Origin: Halomicrobium zhouii
GTDB lineage: Archaea; Halobacteriota; Halobacteria; Halobacteriales; Haloarculaceae
Reading direction: 5' to 3'
NCBI RefSeq assembly: GCF_900114435.1
Contig: NZ_FOZK01000001.1
Span: 186,001 to 250,000, forward strand
DNA: 64,000 nucleotides
Made by a program: the position numbers and the translations under genes. The notes beneath the pieces were generated by a model. The model was not told the DNA's origin, ran no database searches, and worked only from the letters and a program-made list of their open reading frames with translations. Below are positions 1-64,000 of the stretch, one piece after another; position 1 is the stretch's first letter, and each line of letters begins with the position of its first letter.

Positions 1-948
1 CAGCGTCGTGAGCAGGCCGTTCAGCCCGGCCGTCGCGTCGCCGGTGCGCCCGCGCACGAGTTCCATCGTGTCGGGGTTCTTCTTCTGGGGCATGATCGAC
101 GACGTCGAGGCGTACTCGTCGGCCACCTCGACGTGGCCCTTGCTGGCGAAGCCGATGACGTCCTCCGCCATTCCCGACAGCGTCGTCGCGAGGGTGGCGA
201 GCGCGGCGTTGGTCTCGACCAGGAAATCGCGCGTCGAGACGGCGTCCATCGAGTTCTCGACCACGCCGTCGAATCCCAGCAACTCTGCCGTGCGCTCCCG
301 GTCGACGTCGTAGGGGACGCCGCCGAACGCGCCGGCGCCCAGCGGATTCTGATTCACTCGCCCGTAGGCGTCCAGCAGGCGTTCGGTGTCGCGGGCCAGC
401 GCCTGCTCGTAGGAGGCGACCCAGTGGCCCACCGTCGTCGGCTGGGCGGGCTGGAGGTGGGTGTAGCCGGGCATCACGGTGTCCGTGTGGTCCGCCGCGA
501 CGGCCACCAGCTCCTCGCGGGCCTCCACGACCGTCTCGATGGTATCGAGCAGGTCCTCGCGGAGGCGGTAGCGGATGTCCGCGGCTACCTCGTCGTTGCG
601 CGAGCGCGCGGTGTGCATCTTTCCGCCATCCGAACCGACGCGGTCGATGACCGCCGACTCGATGGCCTCCTGGACGTCTTCGCCGTCGGGGAGCGCGCCG
701 TGGCCGTCGGCCTCGATGTCGTCCAGCGCGCGCAGAATCTCGCCGACGGTGTCGTCTTCGACGATGCCCTGTTCGGCGAGCATGACGACGTGGGCGCGGT
801 CGACGGCCAGGTCGGCGTGGAAGATGCGCTCGTCGGCCTCGAGCGAGGAGAGGAACGCGCGGGCGGGGCCGCCGCTGAAGCGGTCGCGGCGGACGGCCGT
901 CTCCCGTCCCGCGTCGTTCGCGCCGGTCTGGTCCTCTCCGTCGCTCAT
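1..948 (-). CDS. argH: Argininosuccinate lyase, 3' part cut by window edge
   Basis: Last step of arginine synthesis: argininosuccinate to arginine plus fumarate, cytoplasmic. The reverse strand reads open from an ATG at 948 to the window edge, about 316 residues of the usual 480-500. The fumarase/aspartase-superfamily signature [11 protein letters not shown], which holds the catalytic serine loop, is seen near 65-100, and [11 protein letters not shown] near 590-620. It starts 4 nt after the argG stop, so argG-argH are one operon. The C-terminal third lies outside the window. Identification is secure from the signatures and the partner gene. Confidence 0.95.
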
Positions 949-952
949 CTGT

Positions 953-2284
953 CTATTCCTCCGAGTCGTGGTCGACCGCGCTCTCGCTCACGGCTTCGCC
1001 GTTCGCGTTTTCCGCGGTCTCGCTCCCGTCGGTCGCTCCGACCGCGCTAATCCCCGATCCGTCCGTCACGGCCTCGCTCTTGCCCTTTGCCTTCTCTAGC
1101 ACCTTGTTCGCCAGGCGGGACTGGAAGCCGTGGTACTTGGCGACGCCCGTGGCGTCTTCCTGGGTGATGGAGCCGGTGACGGCCTCCTCGTTGAACGAGG
1201 CCGCCGACTCGCTGTAGACGGAGTACGCCGACTCGCGGGAGACGGCGCGACAGTGGCCGCCTTCGAGCTTCACCGTGACGGAGCCCGTGACGCGCTCGTT
1301 GGTCTCGTCGATGAACGCCTCCAGCGCGCCCGTGAGGGGTGCGTCGACGAGGCCCTGGTACCCCTTCTGGGACCACTGTTGGTCGACCTGCTGTTTGAAC
1401 TCGCGCTCCTCGGCGGTGAGGACGAGCCCTTCGAGCGCTTCGTGAGCCGTCAGCAGCACCGTCGCGGCGGGGTGCTCGTAGTTCTCGCGCACCTTGAGGC
1501 CGAGCATGCGATCTTCCATCATGTCCGTGCGACCGACGCCGTGGGCGCCGGCCTGCTCGTTGAGCCGTTCGATGAGTTCGACGGAGCCGAGTTCCTCGCC
1601 GTCGACGGCGACGGCCTCGCCGTCCTCGAACTCGATGTCGACGAGTTCCGCGTCCTTGCCCGACGGATTTTCGGTCCAGAGGTAGATGTCGTCCTCCGGA
1701 ATCGTGGCGGGGTCTTCGAGTTCGGAGCCCTCGATAGAGCGGCTCCAGAGGTTCGTGTCGATGGAGTAGCGGCCGCCGTCGCCGCCCTCGACGGGCAGGC
1801 CCTTCTCCTGGGCGTACTCGTTCTCCCACTCGCGGGTGAGGCCGAGTTCGCGGACGGGGGCGATGACCTCCAGGTCGGAGTCGCGCCACACCGCCTCGAA
1901 GCGGAGCTGGTCGTTCCCCTTGCCGGTGCAGCCGTGGGCGATGGCGGCACAGCCCTGTTGCTCGGCGACGTCGAGGATGGCCTTGGCGATGACCGGGCGC
2001 GCGAGCGCGGTGCCCAGTGGGTAGCCCTGGTAGTCGGCGTTGGCCTTGACCGCCTGGAGGCAGAGGTCGGCGAACTCCTCGGTGGCGTCGACGACGTAGT
2101 GGTCGAGGCCGAGCGCCTCGGCCGTCTCCTCGGCCTCGTCGAACTCGTAGCTCGGCTGGCCGACGTCGACGGTGACGCCGATGACGTCGTCGTAGCCGTA
2201 CTCTTCTTTCAGCAGCGGGACGCAGACCGTGGTGTCGAGCCCGCCGGAGAAGGCGAGCGCGACGGTGCCGTTTCCGTCTGTCAT
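953..2284 (-). CDS. argG: Argininosuccinate synthase
   Basis: Joins citrulline and aspartate using ATP to make argininosuccinate, the step before ArgH. The N-type ATP-pyrophosphatase P-loop SGGLDTT is at residues 13-19, followed by the typical synthase core. The protein has 443 residues against about 400 for the family. The excess is a C-terminal tail of about 40 residues rich in Ser, Glu and Asp, probably a disordered halophilic extension. The ATG at 2284 begins just before the conserved N-terminus. It is first gene of the argGH operon. Confidence 0.97.
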
Positions 2285-2617
2285 GATTGGTGTGTGGGTG
2301 TAGCGTGTGGTGTGTCTGTCGATTCAGCTGTCCGCTCGACAGACGACGAGCGGTGCTTGGAAGCGAGACGAACCGGAGGACGAGGGGTGAAGTAGTGGTG
2401 GGCCTAGAAGAGGGCCCGTCGCCGTGGTCGCGGAAGAAGACGCGCAGACCCGCTGGTGGCGACCGATCGGACGCCAGCAACGCGGGTCTGACTCATGTAC
2501 CTCGGGGTATCACGGATTCGTACTAATAGCTTGCGAGATCAGCCCGGCATGCGGTGGTATGACACTCCTCACTCGCCGGCCACAAAGCTTGTCGTGGCCC
2601 ACCACCGACCGGCGGAC
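2285..2617. other. Intergenic region between divergent argG and a small membrane-protein gene
   Basis: About 330 bases that should hold the argGH promoter (reverse strand) and the promoter of the 2618 gene. The reading frame continuing upstream of 2618 (from 2495) has non-haloarchaeal composition and I treat it as non-coding. No convincing repeat or RNA gene is visible. Confidence 0.5.
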
Positions 2618-2788
2618 ATGCTCGACGACGTCCCGGTAGAGACGCTCCTGAAGGTGGTACTGGTCCTCGTGATCGTCTGGATCGCACTCGACATCGTCTC
2701 CGAACTGGTGTTCGAACTGCTCGGGCCGTTCCGCCCGCTCGTGGGACTGCTCATCATCGCCCTGGTCGTCGTCTGGTGGCTGGACTGA
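2618..2788 (+). CDS. Small two-helix membrane protein, unknown function
   Basis: A 56-residue protein beginning MLDDVPVETLLK. Two hydrophobic stretches (about residues 7-27 and 36-54) flank a short EL-LGPFRPL loop, so it is probably a hairpin in the cytoplasmic membrane. An upstream in-frame ATG at 2495 would add 41 residues of unlikely composition, so I take the ATG at 2618. Similar short haloarchaeal proteins are uncharacterised. No partner gene hints at a function. Confidence 0.7.
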   Translation: MLDDVPVETLLKVVLVLVIVWIALDIVSELVFELLGPFRPLVGLLIIALVVVWWLD

Positions 2789-2876
2789 GGATCGCGGCGG
2801 GCGTGTCCGGATTTCGGGCGACGATTCCCGACGCGTAATCGCGTCGCTTTTGCCGACTGATACCCTCCCGACAGAC

Positions 2877-3386
2877 GTGTTCAGCCTCAACGTCCCGGTT
2901 CCGAGCGAGGTGGCACGTCTGGCGAGCGACCTCGCCCTGGAGATTCCGGGCGCCGAGGAGCGCTCGCGCGGGCGCCACACGCTCGTGGTCAAGCGCCTCG
3001 GCACGGGCGGCTACGAGTCTTACCACGCGATGGAGGCCCGCGTCCGGGAGCTGCTTTCCGGCCAGCCCGCCTTCGCCGCCAGGGTGGACGGCATCGACAT
3101 CTTCCAGGAGGCCACGAACGGCTCCTCGCCGGTGATCTACCTCACTGTCGAGAGTCCCGGGCTGTGGGACCTCCACGAGCGCCTGTGCGCGGAGTTCGGC
3201 GCGCTCGACGGGCTGGAGGGCGCGGACTACGACCCCCACGTCACCATCGCCCGGGGCGGGCCGATGGACGCCGCGAGGCGGATGTGCGACAGGGAGATAG
3301 AGCCGGTGGAGTGGCGCGTGGAGGCACTCTCCTTCCTCGACGCCCAGCGCGGCCACGAGGCCAGTCGCATCTCGCTCCCGGCCTGA
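2877..3386 (+). CDS. 2'-5' RNA ligase family protein (2H phosphoesterase)
   Basis: 169 residues with the two His-x-Thr-type motifs of the 2H superfamily: HTLV (His34) and HVTI (His121), spaced as in LigT/ThpR-like enzymes. These act on 2',5' or cyclic phosphodiesters of RNA or nucleotides. The exact substrate cannot be told from sequence. I chose the GTG at 2877 because the protein then begins (M)FSLNVPVPSEVARLA, the start I recall for haloarchaeal homologues. A TTG at 2850 would add nine residues. It stands alone, with no operon partner. Confidence 0.85.
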   Translation: MFSLNVPVPSEVARLASDLALEIPGAEERSRGRHTLVVKRLGTGGYESYHAMEARVRELLSGQPAFAARVDGIDIFQEATNGSSPVIYLTVESPGLWDLHERLCAEFGALDGLEGADYDPHVTIARGGPMDAARRMCDREIEPVEWRVEALSFLDAQRGHEASRISLPA

Positions 3387-3431
3387 CCGCGCTCGGCGCT
3401 GAACTGTGCCCGTTCTCTCCCGTCGTCACTC

Positions 3432-3782
3432 TCAGGCCGGTAACTCGGAGAGCCGGTCGTCGTCGCTGACGAACTCCCGGACCGTCTCGACCTCGACGTC
3501 GAGTTCGTAGGCCGGCCGACCCTTGCCGACGGGTGAGGTCCGCTCCGGACGGTTGCCGGTCACCAGCCCCCGGTCCTCCAGAGTCCGGCAGGCCCTGACG
3601 AGATCCCCCTCCGTGAGCCGGCTGCCGACCACGGTTTCGAGTTCTTCGAGCCGGCCGCGACACGCCTGGAGGACGTCCGTCGCCTGGGCCGGCGTCCGGT
3701 CCGCCCGATCCAGTTCGGCGAGTTCGTGCAGGACGAGCCGCTCGGTCACCGAGGTCGAGTCCAGCGACGTGGTGTCTGGCAT
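3432..3782 (-). CDS. Winged-helix protein, probable transcription regulator
   Basis: 116 residues. The central part has the helix-turn-helix plus wing pattern, with a wing strand reading GKGRPAYELDVE near residues 86-97. That wing resembles the C-terminal winged helix of haloarchaeal Orc1/Cdc6 and PadR-like regulators. There is no ATPase or ligand domain. It converges on the 2H gene and stands alone. Target genes are unknown. DNA binding is an inference from fold pattern only. Confidence 0.65.
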   Translation of the reverse strand: MPDTTSLDSTSVTERLVLHELAELDRADRTPAQATDVLQACRGRLEELETVVGSRLTEGDLVRACRTLEDRGLVTGNRPERTSPVGKGRPAYELDVEVETVREFVSDDDRLSELPA

Positions 3783-3942
3783 ACGTCACCATAGGACGCG
3801 AAGCGCTATACCTCTTGCCGACGGGGAGGGGCCAGGACCGGCGTCCGACCCGTCGACGGGCCCCGTCTATCCGTCGGACGCGACGACGGTCCCCGGGTCC
3901 GTGGCGGTAGCCTTTTGATAACCGACTCCGTCTCATTCGCGT

Positions 3943-4365
3943 ATGGATTACCGCGAGGTCGAGGCGACTCGAGAGTTCGTCTGCACGCTCGACCACGGGG
4001 GCGACTGGCGCGCCCAGATCGAGACCTTCGCCGCCGACGAGGGGATCGACGCGGCCTTCTTCACCGGCCTCGGCGCGGTGCAGGACGCGGAGATCATGTT
4101 CTACGACCAGGAGACGATGGAGTACGACTCCATGGTGTTCCCCGAACCGCTGGAGGTGGCCGCCTGCGTCGGCAACGTATCGATGCTGGATGGAGAGCCG
4201 TTCGCCCACACGCACGCGGTCCTCTCGCGCCCTGACGGCGAGGCCATCGCGGGCCACCTCAACAGCGGCACCGTCTGGGCCGGCGAGTTGCACGTCCGCG
4301 CGTTCGAGGACTCGCTCGTTCGGGAACACGACGAGGCGACCGACCTGGACCTCTGGGAACTATAG
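3943..4365 (+). CDS. PPC (DUF296) domain DNA-binding-type protein
   Basis: 140 residues forming a single PPC/DUF296 domain, the trimeric fold also fused to AT-hooks in plants. The conserved GEPFAHTHAVLS segment with clustered histidines and a later GHL are visible; archaeal and bacterial members use such histidines to bind a metal. The stop TAG is followed directly by the ATG of polC at 4366 with no gap, so the two are very likely co-transcribed and translationally coupled. A role linked to replication is an inference from this adjacency. Confidence 0.88.
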   Translation: MDYREVEATREFVCTLDHGGDWRAQIETFAADEGIDAAFFTGLGAVQDAEIMFYDQETMEYDSMVFPEPLEVAACVGNVSMLDGEPFAHTHAVLSRPDGEAIAGHLNSGTVWAGELHVRAFEDSLVREHDEATDLDLWEL

Positions 4366-7300
4366 ATGCGGGAGGCCGACGAGCAGTACTTCGAACGGCT
4401 CGAATCCGACCTCGACGACGCCTTCGAGGTCGCGAAGGCCGCCCGCGAACGCGGCGGCGACCCCACGAAGGACGTCGAGATTCCGACCGCCCGCGACATG
4501 GCCGACCGCGTCGAGAACATCCTCGGCATCGAGGGGGTCGCAGCGCGCGTGCGCGAACTCGAAGGCGAGATGTCCCGGGAGGAGGCCGCCCTGGAACTCG
4601 TCGAGGACTTCGTCGAGGGCGAGGTCGGTGACTACGACTCCGACGCCGGCAAGATCGAGGGGGCAGTCAGGACCGCAGTCGCCCTGCTCACCGAGGGTGT
4701 CGTCGCCGCCCCCATCGAGGGGATCGACCGCGTCGAGGTGCTCGACAACGACGACGGCACGCAGTTCGTCAACGTCTACTACGCCGGTCCTATTCGCTCT
4801 GCCGGCGGGACCGCCCAGGCCCTCTCTGTCCTGGTCGCCGACTACGCCCGCGCCCTGCTCGGCATCGACCAGTACAAGGCCCGCGACGAGGAGATCAACC
4901 GCTACGCCGAGGAGATCGACCTCTACGACAAGGAGACGGGCCTCCAGTACTCGCCCAAGGAGAAGGAGAGCAAGTTCATCGCCGAGAACATGCCGATCAT
5001 GCTCGACGGCGAGGCCACGGGCGACGAGGAGGTCTCTGGCTTCCGCGACCTGGACCGCGTCGACACCAACTCCGCCCGCGGCGGGATGTGTCTCGTCGCC
5101 GCGGAGGGGATCGCGCTGAAAGCGCCAAAGATCCAGCGCTACACCCGGAACCTCGACGAGGTCGACTGGCCGTGGCTCCAGGACCTCATCGACGGGACCA
5201 TCGGCAAGGACGACGACGGCGACGACGAGGCGGACGGTGAGGACGGCGACGCAGCGGACGGGGAGGAAGCCGAGGGCGGGGAAGCGGGCGACGAAACGGA
5301 GGACGACGCCGACGACTACCCCACTTCGCCCCGCGTCGACCCCGCCAAGAAGTACCTCCGGGACCTGATCGCTGGCCGCCCCGTCTTCTCACACCCCTCG
5401 AACGCCGGGGGGTTCCGCCTGCGCTATGGCCGCTCGCGCAACCACGGCTTCGCGACGGCGGGGGTCCACCCGGCGACGATGCACCTCGTCGACGACTTCC
5501 TCGCCACCGGCACGCAGATCAAGACCGAACGGCCGGGCAAAGCGGCCGGCGTGGTCCCGGTCGACTCCATCGAGGGGCCGACCGTCCGCCTGGCCAACGG
5601 CGACGTCCGCAGGATAGACGACCCCGAGGAGGCACTCGAGGTCAGGAACGGCGTCGAGAAGATCCTGGACCTCGGCGAGTACCTCGTCAACTACGGCGAG
5701 TTCGTCGAGAACAACCACCCGCTCGCGCCCGCCTCCTACACCGTCGAGTGGTGGCGCCAGGAGTTCGAGGCGGCCGGCGCCGACGTCCAGGCCATGGCCG
5801 ACGACGTCCACGTCGACCTGGCGGACCCCTCTGCCGACGAAGCCATGGAGTGGGCCCGGGAGTACGACGCGCCGATCCACCCCGAGTACACCTACTGCTG
5901 GCACGACGTGAGCGTCGGCGAGGTGAACGCGCTCGCGACGGCCGTCGAGAACGCCAGGGTCGCGCAAACGGATGGTGCCGTGGCCGCGGACCCGGCGTCG
6001 ACGCAGGGCGGCGACCTCGTCCTCCCGCGCTCCGAGACGGTCCGGAAAGCCCTCGAACACCTGCTCGCCGAGCACACCCAGCGCGAGGACGACCTCGTCG
6101 TCCCGGACTGGCGTCCGCTCGTCGCGACGCTGGGATTCGACCTGGACTCGCTGGACCGCGACTGGACCGTCGGCGACCTCTCCGAACGCGCTCGCAACTA
6201 CGACGGCGGCGACAACGCCATCGAGGCGATCAACGAGGTCGCCCCCTTCGAGGTTCGCGAGCGAGCGCCGACCCGCATCGGCAACCGGATGGGCCGGCCG
6301 GAGAAGTCCGAGAGCCGCGACCTCTCGCCGGCGGTCCACACACTCTTCCCCATCGACGAGGCCGGCGGCGCCCAGCGCTCGGTCAGCGACGCGGCCTCCC
6401 ACGCCGAGGAGATGAACGACCGCCAGGGCATCGTCGACGTCGAGATCGCTCGCCAGCGCTGTACTGACTGCGGCGAGGAGACGTTCCGCGCGCGCTGTCC
6501 CGACTGCAACGGGCTCACCGACGCCGTCTACGAGTGCCCCGACTGCGACCGCGAGGTCGAACCCGACGAGGCCGGCATGGCGGAGTGTCCCTCCTGCGAG
6601 ACGGGCGCGTACCCCACCCAGTACACGGAGATCGACGTCGGCGAGGAGTTCCGGAACGCGCTGGAGTCGGTCGGCGAGCGCGAGACGGCCTTCGACATCG
6701 TCAAAGGCGTCGAGGGGCTGATGTCCGCGGAGAAGGTCCCCGAGCCGATGGAGAAGGGGATCCTCCGGGCCAAACACGACGTCACGGCGTTCAAGGACGG
6801 CACCGTCCGCTACGACATGACGGACCTGCCCGTGACGGCGGTCCGTGCGACGGAACTCGACGTCACCGTCGACCAGCTCCAGTCGCTCGGCTACGAGACC
6901 GACGTCCACGGCGACCCGCTCCGACACGACGACCAGCTGGTCGAACTCAAGGTCCAGGACGTCGTCCTCTCCGACGGCGCGGCCGAGCACATGCTCAAGA
7001 CCGCCGACTTCGTCGACGACCTGCTGGCACAGTACTACGGCCTCGAACCCTTCTACGACCTCGACGACCGCGAGGAACTCGTCGGCGAACTCGTCTTCGG
7101 GATGGCGCCACACACCAGCGCGGCGACAGTTGGGCGAGTTATCGGATTTACGACAGCAGCGGTCGGGTACGCGCATCCGTACTTTCACGCCGCGAAACGC
7201 CGAAATTGCGACGGTGACGAGGATTGTGTGATGCTTCTAATGGACGGATTGTTGAATTTCAGTAAATCATTCCTTCCTGACAAGCGTGGCGGGAAGATGG

Positions 7301-7959
7301 ACGCACCCCTCGTCATGTCCTCCCGCATCGACCCCTCGGAGATCGACGACGAGGCCCACAACATGGACATCATGTGGGAGTACCCGAAGGAGTTCTACGA
7401 GGCCACCCGCGAGATGGCCGACCCCGGCGAGGTCGAGGACGTCATGAAGATCGCCGAGGAGACGCTCGGGACCGACCGCGAATACACCGACTTCGCGCAC
7501 ACGCACGACACCTCGAACCTCGCCGCCGGACCGGATCTGTCGGCCTACAAGACGCTGGGGTCGATGACCGACAAGATGGACGCCCAGCTCGCGCTCTCCC
7601 GGAAGCTCCGGGCCGTCGACGAGACTGACGTCGCCGAGCGGATCATCGAGTACCACTTCATGCCGGACATCATCGGCAACCTCCGGGCGTTCTCGCGCCA
7701 GGAGACTCGCTGCCTGGACTGCGGCGAGAAGTACCGCCGGATGCCGCTGTCGGGCGAGTGCCGGGAGTGTGGCGGCCGCGTCAACCTCACCGTCCACGAG
7801 GGGTCCGTGACGAAGTACATCGACACCGCGACGGAGGTGGCCCACGAGTTCGGCTGCCGCGAGTACACCAAGCAGCGCCTGGAGATTCTGGAGCGTTCCA
7901 TCGAGCGCGTCTTCGAGAACGACCACAACAAGCAGAGCGGGATTGCCGATTTCATGTGA
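4366..7959 (+). CDS. polC: DNA polymerase II (PolD) large subunit DP2, intein-free
   Basis: Catalytic subunit of archaeal family-D replicative DNA polymerase, 1197 residues. Visible in order are the conserved N-terminus, an acidic Asp/Glu/Gly insert (about residues 278-318) typical of halophiles, zinc-binding CxxC pairs (about 699-744), the active-site motif RRNCDGDED (Asn947-Cys948 and following; the aspartates are the PolD catalytic residues), and a C-terminal zinc motif (about 1116-1136). The motif is a known intein insertion site in archaea, but this copy has none. Bases 7126-7287 around it are only about 51 percent GC, against about 62 percent in adjoining segments, and use rare codons. 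Start is the ATG abutting the PPC gene. Confidence 0.97.
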   Translation: MREADEQYFERLESDLDDAFEVAKAARERGGDPTKDVEIPTARDMADRVENILGIEGVAARVRELEGEMSREEAALELVEDFVEGEVGDYDSDAGKIEGAVRTAVALLTEGVVAAPIEGIDRVEVLDNDDGTQFVNVYYAGPIRSAGGTAQALSVLVADYARALLGIDQYKARDEEINRYAEEIDLYDKETGLQYSPKEKESKFIAENMPIMLDGEATGDEEVSGFRDLDRVDTNSARGGMCLVAAEGIALKAPKIQRYTRNLDEVDWPWLQDLIDGTIGKDDDGDDEADGEDGDAADGEEAEGGEAGDETEDDADDYPTSPRVDPAKKYLRDLIAGRPVFSHPSNAGGFRLRYGRSRNHGFATAGVHPATMHLVDDFLATGTQIKTERPGKAAGVVPVDSIEGPTVRLANGDVRRIDDPEEALEVRNGVEKILDLGEYLVNYGEFVENNHPLAPASYTVEWWRQEFEAAGADVQAMADDVHVDLADPSADEAMEWAREYDAPIHPEYTYCWHDVSVGEVNALATAVENARVAQTDGAVAADPASTQGGDLVLPRSETVRKALEHLLAEHTQREDDLVVPDWRPLVATLGFDLDSLDRDWTVGDLSERARNYDGGDNAIEAINEVAPFEVRERAPTRIGNRMGRPEKSESRDLSPAVHTLFPIDEAGGAQRSVSDAASHAEEMNDRQGIVDVEIARQRCTDCGEETFRARCPDCNGLTDAVYECPDCDREVEPDEAGMAECPSCETGAYPTQYTEIDVGEEFRNALESVGERETAFDIVKGVEGLMSAEKVPEPMEKGILRAKHDVTAFKDGTVRYDMTDLPVTAVRATELDVTVDQLQSLGYETDVHGDPLRHDDQLVELKVQDVVLSDGAAEHMLKTADFVDDLLAQYYGLEPFYDLDDREELVGELVFGMAPHTSAATVGRVIGFTTAAVGYAHPYFHAAKRRNCDGDEDCVMLLMDGLLNFSKSFLPDKRGGKMDAPLVMSSRIDPSEIDDEAHNMDIMWEYPKEFYEATREMADPGEVEDVMKIAEETLGTDREYTDFAHTHDTSNLAAGPDLSAYKTLGSMTDKMDAQLALSRKLRAVDETDVAERIIEYHFMPDIIGNLRAFSRQETRCLDCGEKYRRMPLSGECRECGGRVNLTVHEGSVTKYIDTATEVAHEFGCREYTKQRLEILERSIERVFENDHNKQSGIADFM

Positions 7960-7966
7960 AACGACC

Positions 7967-8024
7967 TTTTTTCGTGGGGGGCATCGCGCTCGCCTCCGGC
8001 GAGCGCTCAACCCCCCACAAAAAA
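7967..8024 (+). terminator. Nested stem-loop with T-run after polC
   Basis: A T6 run and a G-rich arm (7967-7981) pair with a C-rich arm and A6 run (8011-8024) with one bulged base. Inside sits a perfect hairpin with 9-bp arms and a TCC loop (7986-8006). It begins 8 nt after the polC stop. The T-run is where archaeal RNA polymerase would release the transcript. Confidence 0.6.
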
Positions 8025-8163
8025 CGTCGATGAAAAAAGCGGCCCTCACCGCGTTCGGGCCGGGGAAACCGCGCTCGCTTCGCTCGCGCGGTACATTTTT
8101 CCGCTCTCCAAACTGGAATTGGTTCAGCGATCACTTTTGTGGCTGCTGGCCGCAGAATCTCGC

Positions 8164-9174
8164 ATGCTCCTCGTCGGTAGCGACGACGGCGTGTACGCAC
8201 TGCCCGGGCCGGACGAATCAGCGGACGTCACGGATCGACTCACCTCGGCGGGTGAAGCCGACGGATCGAGCGGCGTCGTCAAGACCCTCTCGTCGGGTCG
8301 CGCGATGCGCCTCCGGCAGTTCGACGGGCTCCCGGGCGTCTTCGCGGCGACGGCGAGCGGGCTGATACACTCGCCCGACGGCGACAATTGGATCGGTCTG
8401 GGCGTGCCCGAGCCAAAGGTGTACGCCGTCGGAGCGACGCTCGACGGCGAGCGTCTCTACGCGGGGACGCGGCCGGCCGCCGTCTACGCGACAGACGTCT
8501 TCGTCCCCGGCGATAGAGCCCCCACTGTCGACTGGCGGGAACTCGATGGGTTTCAGGACCTGCCGTCACGGGAGGAGTGGCGACTGCCGCGCCACGAAGA
8601 CCTGGCACAGGTCCGGGACGTGACGGCCGACCCCGCGGACCCGGACCGGGTCGTCGCCGGCGTCGAGGTTGGCGGCGTCCACGTTAGCGACGACCGCGGG
8701 GAAACCTGGACAGAGCGCAGGAGCGACGTGAACGACGACGTGCACGAACTCCACGTGGTCGGCCCCGGGGAGTACGTCGCGGCGACGGGCTTCGGACTCT
8801 TCCGGACGCGCGACGCCGGCCAATCCTGGACGCGGCTGGACGAGGCGGTCGACCAGCGGTACTTCCGACGGGTGTTTTCGCTGGGGGAGACGGTCTACGC
8901 GGCCGGTGCGCTCGCCAGTTCGGCGTCGTGGGACGACCCAGACGCCGACCCGGCGTTGTTCGCGGTGCGAGACGACGCGTTGACGCAGGTCGGTATCCCG
9001 GACGAGGCCGGGACAGTGACCGGGATGGCGGCCGTCGACGGCGATCTCGTCGCGGCCACCCACCGCGGGTCGCTGTTCGCTGTGCGCGGAAACGAGGTAC
9101 AGCGGTTCGGCGCGTTTCCGGTACCCGACGACGCGACCGGTAGCTACACGCCCGTGGCGTGGTTGCCGGAGTGA
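8164..9174 (+). CDS. Beta-propeller (BNR/YVTN-like) protein
   Basis: 336 residues starting MLLVGSDDGVYALPG. Repeated blade-like segments of the type GVHVSDDRGETWTE and GLFRTRDAGQSWTR are the Asp-box (BNR) signature of sialidase-like propellers, so this is a six- or seven-bladed propeller. There is no signal peptide or membrane segment, so it should be cytoplasmic. The frame is open upstream to 8119, but the ATG at 8164 fits the conserved beginning of haloarchaeal homologues (the family often labelled HVO_0234-like). Function unknown. Confidence 0.8.
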   Translation: MLLVGSDDGVYALPGPDESADVTDRLTSAGEADGSSGVVKTLSSGRAMRLRQFDGLPGVFAATASGLIHSPDGDNWIGLGVPEPKVYAVGATLDGERLYAGTRPAAVYATDVFVPGDRAPTVDWRELDGFQDLPSREEWRLPRHEDLAQVRDVTADPADPDRVVAGVEVGGVHVSDDRGETWTERRSDVNDDVHELHVVGPGEYVAATGFGLFRTRDAGQSWTRLDEAVDQRYFRRVFSLGETVYAAGALASSASWDDPDADPALFAVRDDALTQVGIPDEAGTVTGMAAVDGDLVAATHRGSLFAVRGNEVQRFGAFPVPDDATGSYTPVAWLPE

Positions 9175-9209
9175 GCGACTAGTTGAGTGAGATGGCGCGG
9201 TGAACCCAC

Positions 9210-9887
9210 TCAGGTAGCCGCGCCCGGCTTCGAGAACCGCAGCACGTAGTTGTGGTCGAACCCGGTCCCGTCGACACCGTCAGGTCCGGGTTCCCCCTCC
9301 GTCTCCCACGCGACGACGACTTCCCCGTCGAAGTCGAGGGGCTCGCCGATGGCGTCCGCGAAGTCCCAGGCGAGCGTCGTCACCTGCCCGTCGACGTCGA
9401 AGGTCGTCGCGTCGACGAGCGCGACGCCGTCCGGGGCGAGACAGTCCGCGATATCGACGAACACGTCGACCATATCGTCGAGATACTGTCCGTAGTCGCT
9501 CTCGCCGTCGTAATTCTGGAGCGGGTTGGTCTCCATTCCCTCGACCATCCACGGCGGGGAGGTGAGAACGCAGTCGACTGGCGGCAGGTCGAGCTCGCCG
9601 AGTTCGCGGGTGTCGCCGTGGACGAGGTTCCCGCCGTGACCGCCGCGTTCGCGGATATACTCTACTCGCTTCCGCTCGTACTCGACGCCGTGGGCCTCGC
9701 GGTCCATCTCGCTGGCGACCCGGAGCGTCGTCCCGAACCCGGCGAAGGGGTCGAGGACGACGTCGCCCGGTTCGGTGAACTCCGCGAGGAACCGGTCGAC
9801 GACCGCCGGTGGCGATCTGACCTCGTCGTCGGCCCACTCCGGGAGGTCGGCGGGGAAGTCGTAGTCGACGTGGACGACCGTTCGCAT
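9210..9887 (-). CDS. SAM-dependent DNA methyltransferase (TSPPW type)
   Basis: 225 residues. DPFAGFGTT at 46-54 is the AdoMet-binding motif and TSPPWM at 109-114 the catalytic motif of amino-methyltransferases acting on cytosine N4 or adenine N6; TRM11-like RNA methylases share this layout. No restriction endonuclease lies nearby, so it is a solitary enzyme. I prefer the ATG at 9887; an earlier start at 9935 would overlap the CPBP gene and add 16 residues of poor quality. It follows the CPBP gene on the same strand. Substrate is not decidable from sequence. Confidence 0.85.
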   Translation of the reverse strand: MRTVVHVDYDFPADLPEWADDEVRSPPAVVDRFLAEFTEPGDVVLDPFAGFGTTLRVASEMDREAHGVEYERKRVEYIRERGGHGGNLVHGDTRELGELDLPPVDCVLTSPPWMVEGMETNPLQNYDGESDYGQYLDDMVDVFVDIADCLAPDGVALVDATTFDVDGQVTTLAWDFADAIGEPLDFDGEVVVAWETEGEPGPDGVDGTGFDHNYVLRFSKPGAAT

Positions 9888-9931
9888 GGGCGGTGGTCCG
9901 CGGGCGTCGGTAAATGTCTCGTGGTACCCTG

Positions 9932-10663
9932 TCACAGCGCAACGAGCGACGCTGTCGCGAGGAAGTTCGCGAGGAGGTGGGTGACGGTGCTGGCCGTCGT
10001 TCCCCAGCGGGCACGCAGACCGCAGAGGACGAACGCGAGGACGACGAGTGAAGCTACCCGGGCAGGTGGCGCGGCGAGGTCGACGACGAGGTGCTTTCCC
10101 GCGAACGCCAGTGCGGTGACGACGACGGCGGCGTACGTGCCGTAGGATTCAGTGAGCGCGGTCTGGATGACGCCGCGCCACGCGAGTTCTTCGGTGATCG
10201 GGACGACGATACCGTTGCCCAGGAGAAAGGCGACGAGGACCCACGTCGGGAGGCCGGTGCGGAAGCCGGTACTCTGGGCCGCTTCGGGTGGTATCGCGAC
10301 GCTGCCGACGGCGACGAGGGCGAGCAGAGCGGCCAGGTAGAGCACGAAGTAGACGACCAGACCGCCGACGCCGGCACCGACCGTCCGGAGGGACGTCTCG
10401 TACGCCCAGTTCGGGCGGTGAATCCCGACCCGGGTTCCCCACCAGGCGATGAACCCGGCGATCAGGGGGAACGCCAGCGCGAGCATCAGCGGGTCCCCGG
10501 CGCCAGGGGTTCCGAGCGCCTCCGCGACGACGGGACCGAGCCCCCGGCGGAAGGCGAATTCGAGCGCGACCCAGACGAGTATCGCAGCGCTACCGAACGC
10601 GACGAGGGTCCTGTCGGACGATGCGGCGAGTCGGTCGGTCGTGGGTGTTGTGATGTCGGGCAT
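9932..10663 (-). CDS. CPBP family intramembrane metalloprotease (CAAX/Abi)
   Basis: 243 residues with about seven hydrophobic segments. EELAWRG at 158-164 is the EExxxR motif, and two later histidines lie in KHLVVDL and HLLANFL, giving the glutamate/histidine metal site of CPBP (Abi) proteases. Such proteins process prenylated or peptide substrates or give bacteriocin immunity; the haloarchaeal substrate is unknown. It is 6 nt downstream of the XRE regulator stop, so it is probably read with the XRE/DUF2178 pair. Confidence 0.9.
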   Translation of the reverse strand: MPDITTPTTDRLAASSDRTLVAFGSAAILVWVALEFAFRRGLGPVVAEALGTPGAGDPLMLALAFPLIAGFIAWWGTRVGIHRPNWAYETSLRTVGAGVGGLVVYFVLYLAALLALVAVGSVAIPPEAAQSTGFRTGLPTWVLVAFLLGNGIVVPITEELAWRGVIQTALTESYGTYAAVVVTALAFAGKHLVVDLAAPPARVASLVVLAFVLCGLRARWGTTASTVTHLLANFLATASLVAL

Positions 10664-10669
10664 GGGTTC

Positions 10670-10888
10670 TCAGCGGGGACGGAACTCGTCGGGCTCGAAG
10701 GCGGGGTCGAACAGGTCCTCGACGGCGCACTCGAAGAAGGCGGCCAGTTTGAACGCCAGTTCCAGCGACGGGTCGTAGCGGTCCCGTTCGATGGCGTTGA
10801 CCGTCTGGCGACTGACGCCGACGGCCGCGGCCAGGTCGGCCTGGCTCAGGCCGGCGGCCTCGCGGCGCGCCGGGAGGTCGTTGTTCAT
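10670..10888 (-). CDS. XRE-family transcription regulator (short HTH protein)
   Basis: 72 residues that are essentially one helix-turn-helix (residues about 13-38, [20 protein letters not shown]) plus a short C-terminal tail. Cro/C1-type regulators of this length (YgzD-like) typically sit beside a small membrane protein. Its ATG at 10888 overlaps the stop of the DUF2178-like gene by 4 nt (ATGA), so the two are translationally coupled. Two tandem palindromes just before that gene (11329-11361) are the likely operators, giving autorepression. Inducer unknown. Confidence 0.9.
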
Positions 10889-11307
10889 GACCGGTAGCGG
10901 AGCCAGCCGTAGGCGACGGCGAAGGTGACGAACAGCGCGAAGTACCCCCACAGCGCGCCCCAGACGACGGCGGGCACCTCGTAGGCACCGACGTAGGTCA
11001 GGATGCGCGCTGCAGACGCGCCGAGGACCAGCACCGGTGCGAAGACGTTCAGCGTGAGGTGGGCCGCCCGCTGCTCCAGGGCGACGTCGCGTTCGTCGAA
11101 CAGCTGTACTGGCGTCGCCAGCCAGACGGCGACGAAGCCGGCGATGCCGGCCCAGTAGACGACTTCGCCGACGAGCGGGTACTCGAGCGCTCTGAGCAGG
11201 AGGCTTAGCGCGACGCCGGCGGCGATGGAGCCGACCATCAGCCAGCGGTAGCGACGGCGCTTTGCGAGCAGTTCGTGCCGGTTCCGTCCGGTCGGTGTCG
11301 TCGACAT
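10885..11307 (-). CDS. DUF2178-like four-helix membrane protein
   Basis: 140 residues with four hydrophobic helices (about 22-41, 46-64, 87-107, 113-135) after a basic cytoplasmic N-terminus. The FDERD sequence between helices two and three, and pairing with a short XRE regulator, match the DUF2178 family found next to YgzD-like repressors. Its function is unknown. It heads the operon 11307 to 10670 and possibly to 9932. The start codon lies 22 nt from the tandem operator palindromes. Confidence 0.8.
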
Positions 11308-11328
11308 GGGTGGCGTTGGGTCCGCCGC

Positions 11329-11361
11329 GTAAAGCGGACTTTACAGTAAAGGGAGCTTTAC
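11329..11361 (-). promoter_or_regulatory. Tandem perfect palindromic operators upstream of the XRE operon
   Basis: Two 16-bp sites, GTAAAG-N4-CTTTAC, at 11329-11344 and 11346-11361, separated by one base, so 17 bp apart centre to centre. Both half-sites are perfect in both copies. They lie 22-54 nt before the ATG of a leaderless-type gene, covering where TATA/BRE should be. Binding by the XRE protein would block TBP/TFB. The protein assignment is inference; the palindromes are seen. Confidence 0.75.
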
Positions 11362-11461
11362 ACCTACTTGGTTCTGTCGGTGAGGCGACGTGTGCGCTGG
11401 TTGGGCGGTATCGTGCGGTCAGAACCGGGCGGTCGTCCGACGCGGTGGCGAGCGGACGGCG

Positions 11462-11875
11462 CTACTGTTCGGCCTTGCTCGGTTCGAGCCGGTACCGGGT
11501 GGTCTGTTCGCCCTCGAAGCGCGGGCCTGGGCCGCTCCGTTCGAAGCCGGCGTCCTCCACGGCCTCGCGGACGTCGTCGTCCGTTTCGGCGACCAGTAGC
11601 TCGACGGCCATCCCCTCGCGCCGGGCGAACCGGACTGGCTCGTCGAGCAAGCGGCCGCAGGCCTCGCCCGTCCCGCCGAGCTGGGTCACGTGGACGGTGG
11701 CGTCGCGGGCGTCGAAGCTGACGAGGCCGAGCGTCTCCTCGTTCTCGTCGTCGGTCGTCTCGACTGCGACTCGCACCGTCCGGTCGTGGACGAGGTTCCG
11801 CATCACGTCCGGCGGGCTGTCCGCGATGTCGGCCATCCGCTCGGCGTCGGCTTCCACGGCGTCCCGAATCTCCAT
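11462..11875 (-). CDS. GNAT-like acetyltransferase-related protein
   Basis: 137 residues beginning MEIRDAVEADAERMADI, the usual first strand and helix of GNAT N-acetyltransferases. A middle strand (VHVTQLGGTGEACGRLLDEP) and AVEDAGFERSG near the end match GNAT motifs A and B in outline. The acetyl-CoA pyrophosphate loop (Q/RxxGxG/A) is poorly preserved, so it may be catalytically unusual or inactive. It stands alone between the XRE operon and lysC. Substrate unknown. Confidence 0.65.
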   Translation of the reverse strand: MEIRDAVEADAERMADIADSPPDVMRNLVHDRTVRVAVETTDDENEETLGLVSFDARDATVHVTQLGGTGEACGRLLDEPVRFARREGMAVELLVAETDDDVREAVEDAGFERSGPGPRFEGEQTTRYRLEPSKAEQ

Positions 11876-12070
11876 GTCGTGTCGGTCGGTGGCGAGGCAA
11901 ATAAACGGTTGGCCGTCCGGGAACCGCCCCCCTCGCTGCGCTTCGATTCCGCTGAACGCCGTTCTGCTTCCACGACTTAGACGGTGGCTAGATCCGGGAA
12001 GCGCGCGATACCCGCCTCCCCCTGCCGAAAAAGATGGACACAGTTATCCCGGGCGCCGGGCAACGGGGGG

Positions 12071-12078
12071 TATATGAG
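12071..12078 (+). promoter_or_regulatory. TATA box of lysC
   Basis: TATATGAG lies 28-35 nt before the ATG at 12106, the distance expected for a leaderless haloarchaeal transcript. It supports this start over the longer frame open from 12034. Confidence 0.65.
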
Positions 12079-12105
12079 TCACGCACGCACGCGCCGGGTG
12101 ATGGC

Positions 12106-13284
12106 ATGCGGGTAGTCGCGAAGTTCGGCGGGACGAGCCTCGGGAGCGGCGACCGGATCAACCGGGCCGCCGACTCCATCGCCACCGCCGTCGAGAAAGG
12201 TCACGAAGTCGCCGTCGTCGCCTCGGCGATGGGCAACACCACGGACGAACTGCTCGAGGACATCGAGTACGAGGCCGAGGATTCTGACCGCGCCGAGATC
12301 GTCAGTATGGGCGAACGAACCTCCGTCCGGATGCTCAAGGGCGCACTCGCCTCCCGGGGCATCGACGCGATGTTCCTCGAACCAGGCAGCGAGGAGTGGC
12401 CGATAATCACTGACGCCTACGGCGAGGTCGACGTCGACGAGACGATGCGGCGCGCGAACGCCCTCGCGGGACAGCTCCAGAACGTCGTCCCCGTCATCAC
12501 CGGCTTCCTCGCCCAGGACCTGCAGGGCAACGTCACCACGCTGGGTCGCGGCGGGAGCGACACCACGGCCGTCATGCTGGGCAACTACATGGACGCCGAC
12601 GAGGTCGTCATCGTCACCGACGTCGAGGGCGTCATGACGGGCGACCCCCGCGTCGTCGAGGGCGCCCGCAACGTCGGGAAGATCTCCGTCGACGAACTGC
12701 GCTCGCTGTCGTTCCGCGGCGCCGAGGTGGTCGCCCCCTCGGCCCTCTCGTACAAGGACAAGGATCTCGCCGTCCGCGTCGTCCACTACCAGCACGGCGA
12801 CCTGCTCGCCGGCGGTACCTCCATCGAGGGCGAGTTCCAGAACCTCATCGACCTCCAGGAGGACCGGCTCTCCTGTGTCACCGTCGCCGGCCGTGCCATC
12901 CGCAACAGCCCCGGCATCCTCGGGGACCTCGCCAGCGCCATCGGCGAGGAAGGGATCAACATCGACGCCAACTCCTCCGGGATGGACTCGCTGACTTTCT
13001 ACGTCAACAGCGAGGACTCCGACGACGTCGAGGCCCTGCTCCACGACCGCGTCGTCGAAGAGGACGCCCTGTCTTCGGTCACCGTCGAGGACGACATCGC
13101 CGTCGTCCGCGTCACCGGCGGCGAACTGCCGAACCAGCCCGACACCGTCAAGCGCGTCGTCGACCCCATCTCGAACGCCCACATCACCCTGTACGACGTG
13201 ATCACCTCGGCGACCTCCGTGTCCGTGTTCGTCCCCTGGGACGACCGCGAACAGGCCCTCCAGCTCGTCCAGGGAGTCTTCTAA
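12106..13284 (+). CDS. lysC: Aspartate kinase
   Basis: Phosphorylates aspartate, the first step to Thr, Met, Ile and Lys. 392 residues. The amino-acid-kinase signature KFGGTS is at 6-11, GRGGSDTTA (nucleotide/substrate loop) lies near 152-160, and two C-terminal ACT domains (from about 255) include NSPGILGDLASAIGEEGINI and so predict allosteric control by end-product amino acids. The ATG at 12106 begins the conserved MRVVAKFGG and is supported by a TATA box. Monocistronic. Confidence 0.95.
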   Translation: MRVVAKFGGTSLGSGDRINRAADSIATAVEKGHEVAVVASAMGNTTDELLEDIEYEAEDSDRAEIVSMGERTSVRMLKGALASRGIDAMFLEPGSEEWPIITDAYGEVDVDETMRRANALAGQLQNVVPVITGFLAQDLQGNVTTLGRGGSDTTAVMLGNYMDADEVVIVTDVEGVMTGDPRVVEGARNVGKISVDELRSLSFRGAEVVAPSALSYKDKDLAVRVVHYQHGDLLAGGTSIEGEFQNLIDLQEDRLSCVTVAGRAIRNSPGILGDLASAIGEEGINIDANSSGMDSLTFYVNSEDSDDVEALLHDRVVEEDALSSVTVEDDIAVVRVTGGELPNQPDTVKRVVDPISNAHITLYDVITSATSVSVFVPWDDREQALQLVQGVF

Positions 13285-13313
13285 TCTGCAGTTCACTCGC
13301 GCGATCCGCCGCT

Positions 13314-13796
13314 TCAGTTCGTTCTCTCGTTTCCGGCTCCGGTCTCGGATCCCGCTTTGTCGACGAACAGCGAGCCGTAGGTCATCGCAGCGACGACGAT
13401 CCCACCGAGTCCCACAATCGTCAGGCGGGCCCTGTCCATCGGTTCGACGTCGACGACCGGGACGGCCGCGAACGCGCCGACGCCGACGAGCAGGGCCACG
13501 ACGATTATGACCCTGTCCCAGCGCTCGTCGTAGTCGATCTGTGCGACGCGGTACATCCAGAACTCCTCCGGGGGGCGCCGTCGTCGCTCGATCCCCTCAC
13601 TCGTCCGGACCGCGCGGTAGTGGTTCCGGGCCCGGGACAGGCGCAATCCGACCGCGCCACCGAGGACCAGGCCAGTGAGCGCGTGATCGAACGCACTGCT
13701 CGTCGCGGCGAGGATCACGCCGAGGAGCGTCGGCACCGCTACCAGCGCGAGCCGTTCGGCCGTGTCGCGGCGGGGGAGGGGTGTCTCGTCGGTCAT
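13314..13796 (-). CDS. Membrane protein of unknown function
   Basis: 160 residues with four hydrophobic segments arranged in two pairs (about 19-36 and 39-53; then 99-116 and 127-145), separated by a long charged region rich in Arg that contains EEFWMYRVAQIDYDERW. I do not recognise the family. The ATG at 13796 fits the short polar N-terminus. An upstream start would extend into the low-complexity end of the phosphoesterase gene. It follows that gene on the same strand, overlapping only if the longer start is used. Confidence 0.6.
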   Translation of the reverse strand: MTDETPLPRRDTAERLALVAVPTLLGVILAATSSAFDHALTGLVLGGAVGLRLSRARNHYRAVRTSEGIERRRRPPEEFWMYRVAQIDYDERWDRVIIVVALLVGVGAFAAVPVVDVEPMDRARLTIVGLGGIVVAAMTYGSLFVDKAGSETGAGNERTN

Positions 13797-13851
13797 GTGT
13801 CGAGCGGGCGGGGCGTGTCGGCCTCCTCGGGCCGGCGAAAAAGCCCTTCCT

Positions 13852-14511
13852 CTACCGGCCCTGGGCAAGCCGGAACCCGATCTGGCGGGGAAGCCCCTCG
13901 TCCTCGACGGCCCGGATCACCGCGCCGGTGTCGTAGTCGACGCGGCGCTCGTCGACGGTCATCTCCTCGAGGTCGACGACGGCGTAGGCGGCCTTCGGGT
14001 CGCCGTCGCGCGGCTGGCCGACGCTTCCCGGGTTCATGACGATGCCCTCGTCGTACACCTCGTGGGCCTGGACGTGGGTGTGGCCCATGACGAGGACGTC
14101 CTCGTCGTCGAGAAGGTCCGGCCCGAACTCGTGGGGCCGGGTGTAGTGGTCGGGGTCGTCGGGGTGGCCGTGGACCACCTTCACGCGCCCGTCGGCGACG
14201 TGGCGCTCGACGGGGAGCTCTCGGAGCCACTGGATCTGGTCGTCGGAGAGCTGCTCGCGGGCGTGTTCGACGCCGGCCTGGGCCATCCCGTTGAAGTGCG
14301 GGGCCGACCCCGCCGCCACCGCGCGGTCGTGGTTGCCCTGCACTGTCGGGATCTCGCGCTCGCGGATCTCGTCGACGCAGTCGGCGTGCCAGGGGTTGTA
14401 CCCGACGACGTCGCCGGCACACACCAGGCGGTCGACGGGCGGCATGTCGGCGAGCACCGCATCGAGCGCGACCCGGTTCCCGTGGATGTCGGAGATGACG
14501 CCCAGCTTCAT
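13852..14511 (-). CDS. Metallophosphoesterase, YfcE/MJ0936 type
   Basis: 219 residues with the full calcineurin-like phosphoesterase motif set: SDIHGN (7-12), GDVVGYNP (about 33-40), GNHD (about 59-62), HGHP (about 113) and GHTHV (about 141). These bind two metals in the cytoplasmic single-domain phosphodiesterase family. The physiological substrate is unknown. A TATA-like TACTATAAGG, read on the reverse strand at 14536-14545, lies 25-34 nt before the ATG at 14511, which supports this start. Monocistronic or leading the membrane-protein gene downstream. Confidence 0.92.
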   Translation of the reverse strand: MKLGVISDIHGNRVALDAVLADMPPVDRLVCAGDVVGYNPWHADCVDEIREREIPTVQGNHDRAVAAGSAPHFNGMAQAGVEHAREQLSDDQIQWLRELPVERHVADGRVKVVHGHPDDPDHYTRPHEFGPDLLDDEDVLVMGHTHVQAHEVYDEGIVMNPGSVGQPRDGDPKAAYAVVDLEEMTVDERRVDYDTGAVIRAVEDEGLPRQIGFRLAQGR

Positions 14512-14770
14512 TACTAGCGACTACTTCTGCTCCGTCCTTATAGTATCGAACCCTGCCTCACCTCCCGAGACCGCCTCACGGTCCGGTCTCTGGTTGTGAC
14601 TCGACGCCTGCTGGTCCCGGACGCAGTTCCGTGGCCGCTACAGAACGACAACGGCCCCTCTCACAGTGGTGGTTGTAACGGTTTTCAGGAGCCAGAGACT
14701 AACTGTGGTGCACCGGAGCTGAACAGGCCGGTTGCGAAGAGACACCGGTACCGAATTACAGCCACCAGTA

Positions 14771-14953
14771 TCAGTGGTACGGCCCCCAGTAGATGTACTC
14801 GACCGGTTCGGTCGCTTCCGTTACCTCCCCACCACACTCGGAACAGGACGGTTCGTTCCGCCCGAGTTCCGACTCACACTCCAGACACCGGTAGACCGCC
14901 CGCTCGACGACGGGGGGTTCGAACCAGCGTCCCAGTTTCTCGAGGGTACCCAT
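14771..14953 (-). CDS. Small zinc-ribbon protein
   Basis: 60 residues with two CxxC pairs, Cys23/Cys26 and Cys37/Cys40, spaced like a rubredoxin-type zinc ribbon, followed by an acidic stretch and a tail ending IYWGPYH. No other domain. Haloarchaea carry many such one-domain zinc proteins; partners and targets are unknown. The region 14512-14770 before the phosphoesterase holds only that gene's promoter. Confidence 0.75.
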   Translation of the reverse strand: MGTLEKLGRWFEPPVVERAVYRCLECESELGRNEPSCSECGGEVTEATEPVEYIYWGPYH

Positions 14954-15053
14954 GGGTGATCGTCACTAACACCATGATGTTCTATGATGATAAACGTTAC
15001 CACGCGTCGAAAAGAGTGAAGAGGGGGGCTTCTCGGTGTACGGAACCTCCTGT

Positions 15054-15659
15054 TCAGCCGTTGTGGACGGCGACCCCGAACGCCTCGCCCTCGACGGCCA
15101 CGCCGGCCGAGCAGACCGCGTGTTCGAACTCGAGGTCGTACACCTGGCGTGCGGCGCTCTCGGCGTCGCGAGCGTCCAGGGCGAACGACTCGGGGCTGTC
15201 CTTCTCGTAGGTCGCCACGAGCGTCGGTTCGGTGACTTCCTCGACGAGTAGCGCGTCCCGACGGACGGTGCCGATGACTGCGCCCGGCCCGTCGGCGTTC
15301 GTGCTGGGGTCCTCGGGGTCGACGCCGACGATCCCCGCGACGCGTGGCGTGTCGTAGTCGTCCTTCTCGAAGTCCAGCGCCAGTAGCGGTTCGGCCAGCG
15401 CGTCCCGAGCGGGATAGCCGAGTTCGAGTTTCTCGGCGATGGGGTCGACGTGGGAGCCGTTGCCGACGACGGCGCCCCGGTCGGTCACCTGCACCGCGTT
15501 GTAGGAGATGTAGGGGTTGTCCGTCTCCGGGGCGTCCTCGGTCGGGCCCACGGTGACGGTGCCGTCGCGGTCGACGGCCTTGCGGTTGGGGAACGAGCGC
15601 GAGGAGACGCGGTACGCGCCGACTTCGGGACTGACGACGACGAATCGTCCGACGTACAT
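15054..15659 (-). CDS. purO: IMP cyclohydrolase, archaeal PurO type
   Basis: Closes the ring of FAICAR to IMP, the last step of purine synthesis in archaea that lack bacterial PurH cyclohydrolase. 201 residues starting [17 protein letters not shown] with the conserved SSRSFPNR and [10 protein letters not shown] segments of PurO. The frame is open a further 27 codons to 15740, but the family begins at MYVGRF, so I use the ATG at 15659. It diverges from the tRNA-Gln gene. Confidence 0.95.
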
Positions 15660-15785
15660 GTCACTGCCTGCGGCCGTCGCCGGAAAGTAGATGTCGATGT
15701 CTTCGAGGGGGTTGCTATCCAGTACCACGACAAATTCCATCGCGCAACGCTTACAATGCCCTACGGTTTACACGACATTGCACGC

Positions 15786-15858
15786 AGTCCATTAGGGTAG
15801 TGGCCAATCCTGAAGCCTTCTGGGGGCTTCGACCCTGGTTCGAATCCAGGATGGACTA
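15786..15858 (+). tRNA. tRNA-Gln (anticodon CUG)
   Basis: A 73-nt cloverleaf can be drawn. The acceptor stem is AGTCCAT/ATGGACT plus discriminator A; the D-arm contains GGGTAGTGGCCAATCC; the anticodon stem is AAGCC/GGCTT with loop TTCTGGG (anticodon CTG); and the T-arm is CCTGGTTCGAATCCAGG. The body closely resembles other haloarchaeal glutamine tRNAs. No intron. CCA is not encoded. Confidence 0.93.
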
Positions 15859-16099
15859 TTCTGTCGCGAACGACCGCCGAGCACCGCGTAGCGTGTGCTC
15901 GGCTCTCAGCGTGAGCGACGAATACGTCCGAGTGGATTCGAACCCTGGAAGTCGCGCGCAACGAGCGGCGCGAGTGAGCACGTCTTCCTCCGGTTCGGAT
16001 CCAGGACGAGCTCATCTGGGACGAACGAAGCCGATCGCCACGCCCCAGTCGACGAGGACCACCACCCGTCTTTTGGGTCTACGCGCCGGACGGACAGTC
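15859..16099. other. Spacer between tRNA-Gln and Usp with T-arm-like copies
   Basis: 240 bases without a gene. A hairpin (GAGCAC...GTGCTC, about 15880-15902) follows the tRNA. Two further T-arm-like words occur: GGATTCGAACC, the exact reverse complement of the tRNA T-loop core (about 15934), and GGTTCGGATCCAGGA (about 15992). They could be remnants of a tRNA-targeted integration event, but no integrase is present. Confidence 0.4.
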
Positions 16100-16528
16100 A
16101 TGACACCCTCGCACGTCCTCGTCCCGCTGGACGGGTCGCCGCTGGCAGAGGACGCCCTCGAGTACGCGTTCGACGTGTTCGACTGCCCGGTGACCGTCCT
16201 CAACGTCGTCAGTCCGGTCGACGCGTCGATGAGCGAGAGCGGTGCACTGTCCCCGGAGGGGGACAGACTGGACGAGGCCCGTGATCGCGCCGAATCCATC
16301 GTCGAGCGCCTCGCTGACGACGACCCACGAGGGCGGACGGTCGACGTCGTGGTCGAGACGGGGGCGCCCGCCGAGACCATCGTCGACCACGTCGCGGTCA
16401 CCGACGTCGACCAGGTCGTCATGGGGGGCCACGGGGGCGAGCGAAACGCCGTGGCCCGGCGGTTGCTCGGGACCGTGGCGACGAAGGTGGTCGGCGAGAC
16501 GCCAGTGACGGTCACCGTGGTCCGGTGA
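16100..16528 (+). CDS. Universal stress protein, UspA family
   Basis: 142 residues beginning MTPSHVLVPLDGSPLAEDAL. The C-terminal GGHGGERNAVARRLLGTVA fits the ATP-binding G-2x-G-9x-G pattern of the ATP-binding Usp subgroup (MJ0577-like). Cytoplasmic dimer by family knowledge; signal unknown. The longer frame upstream runs back through the tRNA and is not credible, so the ATG at 16100 is used. It converges with the PiT gene. Confidence 0.92.
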   Translation: MTPSHVLVPLDGSPLAEDALEYAFDVFDCPVTVLNVVSPVDASMSESGALSPEGDRLDEARDRAESIVERLADDDPRGRTVDVVVETGAPAETIVDHVAVTDVDQVVMGGHGGERNAVARRLLGTVATKVVGETPVTVTVVR

Positions 16529-16573
16529 CGTCCCTTCCCCGGCCGGCCTGTCGGCCACGCCGGGTCGATTTCG

Positions 16574-17779
16574 TCATCCACCCAGGACGAAGGCAAGCGC
16601 GCGGTAGAGGCCGAAGCCGACGAGGATCGAACTGACGAGCGTGATCAGCCAGAACGCCAGCGTGACGCCGATCTTCCGGCGCGAGACGCCGGCCGACCCG
16701 CCGGCGAGACCGCCACCGATGACGCCGGAGATGATGATGTTGTTGAACGAGATGGGGATGCCGAGCGAGATCGCCGCCTGCGCGATGACGAACCCCGGCA
16801 CGAGCGCGGCGATGGACCGCCGGATGCCGAGCTGGGCGTACTCGCGGGAGGTAGCCTGCAGGAGCCGCGGGGCGCCCATCCATGCGCCGCCGAGGATGCC
16901 CGTCGCACCCAGCGCGAGGAGCACGATTCCCGGGAGGCCCAGTTCGGCGGTGTAGAGGTTCTCCAGCGGGCCGGTCGCCAGCCCGACCTGGCTCCCGCCG
17001 CTGGAGAAGGCGACGACGCTCCCGAGGACGACGAGGAAGGTCCGGACGCCCTGGTCGACGGACTGCTGGGTCCGACGGCGGATGAACTGGAAGCTCACGG
17101 CGGCGGCGAGGAGGGTGACGAAAACGACAGCGACGTCGAGGCCGACGACGGCCGGCGTCTCGACGAAGCCGGCGACGAAACCGGCGATGGAGTTCTGTGC
17201 CTGGCCGGGCGGGGACGGGATGACGCCGAGCTGGACGTTGGCGACGATGCCGCCGACGAGGGCGGCCAGCAGCGGGACGCCCACCGTCTCCGGGATGTCG
17301 TCGCGCCGGAGAACGGTCGCCGTCAGGTACGCGAGGCCACCGGAGACGGGCGGGACGAGGACCCAGAACGTCGCGATTCGCCGATAGGTGTCGAAGACGG
17401 GGTCGCCGCCGAGCGAGAGGCCGACGCCGACCATCGCCCCCGTCGTCGCGAACGCCGCCGGCACGGGATAGCCGGTGTAGACGCCGAACCCCATGAACAG
17501 CGTCGCGGTCAACAGCCCCGCCGTCGCGGCGAGCGAGGTGATGGCGACGCCGTCGATCAGGCCGGCGCCGACGGTCTCGGAGATGGCGCCGCCCTGGGTG
17601 AGCGCGCCGAGCGCTGCGAGGATGCCGATGAGGAACGCCGCCCGCATCGTCGAGATGGCGTTGGCGCCGATGGCGGGTGCGAACGGCGGCGAGTTACTGT
17701 TGGCACCGAGGGTCCACGCCGTGACCAGGCCGGTGATCGTCGCGAGGGCCACGAGGCCCCAGAAGATGGCGTCTACCAC
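16574..17779 (-). CDS. Inorganic phosphate transporter, PiT family
   Basis: About 401 residues with roughly ten membrane helices. The inverted PiT repeats show the characteristic GANSNSPPFAPAIGANA near the N-terminus and IPISFNNIIISGVIGGGLAGG near the C-terminus; low-affinity phosphate/cation symport is the family role. Both plausible starts are GTG: 17818 (adds 13 polar residues) or 17779. I favour 17779 because haloarchaeal PiT proteins, as I recall them, begin MVDA. No associated PhoU is visible. Confidence 0.9.
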   Translation of the reverse strand: MVDAIFWGLVALATITGLVTAWTLGANSNSPPFAPAIGANAISTMRAAFLIGILAALGALTQGGAISETVGAGLIDGVAITSLAATAGLLTATLFMGFGVYTGYPVPAAFATTGAMVGVGLSLGGDPVFDTYRRIATFWVLVPPVSGGLAYLTATVLRRDDIPETVGVPLLAALVGGIVANVQLGVIPSPPGQAQNSIAGFVAGFVETPAVVGLDVAVVFVTLLAAAVSFQFIRRRTQQSVDQGVRTFLVVLGSVVAFSSGGSQVGLATGPLENLYTAELGLPGIVLLALGATGILGGAWMGAPRLLQATSREYAQLGIRRSIAALVPGFVIAQAAISLGIPISFNNIIISGVIGGGLAGGSAGVSRRKIGVTLAFWLITLVSSILVGFGLYRALAFVLGG

Positions 17780-17950
17780 GGTCAGTGGCTCCGTCCCCGG
17801 GGTCCGGGAACGCGGCACCTGATTTCGATCATCGTCGGTACCGTCGCCCCGAACGTGGAAAGTAGTGACGCACCCACCGACGTCGCCTGCCCGGCCTTAC
17901 CTATCCAATTAGGCCGCGTTGTTTTTACACGGTTGTTCCTTTAGTTTACT

Positions 17951-17992
17951 ATGTCCGACGTACTTCGACAGGTGGGGATCGATGACCGCTGA
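17951..17992 (+). other. Possible 13-codon leader ORF overlapping the DUF7344 start
   Basis: ATG at 17951 opens a 13-residue frame (MSDVLRQVGIDDR) whose TGA at 17990-17992 lies just inside the next gene, whose ATG is at 17982. A TATA-like TTTTTACA at 17922-17929 would place a leaderless transcript start at about this ATG. An AGGTGG Shine-Dalgarno-like word 8 nt before 17982 could serve re-initiation. Translation of this peptide is a proposal only. Confidence 0.4.
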
Positions 17993-18314
17993 CAACACCA
18001 CTGTCGTCGCCCGTTCGCATTCGGCCGAGGATCTGGACGAGGTGTTCGACGCGCTCGCCCACCGCTATCGACGAGCGATCATCGAGGTCATGGAGTGGGG
18101 CGAACCGGCGACGCTCGAGGACCTCGTCACCCTGATAACCGACAGCGACGACTCCGCGGCGGCCAGTGACGTTCGCACGGCGCTCGTCCACAACCACCTT
18201 CCACGGCTCGCCGAGGCCGACGTGATCACCTACGACGCCGAGGCACGCGTGGCCGAACTCGACGACGCCGCCGCCGAACGCTCGATCCTGGCGGCCATTC
18301 GTGGGCCGAACTGA
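17982..18314 (+). CDS. DUF7344 winged-helix-like regulator
   Basis: 110 residues. The segment EVFDALAHRYRRAIIEVMEW, followed by LEDLVTLIT and VRTALVHNHLPRLAEADVITYD, is the DUF7344 pattern: an ArsR-like winged helix with a conserved HxHLPxLxxxxVIxYD wing. Haloarchaea carry many paralogues, usually presumed transcription regulators. The ATG at 17982 is preferred to a frame open from 17919. The gene lies head to head with the PiT gene; regulation of that transporter is possible but unproven. Confidence 0.85.
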   Translation: MTADNTTVVARSHSAEDLDEVFDALAHRYRRAIIEVMEWGEPATLEDLVTLITDSDDSAAASDVRTALVHNHLPRLAEADVITYDAEARVAELDDAAAERSILAAIRGPN

Positions 18315-18442
18315 ACGCGGCCACTCTCGATCGTCACGCTACGCAGTCTCTGCTTTCTCCGCTGTTCGCAGCGCTCCCCATCTTCTGGCCGGGCCAATCA
18401 CAGGCTCGCCGTCTCGCGGGTCGTTCCTCCACGCTCGACGAA

Positions 18443-18594
18443 AAGCCGGCCCGGGCTTCGGCTGCGCCAGCCTACTGCTCGCGGCTGACGCCGCTCGCAT
18501 ATCGGTGGTTCCTCACTCCGCTCGGAACCACCCTACTCACGGTTCACTGCGTTCACCGTTCGTTATCTAGCAGGTCGCTCGCAGAGCGACCAGC
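18443..18594. repeat. Intergenic hairpin array abutting the dehydratase stop codon
   Basis: A run of hairpins with constant 11-nt loops: GGTGGTTCC/GGAACCACC arms around TCACTCCGCTC (18504-18532), ACGGT/ACCGT arms around TCACTGCGTTC (18539-18559), then GGTCGCTC...GAGCGACC (about 18573-18591) leading straight into CCTA, the reverse-strand TAG of the next gene. The same module order occurs at 34.88-34.98 kb. Probable transcription terminator or mobile palindrome family. The 18315-18442 stretch shows nothing else. Confidence 0.65.
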
Positions 18595-19788
18595 CTACGC
18601 CTCGTCCAGCAGCGTCTCGCCGTCGGCCACGAACTCGGCGACGGTGTCCAGATCCAGCGTCACGCCGAGGCCGGGGTCGTCGGACAGTGGGACGGCGCCG
18701 TCCTCGATGACCGAGTCCTCCTCGACGAACTCGGGCCAGTCCGGGTCGTCGCGGCCGTGCCACTCCAGGGCGAGGAAGTTCGGGATGGCGGCGCCGACGT
18801 GGGCGCCGGCGACCGTCCCGAGCGGCGAGGAGACGTTGTGGAGCGCGACGGGGATGTAGTAGTCCGAGGCGCTCCACGCCGTCCGCGCCGTCTCGAACAT
18901 CCCGCCGAACTTGGGCATGTCGGGCTGGAGGATGTCGACGGCCTGCTCCTCGATGAGCTGGCGGACGCCGTGGGTGCGGTAGAGGTTCTCGCCGGCACAG
19001 ATGGACGTCTCCGACGCCCTGGTGACCTCGCGCTGGACGTCGAGGTTCTCCGGCGGGACGACGTCCTCGAGCCACCAGACGTCGTACTCCTCGACGGCGT
19101 GGGCGAGCTTGGTCGCGCTCTCGCCGGCGTAGTTCCAGTGGCAGTCGAAGGCGACGTCGGCGTCGTGGCCGACGCGCTCGGTGACGGCCTCGACGACGCT
19201 CGCCTTGTAGTCGATGGCCTCGGCGTTGAGGTGGCGGTTGTGCCGGTCCTTCTCGTAGCGTTTGCTCGCGTCGAGGTCGAACTTGATCGCGTCGAACCCT
19301 TCGTCGACGACCACCTCGGCGGCGTCGGCGTAGCTCTCGGGCGCGTAGATGTCGACGTCGTGGGCGTCCCGGTCGGCCGGGTCGTGGGCGCCGCCGAGGT
19401 GAGCACCGGCGTGGCAGTCGACGTACACCCGCGGCGCGTCGCGGAACTTCCCGCCGAGTAGCTGGTAGGCCGGCTGGTCTTCGAGCTTGCCCGCCAGGTC
19501 GTGGAGCGCGACGTCGATGCCGGCGATGGCCGACACCGTCGTCCCCGCGAGCGACCCGGTCGCCGAGGTGTACTCGAACAGTTCGTGGACCAGCGGCCCG
19601 ATGTCGCGCGGGTCCTCGCCGAGCAGGCGGTCGCGGCACTCGCCCTCGACGATGTCGCCGACGCCGCCGCCCCAGTAGGCCTCGCCCGTGCCCGTCACGC
19701 CTGCGTCCGTATACACGCGGACGAACGTCCACGACCAGTCAGCGTCGACTTGCGTCGCCTGCACGTCCGTGATCTCGACGTCTTCCAT
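18595..19788 (-). CDS. Sugar-acid dehydratase, enolase superfamily (xylonate/arabinoate dehydratase-like)
   Basis: 397 residues, mandelate racemase/muconate lactonising family. Metal and catalytic positions are visible in AIKFDLD, DVAFDCHWNY, WWLEDVVPPEN, AGENLYR and VALHNVSSPLGT (catalytic His). It closely resembles, from memory, the Haloferax pentonate dehydratase of the oxidative pentose pathway, which removes water from xylonate or arabinoate. Substrate is uncertain because gluconate dehydratases are similar and no pentose-pathway neighbour is present. The ATG at 19788 is used; a TATA-like CATTAGCG lies about 28 nt upstream. Confidence 0.85.
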   Translation of the reverse strand: MEDVEITDVQATQVDADWSWTFVRVYTDAGVTGTGEAYWGGGVGDIVEGECRDRLLGEDPRDIGPLVHELFEYTSATGSLAGTTVSAIAGIDVALHDLAGKLEDQPAYQLLGGKFRDAPRVYVDCHAGAHLGGAHDPADRDAHDVDIYAPESYADAAEVVVDEGFDAIKFDLDASKRYEKDRHNRHLNAEAIDYKASVVEAVTERVGHDADVAFDCHWNYAGESATKLAHAVEEYDVWWLEDVVPPENLDVQREVTRASETSICAGENLYRTHGVRQLIEEQAVDILQPDMPKFGGMFETARTAWSASDYYIPVALHNVSSPLGTVAGAHVGAAIPNFLALEWHGRDDPDWPEFVEEDSVIEDGAVPLSDDPGLGVTLDLDTVAEFVADGETLLDEA

Positions 19789-20004
19789 GACTTCGGGTTT
19801 TCGGGGTACGCTAATGAAGCCCATGGCTACTGCCGGATCGATCGCAGGAACACCGACGGCGCCGAACCGTGGTCTAGCTGGTGCCTAAACCCGCGATATT
19901 CTCGGCCGTCGGTGACTGCGGACCGGGGACCGGTGACATCGACGTCACGTGGTCACAATCGTGTAGCAGAAAAGACACATACGGGGGCGCCGGAGTAGCA
20001 GTCG

Positions 20005-20916
20005 ATGACAGACACCCAGCGAATTCTCGTCACCGGTGCGACGGGGAACCAGGGCGGTGCGGTCGTCGACCACCTGCTCGCGGCCGAGCAGTCCTTCGAC
20101 GTCCGCGGTTTGACCAGGGACGCGGGCAGCGACGCCGCCGCGGCGCTCGAAGATCGCGGCGTGACGATGGTCGAGGGCGACCTCGACGACCCGGACTCCT
20201 TCCGGGCCCACGTCGCCGACGCGGACGCGGTGTTCGCCGTCACCAACTTCTGGACCCAGGGGTACGACGCTCAGGTCCAGCAGGGACAGAACCTCGCCGA
20301 CGTCGCCGCCGAGGAGGGCGTCGACCAGTTCGTCTTCAGCGGCGTCGGGAGCCACGAGCGCGACACCGGCGTCCCACACTTCGACTCGGCCTGGGACATC
20401 GAGCAGTACGCCCAGGACCTGGACTTCCCGATGACGGTGCTCCAGCCCGTCTTCTTCTTCGAGAACTTCGAGGCGTTCGCGGAGGACGTCGTCGAGGACG
20501 GTCAGGTCGCGCTCCCGCTCGCCGAGGGCGTCTCCCTGCAGATGGTCGGCGTCGACGACCTCGGTCACGCCGCCGCAGTCGCCTTCGCGAACCCCGACGA
20601 GTTCGTGGGCGAGCGATTCGAACTCGCCGGCGACGAGCTGACACTGGACGAGACGGCCGACGTGCTCTCCGAGGTCACCGGCGTCGACGTCGAGGCGGTC
20701 CACGTCCCCATCGAGGACGCCTACGACTCCTTCGGCGAGGAGTTCACCGTCATGTGCGAGTGGTTCAACGAGGTCGGCTACGACGCGGACGTCGACGCCC
20801 TCGAGGACCGTTTCGGCTTCGCCTTCACCGACCTGGAGACGTACCTCCGCGAGAACGGCTGGGCGGACAAGCAGGGGATGGCGTCGGTGCCCGGCTGGGT
20901 CAAGGCGATGCAGTAA
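20005..20916 (+). CDS. NmrA-family NAD(P)-binding protein
   Basis: 303 residues with an N-terminal Rossmann fold: ILVTGATGNQGG at 7-18 is the GxxGxxG dinucleotide loop of atypical short-chain dehydrogenases. The Ser-Tyr-Lys catalytic set of classical SDRs is not evident, which fits NmrA/HSCARG-like redox sensors or NAD(P)H-binding reductases. Cytoplasmic. It stands alone and diverges from the dehydratase, which may share the 19789-20004 promoter region. Confidence 0.88.
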   Translation: MTDTQRILVTGATGNQGGAVVDHLLAAEQSFDVRGLTRDAGSDAAAALEDRGVTMVEGDLDDPDSFRAHVADADAVFAVTNFWTQGYDAQVQQGQNLADVAAEEGVDQFVFSGVGSHERDTGVPHFDSAWDIEQYAQDLDFPMTVLQPVFFFENFEAFAEDVVEDGQVALPLAEGVSLQMVGVDDLGHAAAVAFANPDEFVGERFELAGDELTLDETADVLSEVTGVDVEAVHVPIEDAYDSFGEEFTVMCEWFNEVGYDADVDALEDRFGFAFTDLETYLRENGWADKQGMASVPGWVKAMQ

Positions 20917-20944
20917 GCGCCGCGCCCACTCCCACTCGACCGCA

Positions 20945-21397
20945 CTAGGCCTGCGATTCGTCGTACTGGCGCGCGATCAGTTCGATCCAGCCGAACTTCA
21001 GCCCCATCGAGGCCGCCAGCGCGACCGTCGCCCGGACCGGCTGTCGCCTGTAGGCGGCCAGCAGCGCGTAGCAAAACGTCGGCACGTTGGCGACGTTGAG
21101 CACGTTGGGCCAGCCGAGGTTCATCGTCGCGTTCCCCTCCGCGAGCCACCACCGCTCGGCCTCCACGGCGCGTTTCATCCAGCTCTCGGCCTCCGGGTCG
21201 GGGCGGCCGAACAGTACCGGATTGAGGGCCGTGAACGCCACGGCGAAGACGAACAGCCGCCAGCTCCGCCGGTAGAGCGCGAGGAGGAGCAGCGGTCCAG
21301 TGAGCGTCCGCGACCAGCCGCTCTTCGGATTCGAGTGTCGCGACCAGAACGCGTCTTCGAGGCAGTCCCGCAGGTCGCCCTCGGCAGTCCTCGTCAT
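20945..21397 (-). CDS. DUF6653-like membrane-associated protein
   Basis: 150 residues. After a polar N-terminus come weak hydrophobic segments (about 36-43 and 48-63), then the conserved-looking patch NPVLFGRPDPEAESWMKRAV and a region rich in Trp (ERWWLAEGNA), with two more hydrophobic stretches at the end. It resembles the DUF6653 family of haloarchaeal and actinobacterial proteins; function unknown. The ATG at 21397 is used; longer frames upstream look non-coding. Confidence 0.65.
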   Translation of the reverse strand: MTRTAEGDLRDCLEDAFWSRHSNPKSGWSRTLTGPLLLLALYRRSWRLFVFAVAFTALNPVLFGRPDPEAESWMKRAVEAERWWLAEGNATMNLGWPNVLNVANVPTFCYALLAAYRRQPVRATVALAASMGLKFGWIELIARQYDESQA

Positions 21398-21654
21398 ACC
21401 CGTACCTGTGCGCGCAGAGGTCAAAAACCTGCGCGACGCGGCGTCTCTCGCTTTCTCTCCGACGGGGATTGCGACGTCGCCCTGCACGATGACCGAACCG
21501 CTCACCTGCCCGCCAGTACGAACCAGATACGTACCCGTCGAATCCAAATAGCCTGCGTAAGCGACGCCCTCTATAGCGCCCGGAGACTCCGTCGAACCGA
21601 GGGACGACGTGCCGGTCGCGGAAAACGAACACGGCACCCGCTCCCCGTCCGACA

Positions 21655-22197
21655 ATGACACAGACGCAGTTCGCCCACCCGAAATCCAACAGAACTGACT
21701 TCGACATCGGCCTCGTCTTCGCGGACCAGCGCACCGGCGACCTCCGGAAGGTCGTCTACGCCGACGACCGCGTGGTGCTCGTCCGGGACGAGACGGCCCA
21801 CTCGACGCTCGTTCCACGCGAGGCGTTCGTCGCCGAGCTCGACGCCCGCTACCGCCGGCGTCCGGCGGCGGACCCCGACGTCGCCGGCGGGCCGTTCGAA
21901 CGGTTGCAGGACCTGCTCGCCGAGTACGAGCGCCAGGACGGCCGTAAAGCCGAGCACAAGGCCGACGCCCTTCGCGAGGCACTCGGTCGGGTCGAAAATC
22001 CCGACGACGACGAACCGGTCTCCCCGGAGGTCCCCTTCGAAGCCGTCGACGGCATCGGTCCCTCGACGGCGGCGAAGCTCCGGTCCCGGGGGTTCGTCAC
22101 CGAAGCGGACGTCAGGACGGCCTCGGACGACGCCCTGCTCGGCGTGGCCGGCGTCGGTCCGGCGAACCTGACCGCGATACGCGAGTTCGTCGACTGA
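21655..22197 (+). CDS. Helix-hairpin-helix protein
   Basis: 180 residues. The C-terminal 60 residues hold two helix-hairpin-helix motifs, DGIGPSTAAKLRSRGF and GVAGVGPANLTAIREF, the pattern of RuvA/ComEA-type non-specific DNA binding. The N-terminal 100 residues form a separate small domain (beginning TDFDIGLVFADQRTGDLRKV) that I do not recognise. Likely a DNA-associated accessory protein. No operon partner. Confidence 0.8.
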   Translation: MTQTQFAHPKSNRTDFDIGLVFADQRTGDLRKVVYADDRVVLVRDETAHSTLVPREAFVAELDARYRRRPAADPDVAGGPFERLQDLLAEYERQDGRKAEHKADALREALGRVENPDDDEPVSPEVPFEAVDGIGPSTAAKLRSRGFVTEADVRTASDDALLGVAGVGPANLTAIREFVD

Positions 22198-22576
22198 GGT
22201 ACCACCGACGGCGGTAATCCACCGTTTTTTCGTGACCTGCAGACGGACGTCGAGTAACCCCCGGTTACGGTGTTCGATCGCCCGTTCCGTTCTCGGCGCG
22301 ACGGTCGAGCGGTGCCGCCTCCGCCGATTCTCCGCCCGGGCGACGGAACGCACTCCTGGTGCCGACGCGACCAGATTCGCCGCTCGCGAATGTCTCGCCC
22401 TTTCCGGTGAAGCGATTCATCCTCCGGGAATACGCCGCGGTTACGCCGGGCCGGTACCAGGTTACTCCAATCTGGATACCAGTCCTCTCTGGATTCCTAC
22501 CGACTGGTCGCGGCATACGTACGACGATAAAGAATTAGGAGGACCCCTTAACCCCGAAAGCGCCGTTCAGTGGAGT
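22198..22576. other. Intergenic region upstream of double DUF7344 gene
   Basis: About 380 bases. The frame running in from 22232 is not credible coding. A TATA-like ATAAAGAATTA around 22527-22537 lies about 40-50 nt before the ATG at 22577. Nothing else is recognised. Confidence 0.45.
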
Positions 22577-23257
22577 ATGGAATCAGAGAGCGTTCACGCA
22601 CGTTCGAACCGGACGAATCCGGTCCTCGTCGCCCTGGCCTCCGCACGCCGCCGGATCGCACTCGCCGCACTCGTCGACGAACCAGGCCCCGTCTCCGTCG
22701 GGGTCCTCGCGAAGCGCGTCGCCGACGACCGGGACGCCGCGTCGACCGACGTGACCGACGACCGACGCGAACACGTCGCCCTCGTCCACCACGAACTGCC
22801 GAAACTCGACGCGACCGGCCTCGTCGAGTGGGACCGCGACGCCGACACCGTCGCGGCCGCCGACCACCCCGCGCTCGATAGTCCGCAGGTCCGTCGCGTC
22901 CTGGCGGCGCCCGAGGCGGAGTGGGACGACGTCCTGGAGTGTCTGGCCCACGACCGCCGCCGGACAGCCCTCTCCATCGTCGTCGACCACGGCGGCGCCA
23001 TCGGCCGCCGGAACCTCGCACGGCGGACCCTCGCCCGCGAGCGGGACGCCCCGACGTCGTCGCTCTCGGCGAACGACGTCGACGAGGTGCTCGCGTCGCT
23101 GTACCACGTTCACCTGCCGAAACTCCGCGACGCCGGACTCGTCGTCGACGACGGCCTCGAGACGGTCCGGTACGCCGACCACCCGGACCTGGACGAGGAG
23201 TCGCTGACGCTCGACGCCAGCCAGGGCGCCGCACCGACGGCGCTCGTCTCACAGTAA
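22577..23257 (+). CDS. Tandem DUF7344 protein (two winged-helix-like domains)
   Basis: 226 residues made of two copies of the DUF7344 fold. The first has NPVLVALASARRRIALAALVDE and later HHELPKLDATGLVEWD; the second has DVLECLAHDRRRTALSIVVDHGG and YHVHLPKLRDAGLVVDD. A two-domain protein could bind DNA as a pseudodimer. No sensor domain is visible. It is a distant paralogue of the single-domain gene at 17982. The start is the only sensible ATG. Confidence 0.82.
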   Translation: MESESVHARSNRTNPVLVALASARRRIALAALVDEPGPVSVGVLAKRVADDRDAASTDVTDDRREHVALVHHELPKLDATGLVEWDRDADTVAAADHPALDSPQVRRVLAAPEAEWDDVLECLAHDRRRTALSIVVDHGGAIGRRNLARRTLARERDAPTSSLSANDVDEVLASLYHVHLPKLRDAGLVVDDGLETVRYADHPDLDEESLTLDASQGAAPTALVSQ

Positions 23258-23827
23258 CTCAGGGCCGACTAGACTTTCCGAGACGGAGCGCCCTGATCCG
23301 CCTTCTCGACTCTCTGCTCACAGAGTCTTCGCTTCGGCCGGCGCCTGCCGCTGCTCACGGCTCGCGTTGCTCGCCGCTCGCTTGTTTGACGTCCCATCGC
23401 TTCGCTCGGCGACGTCCTGCTCGCGTGTCGCTCACTTCGTTCGCTCCCGCTCGCAATACGCAGGCCCCTCGCTCCGCTCGGCGCCTGCCGCTGCTCACGG
23501 GTCACTCCGTTCCCCGTTCGCTCGTGAGATGGTTCCTCGCTCCGCTCGGAACCATCCTGCTCGCGTGTCGCTCACTTCGTTCGCTCCCGCTCGCAATACG
23601 CAGGCCCCTCGCTCCGCTCGGCGCCTGCCGCTGCTCACGGGTCACTCCGTTCCCCGTTCGCTCGTGAGATGGTTCCTCGCTCCGCTCGGAACCATCCTGC
23701 TCGCGTGTCGCTCACTTCGTTCGCTCCCGCTCGCAGTAAGACGGGCCGCTCACTGCGTTCGCGCCCCGTCCTTCCCCCGAACAATCTTGTATCCAGCACT
23801 CCCACCCTCACCAACGACGAATTTCCG
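23258..23827. repeat. Repeat array with a perfect 140-bp tandem duplication before leuS
   Basis: Bases 23415-23554 and 23555-23694 are identical 140-bp units, followed by 40 bp of a third unit to 23734. Each unit carries three hairpins with 11-nt loops: GCAGGC-type arms (23460-23488), ACGGG/CCCGT (23497-23517) and GATGGTTCC/GGAACCATC (23528-23556). A last hairpin, GACGGGCCGC...GCGCCCCGTC, sits at 23740-23770. The leuS promoter must lie in 23770-23827. Open frames across this region are repeat artefacts. Confidence 0.85.
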
Positions 23828-26515
23828 ATGACGGATCGCTACAACCACGCACAGGTCCGGGAGTACTGGCAACACGTCTGGGAACGGGAGGGGGTGTACG
23901 AACTCGACGAGGAGGCCGCGGATCCGACGTACGTCCTGGGGATGTTCCCCTACACGTCGGGGGCGCTCCACATGGGCCACGTCCGCAACTACGCCATCAC
24001 GGACGCCTACGCCCGCTACCGCCGGATGCAGGGCGACGACGTCCTCCACCCGATGGGGTGGGACGCCTTCGGCCTGCCGGCGGAGAACGCCGCCTACGAG
24101 CGCGACACCGACCCCGAGTCCTGGACCCGGAGCTGTATCGAGCGGATGCGCGAGGAACTGGAGACGATGGGCTTCGGCTACGACTGGTCCCGGGAGATCA
24201 CCACCTGCGACCCCGAGTACTACCGCTGGAACCAGTGGCTGTTCGGGCAACTGTACGACGAGGGACTGGTCGAGTACGAGGGCGCCGCCGTGAACTGGTG
24301 TCCCGACTGCGAGACGGTGCTGGCCGACGCGCAGGTCGTGACCGACGGCGAAGACGGCAGCCACGGCGGCAGCGGCGGCGAATCCCACGCGCACGTCGAG
24401 GGAACGTGCTGGCGTTGCGAGACGCCCGTCGAACGGCGCGAACTCGACCAGTGGTTCTTCGCGATCACGGACTACGCCGACGAACTCGTCGACGGCCTCG
24501 ACGACCTCGGCGGCTGGCCCGAGGGCGTCCGGGACAGCCAGCGCAACTGGATCGGCCGACGGGAGGGCGCCGAAATTTCCTTCGAGATTGCCGGCCACGG
24601 CGCGGTCGACGTGTTCACCACCCGGCCGGACACCGTCTTCGGCGCGACGTACCTGGCGGTCTCCCCGGGCCACGAACTGGCCGACGAACTCGCGAGTGAC
24701 GATTCTGCCGTCGCTGAATACGTAGACCGGGTGCGAAACGGGCCGGACGGTGCGGAGGGCGCCACCGACGACACCTCCGGTATCGAGACCGACGCTGTCG
24801 CCGTCCACCCACTCACGGGCGAGGAACTCCCCGTCTACGTCGCCGACTACGTCCTCGACGACGTGGGGACGGGCGCGGTCATGGGCGTGCCGGCCCACAA
24901 CCAGCGCGACCACGCCTTCGCGACGGCCCACGACCTGCCCATCGAGCAGGTGGTCGAACCTGTCGGGAGCGAGGCCGAAACGGCACGTCCCGACGAGCCG
25001 TTCACGGGGGAAGGGATGCTGACCGACAGCGGCGACTACGACGGCCTGGCCAGCGCCGCTGCGACCGAGCGACTTCTCGACGAGGACGCGTTCGAGGAAG
25101 CGACGACCTACCGCCTCCGGGACTGGCTCATCTCCCGGCAGCGCTACTGGGGGACGCCGATTCCGGTGGTCCACTGCGAGGAGTGCGGGCCTGTGCTGGT
25201 CCCGGAGGACGACCTCCCGGTCGAACTCCCCGAGTTCGTCCAGACGACCGGGAACCCGCTCGAGGCGGTCGAGGAGTGGAAGCGGGTCGACTGCCCCGAC
25301 TGCGGCGGCCCGGCCGAGCGCGAGACGGACACGATGGACACCTTCGTCGACTCCTCGTGGTACTACCTCCGGTATCTGAGTCCACACCTCGATTCGGCTC
25401 CCTTCGACCAGGGGAAAGCCGACGAGTGGCTCCCCGTCGACGTCTACGTCGGCGGCGAGGAACACGCCGTGCTCCACCTGCTGTACATCCGCTTTTTCGC
25501 CCGGGCGCTGGCCGACGCGGGTCTCCTCGACCGCCGGGAACCCGTCGACCGGCTCATCAACCAGGGGACGGTGCTCCACGGCGGCGAGAAGATGTCCAAG
25601 TCGAAGGGCAACGCCGTCGCGCCCCACGAGTACGGCGCCGAGACGACGCGACTGTTCGTCCTCTCGGCGGCCCACCCCCAGCAGGACTTCGAGTGGACGG
25701 TCAAGGACGTGCGGTCGGCCTACGACTTCCAGCAGGAGATCTACGGGATGGTCGCGGAGTACGCCGACGGTGCGAGGGGACGGACCGAGAAAGCGCCCCA
25801 CGACGCCTACCTCGAACGCGAAATCGACCGCACCGTCGCCGCCGTCACCGACGAGTACGAGCGATTCCGTTTCCACCAGGTCGTCGGCGAACTCCAGTCG
25901 TTCGCTCGCCTGCTCCGTCGCTACCGTTCCTACGACGAGCCCTACCGCTTCGCCTACAGTCGCGGTCTGCGGACGCTCGCGAAGCTGATCGCTCCGATCG
26001 CTCCCTACCTCGCCGAGGAGCTGTGGACGAAACTCGACGGTGATGGACTGATCGCCGCGGCCGACTGGCCCACTCCCCTGCAGGAGGTGGACGAGTACGC
26101 CCTGGAACGCGACCTGGTCCGGACGACGCTGGCCGACGTCCGCGACATCACCGACGTCGTCGACATCACCGACCCCGACCGGATCGAACTCGTCGTCGCC
26201 CAGCCCTGGAAGTACGACGCCTACGAGATCGCGCGCGCCGCCGACCCCGACGACGCCATCGTCGGGACGATCATGGAGGAGGATTCGATCCAGCAGCACG
26301 GCGACGCGGCGGCCGACTTCGCGAACTGGCTCGCCGCGGAGCAGGCCGGCCTCGAACCGGTGCTCGACGCCGAGCGGGAACACCGGATCATCGAGGAGGC
26401 CGCCTGGCTGTTCGCGGAGGAGTTCGACGCCGCCGTCGAGGTCCGCCGCGCCGCGGACGGCGACGACCTCGCGCCGAAGGCCCGACCGAACAAGCCCGCG
26501 ATCCACATCAGCTGA
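23828..26515 (+). CDS. leuS: Leucyl-tRNA synthetase, bacterial-type architecture
   Basis: Charges tRNA-Leu; class I synthetase, 895 residues. HMGH (48-51) is the HIGH motif and KMSKS is at 588-592. Between them are a zinc-type segment ([10 protein letters not shown]) and the CP1 editing domain (with [21 protein letters not shown]). The wording M-G-YDW-REI-T and the C-terminal KPAIHIS match the bacterial type of LeuRS, not the archaeal/eukaryotic one, implying an old bacterial origin. The ATG at 23828 starts the conserved N-terminus; the frame open from 23669 is repeat sequence. Confidence 0.96.
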
Positions 26516-26574
26516 CGGGCCCATCGCTCCCGGAAAACCCCGTGACCGGACGGGTGCCAGCAGCTGTCACTGTG

Positions 26575-26583
26575 GTTATAAGT
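26575..26583 (+). promoter_or_regulatory. TATA box of the 26607 gene
   Basis: GTTATAAGT is centred about 28 nt before the ATG at 26607, as expected for a leaderless haloarchaeal promoter. Confidence 0.6.
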
Positions 26584-26606
26584 GGCTTGCGACCCATATC
26601 GCTACC

Positions 26607-26885
26607 ATGGCATTCGACAACGTCACGTTCTTCGAGGTCAACCTGCCCAACGAAGTGTTCAGCAGCGATCGTACCGGCGAAACCGACGTCGAGCACGTCG
26701 ACGTCGAAGCGGACGACGATTCGGACCAGTCCGGGGGCTCCAAGGGGAAACTGTTCCTCGTCGCGCTCGTGCTCGCCGGTGTCGCCGTCGCAGTCCAGCG
26801 ATTCCGTTCCGGCGGCGACGACGACGAGGAGATCGAGATGGCCTACGAGGAACCCGGCGTCGAAGTCGAGCGCACCGAGCCCTGA
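26607..26885 (+). CDS. Single-pass membrane protein, acidic, unknown
   Basis: 92 residues: a polar N-terminus starting MAFDNVTFFEVNLPNEVFSS, an acidic stretch, one hydrophobic helix (about residues 48-64) and a very acidic C-terminal tail. No enzymatic motif. The good promoter and typical codon use argue that it is a real gene. It lies between leuS and a thioesterase. Family and role unknown. Confidence 0.72.
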   Translation: MAFDNVTFFEVNLPNEVFSSDRTGETDVEHVDVEADDDSDQSGGSKGKLFLVALVLAGVAVAVQRFRSGGDDDEEIEMAYEEPGVEVERTEP

Positions 26886-26930
26886 CCGGCCAGCCGCTGC
26901 CTTTTTTCGCGTCTCTCCCCAACCTCGCAC

Positions 26931-27368
26931 ATGCCCGCGCTCGAGGACACCCACATCGTCAACCGCCACCGCGTCCAGCCCAACCACGCCAACAACTACG
27001 AGTCGGCCCACGGCGGAATCGTGATGAAGTGGATGGACGAGATCGGCGCGATGTCGGCGATGCGCTTCGCCGGCGAGGCCTGCGTCACCGCGGCCACGGA
27101 CGGCCTGGAGTTCAAGCGACCGATCCCCGTCGGCGACACCGCCCTCGTCGAGGCGTACGTCTACGACGCCGGCCGGACGAGCGTGAACGTCCGCGTCCGC
27201 GCCGCCCGGGAGAACCCCCACACCGGTGAGACCGAGTCCACGACCGACTCGCACTTCGTCTTCGTCGCCATCCGGGACGGGAAACCGACGCCGGTCCCCG
27301 AGGAACTCACCGTCGAAACCGAGGCGGGAGAGCGCCTCCGTGCCGAAGCCCTGGAGGGCTCTCAGTAG
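26931..27368 (+). CDS. Acyl-CoA thioesterase, hotdog fold
   Basis: 145 residues. The N-terminal NHANNYESAHGGIVMKWMDE is the hotdog helix region with the catalytic Asn/Asp-type residues of the BFIT/YciA-like acyl-CoA thioesterases, and the strand region SVNVRVRAARENPHTGE fits. It would hydrolyse acyl-CoA to free acid and CoA in the cytoplasm; chain-length preference cannot be told. It converges on the DUF123 gene, whose stop is only 3 nt away. Confidence 0.9.
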   Translation: MPALEDTHIVNRHRVQPNHANNYESAHGGIVMKWMDEIGAMSAMRFAGEACVTAATDGLEFKRPIPVGDTALVEAYVYDAGRTSVNVRVRAARENPHTGETESTTDSHFVFVAIRDGKPTPVPEELTVETEAGERLRAEALEGSQ

Positions 27369-27371
27369 TCC

Positions 27372-27794
27372 TCAATCTCGTTGCTCGCGCGCGTCACGGT
27401 GGGCACGCTCGACGGACTCGACGAGCAGGTCCCGTTTCTCGCGGTAGACGAGGTGCGATTCACAGCCACAGTCCGAGGCCCCGAAGGCGGCCACCCGCTC
27501 GCCGTCGATCCGGGCGGCGATGGCACACTCCGCGTCGACGTCTGCCGTCTTCACCGCGGCGTCCAGTCGCGTGGCCGGGTCGCCGAGCAGGTAGTCGACG
27601 TGCCAGTGCCGGACGTCGCGCTCGCCGCTGGCCACCTCGCGGTGGCGGTCGACCCGACTGAACCCGCCCGGGCCGAACGCGCTCCCGACGTAGGCGTACC
27701 AGCCCACGGGAAGGGAGACGGCGCCGAGCGCACCGACCTCGACGGCGTCGCTCGCGGTTCGTTCGACGACGAGCGTGTACGTTCCGGCCGCCAT
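27372..27794 (-). CDS. DUF123 (GIY-YIG-like) protein
   Basis: 140 residues. YTLVVE near the N-terminus and GWYAYVGSAFGPGG form the GIY-YIG-like core of DUF123, a domain often fused to or neighbouring endonuclease III; RVDRHRE and HWHVDYLL follow as in the family. A Cys-rich DCGCESHLVY segment lies near the end. Probably a nuclease or DNA-repair accessory, but this is not shown for the free-standing form. ATG at 27794 chosen; a longer frame to 27881 is low quality. Confidence 0.82.
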   Translation of the reverse strand: MAAGTYTLVVERTASDAVEVGALGAVSLPVGWYAYVGSAFGPGGFSRVDRHREVASGERDVRHWHVDYLLGDPATRLDAAVKTADVDAECAIAARIDGERVAAFGASDCGCESHLVYREKRDLLVESVERAHRDAREQRD

Positions 27795-27913
27795 CGGTTC
27801 TGTCCAACCTTCGCTCGCGGCCAGTCTATGCGTTCCGGCTCCGTCCGTGACGGAGGCCGCTGTTCCCGACCCGGTCCCCACGTTTCATGTATGCTGCACT
27901 ACATAGTGTCCGT

Positions 27914-28552
27914 ATGCGCCGCCGCCTGCTGGAGAGCCCGACGCTCACCCTCCTCGGGGTGTTCGTCGTCGTGTTCGCCGTCCAGTCGCTCCTCGGAGTC
28001 GTCGCCGGTCCGCTCGCGTCCCGTTCCCTGTTCGCCCTCTCGACGCCCGTCGCCGTCGAGCCCTGGACGGTGATCACCAGCGTCTACGCCCACGGCGGCA
28101 TCTCCCACCTCGCCGCCAACGCCGTGGCGCTCGTCCTCGTCGGCTTCCCGCTCGAACGGGAGACGACGCCGGTGCGCTTCCACGCCTTCTTCCTCCTCAC
28201 GGGCGCACTCGCCGGCCTCGCCGAGGTGTGGTTCGCCGCGGTCGTCGGGTCGATGCTCCCCGGCATCGTCGCCCAGGTGAACGTCCTCGGCGCCAGCGGC
28301 GCCATCTTCGCCCTCTTCGGCTACCTGCTGACGAGCAACCGACTCACCGACCGCGTCGTCGGCGATTTCGAGGTGAGCTCACGGGCCCAGCTCGCCCTGT
28401 TCGCCGTCGTCGCCGCGGCTATCACCGTCGCGACGGCGAGCCAGCAGGTCGCCCTCGTCGCCCACTTCACTGGACTGTTACTCGGGCTGCTCGCGGGTCG
28501 GCTGCACGTCCTCCGGCGCCGGTCGAACCACCCCGCGCCAGGGGTCGCCTGA
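27914..28552 (+). CDS. Rhomboid-family intramembrane serine protease
   Basis: 212 residues with about six membrane helices. ISHLAANAVAL is the helix-2 signature, GASGAIFALFGYLL carries the catalytic serine (Ser128) and AHFTGLLLGLLAG the catalytic histidine (His184), the standard Ser-His dyad of rhomboids. Substrates unknown. I use ATG 27914 (MRRRLLES); an in-frame ATG at 27887 would add nine residues. It is divergent from the DUF123 gene. Confidence 0.9.
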   Translation: MRRRLLESPTLTLLGVFVVVFAVQSLLGVVAGPLASRSLFALSTPVAVEPWTVITSVYAHGGISHLAANAVALVLVGFPLERETTPVRFHAFFLLTGALAGLAEVWFAAVVGSMLPGIVAQVNVLGASGAIFALFGYLLTSNRLTDRVVGDFEVSSRAQLALFAVVAAAITVATASQQVALVAHFTGLLLGLLAGRLHVLRRRSNHPAPGVA

Positions 28553-28724
28553 CCGGGTCGGGACCCGAAACGCCGCTCACACCCCTTCACTTCCACTCGA
28601 AACGAACCGGCCCCTCTCCCGTCTCCCGGTTTCGCGGCTGGTTCCCGCGGAGCAAGCGCTCTATCGGGCGATTCTCCACATGAAACGAAGGGGTGGTGGG
28701 GTGGGCTGGCGCCGTTCGTCCTTT

Positions 28725-28823
28725 AGCTGGCCCGGCCTTCGGCCGCGCCAGCCTACTGCTCGCGGGTCGCTCCGCTCCCTGCTCGCAATTACGGCGGGCC
28801 GCTCACTCCGTTCGCGCCCCGCC
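28725..28823. repeat. Intergenic hairpin array abutting the RNase H-like gene
   Basis: Hairpins AGCTGGC...GCCAGC with a GGCCTTCGGCC core (from 28725) and GCGGGCCGC/GCGCCCCGC around the loop TCACTCCGTTC (28794-28822, one mismatch), followed at once by CCTA, the reverse TAG of the gene ending at 28824. The string CGCCAGCCTACTGCTCGCGG here is shared with 18.47 kb. Convergent gene ends; likely termination region. 28553-28724 shows nothing else. Confidence 0.6.
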
Positions 28824-29561
28824 CTACTCCACAAAAACGTCCTCGTGCAACCGCCCAGTAACCTCCTCGGCGAGGGTCTCCAGGTTCTTCGTGTCCTCGC
28901 GGTTGTAGGAGATCAGCGTCTCCAGCGAGCCGTCCTGCCCGCGCTCGTGTTCGCGCCAGAGCCGGACGGCGTCCTCGCCGGAGATGTCGGGCCGGTCGCG
29001 CTCGATGCCGATGGCCTGCTCGATGGGCTTGAGACCGCCGGAGAGACCGATCTGTTTACAGGTGTACATCAGGTCGAGGTGGGGGATACCGAGGTCGACG
29101 TCGTAGCAGGCCTCGAGGAAGGGGACGTCGAAGCGTTTCCCGTTGAAGGAGACCAGCAGGCCCGCGTCGGCGAAGGCCGCGCGGAGCGACTCGGCGGACA
29201 GGTCGTCGCCCCGGACCAGCGTCGTCGTCTCGCCGTTCTGGTGGAGACTCACCGTGGTGACGTCGCACCACTGGGGTTCGAGGCCGGTGGTCTCGATGTC
29301 GAAGAAACACGCCTGGTCGGCGAACGACTCGTAGAGGCGCCAGCGCTCCCCGGACGGGAATCGCTCGTCGAAGAATGCGACGTTCTCGTCGTCGAGGTGG
29401 GACCGCCCCTCGTCGATGAACGCCTCGATGCGCTCGCCCGTCTTCGGTCCGACCGGTTCGGGGTGGAAGTCGTCCCAGTGAGTGACGCCCGCCTCCCACA
29501 GCCCGCGCTCGGTCTTCTCGCCGACGCCGTCGACCCCGATGAACGAATTCTCGACCCGCAC
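28824..29561 (-). CDS. Ribonuclease H-like exonuclease domain protein
   Basis: 245 residues from a GTG at 29561. The N-terminal 60 residues look like a helix-hairpin-helix (VENSFIGVDGVGEKTERGLW). FFDIETTG starts a DnaQ/RNase H-fold exonuclease domain (YprB/PF13482 type), followed by SFNGKRFDVPFL and SYNREDTKNL with the later acidic residues of a DEDD set. Probably a 3'-5' exonuclease on DNA or RNA. GTG is chosen because haloarchaeal homologues begin (M)R-ENSF; upstream residues look non-coding. Confidence 0.85.
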   Translation of the reverse strand: MRVENSFIGVDGVGEKTERGLWEAGVTHWDDFHPEPVGPKTGERIEAFIDEGRSHLDDENVAFFDERFPSGERWRLYESFADQACFFDIETTGLEPQWCDVTTVSLHQNGETTTLVRGDDLSAESLRAAFADAGLLVSFNGKRFDVPFLEACYDVDLGIPHLDLMYTCKQIGLSGGLKPIEQAIGIERDRPDISGEDAVRLWREHERGQDGSLETLISYNREDTKNLETLAEEVTGRLHEDVFVE

Positions 29562-29743
29562 GACACTAGGTGGGGTCGTGGTCGCAGTTAAACTCGTGGA
29601 TCGGCCGTCCGCAGTCGGCGGGTCTGCCCCAACGCGACCTGGATCCCACATCCACGCCGCGTCGTCCGCCGGCTGGAGCGACGCCGCCGTTTTTCCCGCT
29701 TTCGAACGGGCGGATAGCAGGTGGCTAGTGGAATTTACGACCC

Positions 29744-29754
29744 GATTAATAATC
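29744..29754 (+). promoter_or_regulatory. AT-rich TATA region of the 29783 propeller gene
   Basis: GATTAATAATC lies about 30-39 nt before the ATG at 29783; a second AT run (GATTATTTTT) follows nearer the start. Likely TATA element of a leaderless transcript. Confidence 0.5.
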
Positions 29755-29782
29755 TTTCCATCGTTAGATTATTTTTCCGAAG

Positions 29783-31003
29783 ATGAAGAGGAAAACAAGG
29801 CGTTCGTTCCTTCGCAACGCTGGACTGGGGGGTACCGTGTTACTCGGGCTCGGTGTCGGACCTGGCGCGGGGGCTGCCGAATCGACGACGGGGGTCGAGT
29901 GGTCGCTGGCCGACGCGACGTCGGACTGGCCGACGTATCGCGGCACCGCCGCGAGGGCCGGATTCACGTCGGCGGCGGGGCCGGTCGAGGCGCCGGCGTC
30001 GCGTCGCTTCGCGGAGTCGGGACCGTCTATCGACAGCAACCTGGCCGTCGCGGACGGCGTGGCCTACTTCGTCCGGAACCGGGCGCGACCGAGCCTGGCC
30101 GCGTTCGACCTGGACCAGGAGACGACGGTCTGGGAGACGGACGTCACGCCGGGATCGGCGGCCGGCGTGACCCTCGCTGACGACACGGTCTACGTCGTCG
30201 GCGGGTCCCAGCAGTCGCCCGAGTGCGTCCCGGTCCCGCCCACGCTGGCGGCGGTCGACGCCGCCGACGGGACCGTCGAGTGGGACCACGAGTTCGACCC
30301 CGTCACGGTCACCTGGCCGACAGTCGCCGACGGCCGGACGTTCGTGGTGGCGGACGACTCGCTCGTCGCTATCGACGACGGCGGGGCCGTCGCGTGGCGA
30401 ACGGATCTGGCGGACGGCACGGCCGCCGACCGCACGCTCGTCCCGACTGTCGCGGACGATCTCGTGGTCACGGCGGACGACGACGGCGTCGTCGCAGTGG
30501 ATCAGGCCGATGGTTCCGAGGCGTGGCGCCTCGACGTCCCCGACGCGGGACGTCCGTCTATCGCAGACGGCAGCGTGTACGCGACCACCAGACACGGCGT
30601 CGTCGCGATCGACCTCGCCGACGGATCCGAACGATGGCACGCGAGCGGGTCGCCGTCCGACGGGTCCGTCGACCCCTCCGGCGCGCCGGCGGTCGGCCCC
30701 GACCGCCTGTACGTCCCCGTGGACGAGGAGCACGTCGCGGCGCTCTCGACGGCGGACGGGTCGACCGAGTGGCGGTCCGACCGTCTCGGTGACGTCTCGG
30801 TCGTCGGTGGCGGTCAGACTGTCTACGCCGCCGTCTCCGACCCCGAAAGCCGGCAGGTCGCCGTCTACGCGCTCGACTCGGCCGACGGCGAAACCCGCTG
30901 GGAGTTCGAACCGGAGTCGCCGTTCCCGGTCCAGTCACCCGCCGTTACCGGCGGTGCGTTGCTGTTCGGGGGCGAGGCGTTGACTGTCCTCGTCACGGAG
31001 TAA
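29783..31003 (+). CDS. Tat-exported PQQ-like beta-propeller protein
   Basis: 406 residues. Twin-arginine signal RRSFLRN (6-12) followed by a hydrophobic stretch and AGAAES predicts export by Tat, usual in haloarchaea. Repeats such as VYFV-AFDLDQETTVWETD and VAVDQADGSEAWRLD are BamB/PQQ-type blades with the Asp-Gly-x3-Trp pattern. No PQQ-binding or dehydrogenase residues are evident, so an extracellular scaffold or sensor is more likely than an enzyme. A second protein of this kind is encoded at 49455-50717. Confidence 0.85.
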   Translation: MKRKTRRSFLRNAGLGGTVLLGLGVGPGAGAAESTTGVEWSLADATSDWPTYRGTAARAGFTSAAGPVEAPASRRFAESGPSIDSNLAVADGVAYFVRNRARPSLAAFDLDQETTVWETDVTPGSAAGVTLADDTVYVVGGSQQSPECVPVPPTLAAVDAADGTVEWDHEFDPVTVTWPTVADGRTFVVADDSLVAIDDGGAVAWRTDLADGTAADRTLVPTVADDLVVTADDDGVVAVDQADGSEAWRLDVPDAGRPSIADGSVYATTRHGVVAIDLADGSERWHASGSPSDGSVDPSGAPAVGPDRLYVPVDEEHVAALSTADGSTEWRSDRLGDVSVVGGGQTVYAAVSDPESRQVAVYALDSADGETRWEFEPESPFPVQSPAVTGGALLFGGEALTVLVTE

Positions 31004-31302
31004 CCCGACAGCGGTGTTTTCAGCGGCCGATTCCGGGCATAATACGGCGTTAGCTGAATAATATCTCGTTAAACCCGCTTCTCTGAGGGTATCTCGGCGT
31101 TTTCCGACATCTCTGACAGGACTGTACGTTTTTTTGCTCGCCGCCGGTACGAAGTGCGCGACGCGACGTCCGTTCCGGCGTGATGCCATCTAGACTGCCG
31201 ACGAGGCGGGCAGATGTGAAGCGTGGACCGCCGGCCAGACCCCTTCCTTTCCGGTGGAGAATCGCCAAAACTGGTTTGCGGCTCCGGGATCCACACCCGC
31301 GC
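31004..31302. other. Intergenic region with a T-run
   Basis: About 300 bases. A T7 run around 31128-31134 could be a terminator for the propeller gene. No other signal is recognised. Confidence 0.4.
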
Positions 31303-31683
31303 ATGACGCGTTTTCTGGTGGCGACGAACTCGGTCCACGTGACCGCGGCCGCGGTGGACTACCTCGAAGACCGTCTCGATCCGGGGGCAGACGAAGTGGT
31401 GGTCGTCGGCGTGACCGGACCGGACGCTTCGGGCCGGGACGTGGCCGACGCGGCCAACGTCGCACGCGCTCGACTGGCTGCGTCGACGCCGACCGTCGAG
31501 TCCCGGACGGGCGAGGTCGTCGACGAACTGCTCGCTGCCGTCGACGAACACGACCCCGAAGAGGTGATTATCGGGGCAAACGGCGGCGAGGCAGGGGTCG
31601 CGGGCGTCGGGTCGACGGCGCAGGCGTTGCTGGCCGAACTGGCCCGACCCGTCGTCGTGGTACCGACTCCCGCGCTCTCCTGA
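31303..31683 (+). CDS. Universal stress protein family, short
   Basis: 126 residues starting MTRFLVATNSVHVTAAAVDYL. The C-terminal GANGGEAGVAGVGSTAQALL corresponds to the Usp glycine loop, and VVVVPTPA is the last strand. The usual Asp in the first strand (VPxDGS) is replaced by ATNSV, so nucleotide binding may be altered. It lies 40 nt before the GCS2-like gene and may be read with it. ATG 31303 is used. Confidence 0.82.
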   Translation: MTRFLVATNSVHVTAAAVDYLEDRLDPGADEVVVVGVTGPDASGRDVADAANVARARLAASTPTVESRTGEVVDELLAAVDEHDPEEVIIGANGGEAGVAGVGSTAQALLAELARPVVVVPTPALS

Positions 31684-31723
31684 CTCCCCCGCGCTTAACA
31701 CGGACGGACGCCAAGCCGCGGAC

Positions 31724-33238
31724 ATGTCTGCCTCGGAACTGGCGAGTCAGGTGGCTGCGGCCCTGGAGGTCGACCCCGAGGAGTTCCAGGCGCGGGCGGC
31801 CGCGGAGGCCGACCGGCTCAAGGAGGAGGTCCGGGCCGGCACCTTCGACAACACCCAGGCCATCGTCGGGCTAGAGCTGGAACTGTACGGCGTCGACGAC
31901 CAGACCGGCGCGCTCCGGCGGATGCCCCGCGAACTGCTGGGCCTGATCGGTTTCGAGAAGGAACTGGGGCTGCACAACGCCGAGATGCAGACCAGTCCCC
32001 AGCCGCTGAACTCCTACGGCCTGTCCGCGCAGGTTGCCGAACTCAGGGCCAACCTCGCGCCGGCCCAGGAGCGGACGGGCCACCAGGGGATCCGGCTCGT
32101 CAGCGACGGCATGTGGACGGTGCCGCCGACGGGCGAGACCGCCCGGAGCTACCTCTCGGGCTCCGTCGAGGAACAGGGCGTCCGGCTGGCGACCAACATG
32201 TCCGACGCCGTCCGCTACCACGTGATGGCCAACGCGGAGTACCCGGCGGGCATGCGCCTCGACGCCCCGCACGTCTCGCTTTCCTGCGACACCGTCATGC
32301 CCGAGAGCCTCATCACCTCCATCCAGCCCCACTACCAGATCCCCCACGCACCGGACCTCCCGGAGTACTTCAGCTACGCGCTCAGGATCGCCGGCCCACT
32401 GCTCGCCCTGGGGGTCAACGCGCCCTTCTTCCCGCCGGACCTGTACGACGACGCGCCCGACCCCGAAATCGTCGCCGACGCCCGCATGGAGAACCGCATC
32501 GGCGTCTTCGAGACGGTCCTGAATTCGAGTACCGACGCCTACGAGGACAAGGTCCGCTTCCCGCCCGACTTCGACACCGTGGAGGATGCCATCGACGACG
32601 TCCTGGAGGACCACACCATCGTCCCGATGGACGTCCCCGAGGGCGACCGCTTCGACGACGCCTTCGCCCACTTCCGGCACAAACACGGTTCGTACTGGCG
32701 GTGGATCCGCCCCGTCTTCGACGGCGCCTCCCGCTCGGCCGCCAACGCCCGCATCGAGTTCCGGCCGCTGCCCGGCCAGCCCACGCTCTCCGACGCCGTC
32801 GCCTTCCAGGCCGTCTTCGGCGGCCTGATGGAGGCGCTCCCCCGCGTCGAACACCCCATCCAGGGCCTGGACTGGGAGACCGCGAAGGCAAACTTCTACG
32901 CCGCCGCCGACGACGGCCTCCGGGCCGACATGGAGTGGATCACCGTCGACGGGACCCACACCACCGACACCGACCAGCTCTACGGCGAACTGTTCGAGAT
33001 CGCCCGTGAGGGCCTGGAACAGCGCGGCCTCTCGACGGAGGCGGCTCACTCCTACGTCCGCCCGCTCCGCGAGCGCGTCGACCGCCGGCTGACCCCCGCC
33101 CGCTGGAAACACGACCAGGTCCGCGAGGCCGTCGACGAGAACGTCCCCCTTGCCGAGGCCATCTGGGGGATGCAATCGCGCTACGTCGACCGCCAGAAGG
33201 GGACCCTGCTGGAGGGCAGTTTCGTCGACTGGCTGTGA
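31724..33238 (+). CDS. Glutamate-cysteine ligase-like (GCS2-type) protein
   Basis: 504 residues. IVGLELELYGVD near residue 50 is the Glu-rich metal/ATP motif of the carboxylate-amine ligase fold, and ARIEFRPLPGQPTLSDAVAF near 345-364 matches the conserved C-terminal GCS2 motif. Haloarchaea use gamma-glutamylcysteine as a main thiol, but the known enzyme is shorter (about 360 residues), so this may be a paralogue ligating other substrates. It follows a Usp gene at 40 nt, suggesting a stress context. Product uncertain. Confidence 0.75.
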   Translation: MSASELASQVAAALEVDPEEFQARAAAEADRLKEEVRAGTFDNTQAIVGLELELYGVDDQTGALRRMPRELLGLIGFEKELGLHNAEMQTSPQPLNSYGLSAQVAELRANLAPAQERTGHQGIRLVSDGMWTVPPTGETARSYLSGSVEEQGVRLATNMSDAVRYHVMANAEYPAGMRLDAPHVSLSCDTVMPESLITSIQPHYQIPHAPDLPEYFSYALRIAGPLLALGVNAPFFPPDLYDDAPDPEIVADARMENRIGVFETVLNSSTDAYEDKVRFPPDFDTVEDAIDDVLEDHTIVPMDVPEGDRFDDAFAHFRHKHGSYWRWIRPVFDGASRSAANARIEFRPLPGQPTLSDAVAFQAVFGGLMEALPRVEHPIQGLDWETAKANFYAAADDGLRADMEWITVDGTHTTDTDQLYGELFEIAREGLEQRGLSTEAAHSYVRPLRERVDRRLTPARWKHDQVREAVDENVPLAEAIWGMQSRYVDRQKGTLLEGSFVDWL

Positions 33239-33248
33239 TCCCGTTCTC

Positions 33249-33698
33249 TCACTCCTCCGATTCCACGTAGTCGACGGCCTCGGTGGGATTCTCGACCTCC
33301 CGGATGTAGTCGACGCCGTCGATCCGGTGGGTCCCGAGCCCCGCTATCGGGCGGTCGTAGACGCCGGCGAAGCCGATCTCCGAGAGCGTCCCCGGGCCGC
33401 CGTCGACGGCGATCACCGCGTCGCCGTTGAGCACGACGAGGTGGTTCCGGCCGTGGCCCAGGCCGGTCGCGACGGCGGTGTCGACGAACTCGTTTGCGTC
33501 AGCCCGGCGCTCCGTCGGGAGGATACCGATCGTCTCGCCACCCTCTCGCTTCGCGCCCTCGCAGACCCCCTCCATCACGCCGCCGAGGCCGCCGCAGACC
33601 ACGGTGTGGTCGCGCCGGCCGAGCAGTTCACCGACCTCGCGGGCCAGATCGTCCTCCTCGTCCGTACAGGTGCCGCCGCCGATGACTGCAACGCGCAT
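33249..33698 (-). CDS. TIGR00725/LOG-like nucleotide-binding protein
   Basis: 149 residues. MRVAVIGGG starts a Rossmann-like fold; CGGLGGVMEGVCEGAKREGG and DGGPGTLSEI correspond to the GGxxGxM and PGGxGTxxE motifs of the SLOG superfamily (cytokinin-type LOG/lysine decarboxylase-like). The family is typified by nucleotide monophosphate phosphoribohydrolases, and TIGR00725 members have no proven substrate. It converges with the GCS2-like gene, with about 10 nt between stops. Confidence 0.85.
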   Translation of the reverse strand: MRVAVIGGGTCTDEEDDLAREVGELLGRRDHTVVCGGLGGVMEGVCEGAKREGGETIGILPTERRADANEFVDTAVATGLGHGRNHLVVLNGDAVIAVDGGPGTLSEIGFAGVYDRPIAGLGTHRIDGVDYIREVENPTEAVDYVESEE

Positions 33699-33827
33699 GC
33701 CTGCCAGTGCGTACGACGCCGCCGTGAATCCACCGCCGGCCGCGGCGCCCCTCGCTGCGGCTCGCCACGGTCAAACAGCCGTTTCACCCACCCGCGGCTT
33801 TTTTACGCCGGTCGGGGAGTGACCAGT

Positions 33828-34679
33828 ATGGTCGACATCGACTCCGAGACGCTGTTCAACGGCGCGGCGGCCCTCGTCGCGACCATCGCCGTCCTCATGT
33901 TCGTCACGAGCATGGACTTCGAGTACTCCCCGGTCACGAAAGTGGCGCTGGTCGCGGCCTTCCTCGGCGGCGTGTTCGCCATCACCCAGCGGAGCGACGA
34001 CTACCAGCTGATCCTGCTCGGCTACGCCGTCGTCGTCACGTCCGTCCTCGCGCTGTTCTTCGACCTGACGGGGACCTTCGAGGTCGACACCGAACCGACC
34101 GTCCTCGGGTTGCTGGTTCTGGCCGGCCTCCTCTTCGGGCTCCGGAGCCGCCTCGACGACGAGAGCCACTTCGTCTCCGGCCGGCTGGCGACCTACGCGT
34201 TCGGCGCCCTCGTCGCCCTCGCGGTCGTCGTCCTCACCGTCGACGTCGTCACCGGCGGGCTCGCGTACGAACTCCAGCACGACGCGACGGTCGAGGTCGA
34301 CGGCGCCGACCGCCAGCCGATCGAACTCGGCTCGGTCACCGCCACGAACCCGACGCCGCTCCCCGAACGCGTCGAGGTACCCCGCTACGAGGCCTGTCCG
34401 GCCGGCAACTGGAGCGCCTACGCCCCGCCGTCGCCCCAGGGCGAACCCGAACGTGAGGTCCACGTGAACCTCTACGTCGACGACGGCTACAACGAGCACG
34501 TCCTCGGCTTCGGGTCGAAGACCTACCCCGCGACGCTCCGCATCGACGGCGCGAACCTGACCGGCGAGCGGTTCCCCGTCGAGCGGACCGACGAGTGCCC
34601 GACGGCGGACGACGGCGAGCCCTACGTCGCCATGTTCGAAGCGTCGGACGACGACCGATACTACGGATACGCGCTGTAG
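33828..34679 (+). CDS. Haloarchaeal membrane protein of unknown function
   Basis: 283 residues. The N-terminal 150 residues contain about five hydrophobic helices (MVDIDSETLFNGAAALVATI onward), the rest a soluble, probably extracellular domain with paired cysteines (EACPAGNWSAY and DECPTADDG) that could form a disulfide. I do not recognise a functional family. The ATG at 33828 follows a T-rich stretch (GCTTTTTTACG) likely to be the promoter. The longer frame upstream overlaps the LOG-like gene on the other strand and is rejected. Confidence 0.75.
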   Translation: MVDIDSETLFNGAAALVATIAVLMFVTSMDFEYSPVTKVALVAAFLGGVFAITQRSDDYQLILLGYAVVVTSVLALFFDLTGTFEVDTEPTVLGLLVLAGLLFGLRSRLDDESHFVSGRLATYAFGALVALAVVVLTVDVVTGGLAYELQHDATVEVDGADRQPIELGSVTATNPTPLPERVEVPRYEACPAGNWSAYAPPSPQGEPEREVHVNLYVDDGYNEHVLGFGSKTYPATLRIDGANLTGERFPVERTDECPTADDGEPYVAMFEASDDDRYYGYAL

Positions 34680-34976
34680 AACGGTCTCAGGTCAGACTCT
34701 GCCTGCCTCACGGGTTGCTCCGCTCCCCGTTCGCAATCCGTCGGGGCGCGAACGGAGTGAACGGCCCGACCGACCTCACGGCTCACTGCGTTCGCCGTTC
34801 GCACGTAAGCTGGGCCCTCGCTGCGCTCGGCCCCAGCCTGCTCGCGTGTCGCTCCCTGCGGTCGCTCCCGCTCGCAATCGAGGTGGTTCCTCGCTTCGCT
34901 CGGAACCACCCTACTCACGGCTCACTCCGTTCGCCGTTCGCACGTAAGCTGGTCGCTCACTTTGTTCGCGACCAGC
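34680..34976. repeat. Hairpin array between a membrane-protein gene and phaB
   Basis: At least six hairpins with 11-nt loops: ACGGG/CCCGT (34710-34730), an oppositely oriented imperfect one near the plus-strand gene end (34740-34770), ACGGC/GCCGT (34778-34798 and 34917-34937), GCTGGGCCC-type (34809-34837), GGTGGTTCC/GGAACCACC (34882-34910) and GCTGGTCGC/GCGACCAGC (34948-34976). The last runs directly into the TAG of phaB. Likely bidirectional terminator; see findings. Confidence 0.75.
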
Positions 34977-35717
34977 CTACCACTCCATCCCCCCATTCAC
35001 CCCGATGATCTGACCAGTCATGTAACTCGAATCTTCGCTGGCCATAAAGCGGATCACCGGCGCGATGTCGTCGATGGTGGCGAACCGATCGAGGGGAATG
35101 CGGCGGAGGATCTTCTCCTGGACGCGCTTGGGCACTTCCTCCAGCATATCCGTCGCGACGAACCCGGGGGCGACGCAGTTTGCGGTCGACCCGGTGCTCG
35201 CGAGTTCCAGCGCGAGCGTCCGGGTGAAGCCGAATAGCCCCGATTTCGTGGTGGCGTAGTTGGCCTGGCCGTAGTTGCCCTGCTGGCCGACGACGGAGGA
35301 GACGTTGATCAGCCGGCCCGTCTCGGAGCGTTTGATGTCGTCCCAGAAGCAGTGGGTGACGTTGAACACGCCCCCCAAATTGACGTCGATGACGGCGTCC
35401 CAGTCCTCCTTGGTCATGTTGTCGAACTTCTTGTCGACGGTGATGCCGGCGTTGTTGACGAGCACGTCGAGTGGCCCGAACGCGTCGTGTACTCGCTCGG
35501 CCAGCGCCTCCATGTCCTCGTACTTCGAGATGTCGCCCTGGGCGGCGATCGCTGTGCCGCCCGACTCCTCGATGGCGTCGACGACGTCGTGGGCCGCCTC
35601 CTCCGAGGACCGGTAGTTCACCACGACCTCGGCCCCGTGTTCGCCCAGGTCCTCGGCGATCCCGCGCCCGATGCCGCGAGACGACCCCGTGACCAGACAG
35701 GTCTGTCCGTCCAACAT
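34977..35717 (-). CDS. phaB: Acetoacetyl-CoA reductase (SDR), PHA synthesis
   Basis: 246 residues, classical short-chain dehydrogenase. TGSSRGIGRGIA (10-21) binds NADPH, NNAG is near 87-90, Ser/YATTK supply the catalytic Tyr-Lys, and NYGQANYATTKSGLFGFTRT is typical of PhaB/FabG. It reduces acetoacetyl-CoA to (R)-3-hydroxybutyryl-CoA for PhaEC. It lies 139 nt after phaC on the same strand. The ATG at 35717 is used; the frame open to 36278 overlaps phaC. FabG-like specificity cannot be excluded by sequence alone. Confidence 0.9.
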   Translation of the reverse strand: MLDGQTCLVTGSSRGIGRGIAEDLGEHGAEVVVNYRSSEEAAHDVVDAIEESGGTAIAAQGDISKYEDMEALAERVHDAFGPLDVLVNNAGITVDKKFDNMTKEDWDAVIDVNLGGVFNVTHCFWDDIKRSETGRLINVSSVVGQQGNYGQANYATTKSGLFGFTRTLALELASTGSTANCVAPGFVATDMLEEVPKRVQEKILRRIPLDRFATIDDIAPVIRFMASEDSSYMTGQIIGVNGGMEW

Positions 35718-35856
35718 GGGCTGACAATCGCACGCCGCGACAAAAAGGTACGCGTCGGGCTCGTGCCCTCGAAGGCGCGACTGACCGACGGCGGGCCGTG
35801 GCCGTCGCTGCAACAGGGTGACTCTCAGTAGGAACGTTCCCGACGTCGACCCGCGT

Positions 35857-37362
35857 TCAGGCCTGGTCGAGCCAGTCCTGTGCGCGCGTCTCGCTGGTCT
35901 GGGCGATCTCGGCCAGTTCGGCGGCCGAGTACCCCGCGAGGTCGGCGACGGTCTCGACGCCGGCCTCACGCAGGCGGTCGGCGTACGTCGGGCCGATGCC
36001 CGAGACCGAGGAGACGGGCGGCGATTCGGCTTCGGCCTCGCCGCCTGCTTCCTGAGCGACGTCGGCCTCGTCCTCGCCGACGCTGACGTCCTGGTCGGCC
36101 TCGTCGGTCTGCTCCTCGACCGATTCGACGGCCTCGGCGGCTGCCTCTTCGGGCGATTCGATCTCGATGTCGACGGCGCCGTCGTCGGCTGCGCGCTGCT
36201 CGGCCGCCCCGCTCGCGCTTTCGGCGGCTGCACGCTGTTCGGCCGCCCGGTTGCGCTCCGAGAACCAGTCGCTGGCACGGGGCCAGACGTCCTCGTGGGA
36301 CGAGGAAGACACCGAGAGGCCGATGTGGCCGGTGGCGTACTCGATGGTCTCGACGTCGTCGCTGGCGATCACGTCGTTGAACGGCTTCGAGGCCGAGGCG
36401 GGCACGAGGTGGTCGTACTCGCCCATGAGCTGGAGGACTGGCATGGTGATCTCGTCCAGGTCGACGCGCTCGCCGCCGATTTCGAGGCGGTTGTGGTACA
36501 GATCGTTGTTCTGGTAGATCTTCTCCAGGAACTCGACGTACGTGTCGCCGGCGACGTCGACGCCCTCGGAGAGCCACCGCTCCATCCGGCCGAAGTTCTC
36601 GACGAACCCCTCGTTCTCGAGGTTCTCGGCGAAGCGGACGTACTTCGAGACGTAGTTGTCGACCGGGTCCATCAGCGCGAAGCCGATGTCGAGGTACTCC
36701 GCGGGGACGTTCCCGAACGTCTCGGTAATCGTCTCCGGGTCGTAGTACTCGTCGGAGCCCCACTCCTCGAGGACGCCGCCCGAGTCCTCGAAACAGAGGC
36801 CGGCGGCCATCAGACCCAGCGCGTTGACTTTCTCGGGGTGGAGCGCGCTGTACATCACCGACATGGTGCCGCCCATGCAGTAGCCCAGCAGGTTGATGGC
36901 GTCCTGGCCGGAGCGCTCGCGGACCTCGTCGACGCAGTTCTCGACGTACCGGTTGACGTAGTCGTCGAGCGTCAGGTGCTGGTCGAGCCGCGAGGGTTCG
37001 TTCCACTTGATGAGGTAGACGTCGTGGCCGCCTTCGAGCAGGCGACGTACCACGGAGCGGTCGGGCTGCAGGTCGAGGATGTACGGCCGGTTGATCAGCG
37101 CGTAGACGATGAGGATGGGAATCTCCTCCTTCTCCTCTTCTGGCACGTCGATGCCGGCCGCCTCCGCGTCGTAGTGGAGCAGTTCCAGCTTGTTCTCCTC
37201 GTAGACGACGTCGCTGGGGGTCTGGCCCACCTCGACGTCCTGCATCGTCTCGACGCTGTCGGGGACCGCCTGCGAACTGTCGACGGCCTCCGTCATCGCC
37301 TCGATGGTCTGGCGCTGCCAGTTGAACGCGGCGGCCCACGGGTTGGCGGGGTTGCTCGCCAT
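35857..37362 (-). CDS. phaC: Class III polyhydroxyalkanoate synthase catalytic subunit with C-terminal HhH tail
   Basis: Polymerises 3-hydroxyacyl-CoA into PHA granules together with PhaE. 501 residues. The lipase-like box GYCMGG holds nucleophile Cys162; EYDHLVP and TGHIGLSV supply the Asp and His. After the alpha/beta-hydrolase core (to about residue 355) comes an Ala/Glu-rich acidic linker and then about 50 residues with [18 protein letters not shown], a helix-hairpin-helix-like module. The start ATG is 2 nt after the phaE stop. Confidence 0.96.
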
Positions 37363-37364
37363 GG

Positions 37365-37910
37365 CTAGTCCTCGAGTTCGTCGATGATGCGGTCGAGCTT
37401 CTGTTCGACGGCGTGCTGGCGCCGTTCCAGTTCGACGAGGCGTTCGCCGACCTCGTCGACGTCGTCCCGCGTCGGGAACCCGAGCTGGGCGACGGTGTCC
37501 TGGCTGATGTCGTCGGCCTCCTGTTGCATCTCCATCATCGCCTCGACGAGCTGGCCGTTCGCGGCGGCGAAGGCGCTCGTGCCCATGACGTGTTTGAACG
37601 CCTCGTTGGCGGACTGGAGCCAGATGTCGCGGAACTCCGTCGGGTCGACCTCCTCGCCCTGTGCGGCGTCGGTCGTGCGTTCGAGCATCTGCTCGGCCGC
37701 GTTCATCCACTCCTCGTAGGCCTGGTTGTACCCCTGGATGCCCTCGGCGAACTCCTCGTCCTCGGGGATGGAGTCCTCGACGGCGTCGGCCCAGGACTCG
37801 ACGAAGGCCGCCTGGGCCTTCATGTTCTGTTCGACGGATTCCGAAACCGCCTCGTTCATCTGTTCGACCATCTCGGCCCACTCCTGTTGCATCTGGTTTG
37901 AGTTACTCAT
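37365..37910 (-). CDS. phaE: PHA synthase subunit PhaE
   Basis: 181 residues, mostly helical and acidic, with Met-rich helices and a C-terminal coiled-coil-like stretch ([20 protein letters not shown]). This matches the short haloarchaeal PhaE that activates PhaC as a class III synthase. The [13 protein letters not shown] segment is typical. It is 2 nt upstream of phaC and about 40 nt downstream of phaP, in the phaRPECB order known from haloarchaea. Confidence 0.93.
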
Positions 37911-37952
37911 TGGGAATCACATCGCGGCCGCGGTACAAAAAGCTGCGAGCGC

Positions 37953-38504
37953 TTACGCCTCGACGGCGTCGGCTGCCTGTTCCTGGACCTCGCGGACCTG
38001 GTCCTGCACTTCCTCGACCTGGTCCTGGAGCTCTTCGATCTGTTCGCCCCACTGCTCGGCGGCCTCGACGGACTGGGCCTCGAGGTCCTCGTGGGCCTCG
38101 ACGAGCAGGCCGACCTGCTCGTTCATCGCGGTGAGGACGTCCTCGGTGAGCTCGTCGTAGGCGTCGGTTTGCTCGACGAGTTCGGCCTCGACGTTCTCGA
38201 ACGTCTCGGCGTGGTTCTCGAGCAGGAACTCGTACTGCTCGTCGACGGTGGCGCGGACCTCCTCGACCGTGGGCGTGACGCCCGGGACGGTCGCCTCGAC
38301 GGTGTCGAGGTAGCTGTGGAAAGCGGTCTGGGCCAGTTCGACGCCGCGGCGCTGGGCCGACTCCTGGCTGTCGAGGCTGTCGACGACGGCGTCGGTGACG
38401 TTCTTCTGGAACGCGACGCTCTGCTCGAAGACCTTCTGGCTCTGTTCGATCGACTGTCGCTGCATCTGGAACGCGGTGGTGACGGGGGTGGTGTACTCGG
38501 TCAT
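37953..38504 (-). CDS. phaP: Phasin, PHA granule-associated protein
   Basis: 183 residues, nearly all helical: an N-terminal phasin-like region (PVTTAFQMQRQSIEQSQKVF) and a strong C-terminal coiled coil made of EEVQDQV-type heptads. Phasins coat the granule and control its number and size. It starts 2 nt after phaR and precedes phaE. The ATG at 38504 is used; the frame upstream overlaps phaR. Confidence 0.92.
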   Translation of the reverse strand: MTEYTTPVTTAFQMQRQSIEQSQKVFEQSVAFQKNVTDAVVDSLDSQESAQRRGVELAQTAFHSYLDTVEATVPGVTPTVEEVRATVDEQYEFLLENHAETFENVEAELVEQTDAYDELTEDVLTAMNEQVGLLVEAHEDLEAQSVEAAEQWGEQIEELQDQVEEVQDQVREVQEQAADAVEA

Positions 38505-38506
38505 GA

Positions 38507-38806
38507 TTACTCGTTTCGGGAACGTTTGACCGGGAGGACGAACGCCTGCACGATGTCGCCTTCCTCGATATCCAGGGCCTCGCGTTCGGCGTCCGGGATA
38601 GATATCCGGCCGCCGCTCTGCACGCGGGTCTTGAACGCAGCCGTCTGGCTCATCGCGCCGAGCTGGTTCATGTCCATGCCGGACATCCCGGCGCCCAGCA
38701 TCTGCTGCATCATCTCTTGCTGGCGTTCGATCGCTTGCTCGCTCATCTCCTGCATCCCTTTGAACATCGGGGGCGTCCACGGCAGGGCGTCGTCCTCGTC
38801 GGTCAT
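38507..38806 (-). CDS. phaR: AbrB-type regulator of the PHA locus
   Basis: 99 residues. The C-terminal half, TRVQSGGRISIPDAEREALDIEEGD, is the swapped-hairpin AbrB/SpoVT DNA-binding fold. The N-terminal half is Met/Gln-rich and amphipathic, suitable for granule or phasin contact. In Haloferax an AbrB-like PhaR represses the phaRP promoter and is titrated by granules; the same gene order here supports that role. First gene of the operon; TATA and three phased repeats lie upstream. Confidence 0.9.
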   Translation of the reverse strand: MTDEDDALPWTPPMFKGMQEMSEQAIERQQEMMQQMLGAGMSGMDMNQLGAMSQTAAFKTRVQSGGRISIPDAEREALDIEEGDIVQAFVLPVKRSRNE

Positions 38807-38834
38807 CTGTCAACAGAGTCTACATCCTTCGCAG

Positions 38835-38880
38835 GGATAAAGATTGCGCTCGTTACCATCTGCTACCATCTCGTACCAAT
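38835..38880 (-). promoter_or_regulatory. phaR promoter with three phased repeats (candidate PhaR operator)
   Basis: The reverse-strand TATA element AATCTTTATCC (38835-38845) lies 29-39 nt before the phaR ATG. Just upstream are TACCATC (38854-38860), TACCATC (38864-38870) and TACCAAT (38874-38880), exactly 10 bp apart, so on one face of the helix. They sit between phaR and divergent phaJ. Binding by PhaR is inference. Confidence 0.65.
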
Positions 38881-38994
38881 ACAGTCCAGATGCGACCGCC
38901 GAAATCGGCCCACAGCCGCCCGTCTACGACAGCCGAATGTCCTGTTTACGGTCCCGAGAACCCACCAGCGCGCCCGGATCCGGACCACCACCAT

Positions 38995-39004
38995 GCTTTA
39001 ATAG
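38995..39004 (+). promoter_or_regulatory. TATA box of phaJ
   Basis: GCTTTAATAG lies 25-34 nt before the phaJ ATG at 39029, the spacing of a leaderless haloarchaeal promoter. Confidence 0.65.
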
Positions 39005-39028
39005 CACCAGTCCCAAACACGGCTGTCG

Positions 39029-39649
39029 ATGAGTTCTGAATCGCACCGGAGTACGCTGTTGGATACCTGGACGGAGACCTCCACGCACATGTTCAACAGC
39101 GTCGTCGCGGCCAACCGGGCCGCGTTCGCCGCGTTCGGCGTCAATCCCTCCGAGGAGGACGGCGTCGTTGCCGATCCCACGGAGCGGATCGAGGCCGACG
39201 AGGACCTGCCGGAGTGGCACGTCGAACTGAGCGAAGACCACCCGGACCGGCTGGGCGTGGGCGACCGCGTCGAGTTCACGAAGACCATCTCGGACGACGA
39301 CGTGCGCAAGTTCGCCGCCGCCAGCGGGGACACCAACCCGCTCCACCTCGACGACGAGTTCGCGAGCGAGACCCGGTTCAAGAGCCGGATCGCCCACGGC
39401 GGGCTCGTCGGCGGGCTCATCAGCTCCGCGCTGGCGCGCCTGCCCGGGCTCACTATCTACCTCTCCCAGGATCTCGAGTTTCACAACCCGGTCCACATCG
39501 GTGACGCCGTCACGGCCGAGGTCGAGATCGTCGAGGATCTCGGCAACGACCAGTTCCGGCTCACCACCCGCGTCACCGACGCGGGCGACGTCGTCATCGA
39601 CGGCGAGGCCGTCGTCCTGATCGACGACCTGCCCGAAGCCGACGACTGA
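39029..39649 (+). CDS. phaJ: MaoC-like (R)-specific enoyl-CoA hydratase
   Basis: 206 residues. FAAASGDTNPLHLDDEFA followed by RIAHGGLVGGLIS is the hydratase-2 motif with catalytic Asp and His. An N-terminal extension of about 80 residues precedes the hotdog domain. It would convert enoyl-CoA from beta-oxidation into (R)-3-hydroxyacyl-CoA for PHA synthase, linking fatty-acid breakdown to polymer. Divergent from phaR, so the two may share control. Confidence 0.9.
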   Translation: MSSESHRSTLLDTWTETSTHMFNSVVAANRAAFAAFGVNPSEEDGVVADPTERIEADEDLPEWHVELSEDHPDRLGVGDRVEFTKTISDDDVRKFAAASGDTNPLHLDDEFASETRFKSRIAHGGLVGGLISSALARLPGLTIYLSQDLEFHNPVHIGDAVTAEVEIVEDLGNDQFRLTTRVTDAGDVVIDGEAVVLIDDLPEADD

Positions 39650-39727
39650 GTAGCGGACGGCCGCGACTCGCTTTCGCTTCTCTCCCTTCTCTGTCTCCGA
39701 CCGTTTCCGCTCCCGAGCGTAGCGATT

Positions 39728-40576
39728 CTACGCCAGACAGAAGTCCCGCACCAGCCCGTTGAACGCTTCGGGACACTCGCGAGGCACCCAGTGACCGCAC
39801 CGGTCGAACACCCGTAACTCTCCGGCACTCAGCCGCTCGCTCGCCTCACGCGACCACGACACCGGGAACAGCGGGTCGTGCTCGCCGTGGACCAGCAGCG
39901 TCGGCGTGGACAGGTCGCCCAGCCGGGACCGGTAGTCCGTCCGCAGGCCGTCGGGCCGGAACTCGTGGCGCTGCCAGCTCCGGAGCGCGTCCATCGACCG
40001 GCCGCTCACCGCGCCGTGGACGTCGTCGACCAGTTCTTCGGGCACCGACGACCCGAGCAGTCCCTGGAGGTTGGTCCGCACGCCCGCGCGTGAGGAGACG
40101 CTGCCCCAGAGGAAGCTACTCGCGAAGGGGATGCGGAGCGCCGCGCTCGCGGCCTGGCGCCAGTAGGCGTCTGCGCCCAGCCCGTAGCTGTCGACGAGGA
40201 CGAGGCGCTCCGGCGAGCCCCCGTCGAGTGCGTGGCCCAGCGCGACGGCGCCGCCCATCGAGATGCCCACCAGCCCCGCACCCCGAATCCCCATCGCTTC
40301 GAGGAAGGACCCCAGCACGTCTACGTAGTAGTCGGTCGTATACGTCCGGTCGGGGCCGTCGCTCTCGCCGTGGCCCGGCAGGTCGAGGGCGTACACCGAG
40401 AACTCCCCGGCTAGCGCCGGGAGGGCGTGACGCCAGGAGACCGCCGCCGCGTCGAGGCCGATGCCGTGGAGGAAGACGAGCGGCGGCCCGTCGCCGCCGT
40501 GGAGATAGCGCACGTCGACGTCGTCGCCGTCGACGGCGAGGGACGCGCGGGAAGAACTGATCGTGGGGGAGTTCAT
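39728..40576 (-). CDS. Alpha/beta hydrolase
   Basis: 282 residues. LVFLHGIG supplies the oxyanion region, GISMGGA the nucleophile elbow serine, GEHDPLFP the acid and CGHWVP the histidine. Closest in pattern to esterase and meta-cleavage hydrolase-like enzymes; the cap region does not tell the substrate. With phaJ nearby a PHA depolymerase is conceivable, but I see no specific support. The ATG at 40576 is used; a GTG at 40600 would add eight residues. Confidence 0.87.
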   Translation of the reverse strand: MNSPTISSSRASLAVDGDDVDVRYLHGGDGPPLVFLHGIGLDAAAVSWRHALPALAGEFSVYALDLPGHGESDGPDRTYTTDYYVDVLGSFLEAMGIRGAGLVGISMGGAVALGHALDGGSPERLVLVDSYGLGADAYWRQAASAALRIPFASSFLWGSVSSRAGVRTNLQGLLGSSVPEELVDDVHGAVSGRSMDALRSWQRHEFRPDGLRTDYRSRLGDLSTPTLLVHGEHDPLFPVSWSREASERLSAGELRVFDRCGHWVPRECPEAFNGLVRDFCLA

Positions 40577-40648
40577 CGACCCTGCGTAGTGTCTCGACAC
40601 CGATGACCGCTTCGGGTCGCTGTCGGTCTCGAACCGGGCGCGCGGGAG

Positions 40649-42001
40649 TCACTCGTCGTACTCCCCTGCTCGCTCCAGTCGCGCCCGCTCGCGGACGACC
40701 GACGGCGTCCGACATCGGCCCGGCTCGCCGGCCACCTGCGGAATCGTACAGTTGTTACAGCTCTCGCACAGGGCGTCCGCGCCGTCCAGCAGCCGCGCTC
40801 CCAGCCGCGGCTCGGCGTAGAACGGCCGGCCCATCCCGACCAGATCGGCGGCGGGCTCGTGGCTTCTACCGGTCTGGTCGCCATCGGCACCGCTGCCGCC
40901 GTCGTCACCGAGCAGCCGCTCACAGGTCTCCCGCTCGCGGATTCCGCCCTCGCAGAGGACCGGTACGTCGACCCGCTTGCGCACGGCATGGCAGAAATCG
41001 GCGTTCCAGCCCGGTTCGTCACCGAACTGGGTCGCCTGCAACCGATTGAGCAGTTCGACTGCCCGGGCCCGGAGCGGCCCGCCGAAGGCCGCTGCGTAGT
41101 CGCTCTGCAGGTCCGCCGCGTCCCAGGCCCGGTCGGGAAACGCCCCCCGGACGACGCTCATGTCCCAGAACGTCGAGACCTCGACCGGGACGAGCGCGTC
41201 GTAGCCAACCGCCGCGAGTCGCTCGGCGATGGCCACGCCGTCGCTCCGGGAGAGGTGTCGCCGGACGAACGGGGGCGCAGCGGTCTCCGCCGGCACCTTC
41301 GTCGCGAGCGGGACGTCGCCCGCGTGCCTGCGCACGGCGTCGTGAACGACCTCCAGAAAGCGGACCCCGCCGCGGCCGTCCGGGCCGGTCCCGAACTCGT
41401 CGTCCCGACGGTTGTAGAACGGCGAGCAGAACTGCTGGACGATGCCCATGTTCGCCCCGGAGAGGTGAATGCCGTCGTACCCTGCGTCGACGGCGTACCC
41501 CGCACACCGCCCGAACTGCTCGGCGAGGTCGTACACCTCCGCGGTCGAGAGAACGTGCGGATCGAGGTCGATCAGCCCGGCGTGGTCCAGCGCCCGGAGC
41601 TGCCACGGCGGTCGGGAAACCGCCAATTGGGAGACGCCGGGGTTCCGCCGGCGGTGTTCGGCGTGCCACACCTCCAGGCTCCGTAGCCCGCCGTGGCCGA
41701 GCTGGATGAATATCTTGCCCTCGTGTGCATGAACCGCGTCTGTGAGCCGCTGGAGTCGGGCGACGAACTCGGGGTCGTGGACCCGCGTCATGTTCGGCGC
41801 CGCACACCCGCTCTCGGCGGTGACGATGCTCGCGCCCTGGAAGACGAGGCCGACGCCCGAGGCCGCCGTGGGTTCGAGTTCCGAGACGAACCGGTCGATG
41901 GCGTCGGGCCCGTTGCCCGCGCATTCGAGCAATGGGGCGCGGTAGAGGCGGCTCGGGACCGTGAGGCCGCCTATTTCGACCGATTCCTCCAGGCTCGCCA
42001 T
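40649..42001 (-). CDS. NADH:flavin oxidoreductase (Old Yellow Enzyme family) with Cys cluster
   Basis: 450 residues. FMN-barrel features include QLGHGG (near 105), DAGYDGIHLSGANMG and FCSPFYNRRDDEFG, and VGMGRPFYAEPRL near the end. The C-terminal CESCNNCTIPQ-x-C pattern (four cysteines) matches the 4Fe-4S site of the 2,4-dienoyl-CoA reductase branch. It lacks the C-terminal FAD/NAD domain of the full-length enzyme, so it needs an external electron donor. ATG at 42001 begins the conserved part. Confidence 0.85.
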   Translation of the reverse strand: MASLEESVEIGGLTVPSRLYRAPLLECAGNGPDAIDRFVSELEPTAASGVGLVFQGASIVTAESGCAAPNMTRVHDPEFVARLQRLTDAVHAHEGKIFIQLGHGGLRSLEVWHAEHRRRNPGVSQLAVSRPPWQLRALDHAGLIDLDPHVLSTAEVYDLAEQFGRCAGYAVDAGYDGIHLSGANMGIVQQFCSPFYNRRDDEFGTGPDGRGGVRFLEVVHDAVRRHAGDVPLATKVPAETAAPPFVRRHLSRSDGVAIAERLAAVGYDALVPVEVSTFWDMSVVRGAFPDRAWDAADLQSDYAAAFGGPLRARAVELLNRLQATQFGDEPGWNADFCHAVRKRVDVPVLCEGGIRERETCERLLGDDGGSGADGDQTGRSHEPAADLVGMGRPFYAEPRLGARLLDGADALCESCNNCTIPQVAGEPGRCRTPSVVRERARLERAGEYDE

Positions 42002-42099
42002 TGACTTTCGATACGGCCCGCTCCGGTGGTAAGGCTGGTGGGCTTTGGGAGGTTCCAGTAGAGCCAGCAGCCGTGTGCGACGGAAACGGCACAACTACC

Positions 42100-42260
42100 A
42101 ACAACAAGAAAGCCCCCGGGCGCTCGATGGCTGCGACTCGCTGTGCTCCTCGCTACGCTGCTTGCTTCGTCTCGCCGATCGAGCGCCCGGCCCCTTTCAG
42201 TCCCGCCCGGTCGGATGATCCACGGGGTGGGACTGAAAGGGGCGGGGCTTTCTTGTTGTT
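42100..42260. repeat. Branched inverted-repeat element A (core CCTTTCAGTCC)
   Basis: A 17-bp perfect inverted repeat (42100-42116 / 42244-42260) encloses two perfect hairpins: 11-bp arms at 42118-42128 / 42178-42188 and 14-bp arms at 42191-42204 / 42229-42242. The strand can therefore fold as a three-way junction. It sits in the 355-base divergent gap between the OYE gene and coaD. Related in sequence to element B at 54342-54935. No ORF inside is credible. Confidence 0.85.
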
Positions 42261-42320
42261 CACATCTGCGTGATTGGTAGCACTCTGGCCCGCTACTCCT
42301 GTTCCAGGGAACCGCCCCGA

Positions 42321-42329
42321 TACTTAACC
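42321..42329 (+). promoter_or_regulatory. TATA box of coaD
   Basis: TACTTAACC lies 28-36 nt before the ATG at 42357 and supports that start. Confidence 0.55.
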
Positions 42330-42356
42330 ACGACACGCGCGAACGTCAGATCAGGA

Positions 42357-42830
42357 ATGAAAGTCGCAGTCGCGGGGACGTTCGGTCCCATCCACGACGG
42401 ACACCGGAACCTGTTCGAACACGCGCTGCAGTACGGCGACGAGGGCGTCCTGGTCGCGGTGACGAGCCAGGAGATGGCCACGTCCTCGCGCACGCGCGAG
42501 GTCCCGTCACTCGAAGACCGCAAAGCGGCGGTCCGGGAGGAGGTCGAAAATCTCAACGAGTGGGACCGGGACGTCGAGATTCGCACGCTGAACGACGAGC
42601 ACGGCATCGCCTCGACCGACCCCTCCATCGACGCGCTCGTCACCTCGCCCGAGACGGCCGAGAAGCTGGCCGACATCAATGCGAACCGCCGGGTGAACGA
42701 CCTCGAACCGATCGAGGGAATCCTCGTCCCCTACGTCCTGGCCGACGACGGCGAGCGCATCTCGTCGACCCGCGTGGTCGCCGGCGAGATCGACGAACAC
42801 GGTCGGCTCCTCGGCGGCGAAGAGAACTGA
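42357..42830 (+). CDS. coaD: Phosphopantetheine adenylyltransferase, archaeal type
   Basis: Makes dephospho-CoA from phosphopantetheine and ATP, the penultimate step of CoA synthesis. 157 residues, nucleotidyltransferase fold: GTFGPIHDGH (7-16) contains the HxGH motif (His13, His16), and RISSTRVVAGEI near the end is the ISSTxIR-like motif. The archaeal PPAT lineage differs from bacterial CoaD but keeps both motifs. Start supported by the TATA box. Converges with cgi121. Confidence 0.93.
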   Translation: MKVAVAGTFGPIHDGHRNLFEHALQYGDEGVLVAVTSQEMATSSRTREVPSLEDRKAAVREEVENLNEWDRDVEIRTLNDEHGIASTDPSIDALVTSPETAEKLADINANRRVNDLEPIEGILVPYVLADDGERISSTRVVAGEIDEHGRLLGGEEN

Positions 42831-42845
42831 AGCAGCTCCTCGCGG

Positions 42846-43346
42846 CTACTTCTCCACGGTCAGCAACGCCACCCGTTCGCGGACGAGGTCGGCGAGGGTG
42901 CCGTCCGTCGCCGCCAGTTCCCGCTCGCCGACGTCGAAGAACTTGCGGACGAGCGCCTCGTCGTACTCGCCAAGCGTGTCGGCCGGTTCCAGCAAATCGG
43001 CCACAGCGGCCACGGCCCCCGATTCGTCACCGTCCTCGTCCGGTGCGTGCACGACCACGGCGACGGGCGTCTCGCCCTCGCCGACGCCCATCTCCAGTGC
43101 GCGGTTGATCTGGCGCCGACCGGCGGCGTAGAGCAGAATTTCGACGCTCCGGTCGCGGGCGATGGCGTCGTCACGGGCGAACGCGCGGTCGGCCAGTTCG
43201 ACGGCGCGTTCGAGGTGTTCGCGGTCGACGACGTAGCGCGCGTCGAACGCCTGGACGGCGACGCCGTGTTCCTCGCCGATCGTACCCAGCCACTCGACGA
43301 AGTCGTCGACGTCGTCCACGGTCGCAACTCCCTCGACGAGCTCCAT
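42846..43346 (-). CDS. cgi121: KEOPS complex subunit Cgi121
   Basis: 166 residues. The Cgi121/TPRKB fold is suggested by VQAFDARYVVDREHLERAVELA and by YAAGRRQINRALEMGVGEG, the tRNA-contacting region of the family. It delivers tRNA to Kae1-Bud32 for t6A37 synthesis. Its ATG overlaps the last base of the hel308 stop, so the two are coupled; this pairing recurs in haloarchaea. Confidence 0.92.
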   Translation of the reverse strand: MELVEGVATVDDVDDFVEWLGTIGEEHGVAVQAFDARYVVDREHLERAVELADRAFARDDAIARDRSVEILLYAAGRRQINRALEMGVGEGETPVAVVVHAPDEDGDESGAVAAVADLLEPADTLGEYDEALVRKFFDVGERELAATDGTLADLVRERVALLTVEK

Positions 43347-45844
43347 CAGAAGTCACCCAGGCTGGACTGGTCTTCGTCGTCTTCGGCACTCTCCGACGGG
43401 ATTCCTCCGCCGTCGCCGCTGGCTGCGCTTCGCTCTCGCCGCTCGTAGGAGACGTCGTCGCTTGGTTCCACATCCTCCATCGACGGGTCGCGGTGGCCGG
43501 CGTTCTCCAGGACGGTCTCGGCGGTCTTCTCCCGGCCACGCAGCGCGGCGAGGACGACGGACTTGTCGGCGTCCCGGAGGTCGGCGCGGGTCTCGATGCC
43601 GGCGTCGAACAGCCGGCGGGCGCGCTTGCGACCGACGCCGCGGATGCCGGCCAGGTCGACCAGTTCCTCGCGGACGCCGTGTTCGACGCGCGTGCGGGCC
43701 TTGCGAACGCCCGGCGTCGCCGCGAGGTCCAGTTCGCTGGCTAGCGACTCGGCGGCGCCCAGCAGCCACTGGGCCGTCTCGACCTTCCCGCGGATGTCGC
43801 CCGGGCCGACGCCGTAGCGCTCGGTGATCTGGTCCTCGTCGACCTCGCTGGCCCAGTCTTCGAGGAGGCGCGCCGTCTTCAGGGCGGAGAGCCAGTCGTC
43901 GAAGCGGTTGTCTTCGTACTCCGAGGGCATCGCGCCGAGGAACTCCGCTTCCCGCTCGTAGGCGACCATCGAGTACTCCTCCTGGTCGCCCGAACGGAGG
44001 TAGAGCTGGTACATGTCCGGCGTGCGCGAGACGAGGTGGTACAGTCCCATCGCCGTCGGGTCCGGAATCTCGTCGTCCTCGACGTTGCGCTCCTCGCCGC
44101 CTTCCTCTGCTCCCCCATCGTCGTCGGAGACCAGGTCGCTCGCCGTCGTGAAGCCAGGCGGCTCGCCGTCTGCGTCCGCGGCTTCCCGTCCGTCGTGGGG
44201 CGACTGCGTGTCCTGCTGTCCAGCGGTTCGCTCCCACTCCCGCAGGCCGTCGATTATCTCGGCGGCGCTCATCGGGTCGAGGTAGAGCCGGGAGACGGTG
44301 TGGCCCAGCGAGGTGGCAGAGAGTTCGTCACCCTCGCGTTCGAGGAAGTCGTTGACCTGGAGGTAGGCGAGCACGTCGTCGACGACTGCCTCCAGCCGGC
44401 CGCTCTCGGTGGTCTGGGTGGCATAGAGCGTTCGGTCGAGGAAGTCGAGCAGCCCCTCGCGCGACCGGGCGAAGCCGCTGGCGACGGTGGCCAGCAGGTG
44501 TGTGCGGAGCGCTGGCTCTGCGGCGAGCTTGGAGCGGACTGGTTCGGGGTCGGCCCAGACGTAGCGTTCGAACAGTTCGTCCAGTTCGTCGTGGCTGTTG
44601 GCCAGCAGGACGGCCTCCCCGTAGGGGTCCAGCCCCGGGCGGCCCGCTCGCCCCATCATCTGGTGGACCTCCAGGACGGAGAGGGGCTGCATGCCGCCGG
44701 CGGTGCCGTCGTAGCGGCGCCAGTCGCGGACGACGACGCGGCGGCTCGGCGTGTTGACGCCAGCCGCGAGCGTGGGCGTGGCGCTGACCACCTTCAGCAG
44801 GCGGTCGCGGAAGGCGTCCTCGACGAGTTCTCTGTGTTCGGGCGCAAGCCCAGCATGGTGAAAAGCCGCTCCGCCCGCGACGGCGTCGGCCAGGTCGTCG
44901 CTCGTCTCGGTGTCGCTGACGTCCCGGATCTCGCTGGCGACGCCCTGGAGCTTCTCCCGTTCCTCGCCGGAGAGGAAGGGTTCGACGGTGTTTGCGAGCC
45001 GCCGGGCCGCGGCCTCGGCGTTCCGGCGGGAGTTGACGAAGACGAGCGTCGACCCCTCGTCTTCGAGCGTGTCGCGGACGATGGCCGCGGTGGGCTTCTC
45101 GTTGCCACGGACCGGGAGTTCGCTCTGGCTCCCGTCCTCCAGGTGGAGCGCCTGGCCGTAGTGGACCCCCTTCTGCAACTCGATGGGGCGCCAGTCCGAG
45201 TCCACGAGGTGGGCGTCGAGCCACTCGGCGAGTTCGGCGGCGTTGCCGATGGTCGCCGAGAGCGCGACGGTCTGCATGTCCGGGTTGATACGGCGGAGTT
45301 TCGCGAGCGTGACTTCGAGCGTGGGGCCTCGTTCGCCATCGTCGACGAGGTGGACCTCGTCGGTGACGACGCAGGAGAGGTCTTCGAGCCACGGCGCGTC
45401 GTTGCGGACCAGGGAGTCCACCTTCTCGCTGGTCGCGACGACGATGTCCTTGCTGGCGAGCCACCCGCCCTCGGACTCGTAGTTGCCAGTCGAGACGCCG
45501 ACGTCGAGGCCGTACTGCTCGAACTCCTCGAACTCGGCTTTCTTCTCGCTCGCGAGCGCGCGCAGGGGGACGATGTAGAGGGCGGTCCCGCCGGCGGCTC
45601 TTTCGTCGTCCTTGTCGGCCTCGGCAGCGTCTTCGGCAGGCCCCCCAGCGATCGCAGATAGCATCGCTAACTGCGCGATGAGCGTCTTCCCGCTGGCGGT
45701 GGGGATGCTCGCGACGAGGTTCTGTCCCCGCGTGACGCCGGCCTCGACCGCCTCGGCCTGGGGCGGATACAGCGACTCGATCCCCTCGTTCCTGAGGTGG
45801 TCGGGTAACCAGTCGGGCACGCTCGGCAGGTCCGCGACGTCCAT
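43346..45844 (-). CDS. hel308: Hel308 DNA helicase
   Basis: Ski2-like 3'-5' DNA helicase acting at stalled forks, 832 residues. Walker [11 protein letters not shown] (about 45-54), DEVH (motif II, in [11 protein letters not shown]), motif [11 protein letters not shown], and motif [14 protein letters not shown] are present, followed by winged-helix, ratchet and HhH domains; the Hh[17 protein letters not shown] is near 730-745. Acidic inserts (after about 540) are halophile-typical. First gene of the hel308-cgi121 pair. Confidence 0.96.
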
Positions 45845-45946
45845 TAGGGCGACCTTTGCCCCTCCCGCCGTTTAAACTGTCGCCCGCGCGCGGCGTGTGC
45901 TAGTCGGCCACAAGAAATTAACCCGCCACGGCCTTACTCCGATGCC

Positions 45947-47197
45947 ATGGCTACTGTCGAGGAGCCGATCAGGGTTCTCCTCGTCGACGACGACCCCGAC
46001 CTCGGGGCCGTCACCAGCATGCATCTCGAACGCCAGGACGACGCCTTCGAGACGCAGGTCACCCACTCCGCCGCCGAGGCGCTGGACGTCCTCGACGGCG
46101 ACGTCGACTGCGTCGTCAGCGACTACGAGATGCCCGAGCAGGACGGCCTGGACCTGCTCCGCGAGGTCCGCGAGTACGACGCGACGGTGCCGTTCGTCCT
46201 CTTCACCGGCCGCGGCAGCGAGGAGATCGCCAGCGAGGCCATCTCGGCCGGCGTCACCGACTACCTCCAGAAAGGGACCGGGACCGACCAGTACGCCGTC
46301 CTCGCCAACCGGATCCGCAACGCCGTCGCCCACCGGCGCTCGGCCGAGGCCGCCGCCGAGACGGAGTCCCGCTACCAGACGCTGGTCGAGAGCTCGCCGA
46401 ACGCCATCCTCGTCCACGACGGCGAGGCGATCCGGTACGCGAACGAGCGACTCGTCGAACTCGCCGGCGCCGCCGACGCTGACGAGGTGTTCGGCTGTGA
46501 CCCCGTCTCGCTGGTCCACCCCGAGGACCGCGAGCGCCTGGCCGACCGGGTCGACCGCGTGCTCCGGGACCGGGAGTCCGCCGGCTGGCTCTCCTGGCGC
46601 CTCCGCCGGTTCGACGGCGGGATTCGCAGGGTAGAGAGCCGGGCCGCCCCGGTCGTCTTCGAGGGCGTCCGCGCCTCCCAGGTCGTCCTCCGGGACGTCA
46701 CCGACCGCTACTGCCGGGAACAGCGCCTGGAAGCGCTTCACGACGCGACCAGGCGCCTGCTCGTCGCGGGGGACCGCGGAACCGTCGCCGACGTCGCGCT
46801 CGACGTCGTCGAGAACGTCTTCGACGAGTCCGTCGCCGTGGTCTGGGAGTACGACTCCGGCGACGATAGCCTCGCCCCGCTCGCCGCCACCGAGAACGCC
46901 ACTCGCATCGCCGAGAAAGCGGGCCTCGAAGCCGGCGTCTCGCCGCTCCCCGACTGGGCCGTCGAGATGACCGTCTTCGAAGCGGGCGATTCCCGCGTCG
47001 TCGAGGAGTACGGCGACCGCGACGACGCCGTCACCGACGCCTTCGAGACCGTTTTCATGTATCCGCTCGGCGAGCATGGCCTGCTCGCCATCGGCTCGAC
47101 CGACCCGCGGACGTTCGACGACGCCGAGCGCGACCTGGTGGGCATCCTCGCCCGCTCCGTCGCCGCCACGTTCGACCGGCTGGAGAGTGGAGAGTAG
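45947..47197 (+). CDS. Receiver-PAS-GAF signalling protein without kinase domain
   Basis: 416 residues: a REC domain (about 8-122) with acidic pair in LLVDDDPD and phospho-acceptor Asp59 in VVSDYEMP; a PAS domain (about 140-255); and a GAF domain (about 262-412). Histidine-kinase H-box and ATPase motifs are absent, as is an HTH output domain. It would accept phosphate and sense a ligand, then signal through protein contact. Neighbours give no cognate kinase. Confidence 0.87.
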   Translation: MATVEEPIRVLLVDDDPDLGAVTSMHLERQDDAFETQVTHSAAEALDVLDGDVDCVVSDYEMPEQDGLDLLREVREYDATVPFVLFTGRGSEEIASEAISAGVTDYLQKGTGTDQYAVLANRIRNAVAHRRSAEAAAETESRYQTLVESSPNAILVHDGEAIRYANERLVELAGAADADEVFGCDPVSLVHPEDRERLADRVDRVLRDRESAGWLSWRLRRFDGGIRRVESRAAPVVFEGVRASQVVLRDVTDRYCREQRLEALHDATRRLLVAGDRGTVADVALDVVENVFDESVAVVWEYDSGDDSLAPLAATENATRIAEKAGLEAGVSPLPDWAVEMTVFEAGDSRVVEEYGDRDDAVTDAFETVFMYPLGEHGLLAIGSTDPRTFDDAERDLVGILARSVAATFDRLESGE

Positions 47198-47266
47198 GAT
47201 CTTCTGGATCCGCTAGGTCGGCCCGCATCCCGAACGCTAAGGACCGTCCGGACGAACTACCCACTA

Positions 47267-47512
47267 ATGCGAATCGAGTACGACCGCGACACCTGCATCG
47301 GGATGTTCCAGTGCGTCGCCGAGTGGGACGCCTTCGAGCGGGACGAGGACGCCGGCAAAGCAGTGCTTGCGGATAGCGAGGAGACCGAGGACGGCCTGTT
47401 CGTCCGCGAGGTGCCCGAGGGATCGGAACTCGACGCCAAGTTCGCGGCGCGGGCCTGTCCGGTCGAGGCCATCACCGTCTACGACGACGACGGCGAACAG
47501 ATCGTCCCCTGA
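47267..47512 (+). CDS. Single-cluster ferredoxin, three-cysteine type
   Basis: 81 residues. Cysteines occur as C-IGMFQ-C near residues 10-16 and later ACPVEAI. The middle cysteine of the usual CxxCxxC is replaced (Met-Phe), leaving three ligands, which favours a [3Fe-4S] cluster. Small cytosolic electron carrier, possibly for an oxidoreductase such as the flavoprotein encoded next. ATG at 47267 is unambiguous. Confidence 0.85.
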   Translation: MRIEYDRDTCIGMFQCVAEWDAFERDEDAGKAVLADSEETEDGLFVREVPEGSELDAKFAARACPVEAITVYDDDGEQIVP

Positions 47513-47544
47513 GGCGGCTGCCAGAGTCCGCCCGGTCGCCACGA

Positions 47545-47612
47545 ACCCGTCCACGTTCCGCACCCGTTCACGTCCAGCACCCGTCCACGTCCAGCACCCG
47601 TCCACGCCGTCG
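47545..47612. repeat. Four tandem 17-bp repeats
   Basis: ACCCGT-begun units at 47545, 47562, 47579 and 47596, period 17, consensus ACCCGTCCACGTCCAGC with few changes. They lie between the ferredoxin and flavoprotein genes, about 145-210 nt before the latter's ATG, in a 244-base gap with no other feature. Confidence 0.8.
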
Positions 47613-47756
47613 ATCGCACGCCGGCACCGTCGGCTTTGGGTGACACACTCTCGCATTTTCACGCCTTCTAACAGAATGTCAGATAGTGTGGATTAAGTAT
47701 GAGACGCACTGTGATACCATCGAGCGACTGCGATATCGCCGAACAATCCACGATCT

Positions 47757-49163
47757 ATGGTTGACACTTACGACCTCGTCATCGTCGGCGGAGGCATCAG
47801 TGGCGCGTCGCTGCTCTACACCGTCGCGAAGTTCACCGACGTCGAGCGCGTCGCACTACTCGAAAAGGAAGAGGAGATCGCGGCGATCAACTCCCACCAC
47901 ACGAACAACTCTCAGACGCTGCACTTCGGGGACATCGAGACGAACTACACCCTGGAGAAGGCCGAGGACGTCAAGGAGGGTGCCGAGTTGCTGGCCGGCT
48001 ACCTCGAGAGCGTCGACGCGGACCGCGAGATGCACAGCAAGCGCTCGAAGATGGTGCTCGCGGTCGGCGAGGAGGAGGTCGCCGAACTGGAAGAGCGCTA
48101 CCACGAGGAGGGCTTCGGCGACCTGTTCCCGAAGCTCGAACCGATCGAGCGCGAGGAGATCGCCGAGATCGAACCCGCCGTCGTCGAGGGCCGGGACCCC
48201 GACGTCCCGATGCTGGCGCTGCAGACGCCCGACGGCTACGTCGTCGACTACGGCATGGTCTCGAACTCCTTCGTCGAGGCCGCCCGCGCCCAGGACGGCG
48301 TCGACGTACTGACGGGGACCGAAGTCCGCGACATCCGGGAGACCGCCGACGGGTTCACCATCGACACCGAGGAGGCCCTCATCGAGGCCGACGCGACGGT
48401 CGTCGCCGCCGGCTCCCACAGCCTCCAGATCGCCCAGGAGATGGGCTACGGCGAGGATCTGTCCCTGCTCCCCGTCGCTGGCAGCTTCTTCCTGGCCGAC
48501 GACCTGCTGAACGGGAAGGTGTACACCCTCCAGATGAAGAAGCTCCCCTTCGCCGCGGTCCACGGCGACGCCGACGTCCACGACGGCTCCATCACCCGGT
48601 TCGGCCCGACGGCGAAGGTCGTCCCGACGCTCGAACGCGGCGAGTACGAGACCGTCCAGGACTTCCTCGACGTGTTCGGCCTCAACCCCGATTCGTTCCT
48701 CAGCTACGGGAACATCCTCGCCGACCGCATCCTGCTGCCCTACGTCCTCCGCAACCTCGTCTACGACGTCCCGGAGGCCGGCGCGCGAGCGTTCCTCCCC
48801 CACGTCCAGAAGGTCGTCCCGAACGTCGACCTGGAGGACATCGAGCGCGCCGAGGGCTACGGCGGCGTCCGCCCGCAGATCGTCGACACCTCCGAGAAGT
48901 CGCTGGACATGGGCGAGGCGAAGATCGTCGGCGACGGCGTCATCTTCAACATCACGCCCTCGCCGGGGGCCTCGACCTGCCTGAAGAACGCGATGAAGGA
49001 CACGCACACGCTCGTCGAGTTCTTCGAGGGCGAGATCGAGTTCGACGAGGAGTCGTTCCGCGAGGCCACCATCGGCAACTTCCCGCGTGCCGACGGGGCC
49101 ACGGCGGACGGTGCGAGTGACGCGACCGTCGACGAGGCCGACGCGGCCGCCGCCGACGACTGA
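47757..49163 (+). CDS. FAD-dependent oxidoreductase, malate:quinone oxidoreductase-like
   Basis: 468 residues. VIVGGGISGASLL (8-20) is the FAD dinucleotide motif. INSHHTNNSQTLHFGDIETN resembles the MQO N-terminal segment, and YGGVRPQIVDT with FNITPSPGASTCLKNA near the end the MQO/2-hydroxyglutarate oxidase C-terminus. Likely oxidises a 2-hydroxyacid (malate favoured) and passes electrons to quinone at the membrane. The last 25 residues are an acidic Ala/Asp tail. Substrate assignment is tentative. Confidence 0.8.
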   Translation: MVDTYDLVIVGGGISGASLLYTVAKFTDVERVALLEKEEEIAAINSHHTNNSQTLHFGDIETNYTLEKAEDVKEGAELLAGYLESVDADREMHSKRSKMVLAVGEEEVAELEERYHEEGFGDLFPKLEPIEREEIAEIEPAVVEGRDPDVPMLALQTPDGYVVDYGMVSNSFVEAARAQDGVDVLTGTEVRDIRETADGFTIDTEEALIEADATVVAAGSHSLQIAQEMGYGEDLSLLPVAGSFFLADDLLNGKVYTLQMKKLPFAAVHGDADVHDGSITRFGPTAKVVPTLERGEYETVQDFLDVFGLNPDSFLSYGNILADRILLPYVLRNLVYDVPEAGARAFLPHVQKVVPNVDLEDIERAEGYGGVRPQIVDTSEKSLDMGEAKIVGDGVIFNITPSPGASTCLKNAMKDTHTLVEFFEGEIEFDEESFREATIGNFPRADGATADGASDATVDEADAAAADD

Positions 49164-49454
49164 CCGCTCCGGTCTCTTCTTCGACGACTCGCCGGGGGTC
49201 GCTCGACTGCTTCGCGGGCGTCGAGCGGAGCGAGTGCGACGGCGACCCGGTGTACCCGGCCAGTTCACCGGCGGAGCCGTCGATCGAGGCCGTCGATTCC
49301 GTCCGAGGGGGGCGCCTACCCAGTCTCCCGTCGTTTCCCAGTCGCCTGAACCCGTGCGTACTCCGGGTCGCTGTCGTCCGGACGCCTTCTTCCTGCGAGA
49401 GCAGACCTGCGACAGGGAGTTCCGCCCGCCGCTGCACTGGGCCGAGTAGCTCGT
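49164..49454. other. Gene-free gap between convergent genes
   Basis: About 290 bases between the ends of the flavoprotein and propeller genes. A GC-rich imperfect hairpin (GTCGCTCGACTGC...CGAGTGCGAC, about 49199-49240) could terminate transcription. Nothing else is seen. Confidence 0.4.
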
Positions 49455-50717
49455 TTACTCGCTTCCCTCCGCCACCCCGATGGCGTGGATCTCGTCGTAC
49501 GTGCCGTTCTCGCCGTGGAACTGGGCGTAGATGTGGCCGTCTGCGACGGCGAAATCGACGAGGGTGCGGCTCGACCACGGGTCGACAGCGTCGGTATGGT
49601 ACCGCCAGCGCATCTCGCCGGACGACGGGTCGATACCGTAGAACGTCCCCTTGCTGTTCGCCGCGACGAGGAGGTCACCGACGCGAGCGACACCGGGCTC
49701 CCAGTCCCGCCTTCCGCAGGCCGCATCGTCCGTGAAGCGCCACTCGACGGACCCGGTGGCGGCGTCGAGTGCGACGAGTGGCGTGTTGGGATGGCTGTCT
49801 GACACGTAGACGCGGTCGTCGTCGACGACCGGCGAGGTCGGATAGTAGCGGCGTACTTCGTCAGACACGTAGCGCCAGATGCGGTCGCCCGAGTCGAGGT
49901 CGTACGCGTCGAGCGCCCCTTCGGTGGCCGCGTAGAGCACCCCGTCGGACACGACCGGGGCCGTGACGAGATCGAATTCGAAGACGCGCTGCTCGCTGCC
50001 GTCCGTGGCGTCGAGTTCCGCGACGCGGTGGTCTGATTCGAAGAACACGGACCCGCCGGCGACGGCCGGTGGTGTCTCGTCCACGTTCCGGTCGGTCTGC
50101 CACAGCTGGTCGTAGCTCTCTACGTCGACTGCGGTGATCGTGTTCCGGTCGTTGTTGAGGACGTAGAGCGTTCCGTCGGCGACTGCCGGTGGGGCGACGA
50201 CGGGCGGCGTGGCATCGATTTCGTCGGCCGTCAGTCGCTGTCCGAGTCGCTCGCCCGTCTCGGCGTCGAGCTTTATCAGGCGCATGCCCGTTGCGACGTG
50301 GAGCGATCCGTCCGCCGCGACGATCGTTCGGGGGGTCTGGGTGAGTTCGGCGCTCCAGACTTCCTCACCCGACTCGGCGTCGAACGCCCAGACTCCGGGG
50401 GTCTGGTCGTTGGCGCTCTGGCGGGCGTCGTACACCAGCCCGCCGGCGACGCAGGGGTCCTGGGTTTGATCCCCGTATAGCCCGTTTTCGGCGGTCCACA
50501 GCGTTTCCGGTGCCGTCTGGGGTGCCGTCCCCGCCGGATTGTAGCCGGTGTTGCCGCTGTCGAACTTGAACCGGGGCCAGTCGGTGGGGTCGGCCGCCGA
50601 AGTCGCACCGTTCCGTTGGCTCGAGCCGTTGCTCGTCTGTCCTGACACCGCCGTGGCGAAGCCGGTCGCGCCGATCGCCGCACCGATCGTTCCGATGAAT
50701 GTCCTTCGTGTGGGCAT
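49455..50717 (-). CDS. Tat-exported PQQ-like beta-propeller protein
   Basis: 420 residues. Signal RRTFIGTIGAAIGATGFATA with twin arginine at 4-5 predicts Tat export. A Ser/Asn-rich linker precedes blades such as VWAFDAESGEEVWSAEL and LIKLDAETGERL and later WRFTDDAACG. No enzyme site is seen. It resembles the 29783-31003 protein in plan but differs in sequence; both may be cell-surface scaffold or sensor proteins. Confidence 0.85.
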   Translation of the reverse strand: MPTRRTFIGTIGAAIGATGFATAVSGQTSNGSSQRNGATSAADPTDWPRFKFDSGNTGYNPAGTAPQTAPETLWTAENGLYGDQTQDPCVAGGLVYDARQSANDQTPGVWAFDAESGEEVWSAELTQTPRTIVAADGSLHVATGMRLIKLDAETGERLGQRLTADEIDATPPVVAPPAVADGTLYVLNNDRNTITAVDVESYDQLWQTDRNVDETPPAVAGGSVFFESDHRVAELDATDGSEQRVFEFDLVTAPVVSDGVLYAATEGALDAYDLDSGDRIWRYVSDEVRRYYPTSPVVDDDRVYVSDSHPNTPLVALDAATGSVEWRFTDDAACGRRDWEPGVARVGDLLVAANSKGTFYGIDPSSGEMRWRYHTDAVDPWSSRTLVDFAVADGHIYAQFHGENGTYDEIHAIGVAEGSE

Positions 50718-50882
50718 GACTTCGATTCGCCACCTCGGGGGACGGGGATTTACTTAACGACCCGCTAGACCACACCGAATCCCGTCAAGCGACAAAAGAC
50801 GAATGCCGTCCCGCGGCGGATTCCACCGGGTTCGCCCGTTCGTCCGAAAACGACAGGACCCTCCCGCGCACACTCCGAGTAG

Positions 50883-52355
50883 ATGGTCCGCGACGTCCCG
50901 CGTCGGCTCGTCGAAGGATTTCCCGCGCTCCTCGCGCGCCTCGGCCTCGTAGAGCGAGAGAAGGCCACCGAAGCGCTGGATCTCGCCGCGCCGGTGATGG
51001 TCACCGGCGGACTCCGGATCCTCCTGCGCATCGCCGACTTCGCGATGGTGGGGCTGGCACTCGGCGACGCCGCGATCGCCGGCCTCGAACTCGGGTTCCA
51101 GTACTACTTCGTCGGCTTCGGGCTCTCGCTTGCGATCACGTCGGGGACGATCAGCGTCGTCTCCCGGCTCCAGGGCGCGGGCGAATCGGCCCGGGCCAAC
51201 CTGGCGGTCAAGCAGTCGCTGTGGCTCGGCCTCGCCATCTCCGTCCCGCTCACGCTCGTCTCGTGGTTCCACGCGCCGGCGCTGGTCGGCGTGCTCACCG
51301 ACGACCCGGACGCCATCCGGAACGGCGCGACCTACCTCTCTATCGTGATGATCGCGCTCGTCCCGCGCTTCTGGAGCATGATCGCCGCGCGAGCGCTGGC
51401 CGGCAGCGCGGACACGCGCACGCCGATGTACGTCCGCCTGCTCACCCTTCCCACCAACATCGCGCTCAACGCGGTACTCATCTTCGGGCTGGGCCCCGCT
51501 CCCGCGCTCGGCATCGCCGGCGCGGCCATCGGCACCGTCGTCGCCAACGCGCTCGCCGGGGCGGTCTTCTTCGCGCTGCTGGTCTCCGGGCGCTACGTGG
51601 TCACCCTCGACCTCGGCGGGCGGCAGTTCGACCTCGGACTCCTCACCGAAATCGTCCGCGTCGCGCTGCCGCTGACCGGGATGCGCCTGCTCCAGACGTT
51701 CGCCCGCTTCCCCTTCCTGTTCGTGCTGGGGACGCTCGGGACGCCCGTCGTCGCGGCTTACGCCATCGGCAACCGGGTGATGCAACTCGCGCTGATGCCC
51801 GCCTGGGGCTACTCGACGGCGGCGAGCACGCTCGTCGGCCAGCACGTCGGCTCCGGCGACGACCGGTCGGCGACGGACTACGGCTGGCAGACCCTGCGCA
51901 TCGCGCTGGTGACCCAGCTGATCATCGCCGTCGTCGTGGTGACGCTCGCCCGCCCCATCGCCGCCGCCTTCGGCACCGAGAACCCCGACCTGACGGTGCA
52001 GTTCGTCCGGGCGTTCGCGCTGGGCGTCGCCGGCTTCAGCGTCTCGCGGACGATGCGCGGGAGCCTGCGCGGCGCAGGCGACACCCGCTGGCCGCTCTAC
52101 GGGACCGTCCTGGGGGCCTACGTCTACCGCCTCCCCGTGGCCTTCCTCGCGCTCCCGGCCGGCTTCGCCGTGACCGTCCCCCTCGTCGGCGTCACGCTGG
52201 CCCCCGGACTCGGCTGGGGCCTGCCCGCCGTCTACGCCGCCATCGTCGGCGACTTCTACCTCAAGGCCGCCGTCAACACCGGCCGGTTCTGGTCGGGGAA
52301 GTGGCGCGACGTGGCCCGGGCCTCTGGCGTCGGCGCGGGCGCCGGTGACGACTGA
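50883..52355 (+). CDS. MATE-family efflux transporter
   Basis: 490 residues with twelve predicted helices in two halves. Features of DinF/NorM-like MATE exporters are PVMVTGGLRILLRIADFAMVG at the first helix and GNRVMQLALMPAWGYSTAAS in the second half. Would export organic cations or metabolites using an ion gradient; substrate unknown. It starts at ATG 50883 and diverges from the Tat propeller gene, with 165 bases between. Confidence 0.92.
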   Translation: MVRDVPRRLVEGFPALLARLGLVEREKATEALDLAAPVMVTGGLRILLRIADFAMVGLALGDAAIAGLELGFQYYFVGFGLSLAITSGTISVVSRLQGAGESARANLAVKQSLWLGLAISVPLTLVSWFHAPALVGVLTDDPDAIRNGATYLSIVMIALVPRFWSMIAARALAGSADTRTPMYVRLLTLPTNIALNAVLIFGLGPAPALGIAGAAIGTVVANALAGAVFFALLVSGRYVVTLDLGGRQFDLGLLTEIVRVALPLTGMRLLQTFARFPFLFVLGTLGTPVVAAYAIGNRVMQLALMPAWGYSTAASTLVGQHVGSGDDRSATDYGWQTLRIALVTQLIIAVVVVTLARPIAAAFGTENPDLTVQFVRAFALGVAGFSVSRTMRGSLRGAGDTRWPLYGTVLGAYVYRLPVAFLALPAGFAVTVPLVGVTLAPGLGWGLPAVYAAIVGDFYLKAAVNTGRFWSGKWRDVARASGVGAGAGDD

Positions 52356-52447
52356 CGGCCGCGAGGATGGGCCCGTACCACCTCTCTAAGGCCGCTACGT
52401 AGTACGTCGCTAGTAATGGTGGGGGCACTCCTCTGGTATCTCGAACG

Positions 52448-53179
52448 ATGTCCGACCCGACGCTGACGCGACGCCGGATGGCCGCCCTGGCCGGTGCCTC
52501 CGCCGCGTCGCTGGCCGGCTGTAGCGGGATACTGAACGACTCGTCGCCCGAGGAGGCGACCGACGCCGGAAGCGGTGGCGACGGGAGTGGCGGCGCAGGG
52601 AGTGACGGCGCCGACGACGAGACTGGCGCCGGTGACGACGGGAGCGGCGGTGGCGGTGACGGGTCCGATTCGGGGAGCGGCGGCGACAACACCGACGGCT
52701 CCGACGCAACGGAAACCGAGACCATCCCGCTGCAGTCGGAACCCAGGGACAGTCTCACGGTCTCGATGGTGGCGGGCGAAGACGGCACGAAACTCCAGTT
52801 CGACCCGCCGCTGGTCTGGGTGGAGACTGGCGGCACGGTCACCTGGGGCCTCGAGAGCGGGAATCACTCGGCGACGGCCTACCACCCCGACAACGACCGC
52901 CCGCAGCGGATCCCCGAGGACGCGTCGTCCTTCGACAGCGGGGTGCTGGCGGAGTCGAACCCGACCTTCGAGCACACGTTCGAGACGCCCGGCGTCTACG
53001 ACTACTACTGCGAGCCCCACCGGGCCAACGGCATGGTCGGGACGGTCGTCGTCGGCCGGCCGGACCCGGACGGGCAGCCCGGCCTCGCCGACCCCCAGGA
53101 CGAACTGCTCGACGCCGCCAGCGAGTCGATCACGAAGCTGAACGAGCGAACGCGGACGCTCCTGGAGGACGCGGATTGA
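52448..53179 (+). CDS. Halocyanin-like blue copper protein, Tat lipoprotein
   Basis: 243 residues. RRRM (8-11) plus LAGC (lipobox, Cys25) predict a Tat-exported lipid-anchored protein. A Gly/Asp/Ser linker leads to a cupredoxin domain with copper ligands in GNHSATAYH and YYCEPHRANGM (His, Cys, His, Met). Extracellular electron carrier, as halocyanins are. A short C-terminal helix ends the protein. Confidence 0.9.
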   Translation: MSDPTLTRRRMAALAGASAASLAGCSGILNDSSPEEATDAGSGGDGSGGAGSDGADDETGAGDDGSGGGGDGSDSGSGGDNTDGSDATETETIPLQSEPRDSLTVSMVAGEDGTKLQFDPPLVWVETGGTVTWGLESGNHSATAYHPDNDRPQRIPEDASSFDSGVLAESNPTFEHTFETPGVYDYYCEPHRANGMVGTVVVGRPDPDGQPGLADPQDELLDAASESITKLNERTRTLLEDAD

Positions 53180-53327
53180 GGCGGACTGGCACGGACTGAC
53201 GACGGCAGGCCGGCGGCGGTCGATGCTGGTCGCCGCTGTCGATGCTGGTCGTCGCCACCACCAGGGATGCTCGTCGTCGCCGCCGAGAACTGAAGCTTTA
53301 ATGTCGGCCCCTTTCGAAACTGAACGT

Positions 53328-53423
53328 ATGAGCACGGCAACGAAGATCGTCGTCGGCACGGTCGGCATCTCCGCACTCCTCTCGCTCCTCGTCGTCGCCA
53401 GCTTCGTCCTCGTCCCGGCGTGA
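53328..53423 (+). CDS. 31-residue membrane micro-protein
   Basis: ATG at 53328 opens 31 codons: MSTATKIVVGTVGISAL followed by a hydrophobic run, one membrane helix. TATA-like GCTTTAATG (53295-53303) lies about 29 nt upstream, and the stop TGA shares one base with the ATG of the next gene (TGATG). Together these argue for a real two-cistron transcript. Function unknown. Confidence 0.6.
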   Translation: MSTATKIVVGTVGISALLSLLVVASFVLVPA

Positions 53424-54271
53424 TGTTCACCGAGCGTCCCCTCGACGGCGAGGTGGCGACGGTCCGGGAGCGCCACGCCCCGGATGCGGTCGTCCTCGAC
53501 TGCGAGCGCGACTTCGAGACGCTCGACCCTGCGGTCGCCGAGGACCTCCTCCTCCTGACCGACTCGGTCGACCCGCTCTCCTACCCCGACCACTGGGTGC
53601 CCGCCGACGCCCCCGAACCGCTCCACCGGCTGGCCTCGACCCAGTTCACCGTCGGCATGCCCGGCGACGGCGGCGTCGCCTGGGCTGGCTCGTCCGACGG
53701 CGGAGAGGACGAGCATACGGCGAGCGGGGAGGGACGACCCGCGAGGCACGGCCAGACGACCCCGCCCGTCGTCCTGGTCAAGCCCCGCCTCGAAGGCTCG
53801 CCGGAGGACTTCGTGGACTTCCTGCTGGCCGAGGCGTTCGTCGAGGTGGGTCTGGGCCTCCCCGAGCACTTCCTGGGGTTCTTCGAGGACCGCTACGCCG
53901 ACCTCGCCGACGCCGTCGGCGACCGGCTCGACCCCGCCGGGACCTACCAGCTCGCCGCCGCGCTGTTCGACGCCTACGTCGGCCTCCATACCAGGGAGGT
54001 CTTCGCCGACTGGGAAGGCGACCTCCCCCGCCTCCACGCCGCCTGGGTCGACGCCGGGCAGCGACTCGAACCCCGGCTCTCGGACCTGAGCGAGGAGGTC
54101 GCGATGGGCCGCACCGACTTCGCCGCCGCGGCGGAACTGGCCTGTTCGGCGGTGAAGCACGATATCGAACTGCCGACTCCCTTCGCCGCGCTCGACACGC
54201 AGGCCTACCGCGAGTACGGCGCCGAGTACGCCGTCACCTGGGCCGAGAAGACCGTCGATTCGCTGGACTAG
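53423..54271 (+). CDS. Haloarchaeal protein of unknown function
   Basis: 282 residues, acidic, no signal or membrane segment. Begins MFTERPLDGEVATVRERHAP and contains a flexible Gly/Asp/Glu region (about residues 90-115) between an N-terminal alpha/beta part and a helical C-terminal part with HFLGFFEDRYADLADAVG. I do not recognise a family with known function. Its ATG overlaps the micro-ORF stop by one base, so translation is likely coupled to the membrane peptide. Confidence 0.75.
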   Translation: MFTERPLDGEVATVRERHAPDAVVLDCERDFETLDPAVAEDLLLLTDSVDPLSYPDHWVPADAPEPLHRLASTQFTVGMPGDGGVAWAGSSDGGEDEHTASGEGRPARHGQTTPPVVLVKPRLEGSPEDFVDFLLAEAFVEVGLGLPEHFLGFFEDRYADLADAVGDRLDPAGTYQLAAALFDAYVGLHTREVFADWEGDLPRLHAAWVDAGQRLEPRLSDLSEEVAMGRTDFAAAAELACSAVKHDIELPTPFAALDTQAYREYGAEYAVTWAEKTVDSLD

Positions 54272-54341
54272 GATCCGTTGGGGCTGGTCGTCATCGAGTG
54301 GTTTTCGATCTCATCTTCAGGAGTTGGAGGACGAGTACCGA

Positions 54342-54935
54342 TGCCAACAGCCAGAAAGCCCTCGGCGCGCTCCAGTCCCGGGGCTTGCTGCGCTCCTCGC
54401 TACGCTGTCGTTCGAAAGACGCTTCGCGTCTTTCGTGATGACGAGAGAGCTTCGCTCTCTCGAACCACGGTGCTTGCTACGCCCGGGTTCCCGGAGCGCC
54501 CCTCGCCCTTTCAGTCCTCCAGGGATGGCACAACACCGCAGCCCTGCCCTCCCCCTGGTCGCGGCATAAACGCCGCTCTCGGCCGAGCGGTTGCGGAGCG
54601 GTCAGGATGCGTGATTCGCGCCGGACGGCGCGAATCCGGGGAGGAGTGGTGGACCCATTCGCGAGCGCCTCCGTGCGCGAGCTATGCTGTCCCTGGAGGA
54701 CTGAAAGGGCGAGGCACGGTCGGCGAAGTCCGAACCCGCAAGCACGCGAGGAACGAGCGCGCACAGCGGGTTCGGACGAGTCGAGCGGGCCGAGGGCTTT
54801 CGAGGCGTTTGCAGTATCGACGCCGACTCCAGAGAGCGGGCCGAGGGCTTTCGAGGCGATTGCAGTATCGACGCCGACTCCAGAGAGCGGGCCGAGGGCT
54901 TTCGAGGCGTTTGCGGTATCGTCATCGACTCTGAA
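54342..54935. repeat. Large nested inverted-repeat element B with 51-bp tandem repeats
   Basis: A perfect 24-bp inverted repeat (54501-54524 / 54691-54714) contains the CCTTTCAGTCC core also in element A. Outside it, a 13-bp arm at 54354-54366 pairs with GCCGAGGGCTTTC at 54789-54801. Two hairpins with 9-bp arms lie at 54413-54435 and 54442-54462. The right end carries three 51-bp tandem copies (54783, 54834, 54885), the third diverged. No gene in 54272-55039; open frames here are repeat artefacts. Confidence 0.8.
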
Positions 54936-55007
54936 CGAACAGCCCGATCGATCTCCATCCGAAACGTACGCTTCGACAACCCGGCCGAGAAGTCCCTCTC
55001 ACACCAA

Positions 55008-55017
55008 CTTTCATAGC
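55008..55017 (+). promoter_or_regulatory. TATA box of the HIT gene
   Basis: CTTTCATAGC lies 23-32 nt before the ATG at 55040. Confidence 0.5.
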
Positions 55018-55039
55018 CGGGCCGCTCGCAACCCTGCAC

Positions 55040-55465
55040 ATGGACTCGGACTGCATCTTCTGTCAGATCGTGGCCGGCGACATCCCGGCCAACGTCGTGG
55101 CCGAGACGGACGACGCGATCGCCTTCCTCGACGCCAACCCGCTGGCGCCGGGGCACACCCTGGTCATCCCGAAAGAGCACTACCACCGACTGAACGACGT
55201 GCCCGACGACGTCGCGGCCGAGGTGCTGGGGCTGGTCCACGAGGTCGTCCCGGCCGTCGAGGCGGCGGTCGACGCGCCCGCGACGACGGTGGCGTTCAAC
55301 AACGGCGAGGAGGCCGGCCAGGAGGTGCCTCACGTTCACGGGCACATCGTCCCGCGGTCCGGCGACGACGGCCAGCGGCCGATCCACGCCCTCTTCGAAG
55401 ACCGGCCGGGCGTCGGCGACGAGGAGATGAACGAGATCGCCGCGGCCATCCAGGCCGAGCGGTGA
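55040..55465 (+). CDS. HIT-family nucleotide hydrolase/transferase
   Basis: 141 residues. CIFCQIVAGDIPA is the N-terminal zinc-type start of HINT-like proteins and HVHGHIVPR the histidine-triad active site. Such enzymes hydrolyse nucleoside phosphoramidates or AMP-linked substrates. Single gene with its own promoter after element B. Confidence 0.93.
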   Translation: MDSDCIFCQIVAGDIPANVVAETDDAIAFLDANPLAPGHTLVIPKEHYHRLNDVPDDVAAEVLGLVHEVVPAVEAAVDAPATTVAFNNGEEAGQEVPHVHGHIVPRSGDDGQRPIHALFEDRPGVGDEEMNEIAAAIQAER

Positions 55466-55791
55466 CAGGCATAGCCAAGTGGTGACGGGCAAGGCCAGGT
55501 CGTGACTATCGAGGGCACCCGCTGACCGGACACGGCCCGTCGGCGCCGTGCCGGCGGCACGCTTGCATCGGCGGTGCGCTGGCATCGACACTGCGTCGGC
55601 GTTGCGCTGCCATCCGCACCGCACCGGATCCGACGTGGGAAATAGCAAGCGGGCGACGGATTCGAACGCGCTGTGAGGAAGGCTTTTCTCCGGGTAGGAT
55701 CTTGACACGGCACGAACGACGACGGCTGGCGTCCCGGACGGGACGCTGTTGCCTGTCGCGGACCGCATATGATGGACACCGACGACCGCTC
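55466..55791. other. Gene-free gap with imperfect short repeats
   Basis: About 325 bases. Near 55462-55503 GTGACAGGCATAGCCAAGTG and similar words repeat imperfectly about every 22 bases. Further on GC-rich GCATCGGCGGTGCGCTGGC-type sequence recurs. No gene; likely holds the promoter of the CHAT gene. Confidence 0.4.
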
Positions 55792-57957
55792 ATGAGGGAC
55801 ACGACACCGGACGTCGAGCCGATCACTGGTCCCACCGGGATCCGGATCTCCGACCCCATCGAGAGCGCCCAGTTCACGCTCCTCACGCCCGTCCCGGTCC
55901 ATCCGACTCGCGCGGACACCGACGCGTTCGCGCTGCCCGTCGACACCGCGGCGACCGTCACCGTGACCGAACTGGAGACGCCCCACCTCGTCGACGTCTG
56001 GGTCCGCGACGCGGACGTGAACCTCGTCGCCCAGTGTACCAGCGGCGAGTCGGTGTCGCTGCCCCCCGGCGAGTACTACGTGGAACTGTCCTCGGCGAAG
56101 ATGAAGCTCTACCTCGGCGTCGAGGGGGGCGTCGACGTCGAACCGCGCGACGGTCGGGTCCGGCTGACGTTCCCCGACGCCGCGTCGGTGACCGTCGGCG
56201 CGCGCTCGTTCCACGAACAGCCCGCGGCCACGATCCAGACGACGACCGACCCCGCGGACGTCGCGACGGCGCTGTCCCACCTCGGGTCGGCACTGAAGAC
56301 GCTCAGTTGCGAGCGCTCGTTCCCGACGCTCCGGGGGCACCCGCCGCTGATCGAACTCGGCCCGGAACTGGACGTCCCCGAGGCTATCGAGGCGCCCGAC
56401 ACCGGCGTCACCATCGAGGTGCCGCCGGACCTGGGCCATCTCTTCCCGGTTGCCTCGCTGGCGTACTACCTCGGCGCGACCGTCGAAATCGGCGAGAAAC
56501 CGGTGCTACGGGCCGACGGGGCATCCTTCCCGCTGGATGCCGACGGCGACTTCGAGGCGACGGTGACCCGGACCCTCCGGCAGGTGTTCCTGCTGGACTG
56601 TGTCACACGCACGGAGGGGTACTACGACGTCGACCTTCACGAGCGTGGCCTCGTCGAGGACGCGGTCGACCTGGACTTCGCGGCGCTGTACGACGAGCCG
56701 CTGGCCGCCCAGCTCCGCGAGTACCTCGCGGTCCCCTACGAGGCCGTCGCCGGGGCCGTCCCGGCGTGGAAGCTCACCGCCGACGTCGTCCCGGACGCCG
56801 AGCACGTCTCCGCCCTCCCGTTCCTCGCGAACGAACTCGCGGCGATCCGCTGTCCGGCGGCGGCGACCCTGCAGTCCCGCTCACTCGACGACTCGACGCC
56901 CGAGGTGCGTTCGTTCTTCCGCGGCCCGCCGGGGGTCGACGCCGCCCGGTTGGGAGGTGCTACCGCCCGGTCGAGCCTGGTCCACGGGTCGGCCACCCGC
57001 TCCAGTGGCCCCGAGCGGAACGACGACGAGTCGACGACCGACGAACTGGTGTTCGAACCGCCGCCGGCCGACAGCATCGAGCAGACCTACATCGGCCCGG
57101 GCGTCCCGCTCGGCGCCAGCAAGATAACCGTCGACCAGCTCTACCGCCGACTGGCGGTCGAGCCCACGGCCGACGAGCGCATCCGCGTGCTCGTGGTGTG
57201 TAACGACCCCGCGATGCGCGAGGAGAACGCCGTCGGCGACGTCTACGGCATGCGCGAGTGGATCGAGTTCGACATCACCACGCGCGAGGGGGTCACCACC
57301 GACGAACTCACCGACCTGCTCCGGGAGCACTACGACTTCCTCCACTACATCGGCCACGTCGACGACGACGGGATACGCTGTGCCGACGGCCACCTCGACG
57401 CCCGCTCGCTGACCGAGGTGAACGTCGGCGCCTTCCTGCTGAACGCCTGCCAGTCCTACGACCAGGGCCAGGGGCTCGTCGACGCCGGCGCGCTCGGCGG
57501 CGTCGTCACGCTGACCGAGGTGCTCAACCGGACCGCGACGGAGATCGGGCGGACGGTCTCACACCTCCTGAATCAGGGCTTTTCCCTGCTCTCGATGCTC
57601 GACCTCCTGGAGGAGAGCCATCGCCTGGCCCAGCGCTACATGGTCGTCGGTGACGGGAACGTTTCGATCGTCCAGAGCGAGTCAGGGACGCCGATGTCGG
57701 CGTCCATCGAGCGATCGGGCGACGGTCGATTCGAGATGGAACTGTTCGGGTACGCCTCGCGGAACTATCAGCTCGGTACACTCGTCACGCCGTACGTCAA
57801 CGACGAGAACGTCCGGTACGTCAATCCCGGCGTGCTGGATACGTTCTCCGTCGGTCGAGAAGACCTCGACGAGATCCTGGGCATGCAGGAGTTCCCGGTG
57901 ACTATCGACGGCGATCTGTACTGGAGTAACGAGATTTCTGCGTCGCAACTAGACTAG
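55792..57957 (+). CDS. CHAT-domain caspase-like protein
   Basis: 721 residues. The C-terminal part fits a CHAT (caspase HetF-associated with TPR) peptidase: DFLHYIGHVDDDG gives catalytic His522 and LLNACQSYDQG gives Cys553, 31 residues apart. The N-terminal 450 residues are a beta-rich region beginning with SQFTLLTPVPV-type strands, and no TPR repeats are visible. The stop overlaps by a few bases the convergent DUF7503 gene. Homologues I recall are annotated only as hypothetical; protease activity and target are inferred. Confidence 0.72.
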   Translation: MRDTTPDVEPITGPTGIRISDPIESAQFTLLTPVPVHPTRADTDAFALPVDTAATVTVTELETPHLVDVWVRDADVNLVAQCTSGESVSLPPGEYYVELSSAKMKLYLGVEGGVDVEPRDGRVRLTFPDAASVTVGARSFHEQPAATIQTTTDPADVATALSHLGSALKTLSCERSFPTLRGHPPLIELGPELDVPEAIEAPDTGVTIEVPPDLGHLFPVASLAYYLGATVEIGEKPVLRADGASFPLDADGDFEATVTRTLRQVFLLDCVTRTEGYYDVDLHERGLVEDAVDLDFAALYDEPLAAQLREYLAVPYEAVAGAVPAWKLTADVVPDAEHVSALPFLANELAAIRCPAAATLQSRSLDDSTPEVRSFFRGPPGVDAARLGGATARSSLVHGSATRSSGPERNDDESTTDELVFEPPPADSIEQTYIGPGVPLGASKITVDQLYRRLAVEPTADERIRVLVVCNDPAMREENAVGDVYGMREWIEFDITTREGVTTDELTDLLREHYDFLHYIGHVDDDGIRCADGHLDARSLTEVNVGAFLLNACQSYDQGQGLVDAGALGGVVTLTEVLNRTATEIGRTVSHLLNQGFSLLSMLDLLEESHRLAQRYMVVGDGNVSIVQSESGTPMSASIERSGDGRFEMELFGYASRNYQLGTLVTPYVNDENVRYVNPGVLDTFSVGREDLDEILGMQEFPVTIDGDLYWSNEISASQLD

Positions 57958-58094
57958 GGTCCCGCGGTCGCGCCGGCGATGGCACCTGCCGCCGCGCCGG
58001 CCTGGGTCAGCAGGACGAGCGCCATGAACAGCGCGCCGAGGAGCTTGGGGTGCGATTCGAGGAACGCGGCCGTTTTGGATTCTGTCTGGCTCAT
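57954..58094 (-). CDS. DUF7503-like small membrane protein
   Basis: 46 residues, too short for many gene callers: MSQTESKTAAFLESHPKLLG then one hydrophobic segment (ALFMALVLLTQAG) ending in GAIAGATAGP. The MSQ-x-LxxHPxxLG...LLTQAG pattern matches the small haloarchaeal DUF7503 family. An in-frame ATG two codons earlier (58100) is possible. An AT-rich TATA-like element lies about 30 nt upstream. Tail-to-tail overlap with the CHAT gene; divergent from DUF7504. Confidence 0.75.
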   Translation of the reverse strand: MSQTESKTAAFLESHPKLLGALFMALVLLTQAGAAAGAIAGATAGP

Positions 58095-58281
58095 ATCCAT
58101 GTAGGCAATGGCTGCCAACTGCATTCAATTTATCTAAAGATATGCAATATTTTAACCGTAAAAATAACTGTAAGAATACGAATCGAAACAGTCACTGAAC
58201 GATAAAATACCCTGCAGTGGTGCGATTTTCCGGCCGAGAAAATACTTAAGAGGGTGTAGAATGCTATACCTAACAACGATT

Positions 58282-58320
58282 ATGCCCCAACTGGGCGAAC
58301 GCAGGTGGCCCGGCGAATGA
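58282..58320 (+). other. Possible 12-codon leader ORF overlapping the DUF7504 start
   Basis: ATG at 58282 gives MPQLGERRWPGE and stops at TGA 58318-58320. The DUF7504 ATG at 58317 overlaps this stop (ATGA). TATA-like AATACTTAAG at 58241-58250 lies upstream. Translation is a proposal. Confidence 0.4.
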
Positions 58321-58946
58321 CCGGCTTCCCCCACCTCGACCAGGCGGCCCTCGACGACGCGACGAACATCCTCCTCGTCGCACCGGAAGTCGGCCAGTCC
58401 GTCGAGTCGCTCTTCGCCGAACTGCTGGTATCGCTCGAATCACCGCCGGACCACGTCGTCGGCGTGACGATGTCGAAGTCCCCGTGGGACTTCCTGGAGC
58501 CGTGGCGACGGTCGTTCCCGCGCGGGTCGACGTCGTTCTCGTTCGTCTCGACCGACGGTATCTCGCGGTCGGTGGCCGCCGCGGACACCAGCGACGACGC
58601 CGGGACGGGTTCGGACGTCACGCACGTCGACGACGTCCTCCCCGTCGAGGCGTTCGGTCAGACCGTCGCCGACGAGGTGGCCGACCACGGCGCCGGCACG
58701 GCGATGTGTTTCTACTCGCTGACCGACCTGCTGGAGTACGTCGACGTGGAGACGGCCTTCGACTTCCTCCACGTCGTCCTCTCGCGCGTGCGACGCAACG
58801 GCGCCCGCGGCGTCTACCACGTCGACGCCGACGTCCACGACCCGGCGACGCTCGTCAAGCTGTCGACGCTGTTCGACCTCGTCGTCCAGTTCGACCGGAA
58901 CCGGCCCCCTGGTGGTACCGGGACTCCCACAGGGGGTCCGACGTGA
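58317..58946 (+). CDS. DUF7504-like (degenerate KaiC/RecA-like) protein
   Basis: 209 residues. The start ATNILLVAPEVGQSVESLFAE sits where a P-loop would be, but the GKT/S of a Walker A is missing. Later, MCFYSLTDLLEYVDVETAFDFL and RGVYHVDADVHD follow the RecA/KaiC strand pattern of DUF7504, so it is probably a non-ATPase scaffold or a sensor partner. ATG 58317 is used; a GTG at 58305 would add four residues. It is followed 53 nt later by the HalX gene. Confidence 0.75.
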   Translation: MTGFPHLDQAALDDATNILLVAPEVGQSVESLFAELLVSLESPPDHVVGVTMSKSPWDFLEPWRRSFPRGSTSFSFVSTDGISRSVAAADTSDDAGTGSDVTHVDDVLPVEAFGQTVADEVADHGAGTAMCFYSLTDLLEYVDVETAFDFLHVVLSRVRRNGARGVYHVDADVHDPATLVKLSTLFDLVVQFDRNRPPGGTGTPTGGPT

Positions 58947-58999
58947 GCGGGGCTGCTGGTACCGGTTCGAGCGGCGGCCCCAGGCTGGAGTGAGTGACT

Positions 59000-59584
59000 A
59001 TGGATAGGACATATCTAGACGACGCCGAAGTCGGTATCGGTACGAGGAACGACGCGGTGCTGGTGTGTGTGACCGACGGGACCGAGCGGGCACGGCTGGC
59101 GTCGGTGCTCAGGCAGGACTACCCGGTCCGGACGGCCGACTCCGAGTCCGACGCGCTCGCCAGTCTGGACGGCAACGTCACCGTCCTCGTCGTCGACGAG
59201 ACGAGCGACGAATTCACCCTCGACCACCTGGTCGAGACGGGCACGGAGCGCGACTGTCGCTTCCAGGTCGCGGCTATCGCCGACGCGCCCGTCGCCGAGT
59301 CGCTCCGCGACCGGTGTGACGGGGTCGTCGAGAAACCGATCGACGACCAGACGCTCCGGACCACGGTCCGGTGGCTCCACCGTCGCGGCCGGTACGACCG
59401 GACGCTCGCGACGTACTACGCGCTCTCGGAACGCTACGCCGAACTCGTGACGGGTACTGACGCGACCGCCGACGAACTGGCCTCCGTCGAGGAGCAACTC
59501 GCCCGGCTTCGCGAGGAACTCGACGACGTCGGCGACTCGCTGGAAGACGGCGACGCCTTCGAGGTCGCACTGTCCCGGGACTGA
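59000..59584 (+). CDS. HalX-domain response regulator with degenerate receiver
   Basis: 194 residues. The N-terminal receiver keeps the strand pattern and Asp in VTVLVVDETSDE and the conserved Lys in VVEKPID, but the usual acidic pair of strand 1 is changed to VTDG, so phosphorylation may be impaired. The C-terminal TYYALSERYAEL plus a coiled-coil stretch LASVEEQLARLREELDDV is the HalX domain. ATG 59000 or GTG 58994 may be the start. Probably co-transcribed with DUF7504. Confidence 0.85.
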   Translation: MDRTYLDDAEVGIGTRNDAVLVCVTDGTERARLASVLRQDYPVRTADSESDALASLDGNVTVLVVDETSDEFTLDHLVETGTERDCRFQVAAIADAPVAESLRDRCDGVVEKPIDDQTLRTTVRWLHRRGRYDRTLATYYALSERYAELVTGTDATADELASVEEQLARLREELDDVGDSLEDGDAFEVALSRD

Positions 59585-59895
59585 TAGTAGTCATTGTGAC
59601 GTTTCTCCGACGTTCGGCGAGTGGCCGGACGGGTCGTCGCACCGGCGGGATCTCGGTCGCCGTCGAGTGCGTACGATGCGGCGAACGGTGACCGTCGTCT
59701 GCTGGCGCTCGGTCCCGACCGCTGCCGACTGAGGTACCTAAAGAGCTAGGCCATGCCCCCTTCACTTCGTATCGCATACGCCCTTCGTACGCGCGTTGTC
59801 GGTCGTCGCCGGTGGGATCGGTGGCCCGAGGCGGGGAGGAACGGAACGGCCGTCACCGACCATCGAGCGCGACCGGGACGACGAGCGACTCTCCA
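59585..59895. other. Intergenic region before the MEDS regulator
   Basis: About 310 bases. ACCTAAAGAG around 59735-59745 is TATA-like but lies about 150 nt before the chosen ATG, so either a long leader exists or a GTG at 59812 is used. No repeat or RNA recognised. Confidence 0.4.
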
Positions 59896-61839
59896 ATGCA
59901 ACACCCTCTCGGATCCAACGCCAGCGGCGGTGGTGACCTCCTGGGCGCCGAGCAGCGGCGGATCGACGCCGCGTTCGACCACGGTGGCCCGGCCAACCAC
60001 GCGGCCCTGCTTTACGAGAGCCGGGACGAGCAGTTCGGGGCTGTCGTCCCGTTCATTCGGGCGGGCCTGGAACGCGGCGACCGGTGCCTCTACGTCGTCG
60101 ACGACACCGCGACGGCCGACGTCGTCGCGGCGATGGAACGGGCGGGCCTCGCCGTCGCGGCGGCCCGAGAGACGGGACAACTCACCGTTCACTCGACGGA
60201 CGACGTCTACCGCTCCGGCGGGTCGTTCGACCCGGCGGCGACGATCGCGTTCCTGGACGAGACGGTGTCCGACGCCGTCGAGGACGGGGGGTACGACCAC
60301 GTCAGGTTCACCGCCGAGATGACGTGGGCGGCCGGTGGCGAGCGCGGCGCGGTCGCCGACGCGCTCGTCGAGTACGAGGCGACGCTCAACGAGTTCTGGT
60401 CGGACGTGCCGATGACCGGCCTCTGCCAGTACGACCGCGACCGGTTTCCGCCGGCCGTGTTGCGGGACGTCGTCCGGACCCATCCCAGCCTGGTCGCCGA
60501 CGGGGCGGTCTGTCCGAACGCGTTCTACGTCCCCCCGGACGAGTTCCTGGCCGACGGCCCGACCGAGGCGACCGTGGACCGCCAGCTCGACGCCGTCCGC
60601 GCCCACCACGAGCGTCGGGTCAGCGCCCGGTCGTACCGGCAACTCGTCGGGGACGTAATCGCGGCCCTGGTGACGGCGTCGGCCCGCGAGGCGGTCGACC
60701 GCGGGGTCTGCGACGCCCTGACCGACGTCCCGGGCTGGCGCTTCGCCTGGGTCGGGGAGACGAACGCGACGAGCGACCGACTCACCCCGAGAGCGACGGC
60801 CGGGGAGTCTGCGTCGTACCCGGACGACGTGCCCGTCGCCGCGACTGCCGATCTGGCGGCGGAACCGGCTGGCCGCGCGGCGGCAACCGGTTCGGTGCAG
60901 GTCGTCGACGACGTCGACGCGGCGACCGACGACGCCGACTGGCGAGGGGCGGCCCGCGACCGCGGGTTCGACGCCGTCGTCGCGGTGCCCCTCGTCTACG
61001 AGGGCGTCTCCTACGGGGTGGTGTCCGTCTACGGCGACGAACCGGGGGCCTTCGACGACCGGGCGCAGTCGGTGCTCGCCGACGTCGGGCGGGCGGTCGC
61101 CTTCGCCTGCAACGCGATGGACCGGCGCCGGGCCCTCGTCAGCGGCCGGGCGACCGAACTCGCACTCGCCCTCCCCGACGGCGACTCCTTCGTCGACTTC
61201 GCCGTCCGGACGGGCGAGACGGTCCAGGTGGACGGCGTCGTGCCGGAACCGGACGCGGACGGCGAGGCCGGCGATCGACTGGGCGTGTTTCTCACCGTCG
61301 AGGGGGCGACACGCGAACGGGTCGAGACGGCCGCGGCGGCCGCCGATGCGTTCACCTCGCTCTCCCTGGTCGCCGACGGGGACGGCGAGGTGACCTACGA
61401 CGCGGTCGTCGACGGCGCGGGACTGCTCGGCACGCTGCTCGACCACGCGGTCGTCCCGAAGTCGGTGGCGCCCGACGGCGAGGGCGGCCGCGCCGTCGTC
61501 CGACTCCCCCCGGGGACCGACGTCGCCTCGTTCGTCGGCATGGTCCGGGACCGATACCCCGGGACCGACCTGGTGGCCCGTCGCGAGGTCGAGACCGAGT
61601 CGACGACCCGGGCGGACTTCCGGGCGGCGCTGCGCGAACGGCTCACCGACCGCCAGTGGGACGCGCTCCAGATGGCCTACCTGAGCGGCTACTTCGAGTG
61701 GCCCCGGGAGCGCTCCGGCCAGGAGGTCGGCGAACGCCTCGACGTCAGCCAGCCGACGTTCAACCGGCACCTCCGGGACAGCCTCCGCAAACTCCTGACG
61801 CCGATATTCGACGACGGCGACGGGGCCCGTCGGCGATAG
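59896..61839 (+). CDS. MEDS-GAF-HTH10 sensory transcription regulator
   Basis: 647 residues. The N-terminal MEDS domain (about 20-200: HAALLYESRDEQFGAVVPFI onward) is the DcmR-type sensory fold. A GAF-like domain lies at about 230-430, and the C-terminus (REVGERLDVSQ-type wording: GQEVGERLDVSQPTFNRHLR) is the HTH-10 of bacterio-opsin activator-like proteins. Direct sensing and DNA binding in one chain, cytoplasmic. The ATG at 59896 begins just before the MEDS domain. Ligand unknown. Confidence 0.87.
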   Translation: MQHPLGSNASGGGDLLGAEQRRIDAAFDHGGPANHAALLYESRDEQFGAVVPFIRAGLERGDRCLYVVDDTATADVVAAMERAGLAVAAARETGQLTVHSTDDVYRSGGSFDPAATIAFLDETVSDAVEDGGYDHVRFTAEMTWAAGGERGAVADALVEYEATLNEFWSDVPMTGLCQYDRDRFPPAVLRDVVRTHPSLVADGAVCPNAFYVPPDEFLADGPTEATVDRQLDAVRAHHERRVSARSYRQLVGDVIAALVTASAREAVDRGVCDALTDVPGWRFAWVGETNATSDRLTPRATAGESASYPDDVPVAATADLAAEPAGRAAATGSVQVVDDVDAATDDADWRGAARDRGFDAVVAVPLVYEGVSYGVVSVYGDEPGAFDDRAQSVLADVGRAVAFACNAMDRRRALVSGRATELALALPDGDSFVDFAVRTGETVQVDGVVPEPDADGEAGDRLGVFLTVEGATRERVETAAAAADAFTSLSLVADGDGEVTYDAVVDGAGLLGTLLDHAVVPKSVAPDGEGGRAVVRLPPGTDVASFVGMVRDRYPGTDLVARREVETESTTRADFRAALRERLTDRQWDALQMAYLSGYFEWPRERSGQEVGERLDVSQPTFNRHLRDSLRKLLTPIFDDGDGARRR

Positions 61840-61923
61840 CACCCCCCTGGTGTGACCCGGTTCTACAGACGTACAAACAGCCGCTATCCGGGACGACGCG
61901 CAACACACTGTCGTGATAGCACC

Positions 61924-62205
61924 GTGAGCGAGCGACGACGAACGGTGATGACACTGGGGGACGAACAGGCGATCAGCCGGGCCGTGATCGAGACGGTCGC
62001 CGACGCGACGTCGCGCGAGGAGACTGACCTGCCGCCGCTGTTCCGGACGATCGACCCGGAGGCCGTCGACGCGCTCCTCGCGCCCCGCCCGTCTGGGCGG
62101 GCCGAACCGCTGACGCTCAGCTTCGAGTACGCCGGCTGTCGCGTCTCCGTCGAGCGGTCGGACGCAGACGCCGTCGCGATCACGGCGACCGTCGAGCCGG
62201 AATGA
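61924..62205 (+). CDS. HalOD1 output-domain protein
   Basis: 93 residues. ISRAVIETVADATSREETDLPPLFRTIDPEAVDALL followed by LSFEYAGCRVSVE is the HalOD1 pattern, a haloarchaeal output domain found alone or after receivers. Start is GTG 61924 or ATG 61948. It lies about 85 nt after the MEDS regulator and likely takes part in the same signalling set. Partners not known. Confidence 0.85.
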   Translation: MSERRRTVMTLGDEQAISRAVIETVADATSREETDLPPLFRTIDPEAVDALLAPRPSGRAEPLTLSFEYAGCRVSVERSDADAVAITATVEPE

Positions 62206-62385
62206 GACGCGTCTCTCACTGGTAGACGCCGTATTACCTTGCCCGGGCCGTGCACGGATCGGAGCGATGGGACTGCCGATCGTCTCGACGGGGCTACCAG
62301 CGGTCGCCTCGCGAGCGCGTGCACCCGGCCTCACCGGGCAGGACAGCGTCGGATCGATACGGGACCGAGCGGGGCGCAGACGGCG

Positions 62386-63888
62386 ATGAACCGCAAACTG
62401 ACCAGCGGCTTCCTCTCGATCCTGAACGCCAAGATACTGGTCTCGTTCGTCGGCGTACTCTCCCTGCCCCTGGTCGTCCGCGCGCTGGGCGCCGACGGCT
62501 ACGGGAACTACGCCTTCCTCATGTCGACGTTCTCCATGCTGATGATCCTGGTGAGTTCCGGGGTCACCGAGGGCGTCCAGAAGTTCGTCGCCGAGGAACG
62601 GGACCTCGCGGGCTGGCGCGAACAGGTGCTGGGCTTCTACGGAAAGCTCGCCGTCGGGCTGGCGCTGGTCGGGAGCGTCCTCGTGGCGGGCGCCACCTGG
62701 CTCGGGCTGGTCGACGGCCTGCTCTCGCCCCGGTTCCGGATTTACTTCTACCTGCTGGCTGGGCTGGTGGTCGCGGCACAGCTCCGGGCGTTCGTCCGGC
62801 GGTCGCTGATGGGCGTCGGTCTCGAGAAGTACTCCGAGTCGCTGGTCGTGACCGGGAAGCTCACCTGGCTCGGCGTCAGCCTGGGACTGGCGTGGGTCGG
62901 CTACGGCGTCGCGGGTTTCCTGGTCGGCAAGATCGCCGCCTCGGCGCTCACGGCCGTCGTCGGCGGGTTCGTCCTCTCGCGACACGTCTCGATCCCCCGC
63001 GTCCTCCGGCCGAGTGGGCCCTCCTTTCCGCGGCGGGAGCTGCTGTCGTTCAACGGGCTCAACATCGTGCTGGTCCTCCTGCTCATGTCGCTGTTCCACG
63101 TCGACATCGTGATGCTCCGGCTCCTGGGCGACAGCGCGCAGACGGGCTACTACAAGGCGGCGCTGGCGCTGGCCGAGTACATGTGGCTCGTCCCGATATC
63201 GCTCCAGACGCTGTTGCTCCACTCGACGTCGAACCTCTGGTCGAACGACCGGCGTGAAGCGATTTCGGACCTGGCCACGAGGGTCACGCGCTACGCGTTC
63301 CTGCTGACGGCGCTGCTGGCCATCGGCGTCTACGCGCTGGCCGACCGGTTCGTCCCGTTCTACTACGGCCAGGCGTTCGTCGTCCTGCTGGAGCCACTGA
63401 CGCTGCTGTTGCCGGGCGCGCTCGGCTTCGCGCTCGCCCGGCCGCTGTACGGGATCAACCAGGCCAACGGGAACCTCCGGCCACTCATCGTCGCCACCGG
63501 CGGGGCGGCCGCCGTCAACGCCGGCCTGAACTACGCCCTGATCCCCCTGTACGGCATGTCAGGGGCCGCCGCCGCGACGAGCGTCGGCTACGGGTCGATG
63601 TTCGTCCTCCAGGTCGCCTGCGCTCGCCACCTCGGCTACGACCCGCTCTCGGGGCTGCGACCGGTCAGACTCCTCGCGACGGTCGCCGTCGGTGCGCCGC
63701 TGATCGTCGGGCTCGACGCGCTCGTCTCGAGCACGCTCGTCGCGTTCGCCGTCGTCCCCGCCGTCGGCTTCCTCGCGTTCGCCGCCGCCGCGCTCGGCAC
63801 CGGTGCCCTCGACGCCGAGGAACTGCTGGAGGCGGCCGAACTGTTACCGGATCCGGTCGAACGCGGCGTCCGGCTGATCGTCCCGTAG
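62386..63888 (+). CDS. Polysaccharide flippase, Wzx/AglR-like
   Basis: 500 residues, about twelve to fourteen helices, beginning MNRKLTSGFLSILNAKILVS. The layout LSLPLVVRALGADGYGNYAF, with repeated GxxGYG-type loops, is the MOP/Wzx flippase family; in haloarchaea the N-glycan lipid flippase AglR belongs here. No glycosyltransferase is adjacent in the window, so its glycan is unknown. The final 40 residues are a cytoplasmic acidic tail. Confidence 0.88.
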   Translation: MNRKLTSGFLSILNAKILVSFVGVLSLPLVVRALGADGYGNYAFLMSTFSMLMILVSSGVTEGVQKFVAEERDLAGWREQVLGFYGKLAVGLALVGSVLVAGATWLGLVDGLLSPRFRIYFYLLAGLVVAAQLRAFVRRSLMGVGLEKYSESLVVTGKLTWLGVSLGLAWVGYGVAGFLVGKIAASALTAVVGGFVLSRHVSIPRVLRPSGPSFPRRELLSFNGLNIVLVLLLMSLFHVDIVMLRLLGDSAQTGYYKAALALAEYMWLVPISLQTLLLHSTSNLWSNDRREAISDLATRVTRYAFLLTALLAIGVYALADRFVPFYYGQAFVVLLEPLTLLLPGALGFALARPLYGINQANGNLRPLIVATGGAAAVNAGLNYALIPLYGMSGAAAATSVGYGSMFVLQVACARHLGYDPLSGLRPVRLLATVAVGAPLIVGLDALVSSTLVAFAVVPAVGFLAFAAAALGTGALDAEELLEAAELLPDPVERGVRLIVP

Positions 63889-64000
63889 GCTCTCAACGGG
63901 CTACCGTCCGGGACGCGCGTGGCCAGTATTGAAGCGTTACGGCCGGGTAAGCGGACCGTACTACCCTCTTCTTGTTATCAGAGTGGCTCTTTATCCGCCC
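63889..64000. other. Right-edge intergenic segment
   Basis: The last 112 bases hold no start codon context I can support. AT-rich TTCTTGTTATCAGAG near 63970 may be the promoter of a gene beyond the window. Confidence 0.3.

Follow-up and report, generated by a model that had tools for sequence, protein, structure and literature searches.

An atypical silent-codon zone surrounds the empty pol-IIa intein site in polC genes of most intein-free haloarchaea

The window, i.e. the whole stretch of DNA analyzed here, comprises 64,000 nucleotides (G000:C1:186001-250000) from a haloarchaeal genome of 4.25 Mb. Among its genes is polC, of which this genome has a single copy. Inteins are selfish protein-splicing elements, and polC of the window contains an empty intein insertion site within a zone of scrambled codons (Table 1).

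Table 1. Coordinates of polC and of the features in and around its intein insertion site (window positions).
Feature	Position	Strand	Basis
polC, DNA polymerase II (PolD) large subunit DP2, 1197 aa, intein-free	4366..7959	+	ORF; PF24844, PF24846, PF03833, TIGR00354
Codon-scrambled zone	7126..7287	+	Maximum-likelihood segment, permutation test, comparison with relatives; GC3 0.50 vs. 0.93 in flanks
Zone, left arm, 27 codons	7126..7206	+	Near G301, G090 and the left arms of intein-bearing g6 and g15 alleles
Zone, right arm, 27 codons	7207..7287	+	Unbroken run in common with G301, from GAT at 7222 through TCA at 7269
Intein insertion junction Asn947/Cys948 (pol-IIa site), empty	7204..7209	+	Inserts of relatives at the junction
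Likely (candidate) endonuclease target core	7183..7215	+	Largest codon contrasts between intein-free and intein-bearing alleles, confirmed by independent pairs

An earlier note on this sequence had described a foreign-looking, GC-poor patch in polC, made up of codons scarce in the remainder of the gene and centred on an intein site. The base counts agree with this description, since 82 of the 162 bases in the zone are G or C as compared to 35-42 of 60 in each of the six adjoining 60-base segments. In a free-edge scan of polC for enrichment in A/T-ending codons, the maximum falls exactly on the same edges, with an LLR of 32.3 against permutation maxima of 15.7 (2000 codon permutations) and 19.9 (1000 block permutations); the AT3 is 0.50 inside the zone and 0.07 outside. 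TTG, AAT, AGT, CAT, TTT and CTT are present in the zone and absent from the other 1143 codons of the gene. For the codons that had been singled out, the counts among the 54 zone codons and the 1143 outside are, respectively: TTG 2 and 0; AAT 2 and 0; CTA, AGT and CAT 1 and 0 each; GTT 2 and 1; CGA and GGA 2 and 2 each; and TCA 1 and 1. The junction (7206/7207) lies at the exact centre of the zone, 81 bases from either edge. Among the 60 gene models of the window, three other segments score similarly or higher, all of them close to the start of a reading frame. Two strongly A/T-ending stretches on the minus strand (37366-37719 and 38508-38810) lie at the beginning of two neighbouring reading frames, one encoding a PhaC-like synthase and the other an unnamed coiled protein; they may reflect wrong start calls or atypical N-termini.

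The NCDGDED motif with Cys948 had been proposed as an intein site, and it is indeed one: three congeners (G001-G003) carry inserts of 540-546 bp exactly between Asn947 and Cys948. Among 79 loci fetched as intein-bearing candidates, 75 have an insert at this junction (507-1587 bp), which measures 1278-1587 bp in 45 of the 79 and 507-777 bp in 30. A large form (from L139) and a mini form (from L145) were sampled and both show an intein splicing domain, with a score slightly below the curated cut-off for the mini form, while a LAGLIDADG domain was found only in the large form. By a manual count of the match column, the polC match is split in roughly 60% of 391 Halobacteria genomes, and the intein state changes at least 51 times on a tree of the polC codons outside the zone. 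In L145, L141, L403, L404, L416, L417 and L139, the inteins at the pol-IIa site terminate in Gln, where Asn is usual, ahead of the Cys. In L148, L150, L152 and others, polC is interrupted at a second point near codon 977 (window numbering), some 30 codons further downstream than the main site and near the zone's right edge; this is probably pol-IIb. The patchy distribution of pol-IIa inteins in Halobacteria and the abundance of mini-inteins among them have been surveyed before (PMC4071816); that survey concerns the same insertion site, and covers the inteins, not the sequence of empty sites.

The zone is class-wide and not an oddity of the window genome. Among 74-76 intein-free haloarchaeal genes, third-position GC (GC3) averages about 0.88 along polC, dropping to 0.58-0.76 at codons 918-972. 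This is the sole GC3 dip across the 1197 codons (74 intein-free genes), and its edges are those that the earlier note had drawn from the window alone. In 53 of the 74 genomes, the strongest A/T-ending segment of the gene includes the intein site, with the edges of the best segments clustering near -27 to -34 codons on the left and near +18 to +29 on the right. The dip is fully missing in G001, G002 and G004. Nor does it occur at this highly conserved active site in the 47 intein-free PolC genes examined from other Halobacteriota, four of which have a flank GC3 of at least 0.87; thus, the dip is not forced by the amino-acid sequence. In the sample examined, the zone is therefore specific to haloarchaea. 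The patch is the most atypical window of its own gene in none of these 47, and the idea that GC-richer patches in Methanoperedens-like genomes represent recoding away from host usage was dropped on this count. An ordinary codon feature would be present in the same protein whatever the intein state, and this is not what was found.

The relationships of the patch differ from those of the gene. With the window patch as a DNA query against the 391 genomes, identity is 95% to the sister genome G005, 92% to G301 (genus g3) and 91% to G090 (genus g6), and only 79% to the intein-free congeners G004 and G006. Outside the patch the order flips. The right-arm run in common with G301 includes the codons CTA, TTG, TTG, AAT, AGT and AAA. 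In the tree of the flanks, the genus forms one clade (support 95/94) and a grouping of the window with G301 is rejected (p-AU 6e-7), whereas the patch data reject the genus clade with a lnL difference of 34.3 (p-AU 0.0019, or 0.010 without two long rows). Among six control tiles the lnL differences range from 0.2 to 14.4, and one tile also rejects the genus (p 0.013), so that AU tests on short tiles are somewhat liberal. It should be noted that part of the discordance depends on about 50 informative codons, and that similar base composition among AT-rich patches may add to the clustering. The correlation with flank distance is 0.14 for the patch and 0.47-0.73 for the other tiles. In an all-pairs analysis of patch sharing, the window-G301 pair has a z of -3.0 among 13,959 pairs, which is not decisive alone, and the tree test was therefore used.

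The two arms of the zone also have partly separate affinities. For the left arm, but not for the right, identity to intein-bearing alleles of g6 and g15 is 88-91%; the full patch matches intein-free g3 and g6 alleles. In some genomes a single arm is scrambled, as would be expected if the cut site were a recombination edge. As in a co-conversion tract, the zone borders the insertion site and its phylogeny conflicts with that of the rest of the gene. These results support exchange of the zone between genera by conversion, and the break-up of the genus in the patch tree is what the short gene conversion suggested earlier predicts.

Silent sites in the zone turn over rapidly. For close pairs (low flank divergence), the zone has about double the silent differences of the flanks, whether or not the alleles bear inteins, and a comparison proposed in the earlier note, of synonymous divergence along the gene, gives a step up at both 7126 and 7287. 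The changes include switches between the codon blocks of six-fold families: Arg AGR has a frequency of 0.22 in the zone and 0.046 in the flanks, Ser AGY has 0.55 and 0.10, and Arg AGR, Leu TTR and Ser AGY codons are 3.5 to 5.5-fold commoner in the zone. The earlier note had held that its reading would fail if the same codons occurred at the site in most haloarchaeal polC genes with a vertical phylogeny, or if divergence showed no step. Unusual codons do occur there in most intein-free haloarchaeal polC genes, but the phylogeny is not vertical and the step is present. Together with the absence of the dip from non-haloarchaeal PolC, this sets the zone apart both from an ordinary conserved codon feature and from a one-off scar.

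The depth of the dip is linked to the intein state. The mean GC3 drop is -0.215 in intein-free alleles, -0.124 in alleles with a large intein and -0.095 in those with a mini-intein, and of 53 matched pairs, 40 have the deeper dip in the intein-free allele (p 2.5e-6). Among 43 independent pairs on the flank tree, a deep dip goes with the empty state in about 16.6 and the opposite is seen in about 1.1; the median p is 1.5e-4 at a threshold of -0.20, 0.0024 at -0.15, 0.057 at -0.25 and 0.016 at -0.30. The largest single-codon contrasts by intein state are at -8 (TTC/TTT), -2 (CGG), -1 (AAC/AAT) and +2 (GGC/GGT), where the independent pairs also differ (median p 0.0013-0.0043). At these codons the window has TTT (7183), CGA (7201), AAT (7204) and GGT (7213), and intein-bearing alleles typically have TTC, CGG, AAC and GGC; the target of empty alleles is thus unlike that of element-bearing ones, as expected of homing-resistant alleles. 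The inner 19 codons show a stronger contrast than do the outer arms, and the span from -8 to +2 is of a size fitting an endonuclease footprint. One intein-free congener, G004 (L410), has fully canonical codons, and both its flanks and its patch are nearly identical to those of intein-bearing G001 and G002. It has likely lost its intein very recently, which would make it a natural control for susceptible alleles. The earlier proposal of a scar of homing or loss accordingly holds in tying the patch to the intein site, but clean loss of an intein is not supported, as this sister of G001 and G002 is without the patch.

Dips are also found at intein sites of other replication genes. The positions of the PolB and MCM sites were assigned from the break points of matches and from what is generally known about these inteins. 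MCM has a dip at codons 351-395, covering the Walker A site of MCM-a, and PolB has one around YGDT/DS and VIMN/SLYG (the PolB-b and PolB-c sites), with none at the equally conserved DLKSLYP (polB-a). Taking the three genes together, conserved windows have a GC3 of 0.741 if they lie no more than 20 codons from an intein site and of 0.874 elsewhere (p 2e-12, an approximate value since the windows overlap). The difference between alleles with MCM-a and empty ones is in the right direction, i.e. a weaker dip in those bearing it, and is not significant (p 0.20). RFC and RIR1 show no clear dip, with RFC having a slight one at most. In PolB the segments of individual genomes are discrete, e.g. 629-697 and 640-683 (edges 629/640 to 683-697), and it looks as though the stretch between the pol-b and pol-c sites is replaced as a single block. 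The intein-free PolB genes L224, L227, L230, L238, L239 and L247 have very sharp AT3-rich segments with edges close to these two sites. As for the window genome itself, its MCM gene (L378, G000:C1:267600-273200) bears an intein at about codon 428 (reference L249 numbering); the MCM-a site is empty there and has a mild local dip.

The location of the zone, its recurrence across the class, its link with the intein-free state, its fast synonymous turnover and its genus-level discordance are the observations to be explained. We consider it fairly probable that the zone is the local trace of recurrent breaks by homing endonucleases, of short-tract conversion, and of selection on empty alleles for synonymous divergence. 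Intein endonucleases of the haloarchaeal community would repeatedly cut empty polC alleles at 7206/7207, and each break would be repaired off another allele, intein-bearing or not, with replacement of tens to about 80 bp per side. Because such repair swaps a short stretch around the cut, the zone would move among genera independently of the remaining gene. Empty alleles with silent codons unlike the usual target and the donor flanks would turn intein-bearing less often, and selection would for this reason retain a scrambled zone centred on the cut. We infer both that the endonuclease causes the conversions and that homing resistance is the reason for the scrambled codons. Several findings count against this explanation: the weaker dip that intein-bearing alleles also have; the extent of the zone, which at about 81 bp to either side exceeds the typical width of a LAGLIDADG target; the a-site dip of MCM, which is not significantly weaker in alleles bearing MCM-a; the limits of the patch tree test given above; and the slight dip in RFC, even though RFC inteins are found in about a third of the genomes (manual count of long ORFs). 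We also put forward, tentatively and with more doubt than confidence, that silent recoding opposes a natural gene drive: scrambled zones of about 160 bp in empty essential replication genes may remove the target, starve repair of homology and spread between genera as short conversion tracts.

The main rival to breaks combined with selection is a form of draft without resistance, in which every homing or loss event carries some 80 bp of co-converted sequence with it, irrespective of codon content; selection for preferred codons would then be ineffective there, and usage would drift to mutational equilibrium. The symmetry of the zone, the decoupling of the patch phylogeny from that of the gene and the dip in intein-bearing alleles all agree with it. 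So does the codon pattern, since the codons lost from the zone are mainly C-ending and G-ending ones are retained, and the gaps near polC have a GC content of 60-62%. We nonetheless find it unlikely, as draft predicts neither a deeper dip in intein-free alleles nor a top contrast at the target core, and several patches, although chosen as extremes, have a GC3 of 0.40-0.45, which is below the intergenic GC of about 0.6.

The remaining readings are far less probable. A function of the silent sites unrelated to inteins, such as slow folding codons, RNA structure or a DNA element in the region encoding the active site, would agree with the recurrence of some choices across families, namely CAT at -11 in about 79% and TTT at -8 in 79% of intein-free alleles. 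We regard it as very improbable, given that most silent sites turn over fast, that the 47 non-haloarchaeal genes have no dip and G001, G002 and G004 no zone, and that the link with intein state and the dips at intein sites of two other genes would be left unexplained. A single conversion event that brought the patch into the window lineage from a foreign, low-GC donor would account for the low GC, the sharp edges and a patch closer to other genera than to congeners. The earlier suggestion of conversion from a foreign allele is supported by the genus-breaking phylogeny, but a low-GC donor was rejected and such a one-time event is scarcely credible: low-GC haloarchaea are not enriched among the nearest patches and are farther off (mean pS 0.58 for the window), the closest patches belong to GC-rich genera that share the dip, and the phenomenon is class-wide. 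Finally, mutagenic repair, with cytosine deamination of resected single strands at endonuclease breaks producing A/T-rich arms, would suit a zone of high synonymous turnover centred on the break site, but is most unlikely, as the expected pattern of T in the left arm and A in the right was not found (at four-fold sites, T3 is 0.136 in the left arm and 0.225 in the right, and A3 is 0.158 and 0.171, respectively), the left arm shows no loss of G-ending codons, and AGA and AGT require more than C-to-T changes.

The closest precedent is the group I intron of angiosperm mitochondrial cox1, which has co-conversion tracts of 35-81 bp, with one putative intron loss having kept its tract (PMC3192709). 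In both cases, a foreign and synonymously divergent tract flanks the site of a homing element. The cox1 tract, however, marks intron-bearing genes and is a shared motif on the 3′ side (PMC3192709), whereas the polC zone is two-sided, strongest in element-free alleles, lineage-specific and marked by the loss of preferred codons. For the polB intein of Haloferax volcanii, homing in vivo falls from 90% to 20% as the flanks are shortened from 850 to 250 bp, and is 27% with a changed target (PMC3024317). That system likewise involves a LAGLIDADG intein endonuclease in a haloarchaeal replication gene, with conversion dependent on flank homology and target, but the target changes were designed and non-synonymous, and natural synonymous zones in empty alleles are not described (PMC3024317). 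In Haloferacales, natural intein-free alleles resist invasion at the MCM-d site through an amino-acid change, a proline after the site, that blocks splicing; residues, not silent codons, were compared, and the polC zone differs in leaving the protein unchanged (PMC10643990). In the open-licence literature searched, we found no earlier description of silent-codon zones at intein sites or in intein-free alleles.

Taken together, these results suggest that the DNA-cutting traffic of endonucleases leaves a lasting mark at empty intein sites. If this is true, the intein sites of haloarchaea record a long contest between gene drive and target at silent sites, legible in empty alleles, and would provide a sequence-only marker for homing pressure, past or present. 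Synonymous sites near intein insertion points would then mislead phylogenies and codon-usage statistics, and the zones would be a natural case of resistance comparable with resistance to engineered homing drives.
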